From Coptis chinensis (lineage: Eukaryota > Streptophyta > Magnoliopsida > Ranunculales > Ranunculaceae): a stretch of DNA of 64,000 bases. A program made the position numbers and the translations under genes. The stretch is from positions 65,151,501 to 65,215,500 of the forward strand of contig CM027381.1 in assembly GCA_015680905.1 (NCBI GenBank), in the 5' to 3' direction. Positions 1-64,000 of the stretch are shown here, piece by piece. The notes under the pieces were generated by a model. The model was not told the origin of the DNA. It did not search any database and was given only the letters and a program-made list of their open reading frames with translations. How positions within the stretch are numbered: position 1 is the first letter of the stretch; each line of letters opens with the position of its first letter.

Positions 1-345
1 ACTCTTTCTCAGACAACTCTTCCTTTTCAGCCAACTCTTTCTCGGATAACTCGGACTCTCTTTTGCCCTCCTCTTTTTCGGATTCTTCCTTTTCAGCCAA
101 ATCCACATCTCTGTTCTCTACCCCTTCAACCATATCTACATCTCTATGTTCGTGATTTTCAAACAGATCTTCTAGACTCTCTTCACAAACTATTCTCGTC
201 AGTCTACCAATTTCACCCCTTAAATCTTTACTAAGTTTCCTCAACTCTTCATTCTCCCTCTTCAACTCAACATTTTCCCTCCTCAAGCTTTCAGCTTCAC
301 TTTGGTGGTGTTCAGGGTATAATGCCTCTTTCTCTTCCTCGCCGG
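1..345 (-). CDS. Partial coiled-coil ORF, probably 3' part of the PMD-type gene at 14-15 kb
   Basis: On the minus strand an open frame of about 115 codons runs from roughly 345 to the window edge with no stop. It encodes a highly charged coiled-coil-like segment (ESLRRENVELKRENEELRKL), then a Glu/Lys-rich run in which EKEE, SEKE and ELSEKE recur. I do not recognise a catalytic domain. Plant genes that pair a mobile-domain N-terminus with a Ulp1-like or acidic coiled-coil C-terminus have this kind of linker. A gene of that type lies on the same strand at 14,000-15,070 and is cut off by the Athila-like insertion. I therefore infer, without proof, that this is its downstream exon. The exact 5' splice border is not clear. 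The gene, if it is one, continues beyond the left edge. Confidence 0.45.
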
Positions 346-1536
346 CCCAATTTTTTTACTTTGATGTTGCAATTAGGAACATTTTCTAGCTTGAAAGTTT
401 TGGTACTTCATCCGCTAGTCGTTCCATCGACCACTTTGCAATCCGTGGGAAGCAAGTCTCGCGGACTGGCTCACAAAGTTTCACATGCTCACACAAAAAG
501 TATTGCACATAACATGTGAATTTGTATTAGCAACATTTTCATATAATTCTTTTTCCAACATATGACATATGACATCTGCATTGGATATGTAAATTTCAAT
601 TTTCATATGCAAATATAGATTTTCATATGTTAATTTCTATTTTCATATCTAATTTGCTGACTAACATGAATTCTGGCAAAAATAATGTTATGCTAAAAGT
701 AAAACTAGATCTCCACCAAAAACACTGATTGACTGATCAATGATAAGTTTATAATTGGCGTTGTACAAACTAGATTTTCAGGAATACAGACCCAGTTAGG
801 TGACAAAATTTTTAGATTTCATCTACAAATTTTTGAAGGACCAATCCAGAAAACATCCCTCTTAGTTTATATCAAAAATTACATAAACATGAAAACATGA
901 CTATGAAACATCTTAGTTTAATTTCATCTAGATTTAGTTTATATCAAAGATTTGTCGTGTCAAAAAGATTATTGGCTAAGGAGCTTTTGCAAGCTAGATC
1001 CATTTGTCGCATTCGATGAAGGAGAGTTGAAGCATGTTCCTAAGACTGGAATACAAAGACCAATGCTCAATGATAATGCACTCAAAAGTTTGATTCATGC
1101 CATCATTGCAAGTTGATGTAACAGGAAGTACAGACATGAAAATTGCAGGAAAGATGAACCAAGAGGATGACACTATCTTTTTCAAAGTACAAATTGCTGA
1201 TAAAGATGGTATGCTACTCTCTAATTTCTTGTTCTTCATTTGTATTTGTAAGCACTTTTTCAATTGTTTGTGGAGAACATAGAAAATCGTAATAGGTTCC
1301 AAAGTCTATAAATATATATGTACGATATAGCTTCTAAGAGTGCACTGTGCTTACAGGCTCTGTCAGGAATATATATTTTCCATTTGACTATGAAAACATG
1401 ACTATGCATATGTGAAAACAAAATTACATACGAAAACAGACATGTTATTATATTACCAACATATGACATATGACATCTGACACATGCATATGCAAATGCA
1501 TATTCTCTTTTATCATGTGAGGTGATATATGCTATG
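346..1536. other. Intron-like AT-rich host sequence with short CATATG-type repeats
   Basis: No convincing gene. The words TTTCATATG, ACATATGACATATGACAT and close variants recur at about 550-650 and 1,440-1,500. A stretch at about 1,007-1,210 has codon-like plus-strand composition (for example ADKDGMLL near its end) and stops before a GT, but I cannot assign it to a family. Minus-strand ORFs in the same place look like shadows. The simplest reading is intron of the minus-strand gene whose pieces lie at 1-345 and 14.0-15.1 kb. Confidence 0.35.
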
Positions 1537-1541
1537 AAAAT

Positions 1542-2936
1542 TGATAAGAGCCCAAAACTGTAGTTTTAACCCCTTAATAATCATACTGTTAGACCAATTA
1601 TGCGAATAATAAGTAAGAGTTAACACCGACACGCTGTTTTTATGCATTTCAGGCTTCAAAGTCCATTATGTGCGTAAATGTACCACTTTAGCGAGATAAA
1701 GGAGCAAAAGTCAGCAGAACTTCCAAAGCCGTATCTTTGGACTCAGACCCTCGAATTGGGCCTACCTTATGTCAAAACGACCGCTCGGAAAGAGCTTTGC
1801 AATGGTCCAAGCCTTGACCCAATCAGAGGAGCGGAAGTGGACGAAATGTCTGTGGAAGCCAACTGCAGCTGAAGAGGCCTTTTGATCGAAAAGAATTGGG
1901 TTTTGGGCCCCGATTCTCGCCCAAACCCCCTGGCTCCAAGCCCATGCACGATTTTTAGATCCGGATGTATAAAACAAAAGCTTGATTCTTTGTTAATGGT
2001 AGATGGTTAGGTTAGAAAATAGAGGTAGCTTAGAATAGAAAGTAGCCATTAAAATAGCTTCTAGATCTAGTTTTATTTAATTGTTTTAATTAAGTTTAGT
2101 TCCATTTAAATTATTGTATTAGATTAAACATTTGAATCTTGCTCTTAAATTTGATTAGATCAATAAAGTAGTGTTCTTTATCAATTTCGCTTTTGTCATT
2201 TACAATTTATTAGATCTAAATTCAATTCTTGTTACCATTCAATTCTTAGTTATTAATTAGATTCCATTATTGTTTAATTAAGTAGATTTCAATGCTTTAT
2301 ATTATGTTTAGTTTTAATCTAAATGGAAACGATTCATGAATGATTCAAGGCTAAACTCCATTAGAGGGGTTGAGAAGCCTTGATGAAAGCTTGATTCCGC
2401 TTTATCGTAGAGTCGCCGTAATTTCTATTCCACGCCGTAAATAATTAGTTCACCATGAGAATGGGTTTAATTGTTCACATGCTAGTTATAAATTGGTAGA
2501 AATGCCATGTGTAATTAGGGATTAGGAAGAACCGATTGTTCTGCGGTACCAGCCAATTCGATTACTTACTTCGTCGTTAGTGGATTAAGTTGAGTTAAGG
2601 TGGAATCAATCCCCCTCTAACTCCTTATCATAGAATCACCGTAGCATTCCCATAGTTGTCTGATAATCGACTAGTTGCATTTCGTGGGTAGTTGCATCGT
2701 AGTCTAGTTCGTAATTCGTAAATCTCTCATTGACTTTAAGTAGAGTATTGAGACTAGAAAACAAGCATACGGAAGGACTAAGAGTGGAACGAATCACTCT
2801 ACTCCACTATATCTCATAGGATTGAGAGTAGAAGAAGAAAACTTTGATAAACAAGCAACAAAAAGATAGTTTAGTTTACTTACGTTGTGAATTCATCGTT
2901 CATGTCGTAGGTAAACTATTCATTTCACTCTTACCA
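1542..2936 (+). repeat. 5' LTR of the first Athila-like element
   Basis: Starts TGATAAGAGCCCAAAACTGT and ends TTACCA, the position equivalent to TTATCA in its partner. It matches the 3' LTR at 12,556-13,957 along its whole length, with scattered small differences. Two shared landmarks are the AATGATTC..GGCTAAA stretch near 2,335 and GAGTGGAACGAA near 2,782. Related, more diverged LTRs occur at 46,907, 54,289 and 59,707. Confidence 0.92.
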
Positions 2937-2938
2937 AA

Positions 2939-2958
2939 TGGCGTCGCTGCCATCTTAG
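2939..2958 (+). promoter_or_regulatory. Primer binding site of the first Athila-like element
   Basis: TGGCGTCGCTGCC begins two bases after the LTR. It resembles the complement of the plant tRNA-Asp 3' end (TGGCGCCGTTGCCGGGG), the primer used by Athila elements. The better-kept version is at 55,812 in the inner element. Confidence 0.7.
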
Positions 2959-3598
2959 TTTCACTTTCGTATTGTTTTCATAGTGTTAGTACTGTTTTTA
3001 AAGTCCCCTTTCACCCACCCACCCTTGTTTGAATCATACCGTGGTCGCCCATTTTAGAGTTGAAAAATTCGAGCAAAATTTACACCGAAGGCTACAAGGC
3101 CTCCTCCTGGAGCGACCGCCTATATGTTATCGACACCGAGCCACCGCCCCATGTGGGAGCGACCACCCCTAAAACACTGTAAATTGAAAATACCTCGAGC
3201 TGAAGGCTTCTATCGCGAAACCGAAGGCCAGCTTTGTGTTAAATTTTTCGATTTCACGCTTTGATTCAAACTTTGATCTTTCATATTTTTCGTTGTTCTA
3301 ACCTCGCTATATACACCTAAACAAGCGTAAACAAGACGCTATTCATAAGCCGAAACAAGGACGAATCGGTATTCCTTCCTTCCAAACCTCGCGATCTCCT
3401 CGTTAGAGGTTTTATACTAGTATATCGTAATTGTTTGGAGTGTTGCATGTTTAGTTAAGCTCGACTTAGTCTTGCATGAGATTAAGGTCCGGTAGAACAA
3501 AACACCTAACGAAAATACAACAACACCAACAAACAAATCTATCTAGTATACCACACACTACACCTCTAGCTACTATTTTACACACACCACCTGATATA

Positions 3599-5480
3599 AT
3601 GGGGGAAGAAAGAGAGACTCCTCTCTCGGACTTCTACAAAGCCTTGAGCGATAGCCCCAAATCTTGCATCGTTCTAGCAGACCCAGCGGGGGATTTCAGA
3701 ATCCCTCCAAATATTTTTAATTTGTTACCCGTTTTTCATGGTTTAGACCATGAAAACCTTATCGACATCGCGTAGATTGAACAAGTCTTAACAACATTCC
3801 ACCATCCTACGGTTGGTACGGAACAAATTAAATTAAGGGTATTCCCTTTCACCTTAGCTGCGCGGCGTCTTGGTTAACCCACCTAAGCCCTAATTGTGGA
3901 CTCGTGGGCTAAACTTGTTCAAATTGTTTATGGAACATTTTACCCACCCCTAAAACGGATGAGATGCTTTCCAAGATTCATTTCTTTTCGACAAAATCCT
4001 CATGAATCATTTTCGAGGCTTGAATCGCTTTCACCGATCCGCTTATAGAGTGTCCACACCATAACCTAGCAAAAGACACGTTAGTTCGTTGCCTTTTTCA
4101 AAGGACTTCAACATCACCATAAAGAAGTCCTTGACATAATGAATGGGGTAGTTTCTTAAGTAAAGGAGCCTCGAGGCTTATAAATTTTAGAGGACCAAAC
4201 TAAGCTTAAATAATAATTGGGGGTAGTGATGATATCCCCGCCCGCTAGTTCTACTAATACGCTTAAGGCCGCCCGGTATGTTTGAAATTAAACACGATTC
4301 GAGCTTAAAACTCTAATCGAATCACTCACTAAAAAGGTAGAGGCCATTTCTGACAACAAAAGCCTATCCCCGCATGAATGTAAATTCAAACCCATGTAGT
4401 TTCTTTGAGTCCGAGCATCCCGACTCCCCATCGTCCTATAGCCTATGAACAGGCTTGTTCCATTAATAGTGAACCTAACGCCCCTTGGAGACAAAATCCC
4501 AACTTCGGTTGGAGAAATAACCAACAAGTCACACCAAGGGTACAATAATCAATATGTTAGGCCAACGAAACGGCTTTAACCAAGCTCCACTACGACAAGG
4601 ACAGGGTCGGGTAATTTTAATAATTATAACAACCAAGTGCAACCTCGACAAGGTCAAGCACAAGGTCAAGGTAATTATAATAATTATAATGCTAATAGAG
4701 GTATCGTCCGGTCAATAATAATTATCGAATCCACCTATAAATAATTCACGGAAATAGTTCCAAATACACCACCCGCGGACTACTACACCCACACAACCGA
4801 TCGCCTTTGACACATTCATACAAGTGAGCCAAAAAACTTTTCCAAACTATGGCTCAATCTAACCAACAAATTCTACAACTGCTAATAATTTAACCCAACA
4901 AATTGGCTCAAGATAAAGCCCAAAACCAAAGGTGTGTTGCCAGTCACGCAATACCTAATCCTAAAACAACAAACACACCTTTGAGGTAACCGATAATACT
5001 AGTAATGAATATGAAAATGTAGGTGAGATAAATGCCATCACCACTCTCCGCTTCGGGCAGAGTGGTTGATAACAAGGTAACTATGCCTATAGTTACCCCA
5101 CCAAGAGTCCCCTACACCTACTATTTTACTAGATACCGCAATAGAAACCTAAGAGCCTACCAATCGTAGAGGTACCAGCCATAACACAACCTAAGAAACA
5201 GAAAAGCCACGGTTAAACATCCAGTGATACCATTGCTAAATATAGACGTAAAACCACCGCTTCCACAAAAATTAGCCATGTTAACTAGGGATACAAATTA
5301 CGGAGAGATTAGGGACGTTTTCAAGAATCTAACTATAAACCTTCCCTTCCTCGGCTATTAAAAGCTACCACATCATGCTAAGTTTCTTAAGGAATTGTGT
5401 ACTACTAGGCGAAGACAAATATACCAAAAGACGCTTTTAACGTACAATTCCCAACCTTATCCTCAAAATAATGGAATTGT
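3599..5480 (+). pseudogene. gag-like region (fossil) of the first Athila-like element
   Basis: Begins with a protein MGEERETPLSDFYKAL and contains DFRIPPNIFNLLPVFHGL, nearly the same as the better-kept copy at 49,179. The family is the retrotransposon gag domain of Athila, which forms the virus-like particle. The region is heavily broken. About 500 bases of leader precede it, including a GC-richer segment at 3,060-3,190. Confidence 0.75.
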
Positions 5481-5519
5481 TAAGTACAAGGACCCCGGTC
5501 GTCCCATCAGAAATGCACC

Positions 5520-6090
5520 TTAGGATTCCTATACGACGATCAAGCTATTATACCCAAATAGTGTTAACTTACTCCCATTTTATTTGTATAGACAAATAGG
5601 TCTAGACAAGATGCAACCCACTAAAATGACGCTGCAATTAGTCGATCGGGTCTATTAAGTATCCTAAGGGTGTAGTCGAAAATGTGCCGGTAAAAGTTCA
5701 GATTTCTACTATCCGGGTGATTTTGTAGTCCTCGATACGTAAGTCGCTAACGACTCTATCCCGATTATTTTAGGGAAGGCCCGTTCTTGGCACCGCCAAT
5801 GCGCCATTAACTGCCGGATGGTTCAATGTCCATGTCTTTTGGCCATCTTGTCATTGAAGTCAATGTTTTAAAACAAGGACACAAATATCCGAATCGCCTA
5901 TGGATGGAGAGGTTAGCATGATCGAAAGCTTTGTTCGAGATTATTTCAACAACACGCCCCCGATAGTCATATGCCCAAAATTCTTTCCTTTGGAAAGTCG
6001 ATTCCAATATTTTCATTCCTACACTAGTCGATACACATATTATTGATGAGGAAGGGATAGAGGATTTTCTCAAAGATGTAGAGGACTACC
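5520..6090 (+). pseudogene. Protease-like remains of the first Athila-like element
   Basis: Matches, by order and wording, the aspartic-protease-like stretch at 51,060-51,480 of the other copy, including the part equivalent to VANDSVPIILG and the 'CRDGSMSLSFGHL' region. Broken. It is followed, without any reverse transcriptase segment, by the ORF at 6,099. Confidence 0.6.
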
Positions 6091-6098
6091 ATAGTAAT

Positions 6099-6710
6099 GT
6101 GGATATGACCAATCTAGATGAGGAATTCGATGAGTTTTTTCGAGTAGGTGACAATTCACCCTATCAAGAACTAACTTGCACAACATCCACCTCGATTCCC
6201 TCTTCCACCCTTTCAAAGGAATCTCGAAGTTTGCACTCGATCATTTTGTTTCTCCCGTGGCTTCATAATTTTTTAAATCCTCCTAGCAAACAGATACTTC
6301 AGAAGGACAAACTATTTGACACCTTAATTTTCAGAATTGAGACAGTCCCTACACACACAATGAATGAGTTCGGTGCTAAAACCACATCCTCATTGTGTAC
6401 AAGCTGTCTTTCTACAACTTATCCATATCCACCATATTCTCCACAACCATTCACTTTTCCACACTCATTTACTAGAACACCCACTCATTCAAAAATGAAA
6501 AATAAGGTGCATGATAGGTTACACAATAGGGTAATCCGACTTCGCTTTCATTTCACTAGGCTGCGTCGTAGGAAATCTTGGTGCTTGATTGTGTTTGGAT
6601 ATGTTTTCTGTGATATTTATTTATGGAATGATCCACAACTATTTCGGTTGTTGATATATGATCAACTTCATGTTCATACATATGTTTTAGATAAAGTCTC
6701 GAGTATCTGA
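6099..6710 (+). pseudogene. Short ORF after the protease region (fossil), unknown role
   Basis: A 203-codon reading frame starting MDMTNLDEEFDEFF. Its C-terminal part (CLIVFGYVFCD..LWNDPQLF) is closely matched by CLIVFGCVFCD..LWNDPQLFW in the copy at 51,507-52,178, so the segment is a stable family part. It may be the tail of the gag-protease polyprotein. No known domain recognised. In a full-length Athila the reverse transcriptase would follow here; instead about 1 kb of noncoding sequence leads to ORF X. Confidence 0.55.
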
Positions 6711-7750
6711 CTATAAACGACTCAATTTCTGTGTTTGGTGCATTTCCTTTCACTTTAATATATTGGTGAGTGCACCATTAAGGTAACCGGGCCCTCCCTA
6801 TGGAGTGTGTGGCTGTAAGTACCGGATCCTAAGTCCACGGTTCACATAGTTCACGTTTTCCAATCTTGCATGTTTTTCTCGGATTTTTGAGTCATGTTTC
6901 TCTATAGTGTGAATTATGTCTTTATTGCTTATTGTTTTTCCTTCTAAAAATAAAATAAAAAATAAAAAAAAATAAAAATAAACATAGTAATCTAGGAAGT
7001 CTCGAATCGACTTTAAAAGACCTGATCGCTAAAACAAATTTTCTAAGCTTCGTTGTAAAAATTTGTTTGGGGTGGGTGTTCGTGGTTTCCGTAATAAATG
7101 TTTTATGTCCCATTAGAGTTGCTTAGGCCGCTTTTATTGTATTACGATTCGATTGACATAATCTATTAATTTAGAGTTCATTCGCTCGCGATAACTTACG
7201 CCATGCACGCACTTCGAGGCATTTTCCACTATCTCGTATGTCATCCGAAGTCGGAATAGAGTGTTTTATGGATCATTGGATAGGAAATTCCCCCCTGATC
7301 ATTTCCATATCTCATTCGCAAAAATCGGACCGGTAACGGCGGCAATTTTGATTTGAAATTCGCAAAAAATCGAAAAAAGCAAAATTTCGATTTTGGGTTT
7401 GGGGCCAACCAACCTCCGCTTCCATCACCAAAGGCCAAATTTTTACCTTCTTCAAAGAATAGTTCATCGTTTTTTTCATCTTCCACCGCCATTAACAAAG
7501 CTCCAAACCTAGAAAAATAAAAATTAAAAAGAAAATACCATAAACCCACGCCAAAAATCAAATCCTAACCCCAAATCTTCTAAAACCAAACCACCACAAC
7601 CCCCACCGATTTAAATAACTAAAAAACCACCAAAAATTCAAAATTTGGTGTCTTTAGCCACCACTCCACCACCACCACCGTTTTCAGTCGGTCAAGTCAA
7701 ACCACCACCACCACATCATATTTAAAACCCTCACCCATTTCAAACACTAG

Positions 7751-8890
7751 ATGGCTCAACAACGCCAATTATACCGAGCAAGTTTTCATCGCCGACCATT
7801 TCGCCCGCTTTACGGTGACGAATGGCTAGTAGAGACTGAATAGTCTCGGTATCGACCGAAGCCTTCTACCACGAAGACTTGGTCCGACGGTTCTACAACA
7901 CCGTGGAGTCGAGGGGAGTAGGATTTTGTGATGGTAAGGAAGAAGAGAAGGGAGTCGACTACGGATCGTTGGTTGAAATTCTAGGCATTCCGCCTAGAAT
8001 CCATCCGAGGCCACTTTACAGAGCCCCCCTTTGACGGGTAGAGCCATTGATGGGCGCATCGCCATCAATGGGAGCTACAATACAAACTCCCATTGTGTTC
8101 GCCAGCATCCCCGGGACCAACCACCGGCTACTGCCCGGGATTGGTCGGAATGTCCTAGGGAAGGACAAGGTCGCTGACATCGGTCCGACTCGCCTCCATC
8201 GCGTCTTATGGGTACTCCAGAGCGTAAGTACGATTTCTGTATCCTGGAGTTTTTGCTGAGCATGATTAGGGGGGTCGGAAGGTCTTTGGCACCTCTTCCT
8301 GTGTTAATCACCAAGATCATGCTGAAGATGAAAGCAGCTCCCGCCACCCGATAGATTTACATTACCCCGCACCGTAACACGCCAGATCTATAGGAGAGTG
8401 TCCAACAAGTTTGGAGGAGGGCTGAGGATAGAGAAGAAGAAGAAGAGGATGGAGGAGCTGAGAATGAAGAGGAGGAGGATGAGGATGCCTCCGAGGATGA
8501 GGAGGACGTGACCTGCTTTGATGCAGATGCCTTCCAGAGGTGTTGGTTCGATGCGTAACGCATGGCTATGCTTCATAGGGGCATGCTCACTCACTAAACA
8601 CTATCTGCATGACAGACCTCCGGACTCGACAGCGACTATTATTCATCACAACTTCGAGATCCGCACCCGTGAGAGGATGAGAGATGGGAGCAGGCAGGGC
8701 TGAGATGGAAGCCCAGCGCCAGCTTTAGAGTGGATATGCTTGCACGCTTCCCCCTCTCATACGACTCGCCTCGAGGACACAGCCACGAGGCATGAGCCGC
8801 CGCCGACGGCGACGACTGCTGCTGGACCTTCGAGCCCGTGAGCCACCACTAGAGTGTGCCCTCGCCACCACCGCGAAATGCTTAGAGAGT
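7751..8890 (+). pseudogene. ORF X (Transposase_32-like) of the first Athila-like element, fossil
   Basis: Starts MAQQRQLYRASFHRRPFRP, equivalent to MAAKNRKILPEQVFTFDQF at 53,238. The rest shows the same order: a globular part with a 'VNGTRREVC'-type turn in the better copy, then a Glu/Asp-rich run near 8,430-8,515, then 'MLHRGM' and a tail rich in charged residues. The globular part resembles the plant 'Transposase_32' (putative plant transposon protein) domain found in Athila 3' ORFs. This rests on memory of the family pattern, not a search. The copy is broken. Confidence 0.6.
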
Positions 8891-9360
8891 CCGAGGATTG
8901 ATAGTGGTTGTTGTTTTATTTATTTTTGTTGTTTTTATTGTAATGTAACTTTTATTTCCGTAATTTGAATTTTGTAGTGGTACTCCGAATGAAATTTTAA
9001 TATAAGGGCTTATTTTCATTATGCATGGTCGTTTCATATTGACCCCACCTTCCCAACTTGTTTGGGGGTGGTTTTATCAATTCAAGCATGATTTTTGTAT
9101 AACCCTCGTATATTAGAATTAATTGCGGAGTCAAGGTGAAAATATGGTTGTTTAGGCAGAAATATGATCAAGTATCATTGTAGGATGAAATCTAGATTAA
9201 ATAGGTACATTCTATCATAAAATCAACCTAAAAGATACTGGGTTTGAATTAGAATCCGTGTTATGAGTTGTTTCCGCTTTTCGAGTTTGGAAATTTTAGG
9301 ATTTCCTGAACCGCCGTAATTAGTTTTGGCAACTTTCCGATCCTTTTAGCAACTTTAAAC

Positions 9361-9369
9361 CTATATAAA
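9361..9369 (+). promoter_or_regulatory. TATA-like box upstream of ORF Y, first element
   Basis: CTATATAAA lies about 420 bases upstream of the ORF Y start. It is followed by a C/A/T-rich leader (ACTCACACTACACC). The same arrangement recurs before ORF Y in the two other copies (56,645 and 61,804), so it may be an internal promoter. Confidence 0.4.
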
Positions 9370-9782
9370 CTTGATACAAACTATTCTCACAACTCACACT
9401 ACACCTAAACTCCATCACTCACCCTTCACACCCGCGATTCCCACGCTTCGACTTCATTTTTGCAAATCTGCAACTTCGGAGCGCCGCGCCAGCCTGCATG
9501 TAGCGGCCAGCCACTCTACACTTCCTCGACAGAAAATTTTACTCGAGGCCAAGGTTCGCCATCATAGAAGCGCCGACCGCTAAAACACTGGAATCCAAAA
9601 TACTAAAAGAGCCACGCCAAGTCAAGCCGACCGACCTAGTTACCGGAATTCCAAAATACAAAGAGCGACTTCGCTTTCTAGTTGATGGCCATTCATGACT
9701 CGACTTCCGTGGACCAGAAATTTTCCAGTTTTTCGCCAGTAGTATCCGATCTTTCGCAGCTATTCCAAAGCGTAATTTTGAG

Positions 9783-10713
9783 ATGACATCTCCAACATTG
9801 ATACCGAACAGTCTTTCAAGATTTGTTCCAAAGCACTACTTACGGTGCTTGGTTTCGCAAGGTGATCACATATGTTGGTCTGGGACCTCTTATGGTAAGA
9901 CCGGGTGAACTTTATTCTCCAAAGACTTGCATCTTATTTTTATAATAACTGCATTTTCTTTGAGAGACCGGATGGAGAACAAGTGTTCTCCATCAACATT
10001 GACGAAGAACCAATGGAAATTACCGTGTTCTTGCTAGCATTTGTTCTTGGACTTGCTATGCCCGCCGAGATACAAGACCCATGGTGCTATTGGGTCGATA
10101 ATATGAATGTCTACACTTATGAGTTTTTGCACGAGGCTTATGGGGCGTGCATTTTCCTTATTGAGGACCAAGGGGACTATAACGCTGTTCTTGGTAGCCC
10201 CGGCCCATGAACATAGGAACTGTTATGTTTTGGATTATGCTAAACATTTTAGGGGAATGGCGTTTTTCTTCTCGTGAATGACGCCACTTGCAGCCGCTTT
10301 TCTTGCTTTAGCCACTGGACGCCGGTTCTATGACCTTCCCAGAACTTTGATGTCTAGTTTAGCACGAGCCTATACCATGCGGCATAAGTACCTTCTTATG
10401 CCCTGTTCTAATTTCAATGTTATGCTATGTTTCTTTCCCCGCTTTTTGTACACGCTTTCACGATTTGATTAGGGTAGACACGGTGCGACCCACCAATAGT
10501 CTTATTCGATCTTTCCGCGTGTAATGACTTGGCAAGGGTGGCGGATACAACCTCACCAAAGTTGCACCCTACACCCCATCGACCAAGTGGCACTTAATAG
10601 GTTAGCAACCATAGATGATAAATGGCGTGAAGCCCGGCAAATTATCATAGCATGGCAGATCGCTGAAGGAGCCTCACTTCTTTATAGAAGTGGAGGATGA
10701 CGATGATGAATAA
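9783..10713 (+). pseudogene. ORF Y (second Transposase_32-like ORF) of the first Athila-like element, fossil
   Basis: Begins MTSPTLIPNSLS, equivalent to MMTSPTVIPEQSF at 56,969 and MNSPTLIPEQSF at 62,211. It shares DGEQVFSINI, ITVFLLAFVLGLAMP and the 'MRHKYLLMP' block with them, and ends with an acidic tail (EDDDDE). The order 'long helix, FY..N, V.....I..F..AFVLGL' resembles ORF X, so the two may be distant duplicates. Broken; role unknown. Confidence 0.65.
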
Positions 10714-12555
10714 TAACAAATGAGAGGGAGGTAAGTTTTATTTTCTGTTAGTGTCTCCGCTATGTCCCAAGCAAATTAATTCTTTAACCCCATAATGGAT
10801 AGAACTCGTGATAGAGTTGAGTCAGTTTTTATTTCCTATATTAGTATGCTCTCTAACTTTGTTTTGCAGATGTTCCCTGAATTTCACGCTGCTTCAATGG
10901 TATTTTTACTACCCTCTTTATTTAAATGCTTTGAGGACAAAGCATGCTTTTTGTTGGGGGGCATAGAAACACGGTAATTAAGACATCCGCTAGGATATAA
11001 ATATGTATAATATGCATTTGTTTTCTAGTTAAAATTTCAAAAATTTAAAAATATAAATAAATAAGTTATGCTATACACTTAGGAATATTGGTATTGTTTC
11101 TTTCTCTATGCTCTTAACAATCTAGAAGTCTCACATAGCTTTTGCATCGTAATAATTGTTAGAAACTTAGGTTAATATGTAGGTAATAATCTTTGCATCT
11201 ATCTATAAATATATTACATGAGTATCTATGATTGTTTGGCAAGAAGTTTCAAAATCTAGGCTAGAGTACTTATTCTACAAATCTCGTGGAGAATATAGCC
11301 TAAAGCCTTATATGAGTGAAACAATTGAGAAATGACACAAGGGAGAAGTAAAATCTGGATAGAGAAATCACACGTCCACTTGCTTGATCACTAAACCATA
11401 TCCTAAGCGAAATTTAGGCCCTTTTTGGATCGATATAGCCAGAAATTCAAACCTATGAATTATTTTCCGCTAGTCGCCCCACTGAGCCTTTCATTAGCCC
11501 TTCCATAAACCACAATTCCTTTACCCCGTTACAAAACAAAAACAAAATAAAAAAAAATATATATATATATAAATAAATCAACCTACCCAATTTAGAATAA
11601 GTCCGAGAATAGAATGAATGAAGAAAGAAGAAGAAAAACCCCGTGTAAACAAAAATTAGTTAGTACTTCAAAATAAAGAAAATAAGTTTCCATCCAAGGA
11701 AAAGAAAAAAAATAGAAAAAAATAAAAAAAACTCCAAAAATAGAATAAAAGGGAGTCAAAAGCCAAAGAAAAAGAAAAAGAAAAATATGGCTAAGGATGG
11801 AAACAAAGTGTAGAAGCAAAAGTAAATAACAAGGTTTTCTAGTTACATAATATGAAGACTCTATTATCTCGTGACTTGTCCTTTAGAATATCCATTTCCT
11901 TCCTTCTTAAACCATCTCCTAATCCCCGTAAATACCTAATAAAGAGACCTCTAGCTCAATTAGGAATAGGTTAGTGTGATAGTAAGTGGCGAGATGTGTT
12001 TGATCGACCGCTTCCTCGTGTGTCATTGAGATTGTAAGGTAAAGTGTGCCCACCGCATTAATCGGAGTAGCTTAAACTTGAGTGGAAAAAATCAGAGTGT
12101 TGTTTATTGACTATTATTGTGAGAACCTACTTAAGGACGCTTATTCCGAAGTTCTCGAAAACAAACCTCGCTAAACATTTTATAGTACTACTCATTGTGT
12201 ATATGTTTATTGTAGATGATAGATTATTATGCATGTATTAACTTAGGTTTCTGACTTGGTTATTCTTGTTCATAGCTAGTGAGATGTATAGATAATTTGG
12301 AGCATGAATAAGGAAACAATAGTTTTATTTTCTTAGTCGCCAGAAGATAGATGAAGTTTGTGAGTACCTTCACCGAAAACTCTCACGAGGCTATAACTCG
12401 TCCACTAGGAATTTCTAGTGGTTTAAGGTCTTGTTGCATATGGTCAATGCAATCGCACTCAAATAAACGAGAGTAGTTAGAACTCCATTTTTGGTCACTT
12501 ATTCTAATTTCTCATCTTTGCTTGAGGACAAGCAAAATGTTTGCTTGGGGTGGTT
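10714..12555 (+). other. Long 3' noncoding region and polypurine tract, first Athila-like element
   Basis: No ORF of interest. It holds a polypurine-tract-like G-run after TTGAGGACAAAGCATGC at about 10,930-10,961, an A-rich stretch at 11,530-11,800, and TTGAGGACAAGCAAAATG followed by TTGGGGTGGTT (12,519-12,555), which directly abuts the 3' LTR. That last run is the expected plus-strand priming site. The same order and wording recur at 58,090-59,706 and from 63,330 onward. Confidence 0.7.
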
Positions 12556-13957
12556 TGATAAGAGCCCAAAACTGTAGTTTTAACCCCTTAATAATCATAC
12601 TTGTTAGACCAATTATGCGAATAATAAGTAAGAGTTAACACCGACACGCTGTTTTTATGCATTTCGTGCTTCAAAGTCCATTATGTGCGTAAATGTACCA
12701 CTTTAGCGAGATAAAGGAGCAAAAGTCGCCAGAACTTCCTCAAAGCCGTATCTTTGGACTCGGACCTCGAATTGGGCCTACCTTTATGTCAAAACGACCG
12801 CTCGGAAAGAGCTTTGCAATGGTCCAAGCATTGACCCAATCAGAGAAGCAGAAGTGGACGAAAAGTCTGTGGAAGCCAACTGCAGCTGAAGAGGCCTTTT
12901 TGGACTAAAAGAATTGGGTTTTGGGCCTGATTCTCTGGCCCAAACCCTGGCTCCAAGCCCATGCACGATTTTTAGATCTGGATGTATAAAAACAAAAGCT
13001 TGATTCTTTGTTAATGGTAGATGGTTAGGTTAGAAAATAGAGGTAGCTTAGAATAGAAAGTAGCCATTAAAATAGCTTCTAGATCTAGTTTTATTTAATT
13101 GTTTTAATTAAGTTTAGTTCCATTTAAATTATTGTATTAGATTAAACATTTGAATCTTGCTCTTAAATTTGATTAGATCAATAAAGTAGTGTTCTTTATC
13201 AATTTCTTTTTTGTCATTTACAATTTATTAGATCTAAATTCAATTCTTGTTACCATTCAATTCTTAGTTATTAATTAGATTCCATTATTGTTTAATTAAG
13301 TAGATTTCAATGCTTTATATTATGTTTAGTTTTAATCTAAATGGAAATGATTGTGGAATGATTCAAGGCTAAACTCCATTAGAGGGGGTTGAGAAGCCTT
13401 GATGAAAGCTTGATTCCGTTTATCGTAGAGTCGTCGTAATTTCTATTCCACGCCAGAAATAATTAGTTCACCATGAGAATGGGTTTAATTGTTCACATGC
13501 TAGTTATAAATTGGTAGAAATGCCATGTGTAATTAGGGATTAGGAAGAACCGATTGTTCTACGTGTACCAGTTCAATTCGGATTACGACGACTCGTCGTT
13601 AGTGGATTAAGTTGAGTTAAGGTGGAATCAATCCCCCTCTAACTCCTTATCATAGAATCACCGTAGCATTCCCATAGTTGTCTGATAATCGACTAGTTGC
13701 ATTTCGTGGGTAGTTGCATCGTAGTCTAGTTCGTAATTCGTAAATCTCTCATTGACTTTAAGTAGAGTATTGAGACTAGAAAACAAGCATACGGAAGGAC
13801 TAAGAGTGGAACGAATCACTCTACTCCACTATATCTCATAGGATTGAGAGTAGAAGAAGAAAACTTTGATAAACAAGCAACAAAAGATAGTTTAGTTTAC
13901 TTACGTTGTGAATTCATCGTTCATGTCGTAGGTAAACTATTCATTTCACTCTTATCA
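12556..13957 (+). repeat. 3' LTR of the first Athila-like element
   Basis: Starts TGATAAGAGCC directly after the polypurine tract and ends CTTATCA. It is followed at once by the AAAAT target duplication and then host sequence. See the 5' LTR for the comparison. Confidence 0.92.
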
Positions 13958-13999
13958 AAAATATAACTACGCATATGTCAGAAAACAAACTAAACTTAC

Positions 14000-15070
14000 C
14001 AAAAGCTGAATAATGCATCCTGAAATTTTGAATGGACTACTGCTATCCCACTTTTGAATTTTTTCAATCAGTTCTGAGTGAACTGAGGCAGCCCATGACA
14101 CACTCCACATAGCTTCCAAAGTCTCAACATGCTTTGGGAAGGACTAAGCTATTCCACTCGCACCACTACTTACAAATACTGTCATCACCAGAAAAATGAC
14201 GAGTAGTCTCACCACATCTTCAATGTCCGTAGGGTATGTTGAATCTATAATCTGGTTCAAGATTTCTTTTACAATCGTTGTTGTTATCTTGTTAACTCCA
14301 GAGAAACGTCTCAACAAGAATGGTGATCCAGAAATAGCTTCGTCTATTCTCGTTCCTGACTGGAAAACAACAACTTTCCCCATCACCGGAAGCCCAAAAG
14401 TTATAGCCAAATCAGATGGACATAAAGACACAAACTTACTTCCAATCTTAAACTTTTTCCTCTCCTTGCACCAAGTCGCTAACAACTTTATAATGATGTG
14501 GCTTGGTTTCTCTAACATTCTACTATCGACCTTTCCATCGACAAAAACCATAAACAGATGACCAAAAGGAGTTTCTTTCATCTTGGTTATATGAATATCC
14601 CTAATTCTTCCCTTCAAATCTTGTACAAGCTTTAGCATTAGCAATGCAGAAGAACGAAATACCTTGTTAGAACCCCAAGAAGTTTTACGCCCCACAAGAA
14701 TACAAATTTCGAATATGTAAATACAAATTTCGTATATGTAAATACAAATTCAAATATGTAAATACAAATTTTAAAAGATGACCAAAATACAAATTTTAAA
14801 AGATGACCAAATACAAATTTCAAATATGCAAATACAAATTCACTTGTGAAAATACGAATTCATACACATATATATGAAAATGCATATTTATATCATAAAT
14901 TAAGCATTTTCACCTTAGATTTCGTTTATTTACAAACAAAATTGAAAAAAAAAATATGATTTTTACCTTTGATTTGGTCTTTTTTTTATTAGTAGTTGAT
15001 TTCGATTTGGAAACTTTCGATTTTTTTGTTTTAGTGGGTGTTTCTCTTTTATTTTTTGGCTGTTTTTTCA
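14000..15070 (-). pseudogene. PMD / Ulp1-associated type plant gene, 5' part, probably a pseudogene
   Basis: On the minus strand a Lys-rich start (MKKQPKNKRETPTK, ATG near 15,070) ends at a good donor (CAAAG|GTAAAA near 14,966). A 230-codon exon follows, from about 14,695 to 14,000, ending CTTTTG|GTAAGT. It contains LCPSDLAITFGLPVMGK, then a SELIEKIQKW..SGCIIQLL block. This order (helical region, 'L...D.A..LGLP', 'W....H..L...I', 'SGC...L') is typical of plant mobile-domain proteins linked to Ulp1-type or Mutator-derived genes. One in-frame stop (TAG, 14,144-14,146) interrupts the exon, so it is likely dead. The next exons were pushed 12 kb away by the Athila-like element. I cannot name a molecular function. 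Confidence 0.5.
14696..14890. repeat. Short tandem repeat, units of about 18-24 bp (AATACAAATTTCGAATATGT type)
   Basis: The word ATACAAATT recurs about nine times, with the spacers TCGTATATGTAA, CAAATATGTAA and TTAAAAGATGACCAA. It lies in the presumed first intron of the minus-strand PMD-type gene. Related CATATG-type words lie in the other presumed intron piece (550-650 and 1,440-1,500). Confidence 0.7.
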
Positions 15071-15285
15071 TTTTTGGAGGATAATTAGGGTTTACATGAA
15101 TAGAGAAAGCGGCGAGAAGAAAAAGAGATAAGGTAAGTTTGAGATCTAGGGTTTTATGTGTGGGGGGTATTTTGGTCTGTTTGGGTATTTTAAAAACATA
15201 GGGGGTTTTTATGGGTTTGTACGAAATGAGGGGGTTTTTATGCTGGTCATGTATCAACCAGGGAGATTAAACCCAAAATCTGCCA

Positions 15286-15480
15286 TGTAAAGACTTATAG
15301 TCTGGTGAAATCACTCGTACCAGGTGGGAGTGAGAGTCTATTTATACTTGAACTATTGTTACACATGGTTTTGGATTAGATATCAGTAAAACAAAACTTA
15401 AAACAAACTCATATCTCTATGTACTCTCATCTCACTAGATATTTGAATCTCTTGAGTGGCGATCTCGACTTGGTCTAACA
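15286..15480 (-). repeat. Short 3' LTR of the copia remnant
   Basis: 195 bp bounded by TGTAAAGAC and GGTCTAACA on the plus strand (TGTTAGACC..TCTTTACA on the element strand). A TATA-like box (GTATAAATAG) lies near 15,335. The polypurine tract abuts its right side. The partner 5' LTR is not in the window. Confidence 0.7.
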
Positions 15481-16027
15481 CCCCACGTCAAGTTAAGCGG
15501 GTGAATAGTTAACTTGTCTCGCAATTTTTGAAACTGTGGTGTTCCCAAGCCCTTCGTAAAAATGTCATCTAGCTGGTCTTGTGGAGATAAACCGGACATC
15601 GACCTCTTTTGGGCAACCCGTTCTCGCACAAAATGATAGTCAATTTGAATATGTTTTGTGCGAGCGTGAAAGACAGATTGGCTGTGAGATATGTGAGATA
15701 TGTAGCACCCATGTTATCACACCATAGTGTTGGTCTGTTGGAGCAGAATGAGAGATGCCAAGTTCAGACAACAATGATTGTATGCAGATCACTTTAGCTG
15801 TAGTAATAGCCAGGCCACAGTATTCAGCCTCTGTGCTTGAACGAGAGACAGTTTTCTGCTTGCGAGCACTCCACGAAACTAAGTTCCCACCAAGGAATAC
15901 ACAATACCCACTAGTCGAACGCCTATCATCCGGGCAGCCAGCCCAATCAGTGTCGAAGTAGGCATGAAGTAGTAAGGCAGATGGGTGACGAAGAACCAAT
16001 CCATAGTGTGAGAGAGTAATATTCACA

Positions 16028-16573
16028 TCTAATGAATATTAGACACGTGTCTAGCATAAACAGAAATATCACACCAATCTCATGTCAACATCCTCCAAGC
16101 TCGCTTCATAAGCAGCTCGCCTCATTTAGGTGGTCTACTTCAGCTCGCTCCAGGATAGCGCAGGTCGAACAGACGATCTCACGCAGATCGCTCTATGCCA
16201 TGACTCATCATATCTTCTAGAAGCAATCATTACTAAAGCTGTACTTACACAAACTACTGCCGCAAGCTATTAACCACTCTCCATCATTGCAGGATTCCTA
16301 CCAACACCAGCCCTACACGCATACCAGATCTCAACCACACATCTGTACTCATCAGTACACGTGTTGCGCAGATCTTCATGCTTAACAACTATAAATACCA
16401 CATGTTTGAACTATGCCAGACCTGATTCTTCTCTCCTCCCAAAAAGGAGAGATAGATACGTAGGCAGTTCGTTCATCAACGAACTCGGTCTTATCAATAA
16501 CCAATCCCCTTCTCCTCTTAACTTTGTATGTGAAGGAAAACCAAATCGCTCCTTTACACATAGTTTGCTGTAC
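16028..16573. mobile_element. Solo-LTR-like insertion in the copia RNase H region
   Basis: About 545 bp of foreign sequence separates two parts of the copia pol region. It has a G-box pair (GACACGTGTC), a TATA-like box (CTATAAATACC near 16,390) and, downstream, GATAGATACGTAGGCAG, a wording I associate with Tat/Ogre-type LTRs. CACAT occurs at both borders, but clean TG..CA ends were not found, so the exact limits and family are uncertain. Confidence 0.45.
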
Positions 16574-17402
16574 TTTTCAGATACCGTAGGATTCGTTTGA
16601 CTGCAGTCCAATGATCATTTGTTGGGCCATGCATAAACTGACAGACTTTTATTTACTGGCTGACGAAATGTCGTCTTGTAAATGTAAAAGTACTCGCAAA
16701 GGCCAACTACACTTCAGTAAAGCGTCGGATTTGAAAACTTATAGCACCCTAACTTCTTTTGTTAATTGAGTGTTAACAGCTAGAGGAGTATGAATAGGCT
16801 TTACCCCATCAACTTCTGTGTGGCATAAGAGTTCAGCAACATATTTGCGTTATGATAAGAATAAGTCGTCATTGTGAGAGATAGCCTCAACACCCAAGAA
16901 ATAGTGTAAGTTGCCCAAGTCCTTGATAGCAAATTCAGAATGTAGTTGAATAACCAACTCATTAATAAGCTTAGAGTCAGACCCAGTAACAAGAATATCA
17001 TCGACGTAAATAAGAATATAGAGTGTAGCATTCGGAGTACGTCTGATAAGAAGTGAGGTATGTATCTGCTTTAGAAATCTCAAAACCAAGGCTAGTGAGA
17101 TATGTACTAAGTCGAGAATACCATGGACAAGGGGCCTATTTCAGGTCATAAAGTGATTTGTGGAGTCGACATACATGATTTAGGTACCTTTTATCAACAT
17201 AGCCCGACGGTTGCTGCCATGTTGAGCTCTTCATTCAATATGTCATGCAAGAAAGCATTTTGGACATCGAGTTGCCGAATTGGCCACTTGTTCATTAATG
17301 CAATTGATAAGACAATGCGAATGGTGCAAGGCTTGACAATCGGGTTAAATGTTTAATTTCACCATAGTCTATACTTGGCAGCTGATTGAAGCCTTTTGCA
17401 AC

Positions 17403-17935
17403 TAGGGGTGGAACTTGGGTCGGGTTAGCTCAAGCCCGATGGACTAAAACTCGATTTTTGTTGGTCTTAGGTTAACATATCAAATCTATGGTCTGGGCTT
17501 GGTTTTGTAAAATCAAAACCTGACTCGGGTTTGGGTTGGGCTCGGGTTAGAATATCAAAAAACCAAAAAAACTCGAGCCCGTGTGCATTTATGTATGTAT
17601 ATCTTTCAATCATTCTATTTTTATAAAAAATAAGGTTGAGAATCTCTATTTTAGAGAGAATAATGTAATCATCAAGGATAGTTTTCTTTTCAAACAATCA
17701 AATCTCTTTGATTTCATTAGAATATTTCAATTTTAGTGTTTTTTAATCTCATAATTTCAAAAAAACATGAGAAGTTTGACCAACTCGACATAACCCGACC
17801 CAATCCAAATTGGTTGTGCTAGGGCTTGGACTAAAAATTTAATGACCAACTAGGGTTTGGTCCCAGGCAATTGAAGCATTTGAAACTCGAGTCAAGCTCG
17901 GATTATGCCTAAACCCGACCCAAGTTCCACCCCTA
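17403..17935. mobile_element. hAT-type MITE, 533 bp
   Basis: Perfect 24-bp terminal inverted repeats beginning TAGGGGTGGAACTTGGG at 17,403-17,426 and ending at 17,912-17,935. They are flanked by a perfect 8-bp duplication TTTGCAAC (17,395-17,402 and 17,936-17,943). TIR wording and an 8-bp duplication are the hAT signature. There is no transposase ORF, so it is non-autonomous. It interrupts the copia reverse transcriptase. The inner sequence is AT-rich, with GGGTTGGGCTCGGG-type runs near the ends. Confidence 0.92.
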
Positions 17936-19884
17936 TTTGCAACTAGACGTGCCTTATGTTTATCAATAGACCTGCTAGCCTTACGTTTGAGTCGAAAAAC
18001 CCACTTGTTTTTCACATTATTCATAATATTTGCCTGAGAGGGTACTAGTGTCCATGTTCCATTCCTGATAAATGCATTCATATCATCATCCATTGCACGA
18101 CGCCAATGTGGATTACTAGAAGCTTGTGTGAAGCAAGTAGGTTCATCAGTGTCACCAACCTGCAAATTAAAGGATACTTAGTAGCAGTTAAACACAATTT
18201 CTGAATAGGCTTATAATCATTTGGTGCGACGTGTTATTGTTTTACAAGGGCGATGGTATTGGAGAGGATGATGTAGTGTCTGATTGGTTATTGTCATGTG
18301 TTGGAGTAGGCATAGGTACGGGTAATGCGGGTGAAGAACTAGGTAAAGGCTTAACAAGGTGGGGGTGGTGCCGTGGTGGGGATTTAATAAAATGTGATAC
18401 TTGTCATGGGCAAATATCGTACCTTAATGATATTTCTGTCATATTTCATTTTTCTAAAGCGAGATATCGACATAAGGGTCGATATCTCTATTAAGTTTGA
18501 TATTTCAGCTTTTGTTTCGTACATATTAATAATGAAGGCCCATATCTCCAATAAGTTAAAGGTATTTGTTACTGACGGACCCCATATTGTGTTGGGGAGA
18601 CCCCAAAAACAAAAACAATTATTACAAGTGTGTCATTGGTCCCAAAAAGTTATTTTGTGTTGGGCACCTCCCGAACCAACGTGAATTTATCCTTTTCAGC
18701 CCTTCTCTTCTTTTCTATTCTCTTCTCTTCTACCATCCTAAACCTTAAATCATGAAAACTATATCCTAACACTAACATTAAACACTAGGGCTGAATATGC
18801 ACGTGACTAGGGCTGGATATGCATGTGTACAGTGGCTGAATGAGAAAATTCGAACACCCTAGGCTTAAACGACCCGACTAGGTCGTTCGTTGTGCACACC
18901 AAACGGTCTGGTCACACCGTCTAGACTGAGTCCAAAACGATGTATCCATGTCATTTGGGATTTGGACTTAGAAAAATCCCCAATGGCCATATCGTTAAGG
19001 ACTTAGTCCAAACGGTGTGGTCATATCGTTGGGGATTTTTCTAAGTCCAAATCTCAAACGACATGGACACATCGTTTTGGACTCAGTCCAGATGGTGTGA
19101 CCAGACCGTTTGGTGTGCACAACGAACGACCTAGCCGGGTCGTTTAAGCCTAGGGTGTTCGAATTTTCTCATTCAGCCACTGTACATATGCATATCCAGC
19201 CCTAGTCACGTGCATATTCAGCCCTAGTGTTTATGTTAGTGTTAGGATATAGTTTTCATGGTTTAAGGTTTAGGATGGTGGAAGAGAAGAGAATAGAAGA
19301 GAAGAGAAGGGCTGAAAAGGGGAAATTCACGTTGGTTTGGGAGGTGCCCAACCACTACCAAAAAAAGGAGTTTACCCGACAGACGCCATAAAGAATACCC
19401 AATGGATTCCGTCTATAGGAAGTTCCCAACACATTTTGTCCGTAAGGTATAATCTGACCATCTGTCGGGGTAATCTTGCTGGGTACCCGACGGTTCTACG
19501 AGAGTTGTTAGCCGTAGGCATCTCTTTTCCAAATACCAAGCAGCAAACTAATTTCACTTCCCACCTATTATTTTTGGAAAAATAAGAAAAAAACCAAAAA
19601 AAAAACCCTAAAGCTAACTGTTAGTCCTGTCTCAGCCACTTGCTGCCCGCTTCACTCCCTCACAAATCTCAAATATCAAATTTCAAATTTCAAATCTCTT
19701 ACATAGTCACGCTCAATTAGTTCTCTCCTATATTCCAACGCTCAACCTTCTTCCCTCAGCACTACTACGACCATCTCCAAACCTCGTCTTAATTCCCGCG
19801 AAAACCTCATCCATCTCACAACTATCTCTAACCGTCAAAAACTCCAACAGATCCAACAACTTGAAATCCAAAGCCTCAACCATC

Positions 19885-20058
19885 ATGGCCGCTGTATCTA
19901 TTATTGAGAAAGCGAAACCAGATATCTAGATCTTTGATAACGAAGATGCTCTCTCGGTTTCTCTAGCCAAATACACTGCTGATTTGTCGGAAAGCTTCAT
20001 GAAAGAGAGGGGTGCTTTAACTGTCGTTGTATCCGGTGGTTCCCTCATCATTTCTCAG
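19885..20058 (+). pseudogene. Captured exon 1 of a 6-phosphogluconolactonase gene
   Basis: The ATG at 19,885 opens MAAVSIIEKAKPDI, then IFDNEDALSVSLAKYTADLS and ERGALTVVVSGGSLI, ending at a good donor (TTTCTCAG|GTCAGT). Plant cytosolic 6-phosphogluconolactonases (oxidative pentose phosphate pathway, lactone hydrolysis) begin with this same order, including the conserved SGGSL loop. One in-frame stop (TAG, codon 15) breaks it, and the rest of the enzyme is missing. About 260 bases of promoter or 5' UTR-like sequence (CTCACAAATCTCAAATATC and CT-rich runs) precede it inside the transposon. The next exon in line belongs to an importin gene, so any transcript from here would be chimeric. Recognised from the sequence pattern alone. 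Confidence 0.82.
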
Positions 20059-20286
20059 GTCAGTCTTGTTCATTCCTATTTCTCTGTTAATTGTAAAGTT
20101 ATCGATTTGTTAATACTAACTTTTTTTTTAATTGTTTATTATAATTTGGAATCTCAGGAATGTGTGTGTGTGTTTGTCTCCTTTGTATTTTGTCTGACTA
20201 GAAATCTTAATATTCGAGATGATTGGAGTACGTTTGAAAGAGCCTTAAGATTTTTCACATGTTGTCTTACGGTTCTGAATTTACAG

Positions 20287-21309
20287 AGAAAAGATAAAAC
20301 AGCTTAAGAAAGGAGGATTGATATCTGTATTTTTTATGATGTTGCGGAGCAATAGCGAGAATCAGCTCTTAAGTAAGCAGTGTTTGAAACTACATTTGTT
20401 TAGTGTGAGGTTTTGTGTATGTTTTTCATGCGTGTATTCTCTAACTTGGTTGACAGATACTATGACACTTATCTTCCTTTCCTGTTGGAAGCTTGCAATA
20501 ATGAGAACTCATATGTTAGATAGGTTTGCTTTTCATTCAGTCTTTGTCCTTTCCATTTCCACGAGATTTGTGTCAACAGTTCTCAAAAATGTTATTGAAT
20601 TGCATTTTACTTTCAGGCTATTGTTTATGAGATCGGTGTATGTGCATAATTTGGTGGATATGCTTTTAGGCCTCTTGTTGGAGGTTGGGTGCATATTTTT
20701 ATGTTAATTCATTGAATTGTTCACTATACTCGGTATCAAAAACTGGACCTATTTGTTCTTTATAGAGGCTCTTTCCAGACTAAATGTTGTTATAGGGCAT
20801 CCTAATGCAATGCATTCCGATAATGTAATGGCATATGATAATGTTGTTTCAGACTTGGGAAGATATGTCAGTTTCATCGTGAGAGTATTGATGCTGCCTA
20901 GGCGAATTTTTGGTTTCCATTACATGTTTTTTCAGAGCAAGTTTGGTCTTTGTCATATCTCATCTCTCCTCTTTACGCTAGGGTATAGTACATGAACCGT
21001 AATGAATCGTTACTCTCTTATGTTCTTGGCAGGTTGTTCCTACGTGGTTAAGTTGCTTGCCAATAAAAGGTGATTTAATCGAAGCAAAACTTGTGCATGA
21101 CTAGCTATGTTCAATGGTTGAAAGGTAAGGCAGAGTCACGATGTCCTAAATATCCTTGTTATACATTGTGCCATGGTTCATTTTTCTCTTGATTCTTTTT
21201 GAGCGTGTTCAATTCAATTGCATATTTGGCGTTTATCTACAGGTCAGATGCGATTCTTTTAGGCCCTAATAATCAATATCTTCCTAAAATCGTTGTCGTC
21301 TTTGCTGAG
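20287..21309 (+). pseudogene. Captured importin-5-type karyopherin gene fragment, six exons
   Basis: Six exons keep their order and most splice signals: 20,287-20,372 (DICIFYDVAEQ), 20,457-20,523 (YYDTYLPFLLEACNNEN), 20,617-20,683 (YEIGVCA..FGG), 20,766-20,901 (EALSRLNVVIGHPNAM), 21,033-21,124 (WLSCLPIKGDLIEAKLVHD) and 21,243-21,309 (LLGPNNQYLPKIVVVFAE). Together they match the C-terminal HEAT-repeat region of plant importin-5/Ran-binding protein 5, a nuclear import receptor. The last exon and the whole N-terminal part are absent. In-frame stops are seen in exons 1, 2, 3 and 5; exon 4 has lost one base near 20,862 and its donor is GC instead of GT. It is not a working importin. Its retained introns show capture from DNA rather than mRNA. 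Confidence 0.85.
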
Positions 21310-22617
21310 GTAATACTTATCTCATTTTTTTTTTTAACTTCCACTATTTCATTTTCTTTTTAGTTATTTTGGTTAAAAAAGTTTCAAAATTCTACATTGA
21401 TCTCATTGTTTTGAAAAAAGTCCAATTATCATCTCTGGGTAGTTAAATGGCTATTAGCTAAAGTTTTGGTGAACCTCTGGGTAGTTATAGAGCACTCTTA
21501 GTCTCTTAATTACAAGTTTCTGAACCATCAGATGTTTGTTTTATACCATTTTCATATTCTCATGGTTATTCCTTTTTCTACATAAATGTGTATGCGATTG
21601 AAAACTCTGTTCATAGGAATGACGTGGGTCCCTTAATTTCTACATAAATATGGTATGGAATGCTTATATAATTACCGTATTGAGTTTGTACTAGGGAAAC
21701 ATCTGTAACAAGGGAGTATATAGTCTTGTTCTTGTGACATGTTTACTGTTGTCTAGTGATATCAAAATAATTGTTCTAGCTCTTACACTAACTCTAGTGG
21801 ATCTTTGTTGTCATGCACAAGTTGGTTATGACTAGAGCAAGGGTGGAGAAAATCATAATCCATTAGCAACAAAGAATTATATTTACCTCTCTACTTACCA
21901 CAGGTAACAACATTTACGTTGTTAACTTGAATATAAGTTTATTTACTGTACCATATTATTTTTGTGCCCAACGTTCTTAGGTTCTGGTTAGACTAGAAAA
22001 CTATATTAGATTTGGATCGGATAGGTGCTAAAAATAAGAATTGGCATTTTCATGCCCAGAGTACCTGGGATCCTTTTGAGACTAAGATTACAGAAGTCTA
22101 ATAAAAATGTTTGAGCTATCCACGACTATGATTAGTAGTAGTTTACGTCTTTTCCTTAATGATCTTTTATCATGTGTGGTTCAAGAGATTGAATGTAATT
22201 TTAATCTAAGTACAGAATTTCCCTCTGACATTTTTTTTTTTGGTTGGTAGGAAAGTGAAGTCAAAGGGAAACCGCGTCTTGGATCGAAACAATGGTAGAA
22301 AGTGAAAATGTACTTGGTTTTTGTCAGGGTTTAGCCTGGGAAGTTAGAAAGTGTTAGAAGACACCATTTTGTTTTCTGTAAAGAGCTTGACATCCTTGTA
22401 GACTTGGGCATTACAGAAGTATGGAGAGATGGTGTTATAATTTTATCGAATCATTGGTATTACACGTCCTTTCTAAGTGTGCTAGATACTAAGTATAGCT
22501 CTTTTGTAATAATTATGATGTTGGCTTGAAAAAGAATGTGATGTTGGGATCTTTTATTAAAATCCCAATATATAATTTTTTTTTTAAAAAAGAATTTATT
22601 TTCGACGGACATAAACT
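21310..22617. other. CACTA interior without a recognised gene
   Basis: AT-rich sequence between the importin fragment and the subterminal repeats. A short stretch at about 22,257-22,300 (ESEVKGKPRLGSKQW) ends in a stop and is followed by UTR-like sequence. It could be the tail of a third captured gene, but I cannot assign it. Intron-like pyrimidine runs occur near 21,320 and 22,232. Confidence 0.4.
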
Positions 22618-22830
22618 GTCGTAGATATACCCGACGGTCAAAGACAATAGGAATACCCGACGGTCTTTAACCCCAGCAATACTCGATGTTCATTAACAGT
22701 AGCCATATCCGACGGTCTTTGACAGTAGTAATATCCGACGGTTAGTGTCTGCAGCAATACCCGACGGTCTATGACAGCTGCAATGTCTGTCGTATAGATA
22801 CCAGACGCCGACGGCCTATTTTGACTGTTT
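22618..22830. repeat. CACTA subterminal repeats (CCGACGGTC type)
   Basis: CCCGACGGTC or a one-base variant recurs about seven times in both AATA- and GCAATA- contexts. Matching CCCGACAG and CCCGACGG words lie at the other end (19,372-19,495). Such arrays are the usual transposase binding region of CACTA elements. Confidence 0.8.
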
Positions 22831-23325
22831 TTTACTATCGGAAGCCTATATCGACCGAGCATTTTTCGACAATCGTGCGACAGTTTTTGTCTGTACGGTA
22901 ATACCTTTTGCGACAGTTTTTGTCTGTCGGATAAAGTCCTTCTTGTAGTGAACACAAAACAACTTTTTGGGACCAATGACATACTTGTAATAATTGTTTT
23001 TGTTTTTGGGGTCTGCCTAACACAATATGGGGTCCGTCAGTAATAAGACCCTAAGTTAAATTGTTGTAGGTAAGAGCGGGAGAAAAAGGGAGAAGATGGA
23101 CACATGTCAATAGTTGATTGGTGATGATCTAAAGTAAAACACTATATAAAGACCAAAGCAGGAGAGAAATTCATTATGTTTCTTCCCACAAAAGAATTGT
23201 AAACCAGAGAGAGAGGAACTTGTAACCGACATTGTTAAGTAATAAAACTTTTATTTCCTTCATCTAGAATCAGCAATCACTATCAATAACCATAAATCTT
23301 TAGCGTTTCTTCCTTGTCCACTACA

Positions 23326-23345
23326 TTGGCGTCGTCTGTTCATCA
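23326..23345 (+). promoter_or_regulatory. Primer binding site of the Tat-like remnant
   Basis: TTGGCGTCGTCTGTT follows the LTR end CTACA directly. It is close to the TTGGCGCCGTCTG start used by Tat/Ogre-type elements, which prime from tRNA-Arg as I recall. Eleven bases later the copia element begins. Confidence 0.55.
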
Positions 23346-23356
23346 AGGAAAGATCA

Positions 23357-23827
23357 TGTTGGCCGGAAAACAATCTGCAAAAAACAGGATTAACAATGAA
23401 ATTGGAAGCTGAGGCGTGAACTAGGTCGCTTTCTTTAAGGTATTGCGGGTCTGTTCCTCCTGGTGCAGACATACACAGACCTTCCAGGATACAATAGCCT
23501 CTGTAAATGTCTTGATGATCACTGCACAGCAAAAACCAAAACTTGAAAAGAGAACAAGAACTAATAGTCTACTGCCATAAGGGAGAGAAGTTTTTATTAA
23601 AGAGAGGGAAGATGCGAAAAACTGGTGTGTTTGGTCTGCTGTAAAGCCTTGTATATATAGGCTAAAAAGAGTGTAACATTAGCTCTCAATTGTCAACTCT
23701 CAACGTTATAGTCAAAAAGTAACGTTCCAACAATAATGTCTCGGTTACAGATTTATAGTCAAAGCAAAACGTTTCTTTTGTTTCAAAACAAACCAAAACT
23801 GATATTCGTATTTTAAAATAACCAACA
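23357..23827 (-). repeat. 3' LTR of the 5.4-kb copia element
   Basis: 471 bp, TGTTGG..CCAACA. Read on the plus strand it is directly followed by ATCCCCCACTTATTTT, the complement of the polypurine tract. About 15-20 differences from its partner by eye, including a 3-bp length difference near the left end. Confidence 0.93.
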
Positions 23828-24400
23828 ATCCCCCACTTATTTTAATGACAGAAATCAAAATAAAAAATTATGGCAGTCACTATCAGTTCCAATATATCAA
23901 GCATAGATAAAGGTGTTCAAGACTTAAACCTTTACGTAGTGAAGGCTACTCAAAGTATAAGATCCATAAGTGACGAAGTCTTGAACTTAGGTCTTGTGTA
24001 TACAATGAGTTATCATCACGCATAACATACTCATTGTTCTCTTTCCAAACTCGCACATTAAAGGCCATGTGCTTCCATCCTGGATTCGTGAATGATCTAA
24101 AGAATCAACCTTCATTCTCATAGGCGCCCTATACTTTCACATTCACTAGGTGAGTTCTATCAAGAGTGCTCCTGTAGCTTTGGCACTCCATCCATAAGGA
24201 CCATAAAACTTCATTAAGAGTTTTCCCATAAAACTACAACCTCTAATCGCTTCAGGATAACATACAATTTACTTATCTAAAATTCGGGACAGATAAGTAT
24301 CATTGTATGTCTTATACTCAAACATTCTATGACTTGTTCTTCCCTTTGAACCTAGTTCTTGGGATATCCAGTCCCTAGGTTGGGTTACCATCATATACGT

Positions 24401-26689
24401 TTATCTTACAATAGGCTTCAGTCCCATACTTCTGGCAGTAGTCCACACTTTTTCTCTGGCCAGAGCTTTAGTAAATGGATCTACAAGATTATCACTGGAT
24501 CTCACAAAATCAATAGTCACTACACCCTTGGATATGTAATCCCGTACAGTACTATGTTTACGATGTATCTGTCGTGATTTACCATTATAAAACTTGTTGT
24601 GGACTCTCCCGATAGCTGTAGTGCTATCACAATGTATCAAGGTAGCTGGTACCGGTGTATTCCAAACCGGTATGTGAGTGAGTAGGTCCCGTAACCAACC
24701 AGCCTCCTCACTTGCACTAGCCAAAGCAATCATCTCAGACTCCATAGTAGATTGTGCTATAATGGTCTGTTTCTTAGACTTCCAAGATACAGCACCTCCA
24801 CCAATGTAGAACACATATCCACTAGTAGCCTTAGAGTCTTCTAAAAGAGTATTCCAATCAGCATCAATGTACCCTTCAAGAATAGCAGGAAATCTCTGAT
24901 AATGAATACCCAAATTGATTGTTCTCTTTAGGTATCTCATTAACCTGCCTATTGCTTGCGAATGTTCAACACTAGGGTTACTAGTGTACCTGCATAGAAC
25001 ACCTACTGCATAGGCAATGTCAAGTCTTGTACAATCTGTACCAATGATACTAGCATATTCCTTCTGATTCACAGGTTCACCATTATTAATAAACAATTTA
25101 ACACTTGAATCAAAATGTGAGGAAACAGGCTTACAATCAAAGTAGTTATACTTCTTTAACACTTTCTCAACGTAGTGTGACTGATCTAACCATATGTTAT
25201 CTGATGATCTTGTAATTTTAATCCCTAAAATTACTTCTACTTCTCCTAAGTCTTTCATATCAAAGTTAGAAGACAACAAGTCTTTGGTCTCTTTTACCGC
25301 ATGCAAATTAGACCTAAAAATAAGTAAATCATCAACATATAAGCATATTATAACACATATTCCATCATAGTACTTATAGTATATGCATTTGTCACTTTCG
25401 TTTATGTAGAAACCATTAGCAATCATAAAGTTATCAAATTTTTCATGCCATTGTTTCGGTGCTTGTTTTAAACCATAAAGTGACTTCACTAACTTGCATA
25501 CCTTTTTACTATTACCTTGTTCCACATAACCTGTTGGTTGTTCCATGTAAATCTCCTCTTCTAAATCCCCATTTAGAAAGGCTGTCTTAACATCCATCTG
25601 ATGAACAACTAGATTATGAACAGCAGCAATAGATAATAATACTCTAATTGAAGTTATCCTAGTAACTGGTGAATATATATTAAAGAAGTCAAAGTTCTCT
25701 TTTTGTCGAAAACCTTTGACAACTAGTTTGGCCTTGAACTTTTCTACTGAACCATCCATTTTAAACTTCCTTTTTAAAACCCATTTGCTTCTTATAGTTT
25801 TACAACTAGGAGGCAAATCCACTAACTCCCAAGTCTTGTTTTCCATGAGAGAATCTATCTCACTCTGAATAGCTTCTTTCCAAAACTCAGAGTCAGAAGA
25901 GGCAAAAGCTTCTTCTATGGAGGAGGGATCTCCTTCCAAAGAAAACACCACAAAATCAGATCCTAGATCTTTAGCGACCCTAGCTCTTTTACTTCTTCTT
26001 GGTTCACTCACAGTGCCTGTATCCCTATCATGCAATCTAGATACATCAGTAGCAGAAACATCTTTGGTAGGGGTCTTAGAGGAAGATGCACCCCGACTAG
26101 CACCCCCACTATTTCTAGATAAATAGGGAAAACTATCTTCTAAAAACTCGGCATCGGATGATTCAATAATAACATTACTCTTCATAACAAGAAATCTATA
26201 GGCCTTACTATTCATAGCATATCCTAAAAAGACACACTCATAGGCCTTACTCTCAAGCTTAGAGATTTTGGGGTCATGCTTCCTTACAACCCATGTCCTG
26301 AAATAACTCAAGTTGGGCTTTCTATTTTTCCATAGCTCATAAGGTGTAACCTTAGTTTTAGAACTCGCAATTCTATTCAAAACATAGCATATAGTTAAAA
26401 CAGCTTCACCCCATAAACTTGAGGATGCTCCAGAACTAAGCAACATAGCAACAATTAATTCCTTAAGTGTTATGTTATTACTTTCAGCTACTCTATTCAT
26501 TTCAGGTGAATAAGGAGCTATCGTCTCGTGAATTATACCATGTGATTGTAAGAAAAGATTAAAATCATTAGAATCATACTCAGTACCTCTATCACTTCGA
26601 ATTACTTTAATGTTTCTATCATGCTGATTTTGAACCTCAATAACATAAGCTTTAAAAACACTTAAAGCATCACTCTTATTATTCAACAA
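24401..26689 (-). CDS. Reverse transcriptase-RNase H part of the copia element (fossil)
   Basis: The reading frame begins inside the integrase core ([22 protein letters not shown]). It passes through the reverse transcriptase ([40 protein letters not shown]) and ends in RNase H ([36 protein letters not shown]). It copies element RNA into DNA in the particle. The YVDD active-site box is present. It belongs to the element above and overlaps the preceding part slightly. Treated as a fossil. Confidence 0.9.
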
Positions 26690-27492
26690 ATAAACATAGG
26701 TAAATTTCGAAAATCATCAATGAAGGTAATAAAATATCTTTTACCACCTCTAGTTAGAAAACCTTCAAGTTCACAAATATCAGAATGTACTAATGCTAGC
26801 AGATTTGTACTTCTCTCAACTGATTTGTGAGGTTTCTTAGTGATTTTGGCCTTGGTGCATGATTCACAGTGTACAAAATCATCATTCTTCAAGATAGGAA
26901 TTAAACCTAGTGTGCTCATGTTCTTAACATACTTCCTATTAATATGACATAATCTACCATGCCAAACATTAACATAATAAACAATCATGTAAGTAGAAGT
27001 AGAAGTTTTATTAATGTCAGGAACATTCAACTTAAACATCCCATTACATGCATATCCCTTGCCAACAAAAATTCCAGACTTAGTGATCACATACTGATCA
27101 CTAACTATCACTTGCTGAAAACCAACCTTGTTCAGAATAAAACCAGAAACTAAAGTCTTCCTAATATCAGGTGTATGAAGAACATCCTTCAAAACCAATT
27201 TCTTCCCATAAGTAAACACCAACTCCACATCACCAGAACCTACAACCTTGATAGTATGGTTGTCGCCTAATAGAACTTCCTGGTTCACAGTTGTAGTATA
27301 ACTCTTGAACCAGTTTATATCAAAATAGACATGACTAGAAGCACCAATATCAGCCCACCATCCCTCAGAGACATTGACAGAATTGACTTCAGTTATCATT
27401 GCCACAAAAGTGTCCTCAGTGACATTAGCCTCATTTCGGTTCTTGCAGTTACGAGCATAATGTCCCTTTTTTTTTGCATGTATAACAGACAA
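26683..27492 (-). CDS. Protease and integrase N-terminal part of the copia element (fossil)
   Basis: Shows the protease-like [10 protein letters not shown] box, the GAG-pre-integrase segment ([12 protein letters not shown]) and the integrase zinc region ([14 protein letters not shown]) with the start of the core (HSDICELE). A zinc-knuckle stretch (KKGHYARNC) opens it. In copia elements this part processes the polyprotein and inserts the DNA copy. Confidence 0.85.
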
Positions 27493-27631
27493 CTTCTGTC
27501 ATGTCTACTGTTGGCCTTTGGTTCATATTAACCTGGTTCTGGTTCTTAAGTGGAGCTTTCTTGTTGTTATTAGGTTTGTTCTTCATTGCCTTTTTATTAG
27601 GTTTCATATTAGAATTGGTTTTATTAGCATG

Positions 27632-28294
27632 CTAATTTATGATATTAACTTTAGCCTTGGCAAATGACATAGCCACTTCCTCATTGTGGTCCTGTTTTCG
27701 GGATTCTTCTTCAATCCGGAGTCTCATAATGAGACTCTCCATCGAAAACTCCTTGGATTTATGTCTAAGAATGTTTTTGAAATCCTTCCATGAGGGAGGA
27801 AGCTTATCAATGACGACTGCAACTTGAAATTGCTCGTCAATCTTCATTCCCTCATAAAGTATTTCATGAACAACTATTTGTAGGTTGTGACACTGAGTCA
27901 CAACCAACTTGTCATCTTCCATCTGGAATTTAAGGTAACGACTTACAACATAATTTTTCGAGCGAGCCTCCTCAGTATCATATTTCTTCTGCAGGGCATC
28001 CCACACATCAGAAGTAGTTGGAAGATAGCAATACAGGTCATCAGTAAGTGCATTCAGGATATAGTTCTTACACTTGAAATCCTCAGCATTCCATTTGTTG
28101 ACAGCAATAGTAAGAGCAGGTTCCAACAGATCATCCCCCGTAGGTCGTTTCTCTGTCAGAACATTATCAACCTTCACCAAGGTCAGATAAAATGTCATCT
28201 TTGCTTTCCACCGTTTGAAATTTTGACCGGCAAACTTGAAAGGGCGATTATTGTTATTGTCGTTTCTGAAGTGGCTTCCTTCCTCTTGTTCCAT
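27632..28294 (-). CDS. gag part of the copia element (fossil)
   Basis: Starts MEQEEGSHFRNDNN, chosen because it is the first ATG that leads straight into the gag domain (FKFAGQNFKRWKAKMTFYL). It continues through WDALQKKYDTEEA and LPPSWKDFKNILRHK, the standard UBN2/gag order in plant copia elements. It forms the particle shell. I could not recognise a clear primer site between it and the 5' LTR. Confidence 0.88.
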   Translation of the reverse strand: MEQEEGSHFRNDNNNNRPFKFAGQNFKRWKAKMTFYLTLVKVDNVLTEKRPTGDDLLEPALTIAVNKWNAEDFKCKNYILNALTDDLYCYLPTTSDVWDALQKKYDTEEARSKNYVVSRYLKFQMEDDKLVVTQCHNLQIVVHEILYEGMKIDEQFQVAVVIDKLPPSWKDFKNILRHKSKEFSMESLIMRLRIEEESRKQDHNEEVAMSFAKAKVNIIN

Positions 28295-28321
28295 TGTTAA
28301 AAAGAGAAAATACCTTAAAAT

Positions 28322-28789
28322 TGTTGGAAAACAATCTGCAAAAAACAGGATTAACAATGAAATTGGAAGCTGAGGTGCGGACTAGGTCGCTCTCTTTAAG
28401 GTATTGTGGGTCTGTTCCTCCTGGCGCAGATAGACACAGAACCTCCAGGATACAATAGCCTCTGTAAATGTCTTGATGATCACTACACAGCAAAAACCAA
28501 AACCGGAAAAGAGAACAAGAACTAATAGTCTACTGCCATAAGGGAGAGAAGTTTTTCTTAAAGAGAGGGAAGATGTGAAAAAACTGGTGTGTTTGGTCTG
28601 CTGTAAAGCCTTGTATATATAAGCTCAAGAGAGTGTAACATTAGTTCTCAATTGTCAACTCTCAACGTTATAGTAAAAAAGTAACGTTCCAACAATAATG
28701 TCTCGGTTACAGATTTATAGTCAAAGCAAAACGTTTCTTTTGTTTCAAAACAAACCAAAACTGATTTTCGTATTTTAAAATAACCAACA
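28322..28789 (-). repeat. 5' LTR of the 5.4-kb copia element
   Basis: 468 bp, TGTTGG..CCAACA, matching 23,357-23,827. The TATA-like CTTGTATATATAAGC near 28,611 is shared with CTTGTATATATAGGC near 23,649. Confidence 0.93.
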
Positions 28790-28794
28790 GATCA

Positions 28795-30230
28795 TCAACT
28801 AGTTTTTTCTTTGTTGAGCGAATTGTGTCAAGGAAGATTCTCTAGAGATCGATTTCAATATCAAGTTTCAAGATGCCACCTAAGAGAAACACAACCAACA
28901 AAGTAGTAACTAATGAATAAGGCAAACTCTCAAGTTGCATCAAGACTTGAGGAACGAAGAACAAGAAGATTGGCAAGTGTAAGAAGAGAAGAAGATGAAG
29001 AGAGAATAGAGGAAGAAGAGGTGTCTTTGCAAGTGTTGTTGCAAAAGTTTAAAGAATTAGAGAAACATAATCAAAGCTTAACATTAGAGAATAAAGCTAT
29101 CAGAGAGAAAAACGAGAAGCTTACCCAACAAGATTTCTATGATAATGATGGGTCCGAATCTTCATCCGGTACTCCAATTCTAGGGAAGAGTCATCAAGAA
29201 AAACCCAATCTATAGACAAGAAAACACAGAAAGCAATGCTGGAAGAAGAAGTTGTACTAGCAATCCAACCAATTACAAAGGAGCTGATTCAAGAAATGAT
29301 GCAGCAACAATTTGGAGACCAACTATTAGAAAAAGCATCGACATCGATGAGGAAGTTGGCGGACGACGTTAGCATAAATCCTTTGAAAAAGGAGATCGAA
29401 ATGATACCACTAGGAAACCATGAATATGGCAAAATTGTTATAATCTAGTCAAAGATACGCCAAATTGGCAAAGAACTCTGTTACGCAATAAAACTTTTGC
29501 TCTAAGACCAAAGAAGAAATAAGCAAGATTTGGAGATCTTGGAGGCTTCGATTCTTCACCATCAACCCTTTCAACACCTCACTTTGGCCCTTCACCTTCA
29601 CTGTACTCGGAATACGACCCTAGCAATACCGAAGGTTTCTTGGAGAGGTCGATTGGCAGGAAGCAGACCAAAGAAATCGAGAAGAACAAGAAAATTGCTT
29701 CTACTATCGATGGTAATGTTGCATCTACTGTTAAAAATCAGCTGGATGATTTTGTCGAGTCTTTTAAAGAAAGCTAAAGACATAGAGAAGAGATTCTAGA
29801 TGGGCAATTTTAAGCTATGATGAAATTGAAGCAAAAGAAGACACATAAAAAAATTATTTTTGAAGCAAGAAAAACTCCGTGTTAAAGAGGAGAAAAATGA
29901 GACTGTTGGTAATCATTCGACAAACTCAATCCTCGTGTACGGAAGGTTTTAGAGCTAAAACAAGAAGCAATTATAGCTAAATATGGAAAAGAAATGTTGG
30001 ATCAAGTAGTACAAATGCAGTTGCCGAAGACGAAGGAGCCAAGGATGAAAGAAATGATAACTGGTTTGATAACTAGAGTAACTCTAGTAGTATGTGTAAT
30101 AAGGGTGATATATAATAGTTGTCTTTTATTTATTTATTTTTATTTTATGTTTTTGCAATCATGTATTAGTTGTCGTTCTTTTAATAAAAATTGCAAATCC
30201 TTTGCTAAATCAAATTGATCAAATGAAGTA
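28795..30230 (+). pseudogene. gag-like region of the Tat-like remnant (fossil)
   Basis: Starts near 28,873 with MPPKRNTTNKVV, then an Arg/Glu-rich coiled coil (RREEDEERIEEEEVSLQVLL, KFKELEKHNQSLTLENKAI) and further charged segments to about 30,060. Coiled-coil-rich gag proteins are usual in large Ty3/gypsy elements. Broken. After about 30,060 there is only AT-rich noncoding sequence, then the PMD-type pseudogene on the other strand. Confidence 0.5.
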
Positions 30231-30348
30231 AATTAGAACTTGTCAAAATGATCAAATGAACAATTCTAAATCACACAACATAATAATAATTGTCAGACAA
30301 ACTTAATATTATAAATCATCAAGTCCTCACTTCCTACATATGCCTCCT

Positions 30349-32400
30349 CTACCGTGAACCCCTTCTCGACTGTCCTTGTGTTGAACTCTTCGCCTGTCCA
30401 TGTGATGAACTTTCATGGTGTACTGTAATGCGATCAAGATAAGCCTGTAACTCATCAACTTGGCATTGCAAATCGTCATAATCCATGTGAGCCTGGGAAA
30501 TAAGTGTGTCTCTTTCAGCACTGTAGGCGAATACTAAGGAGCGCATGCCATCATTTACACGAATGCTTGTCTCATATCTCCTGCGCAGCTCATCCTGAAA
30601 TAATATTTTATTAATAATATATGACATTTTTATAATAGACAAAAATAAACCAAAGCCAATAACAATAATTATCAGAGGTAGATATCCAATGCCAGGCTCT
30701 AACTGTACCACACGAGTGTCATCAATAGAAGGAATGAGATGGTAAATCGTTTGGACACTCGGATCACTCAAACTGAAAACCCAAGGCCACTCTGACTGAA
30801 GGGGATCTGGCGTTGGAACAAATATGTGTACAGGTCCCTTTCTAAAACATTGGCTGTGACGGCTGGCCAATTTGATATTCACGTCTGATACCCATTCTAT
30901 TAACCATATGAATATTGCATGCATGACGACCTACAACTGGTAGCCAATGACTAATAGATACCTTAAACCAATAACGGTAATACTGCTCATAAGTCTACAA
31001 TATAACTAGGTTAGAATCTACTGGCTAACTTCAATTCTTTCGATGACGTTATGTAAGATCATATCCTTAGCCTCTAATACATGGACAGGCGGATCAGGTG
31101 GGATACCAAAGCATGGTGTGAGCTGTCTATAACATCTATCCCTTAAATACCACTCCATATCACTCCCACAAGTGAATACCATCCTCCTATGAGAAATGAA
31201 CAATGCGTATCTACAATCATTTGGGTCGATGTGCACAGATGTCCGCCAAGGCCTCCAAACAATAGAAGCATGTGTGCTAAGCTCTATCTGGGTTCAGACA
31301 GAAGTTATGTTATGATTGATCTCACTGGTTATACGAGCTCGGCGAGGTCCGTGCCAAGCTCTGAGCCTATGCTTCTCATCGGTGTACTTTGTGAGGATAG
31401 GATTTACACCACAGAAGTACTCATAGAACCATATCTCTAAGAGAATGACAAACCCTCTAACCTAGGGACTAGTGACAACACCAATTTGTCGAGAAACCCT
31501 ATCTAAACAACGCAACAAATTACAGTATATGGCTCTACCAAAATCAATACTGCCTAACTTATGCAAGTGCTCAAAGTTGGCTAGATACCCCAAGTTAATC
31601 GTGGAATGGCCAAAAGGAAGAAACAAGATGCCCATCAAATACATACAGAAAGCTTGATCTGACATACTTATTGACATGTGCTTGATCATCATCATAATCA
31701 AATGACATATAGTTTATTAAAAACTAGCACTGTCATATGACTCCTCGGTCAGACAAGGGAAAAAAGTCATCATTTGGGCACAACTCTAGAAATCACTGCT
31801 ACATCTCAACAGCTGACCTAATTATATATTCAAACTAGATATCATACAAAACTCTAGTGGAGTGAAACCCAACTCTCTCTGATGGAAGTGAAAAGTATGT
31901 GTACTATCCCACCATCTCTCAACTAAACCATTGATAACCATTGATAAGTATGTGAAAGGTATGTCAACTAGATGGCTGAAGGGAGTCGTTAGAATTGCAT
32001 CTCTAACATGGTCAAGTGCACCGACTTTTTTTTAATATCATCCCACCACGTCTTAAGTGCATGTGGAGTATACCGAACCTGATACATAACATATCTCTGA
32101 TGTACGTAAAATGAAACTAAAATTAAAAAAATAAAAATAAAAATGTACGTATTAACTACTAAAGTTAAACACTACTGCTAATATAAAATTAAAAAACATA
32201 CCTGCTGTTCAAGAACAACTCTTGACACATACTTATCATGCCACTTCGAGACACCGGTCTAAGATGGCTGAAATCCATAGGCTCTGTGCTGTAGGAAATT
32301 CAAAATCGACTTACTGATACTGAAGTAGTAATGGATCGTTTGGCTCACCTCCTTGGTTTCCAGCTCAAGAAGTTCATGGTTCATCATCTAGATCACTCAT
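30349..32400 (-). pseudogene. Plant mobile domain (PMD) protein pseudogene
   Basis: Minus strand, in order: WHDKYVSRVVLEQQ (about 32,250), LKTWWDDIKKK (about 32,040), LVERWWDSTHTFHF and ELGFTPLEFCMIS (about 31,930-31,840), DQAFCMYLMGILFLPFGHS (about 31,660), MHIDPNDCRYALFISHRRMV (31,236) with DRCYRQL.PCFGIPP, YEQYYRYWFK (about 30,975), then a last exon 30,596-30,349 (DELRRRYETSIRVNDGMRSL to GQSRRGSR) after a clear TTTCAG acceptor. 'LVERW...THTFH....E...T..' and the 'Q/D..YLLG' order are hallmarks of the PMD family (MAIN-like proteins and phosphatase-7-long-form homologues), a transposon-related domain. Stops and frame changes between blocks, for example after SSLNI near 31,822, indicate decay. 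Function of the ancestor unknown. Confidence 0.7.
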
Positions 32401-32751
32401 GGGATTGCTCTAAACCAGTGCACTATTATTACCACTGTTTTTATTTTTCTCACCATCACCATTTTATCTTGCTTAGTTATCATAGACATATTTGTTGTTG
32501 GAATCCATTTTTTTTACAACTAGAGAACTACCTATAACAAAAACAAAAGTGTGAAATGGTAACAATTGAAGTGTTGCGTGGGATTTATTTTCGCATAACA
32601 CGCGACAGTACCAATGGCGCACAAGGTAGATTCTATTCCAAATTTGCGATTGATATTTGCCTCTACTTAGAGTAGGTCAAATTTTACGAATGCTTTTCTC
32701 AAATTTCGACCTCAAACATGCAGGTGATAGTACCACCACCTAGAGATGCTC
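32401..32751. other. No gene recognised
   Basis: AT-rich sequence between the PMD pseudogene and the RVB2 upstream region. Mixed words such as CGCGACAGTACCAATGGCGC and GGTGATAGTACCACCACC may be remains of another transposon, but no ends were found. Confidence 0.4.
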
Positions 32752-32799
32752 TTAGGACTAGGAACACTATTTGTTATGATGGCAGGTAGTGAGTTGTTT
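32752..32799 (+). repeat. 48-bp partial copy of RVB2 exon 1
   Basis: Matches 33,361-33,408 of RVB2 at 44 of 48 positions, counted by eye. The source encodes [15 protein letters not shown]. It lies about 340 bases upstream of the RVB2 start, in the same direction, with no other RVB2 sequence beside it. Confidence 0.8.
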
Positions 32800-33042
32800 A
32801 TGAAAGTGATGAAGAATGAATGAATCCGTTTTCTTAAGTGATGATTCATCTTTTCTTCCAACCTTTTGCTACACACCGTTTAGAGGACAGATAAAAAGTA
32901 TGTAGACACGGTAAATTTCTTGTTTTACCTTTTCCAGAATATTACTCGTGCTCAGTTTATAATTTGATACTATGCCGATTTTTAAGAAACATTTGTCGAC
33001 GAAAATATCGTGAGTCGAAATTCCAAAAACCGATATATTTAG

Positions 33043-36697
<3,655 letters not shown>

Positions 36698-37451
36698 ATT
36701 TGGTTTCCTTAAAGTTGAAGGAACATGCTAGTTCCAATGCCATTAACAAAAGCTAGGTAAGTGTGTTTTCTTGATCCTAATTTTTAGAGGTCTGCTATAC
36801 CTCATCAGGGTGCCTATGCTATTGTCAGTAATTAATGTATTTTACATGTATGTAGGATACTGATAGAAATCAACAGATTTAAGCGTTTTTATTTTGTTTT
36901 TATCTTTCGCCTTGGAATTGTATCCTTCCCAACCCCTACGTTACATTGCCCAGGAATTCTGATTGCTGGTGCAGATCTGCAGAATGCTTTGTAGGGGTTG
37001 ACACAACACTGCCAACAGACTAAAAAGAAAACAGTCGTACGAATTTTATCATCACATCCCTCTATATTGGCTGTAGTGTCATGATGTCGTAAAAAAGGTG
37101 CTCCAGCATCGGCAGTGCTGCAGGAAACCCGGGGTAATACCTATTTTAGTTGAATCAACAATTCATGTAGTTTTTAACACTACTGAAAGATCTGGAACCA
37201 ATTAGCTAGACACTCACAAATCCCTGAGTAAGAGTGCGTATTTATTTTCGATAATTAAGAGTGCAAATGACCTGTCCTGTGGGGTGGGGTGTAACCCATG
37301 TAAGGTGTAAAGTTAACACCCCAATTTCAGAATTACCCTCCCAATGGGGAATGCAAACCATAGGTAATAGTTATTGAATTCTAAACCGAACGGAGAATTC
37401 TCCATCGCGGATACAATTTTAATAAAAGGCTCGGGCATCTAAGTGACAGGC
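36698..37451. other. RVB2 3' region, no other gene
   Basis: Contains the likely 3' UTR (T-rich stretch near 36,885-36,905) and unremarkable sequence up to the CACTA border. No second gene recognised. Confidence 0.5.
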
Positions 37452-40400
37452 CACTACAAAAAAAGGGTCTCTTTGTGTCTCTTATATCCACAAGTGACAT
37501 TAATTTTCTTAAGACTGGAGGAACAAAGGAGTTGACATGTCATTTTTTCAATAAGCGACACAAGAAGAACTTTCTCATGTCACTTTTGTATTAACTGGAA
37601 GGAGAAGCAAATTTGTTGTGTCAGTTTTGGGCCATGTGCCCTTCAATCCAATCTAGAAAAAACAATAAGCGACACATCATATGAAAAAAAAAGCCCAGTA
37701 CAAAATAACCCACAAAAACTGAATAGTCAGTGTTTATCCAAGGTAGAAACCCAGAATCGCTTCTTCTCCTTCTCCAATGAACACGCGATACCTCGGGCAC
37801 GAATTAGAAAAAATTGGAAACCCCCACTCTCACTATCCAACTCGTCTCAACAATTTTGCTTGAAATTACTGAGCGAAAATCATCTAAGAAGGTCAGTTTT
37901 GAATTTTTAAGTTTCAATTTTGCATTGTTAATTTAGGTTAATTGCTTCTCTTCATCAAATTGAAACTGTGCTAAAATTTTGAATCTATTCAATTCAGTTG
38001 GCATGTATTTTTTGCTAGTGGCTGGTTGTACCAATTATTGTGCTTCTCAGGTCAGTTATTATATGGCGCCCGTGTATAATCCATCTTCTAAGTTAGACTG
38101 AACTTGTGTGTTTGCCAGTGAATAGATTTACTTCCTCTACCTATATAGTACTTAATCTATGTGAGTGGATTATGGTACCAACAACTGTGAGGTGAAATTT
38201 GTTTATTATTGAATATAAACTATTCAGTGTCAAACTCTGGACTTAAATTCTTCTTTTACTTTTAGACTATAATAGTCCTTCAGTTGTTTTTATCAATAAT
38301 AATATCTAATTTGTACCTAATCCTAGAGTGGACATAAATATTAAAGCTTTAATAAGATGGCGGGAATTTGTACTTGATGGACAGTTGGTATGTTGAACCT
38401 CAAACCAGACCACATGTATACTTTGTTGTAGGAATCTAATGTTGGTATAAGAAGCCAAAAAGGGGAAACTTATGAGAGTGGTTGGTCATGAGCATGATGG
38501 GCCTTAGTACAGGGCATTGGTTTAGATGTTTAAGTTGGCAAAGGTACAATGACATTGAGATAGACGAGTGTCATATATTTGGTTACCTGTAATTCGTTTT
38601 CTTCATGCATTATCATTTACCTTGCCCCCTAGTGTTGCTGATTATCGTCATGGCCGGTCATGTACAACTAAGTGTTGGAAACTTGAATTGCTACTCGTTG
38701 GTTGCCAAAGTTGACAATGCAGTGTAGTACCATCTGCTTGTCATGATTTCTTGTGTACATATTAAGTATTTTCACCAACTACATGTACTGATAATATGAA
38801 ATTTTTAACAATATCAGTGGATTACTCTCTTAGTTTGAAAGACAAAACGAAATGATCGTGTTAGAAGTTGAGTGTGTCACTACTAAGAATGTTTGATTGT
38901 TTTAACTTCAAAACAGACTCTAAACTCAAATATGTAATTTGTTGATGCTTAAATATTTTGCATGTTGTGTGTTTATTTTTTTATTGTATGCTTAGAAGGT
39001 TTGCATGTTGGGAGCTATATATGCTTGTTTTGTATTTAGGTTTCTAATCCATTCTTGTAGTTTAAGTTGATATAGGAAAGTCATTTAAAGCTTTAGATTC
39101 GTTAGTAAGTTGATTAAGATGTGGAAGTTTCAATGGTAGACTAATTGCTTGTGTAATAATCTAGAAGTTAGTTAAGGACATTTCTCCAATTTTATACATA
39201 TGATTAGGGCTATTGTAGTAATTTTATTTTTTTTAACGATAGCTAGTTTATTTTAGAATTTAAGCGGTGATTTTTAAAAGGTCTTGTAGATATGTGTAAC
39301 TTTCTCTCACGTGTGTATCGGATATATTACTTTCATATTGTTGGAATAGCCAAGTGTATGATGTTAAGTTGTTTTCATATTTGATGCTGCTTAATTACAT
39401 AAGATTAGATGTGCCATAACCTTATGATAGCTAGTCGGCTTTGGCATGTTACTATCAGGAGGTGGACTTGAGCCCACTAACTCTTTTGATCAGAGAATAT
39501 ACACCTATTCTTTTGTAAAGGTGGCATGTATGCCATGTATGCCACCTTTTACTTGTTTTATAATTCTTGGTTTTGGATAGAGAAGAAAGGGGGAGACCAG
39601 ATGGAAATTCTGCAAAGGAAGTTTTTCATTTCTTGAGCGAGCTAGTTAGTTATATGTAGTGCTGGTTAAATTTGAATAAAGGGTCGATAAGGGGTGCTTG
39701 TTCCTTCTCTTATTACATACATACATGAGATTAATTTATTTCATAATTGAAGTATATGAAGGACTCACTTTACCCGATGGGCAGCAAGACTTATCTCCTT
39801 CATGGATGTGATGAGCTAACTTGATTAGCTTAGTTTAACGATCTCATTCCTTTTGATATTTCTAATAAAGTTCAATATGGTTTTTGAACTTCCTTTTGAT
39901 TGGCTGGTAGATCAACTCATATATATCTGATCACGGCATATGCAATTACATCAAGTGGCTATTATTTGCTCCTTTCCATTCTTTAATATTTGAACTTGTG
40001 GCATATTCATTCAGTACGCATGATAGTTTCCAACTTTATAATTCAAGGGTAAATCAGGACTTATGTGCCGACACTTTGCAAACTCAACTGGGTTATTAAC
40101 CATGACTCATATGAGATGTTGAAAAGAATTATTAGTAAGAAGTATTAGGTTTACGGTTAATTGTACCGAAGGAACAGTTGATAAGAAAGTGGGCTTTATC
40201 TTGTTTTGCATTGGTGGTGACTTATTTAAGCTTAGAAAGTTAAGGAAGCTTACCGCTAGAATTGGAAGAAGAGTGCTGGTCGTGCTCTTGATTTTATAAA
40301 ATTCTAGCCAGCTCAGACTTCCTTTCTGGTTAATTAGGACTTAGGAGCTTAACTTCCTAGGTTATGCTTGTTGAGTGGGGATGAGTTATTGGTCATTTTA

Positions 40401-41545
40401 ATGATGTAGTAGTTTCCGATCCTTTGTTGCACTCAATGTTTTGTTCTTCTTGGAGACTTCTATATCTGCTTTGAGTGGCCTTAATCATTCTTTGCAGCAC
40501 CAAGGGGGGTTTCTATCTTGTTGATATGGCACTGGCTACAACCCACCCATTCACAGTGAAAGTCATTACCTCATTAGAACTTATGTGAAGAGTTCAGCTG
40601 AGCCCTTGTTACTTCTGATGGCACCCAATTACTGCTTTGTTCTAGGGCTTGTAAATCTGACTTGTGTGCATAGGTGTCACATAAAGGGGATTTGATATGC
40701 ACATATACCTTTTCTTGGGTGGAAATCTAAACATGCCGTTAGTTGATTTAGAGTATCTCTTATTACTTGGGTATTGATAGTCCTATTGTTATTTTGTTTG
40801 TAGGTCAATGACGAACACAAACGGAGATGTGAAGGTCTTTTGTCAAGTGCAACTTAACAAGCTATGTTGATTTTGGTTTCAGTGGGCCTATTATGAAATT
40901 GTTTTGGTTGATGCTGTTAAAGAACGACTATGGAAATTGTCTTTTTTTTGGATGTACAGTTGTTTCAATGAACGAGTTCTTTAATGTGAATGGTTATCGG
41001 TTATTGCAATTTAATGAAATGATTCTTATTGGATGTTGCTACCATTATTGTAATGAAGAATTTTACTAAATGTTTAGGACTGGTATTATGATACATACAG
41101 GTTCAATATCATATTCAAGGTGGCAGGGTTAGGTTTATTGCTAATATAATCAACAATCTGCATTGTTATTTTGTCTTTTTTCATTTAAAAAGGGTTGTTA
41201 TCTCGTTTCTAGCCAAACCGTCACAACTGATGACTAGTTGTGTCACTTTTTCATACCAAAGCAGCATTCAGATCCTAATATCTAAAAAGTGACACAACAA
41301 AATTAGCTTCTGGTGACGCTTTCACAATGTGTGTGTCGTTTACTACGTCGAAGTGACACATATAAGAATTATTTTGTGTCACGTTTACACAAGAAACTGA
41401 CATATCAAATACATTTCTTAAGACACTTTTGCCAACTTTTAGTGACACCAGCAGATAAGACGCTTTTATGTAAGTCCTAAAACCGATACAAATCAGTTTT
41501 TAAGACATTTTAAAAGTGACTCGGAATGCCCTTTTTTTTGTAGTG
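37452..41545. mobile_element. Second CACTA-type element, 4.1 kb, non-autonomous
   Basis: Ends CACTACAAAAAAAGGG (37,452) and CCCTTTTTTTTGTAGTG (41,545). Subterminal words of the AAGTGACACA/TGTGTCACTT type recur about six times near each end (37,490-37,680 and 41,230-41,500). No ORF of useful length lies inside and no transposase is recognisable. A possible first exon with donor (ATCTAAGAAG|GTCAGT near 37,890) and a short ORF MTNTNGDVKVFCQVQL (about 40,806) may be captured host pieces but are not identified. The 3-bp flanks differ (GGC left, ATA right). Either the site changed after insertion or the two ends do not belong to one event. Confidence 0.75.
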
Positions 41546-42830
41546 ATAATAAAAAAAGGGATATGCCACCATGTCCTTCGTAGATATATGTTTGAGTACT
41601 ACTTTTTTTATGCACAACCATATCACGAATGTAGTGGTAACGAATGTCTATGTGTTTGGATTTTCCATGGTATTTAGGATCTTTAGCGAATGCTAATGCT
41701 GCCATGTTATCACAAAACACTGTGACAGGGCCTTTGGCATTATGCACTACATTTAGTCGCTTAAAGATTCTTCTTAACCAAACTGCTTCCTGAACAGCAG
41801 CACAACAAGTAACATATTCGGACTCCATCGTGGACAATACAATGTAGGCTTGTTTCTTACTACTCCAAGAAATAGCACCTCCTGAAAGCAAGAAAGTATA
41901 GCTTGACGTGGATCTACGCTCATCCAAGTCACTAGCCCAATCAGCATCACTGTACCTATGAAGGTTTGCTCTTGCTCCCCGATAGCAAAGCATATAGTCT
42001 GAAGTCCCACGAAGGTATCTAGGAATCCTTTTCACTGCCTGCCAATGAGCATGTCCAGGATTACTCTGAAAACGGCTCACTAATCCTATTGCAAAACAAA
42101 TGTCTGGTCGAGTACACATCATAGCATACATCAGACTCCCAATTGCATTTGCATAGGGCACATTAGCCATTTGCTCCTTCTCTGCTTCTGTCTTAGGGCA
42201 AAGACCAAGATGTAAAATATGACCCTTTTGGACAGGAGTATCACTAGGTTTGCAATTTTGCATTCGGAATTGTTCAAAAATTTTCTTAATATAAGTCTCT
42301 TGAGATAAGCCAAGTAACCTCTTAGAACGATCTTGGGTAATCTTTACCCCCAATACAAAATGTGCCTCGCCCATGTCCTTCATATCAAAATTAGAGGACA
42401 ACCACTTTTGAGTGGTAATGATCAACTCCTTATCATTTCCAACCAACAAAATGTCATCAACATATAATGACAGTACAAGAAAACTCTTATCAGATCGTTT
42501 GGCATACACACAATGATCCTCCTCAATCATCTCAAACCCATACGAAGTAATGGCTCGATGAAACTTAAGGTACCATTGTCTGGATAACTACTTTAATCCA
42601 TAGATAGACTTTTTGAGCTTGCATACTTTGCGCTCTTGTCCTTTTACCTCAAAGCCTTTGGGCTGATCTATATAAATTTCTTCATTTAGATCCCCATTAA
42701 GAAACATTGTCTTAACATCCATCTGATAGAGTTATAAGTCAAAATGTACAACAAGTGCTAAAATGAAGCGAATTGAGGTAAATCTCATGTTTTCACCAGC
42801 CAAGTCTTAATAAATTAATCTCTCTAGTTG
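41546..42830 (-). mobile_element. Ty1/copia remnant (Tork/Tnt1-like), reverse transcriptase-RNase H part
   Basis: Minus-strand fossil that abuts the CACTA end. It shows LYVDDILLVGND, NFDMKDMGEAHFVLGVKI, YADAIG-type and RYSDADWASDLDERRSTS blocks, then SSKKQAYIVLSTMESEY and HIDIRYHYIRDMVVHK. An earlier part at 42,560-42,730 gives [18 protein letters not shown]. The wording is that of the Tnt1/Tork group. No LTR found. Broken and incomplete. Confidence 0.88.
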
Positions 42831-43549
42831 GAGGAGATGAAGCCGGTGCTTAGGGTTCGGTGACTCTTTTGGTTCATAGTGTTCTCCAATCAGGTTAATT
42901 ATTTATGTTTTTAGTTATTAGATAGTCTCATTGCCCACACCAGGGGATGGAAGTATAAAATAGGGTTTATGTTTTGCAATTTAATATCATGCCAGTGTTC
43001 TTTACTTTTCTTCTAGTAGTGTAGTTCATTAGGGTTAGGGAAGTATTATTTGTACGTGTTTGCCTTACGTGGTGATTCATTGAATGGCTGCCTAATTGGG
43101 AAGTACTCCTTGATGTTGCTCTCGGTAATACATTGAATGGCTATCCGAGCTTACATAAAAGGAAAGAAGATACTAGTAGCATAAACATATGATCAACCTT
43201 GAGTAGAAATAATTGTTAACAATGTTTCATCCAAGAGGGCATCAACATTCATTTGATTGCCTAATTGTAGTCTCCTTGTGAGAACAACCATGGAGCAAAA
43301 GGTCACGAATCAAAGGTATTGGTGGATTCAATTCTCTTAAATTCCCTCTCATATATTCGTAATAGTTTAAGTTTAGTTTAGTTTAATTCACAATCTCTAC
43401 AACCATTGTTTTTAATCTCTCATACCTTCATAATCTAGTACAACTTAGAAGTGGAACGATATCTTACTTATCCACCTTTACTCATAGAGGGATAATTTGG
43501 TTTTGGTTTAGTGTGGTTTTAGACCAACGACATCCATCATCCATATATT
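42831..43549. other. No gene; possible diverged Athila LTR remains
   Basis: AT-rich sequence. GGTGGATTCAATTCTC (43,320) and AGAAGTGGAACGATATCTTA (43,448) resemble the GGTGGAATCAATCCCC and GGAGTGGAACGAACTTTCTA landmarks of the Athila-type LTRs in this window, in the same order. The match is weak and no ends were found. Confidence 0.3.
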
Positions 43550-44460
43550 CACTCCATTCGCATCTACATTCACAAATAAAACCATATGGTCAGGACCCCA
43601 TAAGTCTGAAACAATTAATCTTAAAGGTTTATTATATAAGGTGGAACCGGAAGGAAAAAAAAGTTTTCAACTCTTTCTAACATGATATGAATGACAAAAT
43701 GTAATTAAACAACTTGCTAGACACTGGTAAATTAAAGAGCTAGACTTAACAATTTTATTGACTGTCCTAATCATAGAGTGTTCTAAACGTTGATGCCAAA
43801 GCGGAAGAGACATAGAGAGGGGGCTGAAGGAGATGAAATCGGGTTTCGCAAATCACAAGCATGATCAAAACTGTAAAGACCTCTCCTATTCTGGCCTTGT
43901 AGAAGCACCTTCACAACAAAAACATTTGGGTGAAATTCAAAGAACACATAATTAGGGTTAGTTAGACTTACCCCCATTACTAGTTGCAATTAGTGTTACC
44001 CCCCATTAGTGATACCCCCTCAAAATATTTTTGAAAATGGGGATAACACTAATTGCAACTATTAATGGGGGGGGACTAGGAAACTGAAAGAAGATTTGCA
44101 GATATATTTGGAACATGATAAAGTTTATTTAAATGGAATTTTATGGAGTTATAAGTAAAAGAGGTAGTACCAATGTTTGCAATGGGAAGGTTTGTACCAT
44201 TACCTACTCGAACTTGGTCAGGACCATCATACTCTGTAGGGAGATGGAGATTATTGAAGTATGAGTTGAGATGATTCGTAGCTTCTGTATATATATGGTA
44301 TCCATTCTCCATTTGCAATAGATCAAGGTGCAGCAGCATATGCTACTGAGTTAGAAGAGGAGGATTGAAACTTCTTGTCAAAATGATGCCAACAATCAAG
44401 GGCATGCAACATAATTTCGCCTACCACACATTTGGCATAGGCTAGTTTGCATTTTGCACA
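43550..44460 (-). mobile_element. Ty1/copia remnant, gag zinc knuckle to integrase start
   Basis: Minus-strand fossil. From the right: a zinc-knuckle tail (HALDCWHHFDKKFQ), then EATNHLNSYFNNLHLPTEYD (protease) with LYHVPNISANLLSVS, then FEFHPNVFVVKVLL and WHQRLEHS (GAG-pre-integrase), then DLWGPDHMVLF (integrase start). A 104-bp palindrome interrupts it near 43,971-44,074. At 44,461 it is cut by the LTR of another copia element. Broken. Confidence 0.8.
43971..44074. repeat. Small palindromic insertion (MITE-like foldback), about 104 bp
   Basis: Arms CCCCCATTACTAGTTGCAAT.. and ..ATTGCAACTATTAATGGGGG pair over about 36 bases with a short loop. It separates LLSVS from LTNPNYVFFEF-type coding of the copia remnant. 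Flanking copies are short (AGTC) and not decisive. The superfamily is unknown. Confidence 0.6.
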
Positions 44461-44649
44461 TGTTGAGGATGATTATGAGATTGGTTGATATATCCCTAAC
44501 TATGAACACAATATCAGCGAACACAACATAGTATTTGACTAAAAACAGAGGGAGAAGAGAAAGATCAGAACTCTATGTGATTTGGTGTGTCTCTTTCTCT
44601 CCAAATTCATCCACTATTTATAGGTGAGTGGTGCATTTTCGAAACAACA

Positions 44650-44853
44650 CAGTGACTCTTGGGAAAAAGTAAGCAACTCTTTGAAAAGTCACATGTTTTG
44701 AAAGGACACACCATTTCGGCATAAAGCACTGTTTCGAACCAGTGCCTATTTCGAAAGGTCACACCTTTTCGACATGATGCACTGTTTCGAGCCAGTGCAC
44801 ATTTCGAAAGGTCGCACCTTTTTGGCATAATGTACTGTTTCGAACTAGTGCAC
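44650..44853. repeat. Tandem repeat, about 53-bp unit, 3 to 4 copies
   Basis: Units of the form ATTTCGAAAGGTCACACCTT..GCACTGTTTCGAACCAGTGC follow one another, with a final partial unit after the nested solo LTR (46,368-46,420). It lies in the copia LTR downstream of its TATA-like box, in the part likely transcribed. Confidence 0.75.
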
Positions 44854-46362
44854 TGATAAGCACCCAAAACTGTATTATAAAAACCTGTAGAGACATAACA
44901 TTTCGGTCAATTTTGTGCTTAATAATCATGAAATAATCGCATCTTCGTGCTTTTTGCAGGTTGGAGCAACTAATGTAAAAATTATGATAAAGCCAGCATT
45001 TAAGCACGGAATAGGGAGTATACACATGCCTTCCGATCAAGCCCATGTGAAGCCCAACAAATTCGGACTAAAGCCCAAAGACTCAAATAGTACAGAATCC
45101 AATCAGAAACGGGATTACATGCACAGAAGCATCAAACTTCCGAAGCTCATATCTCTTGAACCAGGACTCCGAATGCGACGAGTGAGCTGCTCCGACGATC
45201 AGTGCGATGAACTCTACAAATAGGCGGGAAGTTGTAAAATGCCAAAAGACCGGACTGCCAATCGGACCTTTGACGCGGACCCACTAGGGGCCCATAAGAT
45301 TTGATGAGTCATCATGCAAGTCAAGACAAAGGTGCAAATAATTGGTGCAATTTTGACACCTTGCATGAAGTTAATGAGTTAGTTGGATTTAGGTGATGAT
45401 TATCTAAAAAAATGAAAGGTGTCAAATGGGAGTTAGTTGTGGATAAGTGAGAAATAAATGAGAGGAAAGTGTTTCACGTGGGAGAAGAGAAAAAGGCTCT
45501 CTTATGTAAAGGGGGGCTGATTTTGGGAGTTGGAGGCTTTTACTTCTTTGACTTTTACTTTTCATTTACATCCATGTCTTTAATTTTGTTTTTTTAGTTC
45601 TTAGTTTTTAGAGAAAAGCTTGTAACTTGTTAATGGGGGAACTCTCTCTAGTTTTTAATAAACTCTTCTTCATTTAGGTAAACAGGTTGTAGTTTTCTTG
45701 TTTCATTCTCTTTCTTTTTCATTTCACATATCTTCTTGTAGTTTAATTCAATCCTAGGATCATGAGCTAAAACTCTCTCAAGGGGAGGGTTAATGATGCT
45801 CATGTGAGAATCATGCTACAAATTTAGGATTCCAAAATCACTACTTAAAAGACTTAGGTTCTATTTTTCATCCCCGTCCCAAAATGACGAGATTGACAAT
45901 TATCTGATCAATTGTTGTAAAGTAGAACTAGGAGTTGGAATGATATTTCAGAGATGAAATATCATTTCAATTCTACATGCTAGCATGATATGTTTAGAGA
46001 TAGGTATATTATGTTAGAGATTTGAGATGGTAGTGACCTGTTTCTAAAAGACTTGTAGCTAGGCCTTGCATGAGTAGGATTAATCCTTCCCTATCTCTCT
46101 CTCTTTCATTTAACTATAAACAAACTTACAAATTTTAGATAACTTGTGTAAAAAAATCTATCTATAAAATCCTTCTCACTTAGTTCTCCAAAGTGTAGAT
46201 TCCAGTTGTGATCATTTAAATTCTTGTCTTAGAAGTTGGAACGAAATCCCTACTCGAACTAGACTGACATTCTCAAAGAAAAAAAAAAATGTGAGTAAGG
46301 AATTATTGAGTTTTAGCACGTAGTAAGTCAACTTCTAAAAACACTGAAAAGTGCAAAGATCA
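44854..46362 (+). mobile_element. Solo LTR of an Athila-type element
   Basis: Starts TGATAAGCACCCAAAACTGT and ends AAAGATCA. It is flanked by a perfect 5-bp duplication TGCAC (44,849-44,853 and 46,363-46,367). It shares the TGATAAG start and a GTTGGAACGAA-type landmark near the end with the other Athila LTRs here, but is clearly a different family. A solo LTR with matching duplications means the body was lost by recombination between its LTRs. Confidence 0.88.
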
Positions 46363-46497
46363 TGCACCTTTTCAAAAGGTTTTTCTCACTTTACGTACTG
46401 TTTCAAGAGAAACCCATTTCATCTCAAGTGGGGTAACTTGGGAGACAAATTACTCATTCATATCTCAATGGATTTGTGCAAATCCATTTTTCTAACA

Positions 46498-46906
46498 ATC
46501 CCCCACATGAATAAAAATTTGGCTTCTTCTATCATAAACATCGGATTTTTGTTCTATTACAAATGAAAAGATACCGCATCAGGTCAAGTAGCATGGGAGG
46601 CCTTGAATTTGCCTTAGTGAAAGGCGATCGAATTTAACTACACGATCAGTAGACTTCAATTAATGTCCTTGAACTGTTAGCCGTTTGTATAAACCTAGAC
46701 AATCATCTTCACACAGTACCTTCTCGAATACTATTGGTTCTTACGTTTGTGTTCATTTTGGCCTTAAACACTTCTTGATTTCAGAGAGTGCTTTTGAGAC
46801 ATTTGTCTTAAAATTCTCATAGAAGCGACCCCATTTCACTCTCACATAGGTGATTTCTATAAAGAGTATTCTGCAATACTCCACTTGGATAATATAACTT
46901 TTCAAG
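46498..46906 (-). mobile_element. 3' untranslated part of the copia element of the preceding LTR
   Basis: Begins with the polypurine-tract complement and continues with noncoding sequence arranged like that next to the 3' LTR of the 5.4-kb copia (23,828-24,400): 'CTTCACACAGTACC', 'TTGTGTTCATTTTGGCC'. The rest of the element is displaced by the outer Athila-like insertion and is not in the window. Confidence 0.45.
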
Positions 46907-48247
46907 TGATAAGAGCCCAAAAATGTAGTTTTAACCCCTTAACAATATTGCTTTTAGACCAATTATGTGATTAATAAATAAGAGTTAGTACTTTTTACGT
47001 GTTTTTATGTATTTCAGGCATTGGAGTCAATTGTGTGCAGAAATGTGTCCCTTTTGCGAGATAAAGGAGCAAATATTGGTTGCTAAGAAGTTCTATGATT
47101 AAAGGCCAAGATTCAAGGAGAAAAAACCTTTTTAAAGCCCGGTCAAAACTGAAAAGTCAAAGTCAACGCGGACAAAAATAGCGCACAAAAGTCAATAGAA
47201 CTCCCGCAGGCCGTAGCTTTGGACTCAGACCTCAGAATTGAGCCTACCATATTTCAAAACGACCGACTCGGAATGAACTTTCTAATAGTCTAGGCCTTGA
47301 TCCAATCGGAAGAGTAGAAGTAGATGAAAAGACTATTGAAGCCATTTCCAATAGAAAACCCCTTTGTAAACTGAAGTAACGATGTTTTGGGCTCGATTTT
47401 ATGGCCCAAAACATGGCTCCAAAGCCCATGCACGATTTTGTAGGCCTAGACCTCTTATATATAAAGAGGACTAAGACATAACTCCAGATATATAGTTAGT
47501 TATCCATAAATTTAGATTAGACTTAATTAATTAGTCAGTACTTAGTTTTTAATACAGTTTTGAATCATTAGACTCTTTCAATTAGATTAATAAAGTAATT
47601 ATTATTCTTTCAATAATGTCTTGTTCTTATTGTTCTTATTCTATGAATGATAGTTTGATGAATCGAAGCTAAAACCTCAATTAGAGGGGTTTGAAGAAAC
47701 TTCGATGAAAACTTGATTGTGTTAGCGTAGAAATAGTTGTAATAATCTATTCCACTCTAGAAAGTAATTAGTTCACCATGAGAATGGATTTAATTGCTTC
47801 ATATGCTAATTATTAGTTGGTAGATATTGCCATGAATAATTAGGGATTAGAAATACCCAAGCTTACGTAAAAACGTAAAGATTAGGATTACAACAAATTC
47901 TATGCTAGTTTATTAAGTTGAATTCAAGGTATAATCAAATTCCCCTAATTCCTTCCCATATTCACATCGTAGTATTGAATTGCCGTAGTTTAAATTATAA
48001 CATCAAAATTAGTTAAATTACCGTCTTAGCATAATTTCATTTCATTACTCGCATCGATTTTGTTAGAATTACATAAACTAGGAAACGTTACATCTAAACG
48101 AGCTACGAGTGGAACGAATTCTCTACTCCAATTATATTCTGATTCACGAGAGTAGAACTTTGATCAATAGTGTAAACATCATTTAGTTTTACTTATTCAT
48201 AGCACAACTAGTTAAGAGTAGGTAAAACTTTAGTTTTATAATTATCA
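46907..48247 (+). repeat. 5' LTR of the outer Athila-like element
   Basis: TGATAAGAGCCCAAAAATGT to AATTATCA, 1,341 bp. Shorter than LTRs of the inner element and about as different from them as from the first element's, so the copies belong to subfamilies. Confidence 0.88.
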
Positions 48248-48620
48248 AATGGCACCGTTGCCATCTTAGTTTTGTTTAGTTTCATTTCCTTTAGTAACTA
48301 GTTTCATTTACTCCAATTATATTTTGATTCACGAGAGTAGAACTTTGATCAATAGTGTAAACATTATTTAGTTTTACTTATTCATAACATAACTAGTTAA
48401 GAGTAGGTAAAACTTTAGTTTTATAATTATCAAAATGGCGTCGCTGCCATCTTAGTTTTGTTTAGTTTCATAGCATAACTAGTTAAAAGTAGAACTTTGA
48501 TCAATAGTGTAAACATCATTTAGTTTTACTTATTCATAGCATAACTAGTTAATAGCAGGTAAAACTTTAATTTATAATTATCAAATAGTGCCACTGCCAA
48601 CTTAGTTTTGTTTAGTTAAT
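48080..48620 (+). repeat. Triplicated LTR end plus primer site in the outer element's leader
   Basis: The stretch CGAGAGTAGAACTTTGATCA .. TAATTATCAAA, followed by a primer-site-like sequence, occurs three times. The primer-site-like cores are at 48,250 (TGGCACCGTTGCC), 48,436 (TGGCGTCGCTGCC) and about 48,587 (AGTGCCACTGCC), spaced by 186 and about 151 bases and each followed by ATCTTAG or AACTTAG and TTTTGTTTAG. Confidence 0.85.
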
Positions 48621-48689
48621 CTTACCAAGTTTGGTTATAATTGTGTTTGTTTGGCTCAGAAACTAATTTTTTTTGCAGGAATACAAAGA

Positions 48690-48870
48690 GTGTGCCCCAC
48701 TCTAAAGTGCCTGGACATCGTCCAAGGCAAGAGCGCGCCCTGCGCCCATTTCAGACCAATTTGAAGCACGCCCCACGCCAGAGTGCCTAGATATCGTCCA
48801 AGGCAAGAGCGCGCCTCGTGCCCTGCTTAGGCTAATTCCAAGCGCGCCACGCGCCCTCTTCTGAATAAGC
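48690..48870 (+). repeat. GC-rich repeat, about 62-bp unit, in the gag leader
   Basis: Two copies of GTGCCTGGACATCGTCCAAG followed by GCAAGAGCGCGCC, plus a third partial (AGCGCGCCACGCGCCC). Unusually GC-rich for the window. A related array precedes ORF Y at 61,925-62,135. Confidence 0.8.
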
Positions 48871-49178
48871 CCGATTTCACAGGTTAGTTCAAACTTTCAT
48901 TTGTTCAAGTTATTAAGTGTGCTATCTTCGTGAATACACTGAAATCGCGTATACAAGACGCTATTCAAACGCGTATCAAGGAGACATTCATGTACTCCTT
49001 CCACTCCTCGCCTCTCCTGCTAGAGGATTTATTCTAGCATATCAGGGTTGTTTTCACTGTTGTCGTGTTTTTTTAACATTGGACTTAGCCTTGCATGATA
49101 TTAAGGTCAGGTAAGGAAAAAACGTTTAACGTAATCTATCGTGAACGTCAATGCACACACATATCTACACCTAAATCA

Positions 49179-50825
49179 ATGGCCGAAGAAAGAGAGACTC
49201 CTCTCTCTGACTTTTATAAAGCCCTGAACGATAGCTCTAAGTCTTGCATCGTTCTTGTAGACCCAGTGGGGGATTTCCGAATCCCCCCAAATATATTTAA
49301 TTTGTTACCAGTTTTTCATGGGTTAGACCATGAGAAGCCTTATCAGCATATGCGTAGGATTGAACAAGTTCTTACCACATTCTATTATCCTACGGTAGGC
49401 GCGGAACAAATTAAACTGAAGGTGTTTTCTTTCACCCTAGCCGATAAGGCGGCGTCTTGGTTAACTGCCCAAGCGCTTAATTCTGTGGACTCATGGGCCA
49501 AACTTGTTCAATTGTTTATGGAACAATTTTACCCACCACTGAAGACAGATGAAATACTTTACAAGATTCATTTTTTCCGCCAGAATCCTCATGAATTTTT
49601 TTTTCTGAGGCCTGGAATCGTTTCACTAATCTTCTTATAGAGTGTCCACATCATAACCTTGCGAAAGACACGTTAGTTCGTGCCTTTTTCAAGGGGATTT
49701 TATACCATCATAAAGAGATTCTTGACATAATGAATGGGGGTAATTTCCTCAGTAAAGGAGCTTCAAAGGCTTATAGGTTTTTAGAAGATCAAACAAAGCG
49801 TAATAATAACTGGGGGGTAGTGACGATATCCCCCGCTCCGCTAGTTCTTCTTTAACAGTTAAGGCTGCCAGTATGTTTGAGATTAAATTTGATCATGAGC
49901 TTAAAACTTTAATCGAAACTCTCACTAAAAAGATAAAAGCTATTCCTATTCAACAAAAGCCTACCCCTGTCATGAATGTCAACTCTATTCCATGTAATTA
50001 CTGTTTGAGTCCTACGCATCCCGACTCCTATTGTCCTCTAGTCTATGAACATCCATCTGCACAGCCAGACAATGTTTGTTCAATTAATAGCGAACCTAAC
50101 GCACCTTAGCGACAAAACCCCAACTTCGGTTAGCAAAATAATCAACAAGTTACACCTCCAGGGTTTAATAATCAAAATGTTAGGTCAGCGAACAACTACA
50201 ACCAAGCTCCACCACGACAAGGACAAGAACAAGGTAATTATAATAATTATAACAATAATAATTATAATGCTAATTGAAGTATTGTTTCAGTTAATAATAA
50301 CTATCAGAACCCACATGTTAATAATCAACGTGAGATAGTTTTGTCACACCACCTATAACAACTACACATCCACAACTGGATTATTTTGACACCTTCATGC
50401 AAACCCAACAACAGATTTTATAGTCCATCCAACATTCCTTACAACAGTTAATCCAAGAGAAAGTACAACCAAAAGGTGTGTTTCCAGGTTAAACTATACC
50501 TAATCCTAAAATGCTAAACACAGCCTATGAAATAATTGGTAATATTAGTAATGAAAATGGAAACATAGGTGAGTTAAATGCCATCACCACTCTCCATTCT
50601 GGCAAAGTGGTTGATAACGCCGTAATTATGCCCATTGTTACACCACCAGTGGTCATAACAAATGAAAACTTACTAGATACCGAAATAGAAAGTGAAGATC
50701 CTACCCCTGTAGAGGTACCAGTTAAACCACAACCTAAGAAACAAAAAGCCAAGATTAAATATCCTATTGATCTATATGCTAAATATAGAGAGAAACGACC
50801 GTTTCCCCAGAGATTAGCCATGTAA
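49179..50825 (+). pseudogene. gag region of the outer Athila-like element (fossil)
   Basis: MAEERETPLSDFYKAL, DFRIPPNIFNLLPVFHGLDH, then the retrotransposon gag core (RIEQVLTTFYYPTVGAEQIK, ADKAASWLTAQAL, MEQFYPP), then an Asn/Gln-rich part with a zinc knuckle CNYCLSPTHPDSYC (Cx2Cx4Hx4C). This is the standard Athila gag order. Start chosen at the ATG conserved with 3,599. Broken. Confidence 0.85.
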
Positions 50826-51059
50826 AACAAGGATACAAATTTTGATGAGATTAGGGAAGTTTTTAAAAATCTAACGATAAACCTACCTTTTCTCGAAGCT
50901 ATGAAAAAGTTACCACAACATGCTAAATTTCTAAAAGAGTTGTGCACTACTAGGCATAAAACAAATATTCCTAAAGACGCATTTTTTAACTGAACAGTTT
51001 CCAACTTTATCCGAACATAATAGAATTGTTAAGTACAAGGACCCTAGGCGTTCTACTGT

Positions 51060-51480
51060 ACAATGAACCTTAGGGGATACTCACACGACAACTGCTCTAT
51101 TAGACTTGGAGGAGAATGTTAACTTACTCCCTTATTATCTCTATAAACAAATAGGTCTACAGTAGATGCAACCTACTAAAATGACGTTAAAATTTTTTAT
51201 TACCCAGCCGACTTCGTGATTCTCGACATAGAAGTCGCTAACGACTCTGTTCCTATCATTTTAGGGCATCCTTTCTTGGCTACCGCCAACGCGCTCATAA
51301 ACTGCCGCGATGGTTCGATGTCCTTGTCCTTTGGCCATCTTTCTGTTTAAGTAAATATTTTTAAAATGATGCAACAGTTACCTAATACGACTATCAATAG
51401 AGAGGTTAGCATGATCGAGAGCTTAGCTCAAGATTATTTTGACAATACGTTTCCTGATAATCAGATGCACTAATTTCTTT
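51060..51480 (+). pseudogene. Aspartic-protease-like region of the outer element (fossil)
   Basis: Shows LLPYYLYKQIGLQ and VANDSVPIILGHPFLATANA, then CRDGSMSLSFGHL. This is the C-terminal half of the retropepsin fold as found in Athila elements. The catalytic side is poorly kept. No reverse transcriptase follows. Confidence 0.65.
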
Positions 51481-51506
51481 CCTTCGGAAGTTCCAACCTT
51501 AACGCC

Positions 51507-52178
51507 ATGACAAAAGAAGAATTTTTCACCAAATATCCCAGTGATTCTTCTAACCCACCTATTAAAGAATGTCTTGCATATCTAAAATCTTCTGATGATA
51601 TAGACCTGAGAGCTCTAGCTGAGCACCATTCACCCACCTCACATTATCCTGTCACTCATTCACCTTCCATTAATGTTCTCTACCCTCCACCTTTTCAAAG
51701 GAACCTTGAGTTTGCACTTGACACTCTTGTTTCTCCTGTGCTTCATGATTTTCTAAACTCTCCTAGTAAGAAACTACTACCTAAAGTACCACCCAATATC
51801 TTCATTTTCAGATGTTTGGTAATACCAACCCATACCACAAATGAGTTTTATGCTAAACTCACATTCTCATTTTTTCCATTCCTTACTTCAAAAATTCATC
51901 CATATTCACCATATCTTCCACAACCATCCATTTTTTCACGATCATTCACTTGGCCACCCTTTCATTGGTGGAAAAAGAAAACTTTGCATGCTAGGTTAGG
52001 TTCTAGATCCATCAGTATTCACTCTCATCCCGCTATGCCACGTTTTGGGCAATCATGGTGCTTGATTGTGTTTGGGTGTGTTTTCTGTGATCATTATTTA
52101 TGGAACGATCCACAACTATTTTGGTTGTTGATATATGGTAAACTGCATGTTCATTATATATATATATATATGTTTTAG
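51507..52178 (+). pseudogene. Short ORF after the protease region of the outer element (fossil)
   Basis: A 223-codon frame (MTKEEFFTKYPSDSSNPP .. CLIVFGCVFCDHYLWNDPQL) matching the ORF at 6,099-6,710. It is followed by CCGGGCCCTTCCTCTGGAG and GTAAGTACCGGATCCTAAG, also shared with the first element (6,786-6,832). No domain recognised. Confidence 0.55.
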
Positions 52179-53237
52179 ATAAAGTCTTGAGTATATGACT
52201 ATAAAAGACTCATTTTATTATTTGGTGTACTCCATTCCAATCTTATATTTTGGTAAGTGCACCATTTAGGTAACCGGGCCCTTCCTCTGGAGTGTGTGGC
52301 TGTAAGTACCGGATCCTAAGTCTATGTTTAACATAATTCACATTTTCCACTCTTGCATGTTTTCTCAGTTTTTGAATTATGTTTCTCTATAGTGTAAATT
52401 ATGTCTTTATTGCTTTATTGTTTTCCCTTATATTAATCCGTATTCATAAAAAGTAATTTTTTTTAAAACCATAAAAATAGTAATCTAGCAAGTCTCGGGA
52501 ATCTGACTTTAAAAGACCCACATTTTTAAATAAATTTTTTAAACTATGTTGTTTAAAATTTGTTTGGGGTGGGGTGTTTGGTTTTTCCTTTTCTTGATCT
52601 CTCAACTTTCTATTCTTGTTGTTTATGCCGTTTAGTCGTATTTCGATTCGGATTAACAATATCTATAAATTTAGATTTCATTTGATCACAAAACTTATGT
52701 CATGCACTCACTTCAAGGTGTTTTATATTTTCTCATATGTCAACCACGGTTAGAATTGAGTTTTTTTTTTATGGATCATTGGATTGTACTATCTGTGCTG
52801 ATCGTTTTAATAGCTCATTCGCAAAAATCTGACCGTTAACGAATCAAGAATTTTAGTTTAAAGTTTGCGCGCATAAGGACATAATGGGCTTTTTTTGAAT
52901 TTGTTTGGGTTTGGGCCCAAAACCTTGTATGCACGTGTTTCTCCATCACCTTCAAGGAGAACCCCTTCACGAGTTCCCCTCCATCTTCACGCCTCCATCA
53001 ACCTCCATTAACGAAACACCAAACCAAAAAAAAAAAACCCGATTCTTATAACTCCAATTAAACAACCCTACTCCAATTTTGCTATTCCAAATCATCTTTT
53101 CCATCTCCACCTCCATTAAACCACCAAAAACCCAACATTCATCGTGCACCCACACCACTCAAACCACAATTCGATTCCTTGTTTCAATACCTCTCCTCCA
53201 CCTTACCTTAACCCCATTTTCGAATTCAAAAACCTCA

Positions 53238-54288
53238 ATGGCTGCTAAAAATCGCAAAATTCTTCCCGAACAAGTTTTCACCTTCGACCAATTTTCCCCC
53301 TTTTATGGTGATAAGATGAGACGTAGGAAATGGCAGAAGTTTTGGTATAAGGAGAATGATTTTTACCACCCGAATTTGGTTTTGAATTTTTACAAGAAGA
53401 GGGAAATTGAGGGTAAGAGGATTTTTGTGAAGGTGAATGGGACGAGGAGAGAAGTTTGTACGGGTATGTTGGCTAGGATTCTAGGCGTTAAGCCAAGACA
53501 CAACCTCGTAGTCACAGTACAGGAATCGCAGTGGGGTGGAATACAGGCATTGATGAGAGAGACTATTTTGGAAGGAAAGTACAATGTGAGATCGCATTGT
53601 GTTTGATAGTCGTTTCTGAGAACCAACCAGCTGGCTGTAGCTCAATGGGTTGGTAAGAACATCATTGGCACCTCGAAAGTCAGTGATATCAGTTTGAACT
53701 GTCTGCACGTTCTATCGATATTGCAGGAGAAGAGGTATGAATTTTGCACCCTTGACTTCGTGTTAAATCTGATTAGAGGCGTTGGAAACCATTTTGCACC
53801 CTACCCTGTTTTGATTACTAAGATAATGTTGCATTTTGGTGCTGTTCCAAAAACTAATCAGATTATGTTGAAGTTGTATTCAAATGCAAAGATTTATTCG
53901 GAATGTGTTCAGAAGACATGGCGGTTGCCTGAGGATAGGGTTGCTGATTCAGACGAGGATGAGGAAGATACAGCATGTTTTGAGGTCGATGCCTTGGAGA
54001 AGGTTACTTCTGATAGAGAACGCATGGCATTGCTTCACCGTGGCATGCGTTCTCTTAATACCATTTGTGTGGATCTGCGGACTAGGTAGGTGAACATCCA
54101 TCAGAATTTTGAGGAGCTCAGTGTGAGTAATCGTGAGCTCCAGACTACCATGGAGACCCTAGTCCAGTGTGATAAGGAGCATGAGAAATCCATGAACGCA
54201 TATCTAGAGAGTCAGCGGAAGTTCCAAGTGGGAGTTCTACGACGCTAGCCACCCTATCAGAGTTCTACTTCTGACGAGTCTGAGAGGC
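53238..54288 (+). pseudogene. ORF X (Transposase_32-like) of the outer element (fossil)
   Basis: MAAKNRKILPEQVFTFDQF, then FYHPNLVLNFYKKREIEGKR and VNGTRREVCTGMLARILGVK, then NCLHVLSILQEKRYEF, and LITKIMLHFGAVP near the end of the globular part. An acidic run (DSDEDEEDTACFEVD) and MALLHRGMRSLNTICVDL follow. 'FY.......V.V.G..........ILG' and 'P..LI......GV' resemble the plant Transposase_32 domain of Athila 3' ORFs. The inner element lies at its 3' end. The fold function is unknown. Broken. Confidence 0.65.
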
Positions 54289-55809
54289 TGATAAGAGCCC
54301 AAAACTATAGTTTTAACCCCTTAACAATATTACTTTTAGACCAATTATGTGATTAATAAGTAAGAGTTAGTATTGTTATCGTGTTCTTATGTATTTCAGG
54401 CATTGGAGTTGGATATGTATAGAAATGCGCCTCTTTTGTGAGATAATGGAGCAAGGGTTGGTTATTGAGAAGTTCTATGATTAAAGACCGAGATTCAAGG
54501 AGAAAAGGCCTTTTTAAACCCGGTCAAAGCTAAAAAGTCAAAGTTAACGCGGGTAGAAATAGCACACAAAAGTCAGCAGAACTTCCGAAAGTCGTATTTT
54601 TGGACTAAGACCTTGGAATTGGGCCTACTTTATGTCAAAACGACCGTCTTGGAATGAGCTTTCCAATGGTCCAATTCTTAACCCAATCAGAGGAGAATAA
54701 GTGGATGAAAAATCTATTAAAGTCAAATCCAGCTGAAAAGGCCTCTGTGGACTGAAAAAATTGGGTTTTGGGCTCGTTTTTCCGGCCCAAAACATGGCTC
54801 CTCAGCCCATGCACGAAAAAGTGGATCTGGTCTCCTCCATTTGAAGACAGAAGACTTAGCTCTTAAGCATTTAACTTTTTTTAGTTAGCCATTAATCCAA
54901 GAACTTGTTTTTAGATCTAGTTTTTACATTCAATTAATTAGTTTTAGAACAAAGTAGATTATTATTTAGAATCAGATTTAGTTTTATAATAAAGTATTAG
55001 TTTTTCATTTCAATTTAGTTTATTGATTCAATTCTTATTTAGATTTAGTTGTCTTAAATTCATAATTAGTTATTTTAATTTGATAATTAGTATTCATAAT
55101 CTTAGTTCTAAATTAGTTTTAAATTCACTTTAATCCATTTTGAATCTTAGACTATTGTTAAATTAGATTATAAAGTTTAATCATTTATTCAATAATGAGT
55201 TGTTATATTTGTTTTTGTTTAAGAAATGATACTAGAATGATTCAAAGCTAAAACCTCCATTAGAGGGGTTTGAAGAAGCCTTGATGAAACTTGATTTCGA
55301 TTAGTGTAGAATAGTTCGTAATGTTTTATTCCATTCTAGAAAGTAATTATTTCACCATGAGAATGAGTTTGATTGTTTCACATGCTAGTTGTTAGTTGGT
55401 AGGGATTACCATGAACAATTAGGGATTAAAAACACCCAATTGTTATGCGGAAGCATTGCAATTCGGATTACGACAATTCTTCATTAGTAAATTAAGTCGC
55501 ATTAAGGTGGAATCAAATCCCCTAATTCATTATCATATAGTCAACTTAGTATTTTAGTATTTTGAATTATCACATCTTGTTTAGTATAATTTTCATCATT
55601 ACTCTCATCAACTTTGATAGAACTGATAATCTTAGTTAACGTAAATTCTAAAGAATTAGGAGTGGAACGAACTTTCTATTCCAATTATATTGCAATAGCA
55701 TCGAGAGTAAAAAACTTTGATAACATAAGCACGTAAATTGTTTTAGTTTTACTTGCGTTTGAGTCACGTTGATTATTCGTAGGTAAAACTATCATTTTAC
55801 ATTTTATCA
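54289..55809 (+). repeat. 5' LTR of the inner Athila-like element
   Basis: 1,521 bp, TGATAAGAGCCC..TTTATCA. Directly followed by the best-kept primer site of the window. Landmarks GAGTGGAACGAACTTTCTA and CGAGAGTAAAAAACTTTGAT are shared with its partner. Confidence 0.92.
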
Positions 55810-55811
55810 AA

Positions 55812-55829
55812 TGGCGCCACTGCCGGGGA
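55812..55829 (+). promoter_or_regulatory. Primer binding site, inner element
   Basis: TGGCGCCACTGCCGGGGA, complementary to a plant tRNA-Asp 3' end except for two positions (expected TGGCGCCGTTGCCGGGG). It starts two bases after the LTR. Confidence 0.8.
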
Positions 55830-55839
55830 AAAGTGTACT

Positions 55840-56153
55840 TCTAATGTAGAATGCATGTCAGTGCTTTATCGTGGCATGCGTTCTCTTAATACTATTTGTG
55901 AAGATCTCTAGACTCGGTAGACTACCATACATCAGAATTATGAGACTTGTGCCCAGCGGGAGGATGAGCGTTGAGAAGAGATGAAAGCATTTATGGAGGT
56001 ACATCGTAAGTTCCGAGTAGAAATGCTAGAACGCTTGCCACCCCAGGGGGGGTTCTTCTGAGGAGGAGGCGTCTGTGAGGAATGAACGTCGTTGAAGAAG
56101 GACGACTGACTCTGGCCCTTCTTTGTCTCAGAACCCATTTTCATCTCGTGGCT
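55840..56153 (+). pseudogene. 3' end of ORF X in the inner element (fossil)
   Basis: VLYRGMRSLNTICEDL, then EEMKAFMEVHRKFRVEMLER and a tail with TTDSGPSLS, parallel to 54,015-54,288 and 61,229-61,292 of the outer copy. Only this end of the ORF is present. A polypurine-like TTGTTTGGGGGCGG follows at 56,341. Confidence 0.65.
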
Positions 56154-56644
56154 AGTTGTTTAGAAAAATTTGTTGTTTTGATGTAAATTTTTATTGTTTT
56201 TATTAGTTTGGATGTTAAGTTGTTGAATTCAGTAGTTAAATTTGAATTCGGTAGTTAATTATAATTTGAATTTCGATTTGAATTTAATTTGGTTTTTTTA
56301 ACGCATGCGATGATTGTTGCGTTAATCCCACCTTCCCGAATTGTTTGGGGGCGGTATTATTTCTTTTAGCATTATTGTTTTTATGATCCACCATTTTAGA
56401 AGTAATATTTCGATGATTGTTGGGAATGTTGCCGATATTGGCATAACTATAATTAGATATTGTGGTAGGATGAAATTTCAATGAGTTAGGAAATTGCTAT
56501 TCTAAATTCAATCTAAAATATATTAGGTTTGTTTTAGAATAATGAATATGGGTTGTTTCTGTTTTAAGTTTTGGAAATATTTTGTTTCCGGCAATTGCCT
56601 TAAAATTTTTGGCAACTTGTCGATTCGTTTTAGAAACTAAAACC

Positions 56645-56653
56645 CTATATATA
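56645..56653 (+). promoter_or_regulatory. TATA-like box upstream of ORF Y, inner element
   Basis: CTATATATA, 324 bases before the ORF Y start, followed by CTTCATTCTACACTC. Matches the arrangement at 9,361 and 61,804. Confidence 0.4.
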
Positions 56654-56968
56654 CTTTCTTCATTCTACACTCAAAACCCACACATCTCACTTTCATCTCT
56701 TACCTTAAACCTCCAATTTTTCCTCTTGATTTTTACTGCACCCTATTCTTCACACACACGAGCACGACGACCAGCCCTTAGCAAGACCAATTACGAAGCA
56801 CCTAGCACCACCACAGCGTTTCGATTTCGATTTCCATCGAAGCTACCAGCGCCTACTACCAAGGCTATTTTGGAGCGCCCCCATGCCCTGACCTTTGTAG
56901 CCACGAAAATTCTGATTTTTTGTGGGTTGTTCCAGGGTTGTTTGCAACTCTTCTAGAGAGTAGTTATT

Positions 56969-57889
56969 ATGATGACATCTCCTACGGTCATACCGGAGCA
57001 GTCTTTTGAAGACTTGTTGGGAAGCGACACCTATGGTGTTTGGTTCTGCGAGGTGATAATACACGTAGACTGGGAACCGCTAATGGTAAGACCTGATGAA
57101 CTTTATTCTCCTGCACTTACATCTTATTTTTATGATAATTGTAAGTTTTTTGATAGACTGGATGGAGAACAAGTGTTCTCTGTCACCATTAAGGATGAAC
57201 AAATGGAAATTACCAGGTTCTTGATAGCCTTTGTTCTTGGACTTGCTATGCCCATTGAAATATAAGACTCACAGGCCTATTTGGTCGATAATATGTACCT
57301 TTATATCTATGAGAATTTGCATGAGCATTATGGGGCAGGAATCTTTAGGATAGAGGACCAAGGGGAATATAACGTCGCCCTTGGAAGCATGTCCATGAAC
57401 GTGGGCATTGTTATGTTTTGGATCATGCTAAACATTAGAGGGGAATGGCGTTATTCTTCTGCGAATGACGAAATTTGTGATATTTTCCTTGCTTTAGCTG
57501 GGGGACGTATACTCTATGATATTCCCCATACCCTAATGTCTAGTTTAGCATGAGCCCATAGCATGAGGCATAAGTACCTTCTTATGCCTGTTTTAGTTTG
57601 TCATATTATGCTATGTTTCTTCCCTATTTTTTGTGCCCGCTTCACGGGTTGGGTTGGGGTCGACAGTGTGAGACCCACCAATTGAATTATTCGATCTTTT
57701 CGTGCAATGACTTGGCAAGGGTGGAGGATACAACCTCATCAGGTTGCACCTTACACCCCATCCGACTAAGTGGCACTTAACAGGTTAGCAATCATAGATG
57801 ATAAATGGCGTGAGACTTGGCAAGTCATCATGGCGCGGCAGGATGCGAAGGAATCTCATTTCTTTATAGAAGAGGAGGATGACGCTTAA
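56969..57889 (+). pseudogene. ORF Y of the inner element (fossil)
   Basis: MMTSPTVIPEQSFEDLLGSD, then PDELYSPALTSYFYDNCKFF, DGEQVFSVTIKDEQMEITRF, LIAFVLGLAMP, GEYNVALGSMSMNVGIVMF and FLALAGGRILYDIPHTLMSS, with the 'MRHKYLLMP' block after it and an acidic end (EEEDDA). Length of about 305 codons is the same in all three copies. It resembles ORF X in the order of its hydrophobic blocks. Function unknown. Broken. Confidence 0.7.
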
Positions 57890-59706
57890 ACGATGGAGTT
57901 AAGGTAAGTTTTTAATTTTAGTTAGTGTCTGCTTACGTCCCAAGCACTTTAATTCTTGTTATCCCCATAACGGGCAGAACTCATATAGAGTTGCGTCTGT
58001 TTTTATTTTCTATATTAGTACGTTTTAACCTTGTTTTGCAGATGTTCCAAAATTTCACGCGTTTCCATGGTATTTTTCTACCCTTTTTATTTCAATACTT
58101 TGAGGAGAAAGCATGCTTCTTGTTTGGGGGTGGCATAGAAACACGAGTAATTAATGCATCTGTTAGGATATAGATATGTACAATATGCACTTGTTTTCTA
58201 ATAAAAATTTCAAAATTTCAAAAATATAAATAAAAAGTTTATGTTAAACACTTAGGAATATTTGTATTGTTTCTTTCTCTATGCTCTTAATAATCTAGAA
58301 GTTTCACGTTAGCTTTTGCATTAGAATAGTTTTTAGAAACTTAGGTTAATATGTAGGTAATAATTTTTGCATCTTTTTATAAATATATATTACATGAGTA
58401 TCTATGATTGTTTGGAAGTAAGTTTCTGAAATCTAGGCTAGAGTTCTACAAATCCTGTGAGAATATAGCCTAAAGCCTTATATGAGTGAAACATTTGAGA
58501 AATGACACAAGGGAGAAGTAAAATCCAGATAGAGAAATCACACGTCCACTTGCTTGATCACTATACCATATCCTAAGTGAGAATTTAGGCCCTCTTTGGA
58601 TCGATATAACCAAAAATTCAAACCTATATGAAATTATTTTCCACTAGTCGCCCCTCTGAGCCTTTCTTTAGCATTTCATAAACCGCAAATCCTTTACCCT
58701 TTTACAAAAACAAAACAAAATAAAAAATCGACTTACCTATTTTAGAACGAGTCTGAGAATAGAGATGAAGAATAGAAAAGGGAAAGACCTTTCAAATTAA
58801 GAATTTGTTAGTCGCTTCAAATAAGAAAAGAAAGTTTCCATCCAATAAAAAAAAATAAAAATAAAATAAATAAAGGAAAATAAAAAGTTAGAACTCCAAA
58901 AACATAATCAAAGTAGTCAAAGGCCAAAGGAAAAGAAAAATATGGCTAAGGATGGAAACAAAGTGTAAAAGCAAAAGTACAGAACAAGGTTTTCTCTAGT
59001 TACATAATAAGAAGACTCTATTATCTCAGACTGGTTCTTTTTGAATATCCATTTTCTTCATTCTTAAACTATCACCTAATCTCCGCAACACCTAAATAAG
59101 ACCTCTAGCTCAATTAGGAATAGGTTAGTGTGATAGGAAGTGGCAGATGTGTTTGATCGACTTCGGCTTCCTTATGTGTCATTGAGATTATAAGGTAAAG
59201 TGTGCCCACTGCACACTGGAGTAGCGAAACTTGAGCGGAAAAATTAGAGTGTTTTTGTCTTGATATTTATGTGAGGGCCTACTTAATGACGCTATTCCAA
59301 AGTTTCAGAAACAGACATGTTAGTACATTTCATAATATTACTCATTGTATATATGTTTCTTCATAGATGATTGATTATTATACATATATTAGCTTAGGTG
59401 TCAACTTGATTATTCTGTATTCATTGCTAGTGAGATGTATAGATTATTGAGACATAAATAAGGAAACACTAGTTTTATTTCTTAGTCGTTGTAGTATAGA
59501 TGAAGTTTGTGAGTATCTTCACTAGAAAACTCTCACGAGGCTATAACTTGTTCACTAGGGAATTCCTAGTAGTTTAAGGCCTTGTTGCATATGGTTAATG
59601 CAATCGCACTCGGCGAAACGAGATTAGTTAGAACTACATTTTTGGTCCCTTATGCTAATTTCTCATATTTGCTTGAGGACAAGCAAAATGCTGTTTTGGG
59701 GTGGTT
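57890..59706 (+). other. 3' noncoding region and polypurine tract, inner element
   Basis: Parallels 10,714-12,555 throughout. Holds TTGAGGAGAAAGCATGC with TTGTTTGGGGGTGG (58,099-58,134), an A-rich stretch (58,690-58,960), and TTGAGGACAAGCAAAATGC with GTTTTGGGGTGGTT (59,671-59,706), which abuts the 3' LTR. Confidence 0.75.
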
Positions 59707-61228
59707 TGATAAGAGCCTAAAACTGTAGTTTTAACCCCTTAACAATATTACTTTTAGATCAATTATGTGATTAATAAGTAAGAGTTAGTGTTGTTATCGT
59801 GTTCTTATGTATTTCAGGCATTGGAGTCGGATATGTACATAAATGCGCCCCTTTTGTGAGATAATGGAGCAAGGGTTGGTTACTAAGAAGTTCTATGATT
59901 AAAGGCCAAGATTCAAGGAGAAAAAGCCTTTTTAAAGCCCGGTCAAAGCTGAAAAGTCAAAGTCAACGCGGGCAGAAATAGCGCACAAAAGTCAGCAAAA
60001 CTTCCGGAAACCGTATCTTTGGACTAAAACCTTGGAATTGGGCCTACCTTATGTCAAAACAACTGGCTCGGAACGAGCTTCCCAATGGTCCAAGCCTTAA
60101 CCCAATCAGAGGAGACGAAGTAGACTAAAAGGCTGTTGAAGTCAAATCCAGCTGAAAAGGCCTCTGTAGACTGAAAAATTGGGTTTTGGGCTCGTTTTTC
60201 CGGCCCAAAACATGCCTCCTCAACCCATGTACGAAAAAGTGGATCTGGTCTCCTCCATTTGAAGACACAAGATTTAGCTCTTAAGCATCTAGTTTTTTGT
60301 AGTTAGCCATTAATCCAAGAACTTGTTTTTAGATCTAGTTTTTACATTCAATTAATTAGTTTTAGAAGAAAGTAGATTATTATTTAGAATCAGATTTAGT
60401 TTTATAATAAAGTATTAGTTTTTTTTTTCAATTTAGTTTATTGATTCAATTCTTATTTAGATTTAGTTGTCTTAAATTCATAATTAGTTGTTTTAATTTG
60501 ATAATTAGTATTCATAATCTTGGTTCTAAATTAGTTTTAAATTCAGTTTAATCCATTTTGAATCTTAAACTATTGATAAATTAGATTATAAAGTTTAATC
60601 ATTTATTCAATAATGAGTTGTTATATTTGTTATTGTTTAAGAAATAATAGTATAATGATTCAAGGCTAAAACTTCCATTAGAGGGGTTTGAAGAAGCCTT
60701 GATGAAACTTGATTTCGATTTGTGTAGAATAGTTCATAATGTTTTATTCAATTCTAGAAAGTAATTATTTCACCATGAGAATGTGTTTGATTGCTTCACA
60801 TGCTAGTTATTAGTTGGTAGAGATTACCATGAACAATTATGAATTAGAAACACCCAATTGTTATGTGGAAGCATTGCCATTCAGATTACGACAATTCTTC
60901 GTTAGTAAATTAAGTCGAATTAAGGTGGAATCAAATCCCCCTAATTCATTATCATATAGTCAATTTAGTATTTTATTATTTTGAATTATCGCATCTTGTT
61001 TAGTATAATTTCCATCATTACTCTCATCGACTTTGATAGAACTGATAATCTTAGTTAAAGTAAATTCTAAAAAACTAGGAGTGGAACGAACTTTCTATTC
61101 CAATTATATTGCAATAGCATCGAGAGTAGAAAACTTTGATAACATAAGCACGTAAATCGTTTTAGTTTTACTTGCGTTTGAGTCTCGTTGCTTATTCGTA
61201 GGTAAAACTATCATTTTACATTTTATTA
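59707..61228 (+). repeat. 3' LTR of the inner Athila-like element
   Basis: 1,522 bp, TGATAAGAGCCT..TTTTATTA, followed by GAGGT and the continuing ORF X sequence of the outer element. Confidence 0.92.
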
Positions 61229-61292
61229 GAGGTATGAGCGTCATCGACGCAGGACTGATGACTCGGAACCATCCTCATCTTGTGGCTCGTAG
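61229..61292 (+). pseudogene. End of ORF X of the outer element, beyond the inner insertion
   Basis: A short charged tail (YERHRRRTDDSEPSSSCGS) then a stop, matching the tail of the inner element's ORF X. A polypurine-like TTTGTTTGGGGATGG follows at about 61,480. Confidence 0.65.
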
Positions 61293-61803
61293 TTTAGTTG
61301 TATTGTGTTTAGGAATTTTTCCCTGTTTTCAGTAGAATTTTATTTTGAGTTGTTTAGTCTATTAGCTAAATTTGGATTATGTAATTGTTTTTGAATATTT
61401 GGTTGTTAGTTAAAATTTAAGTTTAATTAAATCTTTGTCTAAGCATGTTGTTGTTTTTCATGAATCCCACTTTTCCGATTTGTTTGGGGATGGGATTAAT
61501 TGTTCAACATTGTTTTTACTCTATCCACCATTTTGGAAGTTATTGTTGAAAAATTGTGAGAATATGATTATGAGAGAATGTTGGTAATTTGGTATGGCTA
61601 GGATCATATACTGTTGTAGTGGTGAAATTTCAATGAGTGGAATTAGGAAGTTGTTATTTTAATTTCAAGCCAAAAAGCTATTGGTTTATTTTTAGAATAT
61701 GAATCTAGTCTGTTTCTGTTTTGGTTTTAGAAATATTCTATTTCCGTCAATTGTCGTAACAATTTGGGAAACTTGTAGAATTAGATTAAGAAACTAAAAC
61801 CTC

Positions 61804-61812
61804 TCTATATAT
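61804..61812 (+). promoter_or_regulatory. TATA-like box upstream of ORF Y, outer element
   Basis: TCTATATAT about 407 bases before the ORF Y start, followed by TTCACTCTACACTAAAAACC. Confidence 0.4.
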
Positions 61813-61924
61813 CCTTGATTCACTCTACACTAAAAACCACAACTTTCACTTTGCATCTCTCACCTTGAACCTCTCAATTTTTTTCTTCCTTCTATTTTTC
61901 ACTTAAGAACACTCAAGATACACA

Positions 61925-62135
61925 GAGCGCGCCTCGTCCTCTGGTCTGCTTACTCTCGAGCGCACCCCGCCCTCAAGTACTTGGAAGTCAACCAAGACAA
62001 GAGCGCGACCCACGCCCATCTTAGGCAAATTCCAAACGCGCCCCACGCCCAACTGCCTGGAAGTCAAGCAAGACAGGAGCGCGACCCGCGCACTTCCACA
62101 GCCATTCAAGAGCGCGACCCGCGCCTTGGCCTTTG
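61925..62135 (+). repeat. GC-rich repeat in the ORF Y leader of the outer element
   Basis: Units of CTTGGAAGTCAACCAAGACA with AGAGCGCGACCC and AGGCAAATTCCAAACGCGCC, two to three copies. Related in order and wording to the array in the gag leader at 48,690-48,870 of the same element. Confidence 0.8.
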
Positions 62136-62210
62136 CAGTCAGTTTCACTTCTGATTTTTTGTGGATTTTTCCGAGGTTGTTTCCAGTAGTCGTAGAGTGT
62201 ATTTGTTGAA

Positions 62211-63124
62211 ATGAACTCTCCTACACTCATACCGGAGCAGTCTTTTGAAGATTTGTTCCGAAGCGACACCTATGGAGGATGGTTCCACGATAAAATCGTG
62301 CAGTCAAGATGGCAGCATCTACCGGTAAGTCCTAATGACTCGTATTCACCTCAACTTACTGAATATTTCTATAATAATTCAAAGTTCTTTTGTCAACCAG
62401 ATGGATAACAATGTTCTCTATCGTAGTTAATGATACGATAATGGATTTCAACAAGTTTTTTGTTGCTTTTGTTGTGGGAATGTCCATGCCTGTTCCTACA
62501 AACTCATGGGGATATCTAACTAATAATGCATACCTTTATAACTATGAGTACTTTCATGAGACTTATGGGGGAGGAGTTTTTCGTGTAATGGACCGAGGGC
62601 AGTATAACATAGCCCTTGGTAGCCTGTCCCTGAACGTAGGCCTTACCATGTTCTTCATTATGATGAATATTTTAGGGGATTGGCAGTTTACTTATGCAAA
62701 TAATACCATTGGTTGCATTTTCCTTGCTTTAGCTGAGGGACGTTTCCTATATGACATTCCCAAGGTTTTAGTGTCTAGTCTAGCTAGAGGCCATAGTATG
62801 AGGCATAAGTACCTTCTTATGCCTGTTTTGGTTTGTCGTATCATGTGCTATTTTTTCCCTGATTTCTATGCCCGCTACATGGATTGGGTTGGGGTTGAAA
62901 TTATGAGACCCACCAATTGCGTTGTTCGTTCATTTCATGTTATGACTTGGCCGGGATGGAAGGTACAACCTCAATGGGTTGCTCCTTACACCCAATCAGA
63001 TTGAGTAACACTTAACAAGTTAGCGCGGGTTGATGATACATGGAGAAAGGCTTGGCAAGTTATCATGGCGAGGCAGGACGCAAAAGAACCTCGCTTTTAT
63101 GTAGAAGAGGATGATGATGCCTAA
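62211..63124 (+). pseudogene. ORF Y of the outer element, best-kept copy (fossil)
   Basis: MNSPTLIPEQSFEDLFRSDT, then YSPQLTEYFYNNSKFF, KFFVAFVVGMSMPVP, GQYNIALGSLSLNVGLTMFF, FLALAEGRFLYDIPKVLVSS, MRHKYLLMPVLVCRIMCYFF and an acidic end (EEDDDA). No signal peptide or clear catalytic motif. Same length as the other copies. Looks close to whole with about two breaks. Confidence 0.7.
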
Positions 63125-64000
63125 ATGCTGGATATGAGGTAAGTTTTTATTTTTGTTCGTGTCTGTTTATGTCCCAAGCAATTTGATCTTTGTTTTCCCC
63201 ATAACGGGTGGAACTCATATAGAGTTGCGTTTGTTTTTATTTACCTATATTATTATGTTTTAACTTTGTGTTGCAGATGTTCCAAAATTTCACGCGTTTC
63301 CATGGTATTTTTCCTACCCTTCGTATTTCTATACTTTGAGGACAAAACATGCTTTTGTTTGGGGGTGGCAAAGAAACACGTGTAATTTAAGACACCTGTT
63401 AGGGTATAGATATGTACAATATGCACTTGTTTTCTAGTAAAAAAATTCAAAAAAATTAAAAATATAAATAAAAAGTTTATGCTATACACTTAGGAATACT
63501 GGTATTGTTTCTTTTTCTATAATGATAATATTCTAGAAGTTTCGCGTTAACTTTTGCATTAGAATAGTTTTTATAAACTTAGGTAATATGTAGGTAATAA
63601 TTTTTGCATATTTCTATAAATATATATTACATGAGTATCTATGATTGTTGGACAGTAAGTTTCTGAAATCTAGGCTAGTATACTTATTCTATAAATCCTG
63701 TGAGAATATAGCTTAAAGCCTTATATGAGTGATATATTTGAGAAATGACACAAGGGAGAAGTAAATTCCGAATAGAGAAATCACAAGTCCACTTGCTTGA
63801 TCACTATACCATATCCTAAGTGAGAATTTAGGCCCTCTTTGGATTGATATAGCCAGAAATTCAAACTTTATGAAATTATTTTCCGCTAGTCGCCCCTCTG
63901 AGCCTTTCTTTAGCCTTTCATAAACCGCAAATCTTTTACCCTTTTACAAAACAAAATAAAAATAAAAATTAGCCTACCCATTTTTTAATGAGTATGAGAA
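63125..64000 (+). other. Start of the 3' noncoding region of the outer element
   Basis: Follows 57,890-58,740 of the inner element closely, including TTGAGGACAAAACATGC with TTTGTTTGGGGGTGG (63,337-63,369). The window ends before the polypurine tract and 3' LTR. Confidence 0.75.

Follow-up and report, generated by a model that had tools for sequence, protein, structure and literature searches.

A Pack-CACTA transposon carrying fragments of three host genes in the genome of Coptis chinensis

Results

The element and its insertion site

The window analysed here, a 64,000-nt stretch of the Coptis chinensis genome (GCA_015680905.1, contig CM027381.1:65,151,501-65,215,500, forward strand), holds a transposable element with pieces of 6-phosphogluconolactonase (PGL), importin-5 and mRNA-export-factor RAE1 genes (Table 1). 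CACTA (En/Spm) elements are marked by inverted CACTA termini, a 3-bp target-site duplication, subterminal repeats and a TNP2-type (PF02992) transposase. An earlier note on this DNA had described clean CACTA ends within an AAC duplication; we found both in place, with CACTACCAAAAAAAGG...CTTCTTGTAGTG bordered by AAC on either side, and the inverted termini (CACTACCAAAAAAAGG...TTGTAGTG) form a terminal inverted repeat of 28 nt with 82% complementarity. The 26-base subterminal repeats holding CCGACGGT lie at 22621-22802, and the same word occurs once near the 5' end. Genome matches of the element had E-values from 0 to 2e-14, and the 5' terminal module matched at least 43 places (the best 40 of 282 candidates were scored).

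When the flanks of the element were joined with a single AAC, their alignment with the second arm of the host inverted-repeat element ran across the joint free of gaps. Host-repeat copies elsewhere (best 40 of 1,440 candidates) also span the joint, e.g. C6:61231531-61231743 over 1-213/240, as judged from match ranges and not from alignments. The unit is a non-autonomous CACTA element, inserted into one arm of an inverted-repeat element. Both ends were intact in 9 of the 19 oriented loci scanned (the window and L016-L033), six of them paired by script and three (L028, L030, L031) read by eye; the 3-bp flanks were identical in eight of the nine and agreed at two of three bases in L022. At L019, the last element base is altered and a matching flank is absent.

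Table 1 Features of the CACTA element (window positions).
Feature	Position	Strand	Basis or state
Whole CACTA element, family A, 3,598 bp	19353..22950	+	termini, target duplication, empty site
Left target-site duplication AAC	19350..19352	.	flank comparison, single AAC at empty site
Right target-site duplication AAC	22951..22953	.	flank comparison, empty site
5' terminal module, terminus CACTACCAAAAAAAGG	19353..19718	+	common to many genome places
Captured PGL piece: 5' UTR, exon 1, intron 1, first exon 2 bases	19719..20160	+	donor-like loci
PGL exon 1 pseudo-exon	19885..20058	+	TAG at codon 15, 2-base loss
Captured importin-5 block, introns included	20163..21701	+	contiguous with donor C7:7961679-7963206
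Importin-5 exon A	20287..20372	+	2 in-frame stops
Importin-5 exon B	20457..20523	+	stop at codon 22
Importin-5 exon C	20617..20683	+	stop common to 4/4 family-A copies
Importin-5 exon D	20766..20901	+	1-base deletion in 4/4 family-A copies; donor site lost
Importin-5 exon E	21033..21124	+	stop common to 4/4 family-A copies
Importin-5 exon F	21243..21309	+	
Captured RAE1 3' end	21698..22401	+	donor C4:19429864-19430648
RAE1 penultimate exon	21821..21903	+	stop; 2 extra bases
RAE1 last exon	22251..22305	+	length changed
3' terminal region, 26-base subterminal repeats holding CCGACGGT, terminus CTTCTTGTAGTG	22402..22950	+	
Empty paralogous site, other arm of host inverted-repeat element	18566..18778	-	gapless alignment

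Three captured gene fragments

The importin-5 block was identical to its donor in 1,429 of 1,562 aligned columns (91%), and at the joint its final 4 bases also belong to the RAE1 piece. Protein comparison matched the donor exons to 6xte (E 6e-39). The earlier note had placed six importin-5 exons with introns here, in the same direction as PGL exon 1 and its upstream region, with usable splice sites for most; these readings stand, the exons lying within the contiguous donor block and retaining AG at 6/6 acceptors and GT at 5/6 donors in the window copy (the site of exon D is the one lost), whereas the PGL-derived stretch is larger than described and its in-frame TAG had been missed.

The PGL piece was 92% identical to C57:165138-165744 over 400 columns, with 51 of 52 bases matching at the intron end, and 88% identical to a second donor-like locus (C57:158646-159068); the donor exons matched 6-phosphogluconolactonases by protein comparison (best E 5e-9). 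The TAG and the 2-base loss of PGL exon 1 in the window copy are both absent from the three other family-A copies. Among the four family-B copies described below, PGL exon 1 has a stop at codon 15 in L028 and at codon 36 in L029.

Two unrelated genes had been claimed; the count is three, since the 3' end of RAE1, comprising the two last exons, introns and 3' UTR, had been overlooked. A longer RAE1 fragment in the family-B copy L030 contains two exons that matched 3mmy (E 5.5e-12); the window holds the two exons following that pair, which we assigned through a DNA match to the same donor.

Related copies and shared joints

Elsewhere in the genome we located donor or donor-like loci for PGL and importin-5, and the related elements comprise, with the window copy, four family-A and four family-B copies bearing PGL plus importin-5. 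Family A (the window, L016, L017 and L018) has one inner structure throughout; family B carries PGL with a shorter importin-5 piece, family C draws its importin-5 from further upstream (L035 4752), and further members combine RAE1 with other cargo. Kimura distances among the four family-A copies were 0.027-0.037, in a star-like pattern of 196 single-copy sites (33-57 per copy) versus 15 two-two split sites.

Across the family, the 3' end keeps the RAE1 3' UTR, often with the last RAE1 exons, and the cargoes between the 5' module and this end include PGL, importin-5, TOM20 and the segments Y and Z; all four identified genes are sense-oriented. The PGL-importin joint is common to families A and B, and importin-5 meets RAE1 at family A's base in two family-C members (L019, L020). 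Inspection of joints by eye showed short shared words, such as ATTG between PGL and importin and, in family B, TGTTT between importin and RAE1. In different members, RAE1 is joined at the identical nucleotide to importin-5 and to an unrelated segment, which apparently reached it independently.

Source of transposase

TNP2-type (PF02992) transposases are abundant in the genome, with at least 150 matches (best 150 of 2,715 candidates). None of the 150 listed could be tied to these ends when compared by eye with the listed 5'-end matches, and the transposase match beside a family end lies in the flank. We found no autonomous partner with these ends; in the one long family member read, the 11.5-kb L042+L043, stop-to-stop frames of 110 aa or longer were absent.

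Coding potential

No frame of 150 aa or more was present within 19353-22950. The phase is 2 at the end of the donor PGL exon 1 and 0 at the start of importin exon A, and importin is therefore read out of its frame, as in L017, whose frame is open over the PGL-importin joint yet misreads importin. The 2-base loss in the window copy restores the importin frame, with stops in PGL exon 1 and in importin exons A and B. The stops in importin exons C and E, the missing base in exon D and the altered lengths of both RAE1 exons are common to all four family-A copies. L018 has lost the first importin acceptor, which in L016 is changed yet remains AG. Substitution rates at importin codon positions 1/2/3 were 0.056/0.036/0.039, positions 1 and 2 overall being not less substituted than position 3, and the importin codon changes comprised 104 non-synonymous versus 25 synonymous.

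A new chimeric protein gene, with a transcript driven by the 5' module and running from the PGL ATG through the importin-5 exons to the RAE1 polyadenylation site, would agree with the common direction of the three fragments and their gene-like succession (a first exon, then inner exons, then last exons and 3' UTR), with most splice sites being retained in the window copy, and with the absence of the window copy's PGL stop from the three other family-A copies; in L017, the sole correctly joined sister copy, the reading frame moreover stays open across importin exons A and B, though it is not importin's own. Against these points, the mismatched intron phases, the shared importin stops and frameshift, the RAE1 length changes, the damaged acceptor and the unconstrained importin codons leave such a gene with hardly any credence. 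Judged from the sequence, and because of the mismatched donor phases, the shared stops and frameshift and the lack of importin codon constraint, the element is not a working chimeric gene, and its pieces look like passengers. The description of exons lined up like a shuffled chimeric gene thus holds for order and orientation and fails for coding. Element transcripts might instead act as RNA, giving rise to siRNAs that damp the importin-5, RAE1 or PGL donors, or serving as silencing camouflage, an idea discussed for CACTA elements in the part of PMC8978399 drawn on here. Several copies are indeed highly identical to the donors, but those matches are broken by a mismatch every ~10-20 bases and nothing in this analysis selects for such a role, which we consider improbable.

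Discussion

The absence of a transposase-sized frame, the host-gene donors elsewhere and the dispersed copies with the same capture identify the element as of Pack-CACTA type. Gene-fragment capture by a CACTA element, as the earlier note had proposed, is borne out by donor loci, by dispersed copies with their own target duplications and by the empty site. We favour, at a probability of roughly 0.9, a non-autonomous Pack-CACTA transposon that captured RAE1, importin-5 and PGL stepwise, was mobilised in trans and carries them as passengers with broken frames. The nested structures among family members suggest this order: the RAE1 3' end would have been copied into the element, the importin-5 block joined upstream of RAE1, and the PGL first exon joined upstream of importin-5. 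The importin and RAE1 frames would have been broken already before the copies spread, and a source copy may have been mobilised by a CACTA transposase encoded elsewhere, yielding at least four copies of similar age.

In the four family-A copies, the RAE1 tail lies further from its donor (0.094-0.108) than does the importin-5 block as a whole (0.048-0.054). For PGL, the distances to either donor-like locus (0.065-0.091) are above the importin-5 block values, yet the structures place PGL later; the actual PGL donor might be a different copy, or the order of capture might be mistaken. Taken by themselves, the initial 208 bases of the importin block gave 0.066-0.082, overlapping the PGL values, and distances thus order the capture steps weakly. 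Furthermore, the trees of the 3' module and the RAE1 tail conflict for families A and C, indicating that members recombined and that a simple capture ladder is too simple.

Break repair involving microhomology or template switching may have joined the pieces, as may the fusion of elements lying next to each other. Fusion of neighbouring insertions with loss of their inner ends, in place of template switching, is the published model for Pack-CACTA and other Pack-TYPE elements in the sections of PMC8903248 and PMC13317346 consulted, and fits contiguous donor blocks with introns. Compared with the end modules, however, the donor stretches (L034-L037, L040, L041) gave only two matches, one of 19 bases (E 0.01) and one of 21 bases (E 8e-4); both fall upstream of the importin block, in L034, and we take them as chance. 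By eye, no inner-end remnants were seen within 40-50 bases on each side of the joints, and the joints carry short shared words. We hold fusion to be possible, short of probable. More doubtful is a cassette with a fixed 5' module and a fixed RAE1-bearing 3' end that takes in new gene starts or inner exons between the two, and in which the same-base RAE1 joints of at least two unrelated cargoes would mark a recurrent break-and-fill site.

That CACTA elements capture genes is well established; how they do so is disputed. Kawasaki and Nitasaka (2004) reportedly described host-gene capture by the En/Spm-related elements of the Tpn1 family in Japanese morning glory. The soybean CACTA element Tgm-Express1, which is found in the wp allele and contains fragments of five host genes, resembles the Coptis element, as far as the portion of PMC1947982 used here describes it, in its CACTA ends and in holding exons and introns from several unrelated genes; it lies inside a gene, whereas the Coptis element lies inside a repeat, and its exons were shown to be spliced into chimeric RNAs, whereas the Coptis element is known here from DNA alone and, unlike Tgm-Express1, has relatives that display capture steps. 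Pack-CACTA and other Pack-TYPE elements occur in Arabidopsis, rice and maize, and two nested captures are seen in Pack-PIF cluster 18 of maize (PMC8903248, in the sections consulted); like the Coptis family, Pack-TYPE elements are non-autonomous, share ends, contain captured coding fragments and grow stepwise within a family (PMC8903248, PMC13317346). Compared with the examples described in section 9 of PMC8903248, the Coptis blocks (0.44, 1.5 and 0.7 kb) are longer, a single element has three captures, and one joint has two different partners. Chenopodium CACTA elements likewise carry short host gene pieces (80-204 bp) in the 5' region, upstream, in contrast to the Coptis element without a transposase-sized frame, of their own coding domain (PMC8978399, same part).

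The family preserves stages side by side: RAE1 without importin-5, RAE1 with importin-5, RAE1 with importin-5 and PGL, and other-cargo variants. Because these stages coexist and their donors and joints can be read at single-base precision, they form a good natural series for distinguishing neighbour fusion from template switching. They also urge caution: exons arranged as in a gene, even with good splice sites, do not necessarily form one. If the shared RAE1 base is a recurrent break-and-fill site, these elements would amount to a natural device for assembling exons, one that has a preferred point of entry and preserves gene-like polarity.

Host gene pieces and their donors

The CACTA element carries pieces of three host genes, all in the same direction (see the table). 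The earlier note had named PGL (6-phosphogluconolactonase) and importin-5, for both of which donors were found elsewhere, and had missed the third, RAE1 (mRNA export factor). The importin-5 donor is identical to the element at 1,429 of 1,562 aligned columns, introns included, and has six open exons, whose joined peptide matches importin-5 structures (6xte, E 6e-39). In the RAE1 donor, the 3' end of the gene has four exons, all of them open. Two exons in L030, a copy with a longer RAE1 fragment, match mRNA export factor (3mmy, E 5.5e-12), and the window's piece corresponds to the two exons that follow.

Two PGL donor-like loci were found, both on contig C57. L036 shows 88% identity, and the peptide of its first two exons matches 6-phosphogluconolactonases (best E 5e-9); a later exon nearby carries a stop (C57:157022-157465). 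L037 (C57:164001-167000) shows 92% identity over 400 columns plus 51/52 at the intron end, interrupted by ~156 bases. This insert, in intron 1, is edged by inverted ACCTAGGTTACAT-like ends (by eye) and has the look of a small repeat that inserted after the capture.

Features, donors and families
Feature	Location	Structure
CACTA element	window 19353-22950	start CACTACCAAAAAAAGG, end CTTCTTGTAGTG; AAC triplet on either side
PGL piece	window 19719-20160	
Importin-5 piece	window 20163-21701	
RAE1 piece	window 21698-22401	
Inverted-repeat (foldback-like) element	window 18541-19352 and 22954-23040	arms at least 320 nt, 94-97% complementary
Copia-type retrotransposon pieces	window 24401-28357 (-)	reverse transcriptase, gag
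RuvB-like helicase gene exons	window 33061-36697 (+)	TIP49 P-loop and AAA-lid domains
Importin-5 donor	C7:7961679-7963206	
RAE1 donor, family	C4:19428212-19430648	
RAE1 donor, window's piece	C4:19429864-19430648	
Family A	window, L016, L017, L018	5' module, PGL, importin-5, RAE1, 3' end
Family B	L028-L031	PGL, first 262 bases of importin block, longer RAE1 fragment
Family C	L019, L020, L032	segment Y, importin-5 from further upstream in donor (L035 base 4752), RAE1
Family D	L021-L023, L026	segment Z, RAE1
Group E	L025, L027	longer RAE1 without importin-5

Element ends and insertion site

The window lies at C5:65151501-65215500 in the 935.6-Mb assembly. Its CACTA element has an imperfect terminal inverted repeat of 28 nt and 26-base subterminal repeats containing CCGACGGT, and holds no open frame of at least 150 aa. 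The element flanks, fused around one AAC into a 240-nt sequence, match repeat copies at other genomic places (best 40 of 1,440 candidates), known from their ranges alone. A match inside the window, at 18566-18778 on the minus strand, runs gapless over the joint with a single AAC, which indicates that the CACTA element landed within an arm of an inverted-repeat element; the arms of this host extend at least over 18659-18983 and 19029-19352. This host has many genomic copies, and the CACTA element occupies its right arm. The Copia-type pieces lie to the right, where an integrase match scores below its cut-off; the helicase gene exons are ~10 kb downstream.

Copies, families and age

Used as a query, the element gave at least 52 matches (best 40 of 542 candidates). 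Eighteen other loci (L016-L033) were taken and oriented, 19 counting the window; both ends are intact in nine, eight of which have identical 3-bp flanks, while the flanks of L022 agree at two of three bases. In L019 the ends are recognisable, with the last base altered and differing flanks; in the remaining loci, including L017 and L018, at least one end could not be recognised. The family letters A-E, coined in this analysis, group the loci by structure. The first 130 bases are missing from L018; in L017 (C4:86026501-86036400) the 5' module contains a ~450-base insertion and the 3' end is altered. The 3' half is absent from L029; overlap with family B is confined to the 3' half in L033 and to the middle in L024. 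The importin-5 part of family C has inner deletions.

Further relatives are L038, L039 and L042+L043. The last (C4:85756601-85768300) is 11.5 kb long with the same ends, and a TOM20 first exon adjoins its 5' module; the TOM20-bearing stretch matched end to end at four other places. This first exon of a plant TOM20 gene is present in sister elements and absent from the window element. The flank of L028 recurs at another locus (L045) along with the element's first 200 bases; another repeat has thus carried off part of the element.

The four A copies differ from one another by Kimura distances of 0.027-0.037; their gap-free columns hold 196 single-copy differences, and 15 sites split the copies two and two. 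This pattern marks a burst from one source, about 2-3 million years old if 6.5e-9 substitutions accumulate per site and year.

Coding state of the captured exons

The splice sites, described in the earlier note as usable for most exons, are mostly intact by eye in the window copy (importin acceptors 6/6, importin donors 5/6, and the PGL donor); L016 has an altered first importin acceptor that still reads AG, and L018 has lost it. The interest of the earlier note rested on a chimeric gene, which the frames fail to support, given stops, a frameshift and a phase mismatch. The phase is 2 at the end of the donor PGL exon 1 but 0 at the start of importin exon A, and therefore donor-style splicing reads importin out of frame. 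In L017 the importin part is out of frame at this join, yet open through exons A and B. The window PGL exon 1 is interrupted by TAG at codon 15 and has lost 2 bases, where the other three A copies are open; this loss restores the importin frame, but stops occur in PGL exon 1 and in importin exons A and B. All four A copies share the following defects: importin exons C and E contain stops, exon D is one base short, and both RAE1 exons have changed in length. In family B, PGL exon 1 has a stop at codon 15 (L028) or 36 (L029), and none in L030 and L031.

Across the aligned importin exons of A, B and C copies we counted 104 non-synonymous and 25 synonymous codon changes, with exon rows below 60% coverage or under the score cut dropped, and shared changes scored once per copy and hence not independent. 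Importin substitution rates at codon positions 1/2/3 (0.056, 0.036, 0.039) are as expected without constraint. PGL shows a third-position excess (0.079, 0.067, 0.153), which may be divergence between the PGL loci themselves, and RAE1 a weak one (0.066, 0.061, 0.092).

Probable order of capture, and exchange between members

The importin-RAE1 joint is identical to the base in family A and in L019 and L020 of family C, which has more upstream importin sequence; L032 lacks this joint. The PGL-importin joint is common to families A and B. These common joints suggest that importin-5 fused to RAE1 first, and PGL to importin-5 afterwards. Donor distances in the four A copies (RAE1 tail 0.094-0.108 versus whole importin-5 block 0.048-0.054) fit an RAE1 older than the importin-5 block; however, that block's first 208 bases, taken by themselves, lie at 0.066-0.082, which counts against this distance-based order. 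The PGL distances (0.065-0.091) likewise do not fit PGL as the youngest capture, unless PGL was in fact taken from some other copy. The joints carry short words common to both partners (by eye). The donor stretches read showed no convincing element terminus; two matches to element ends in one of them, L034 (one of 19 bases, E 0.01, the other of 21 bases, E 8e-4), were put down to chance.

The same RAE1 base forms the joint for importin-5 (A, C) and for segment Z (D). In the RAE1-tail tree, where 7/14 inner branches are open, A+C was not rejected (p-AU 0.37), A+C+D was (p-AU 1e-5), and D joins E (100/99), in which RAE1 runs unbroken past the joint. The whole 3' module tree places A with D and E and rejects A+C (p-AU 4e-26); the groupings tested in these trees had been picked after the structures were seen. 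The conflict between the trees indicates that family members swapped parts. Either the reused joint marks a real break hotspot, or it arose as a by-product of this swapping.

Relation to known systems

Host gene fragments within CACTA elements are well described. Soybean Tgm-Express1 holds five fragments whose exons enter chimeric transcripts (PMC1947982), rice and maize Pack-TYPE elements show nested captures (PMC8903248), gene pieces occur in CACTA elements of Chenopodium (PMC8978399), stepwise capture is reported for Helitrons (PMC3288121), and a 2026 review sets out a neighbour-fusion model (PMC13317346). The window element is a further case of this known type, a CACTA element with captured host gene fragments.
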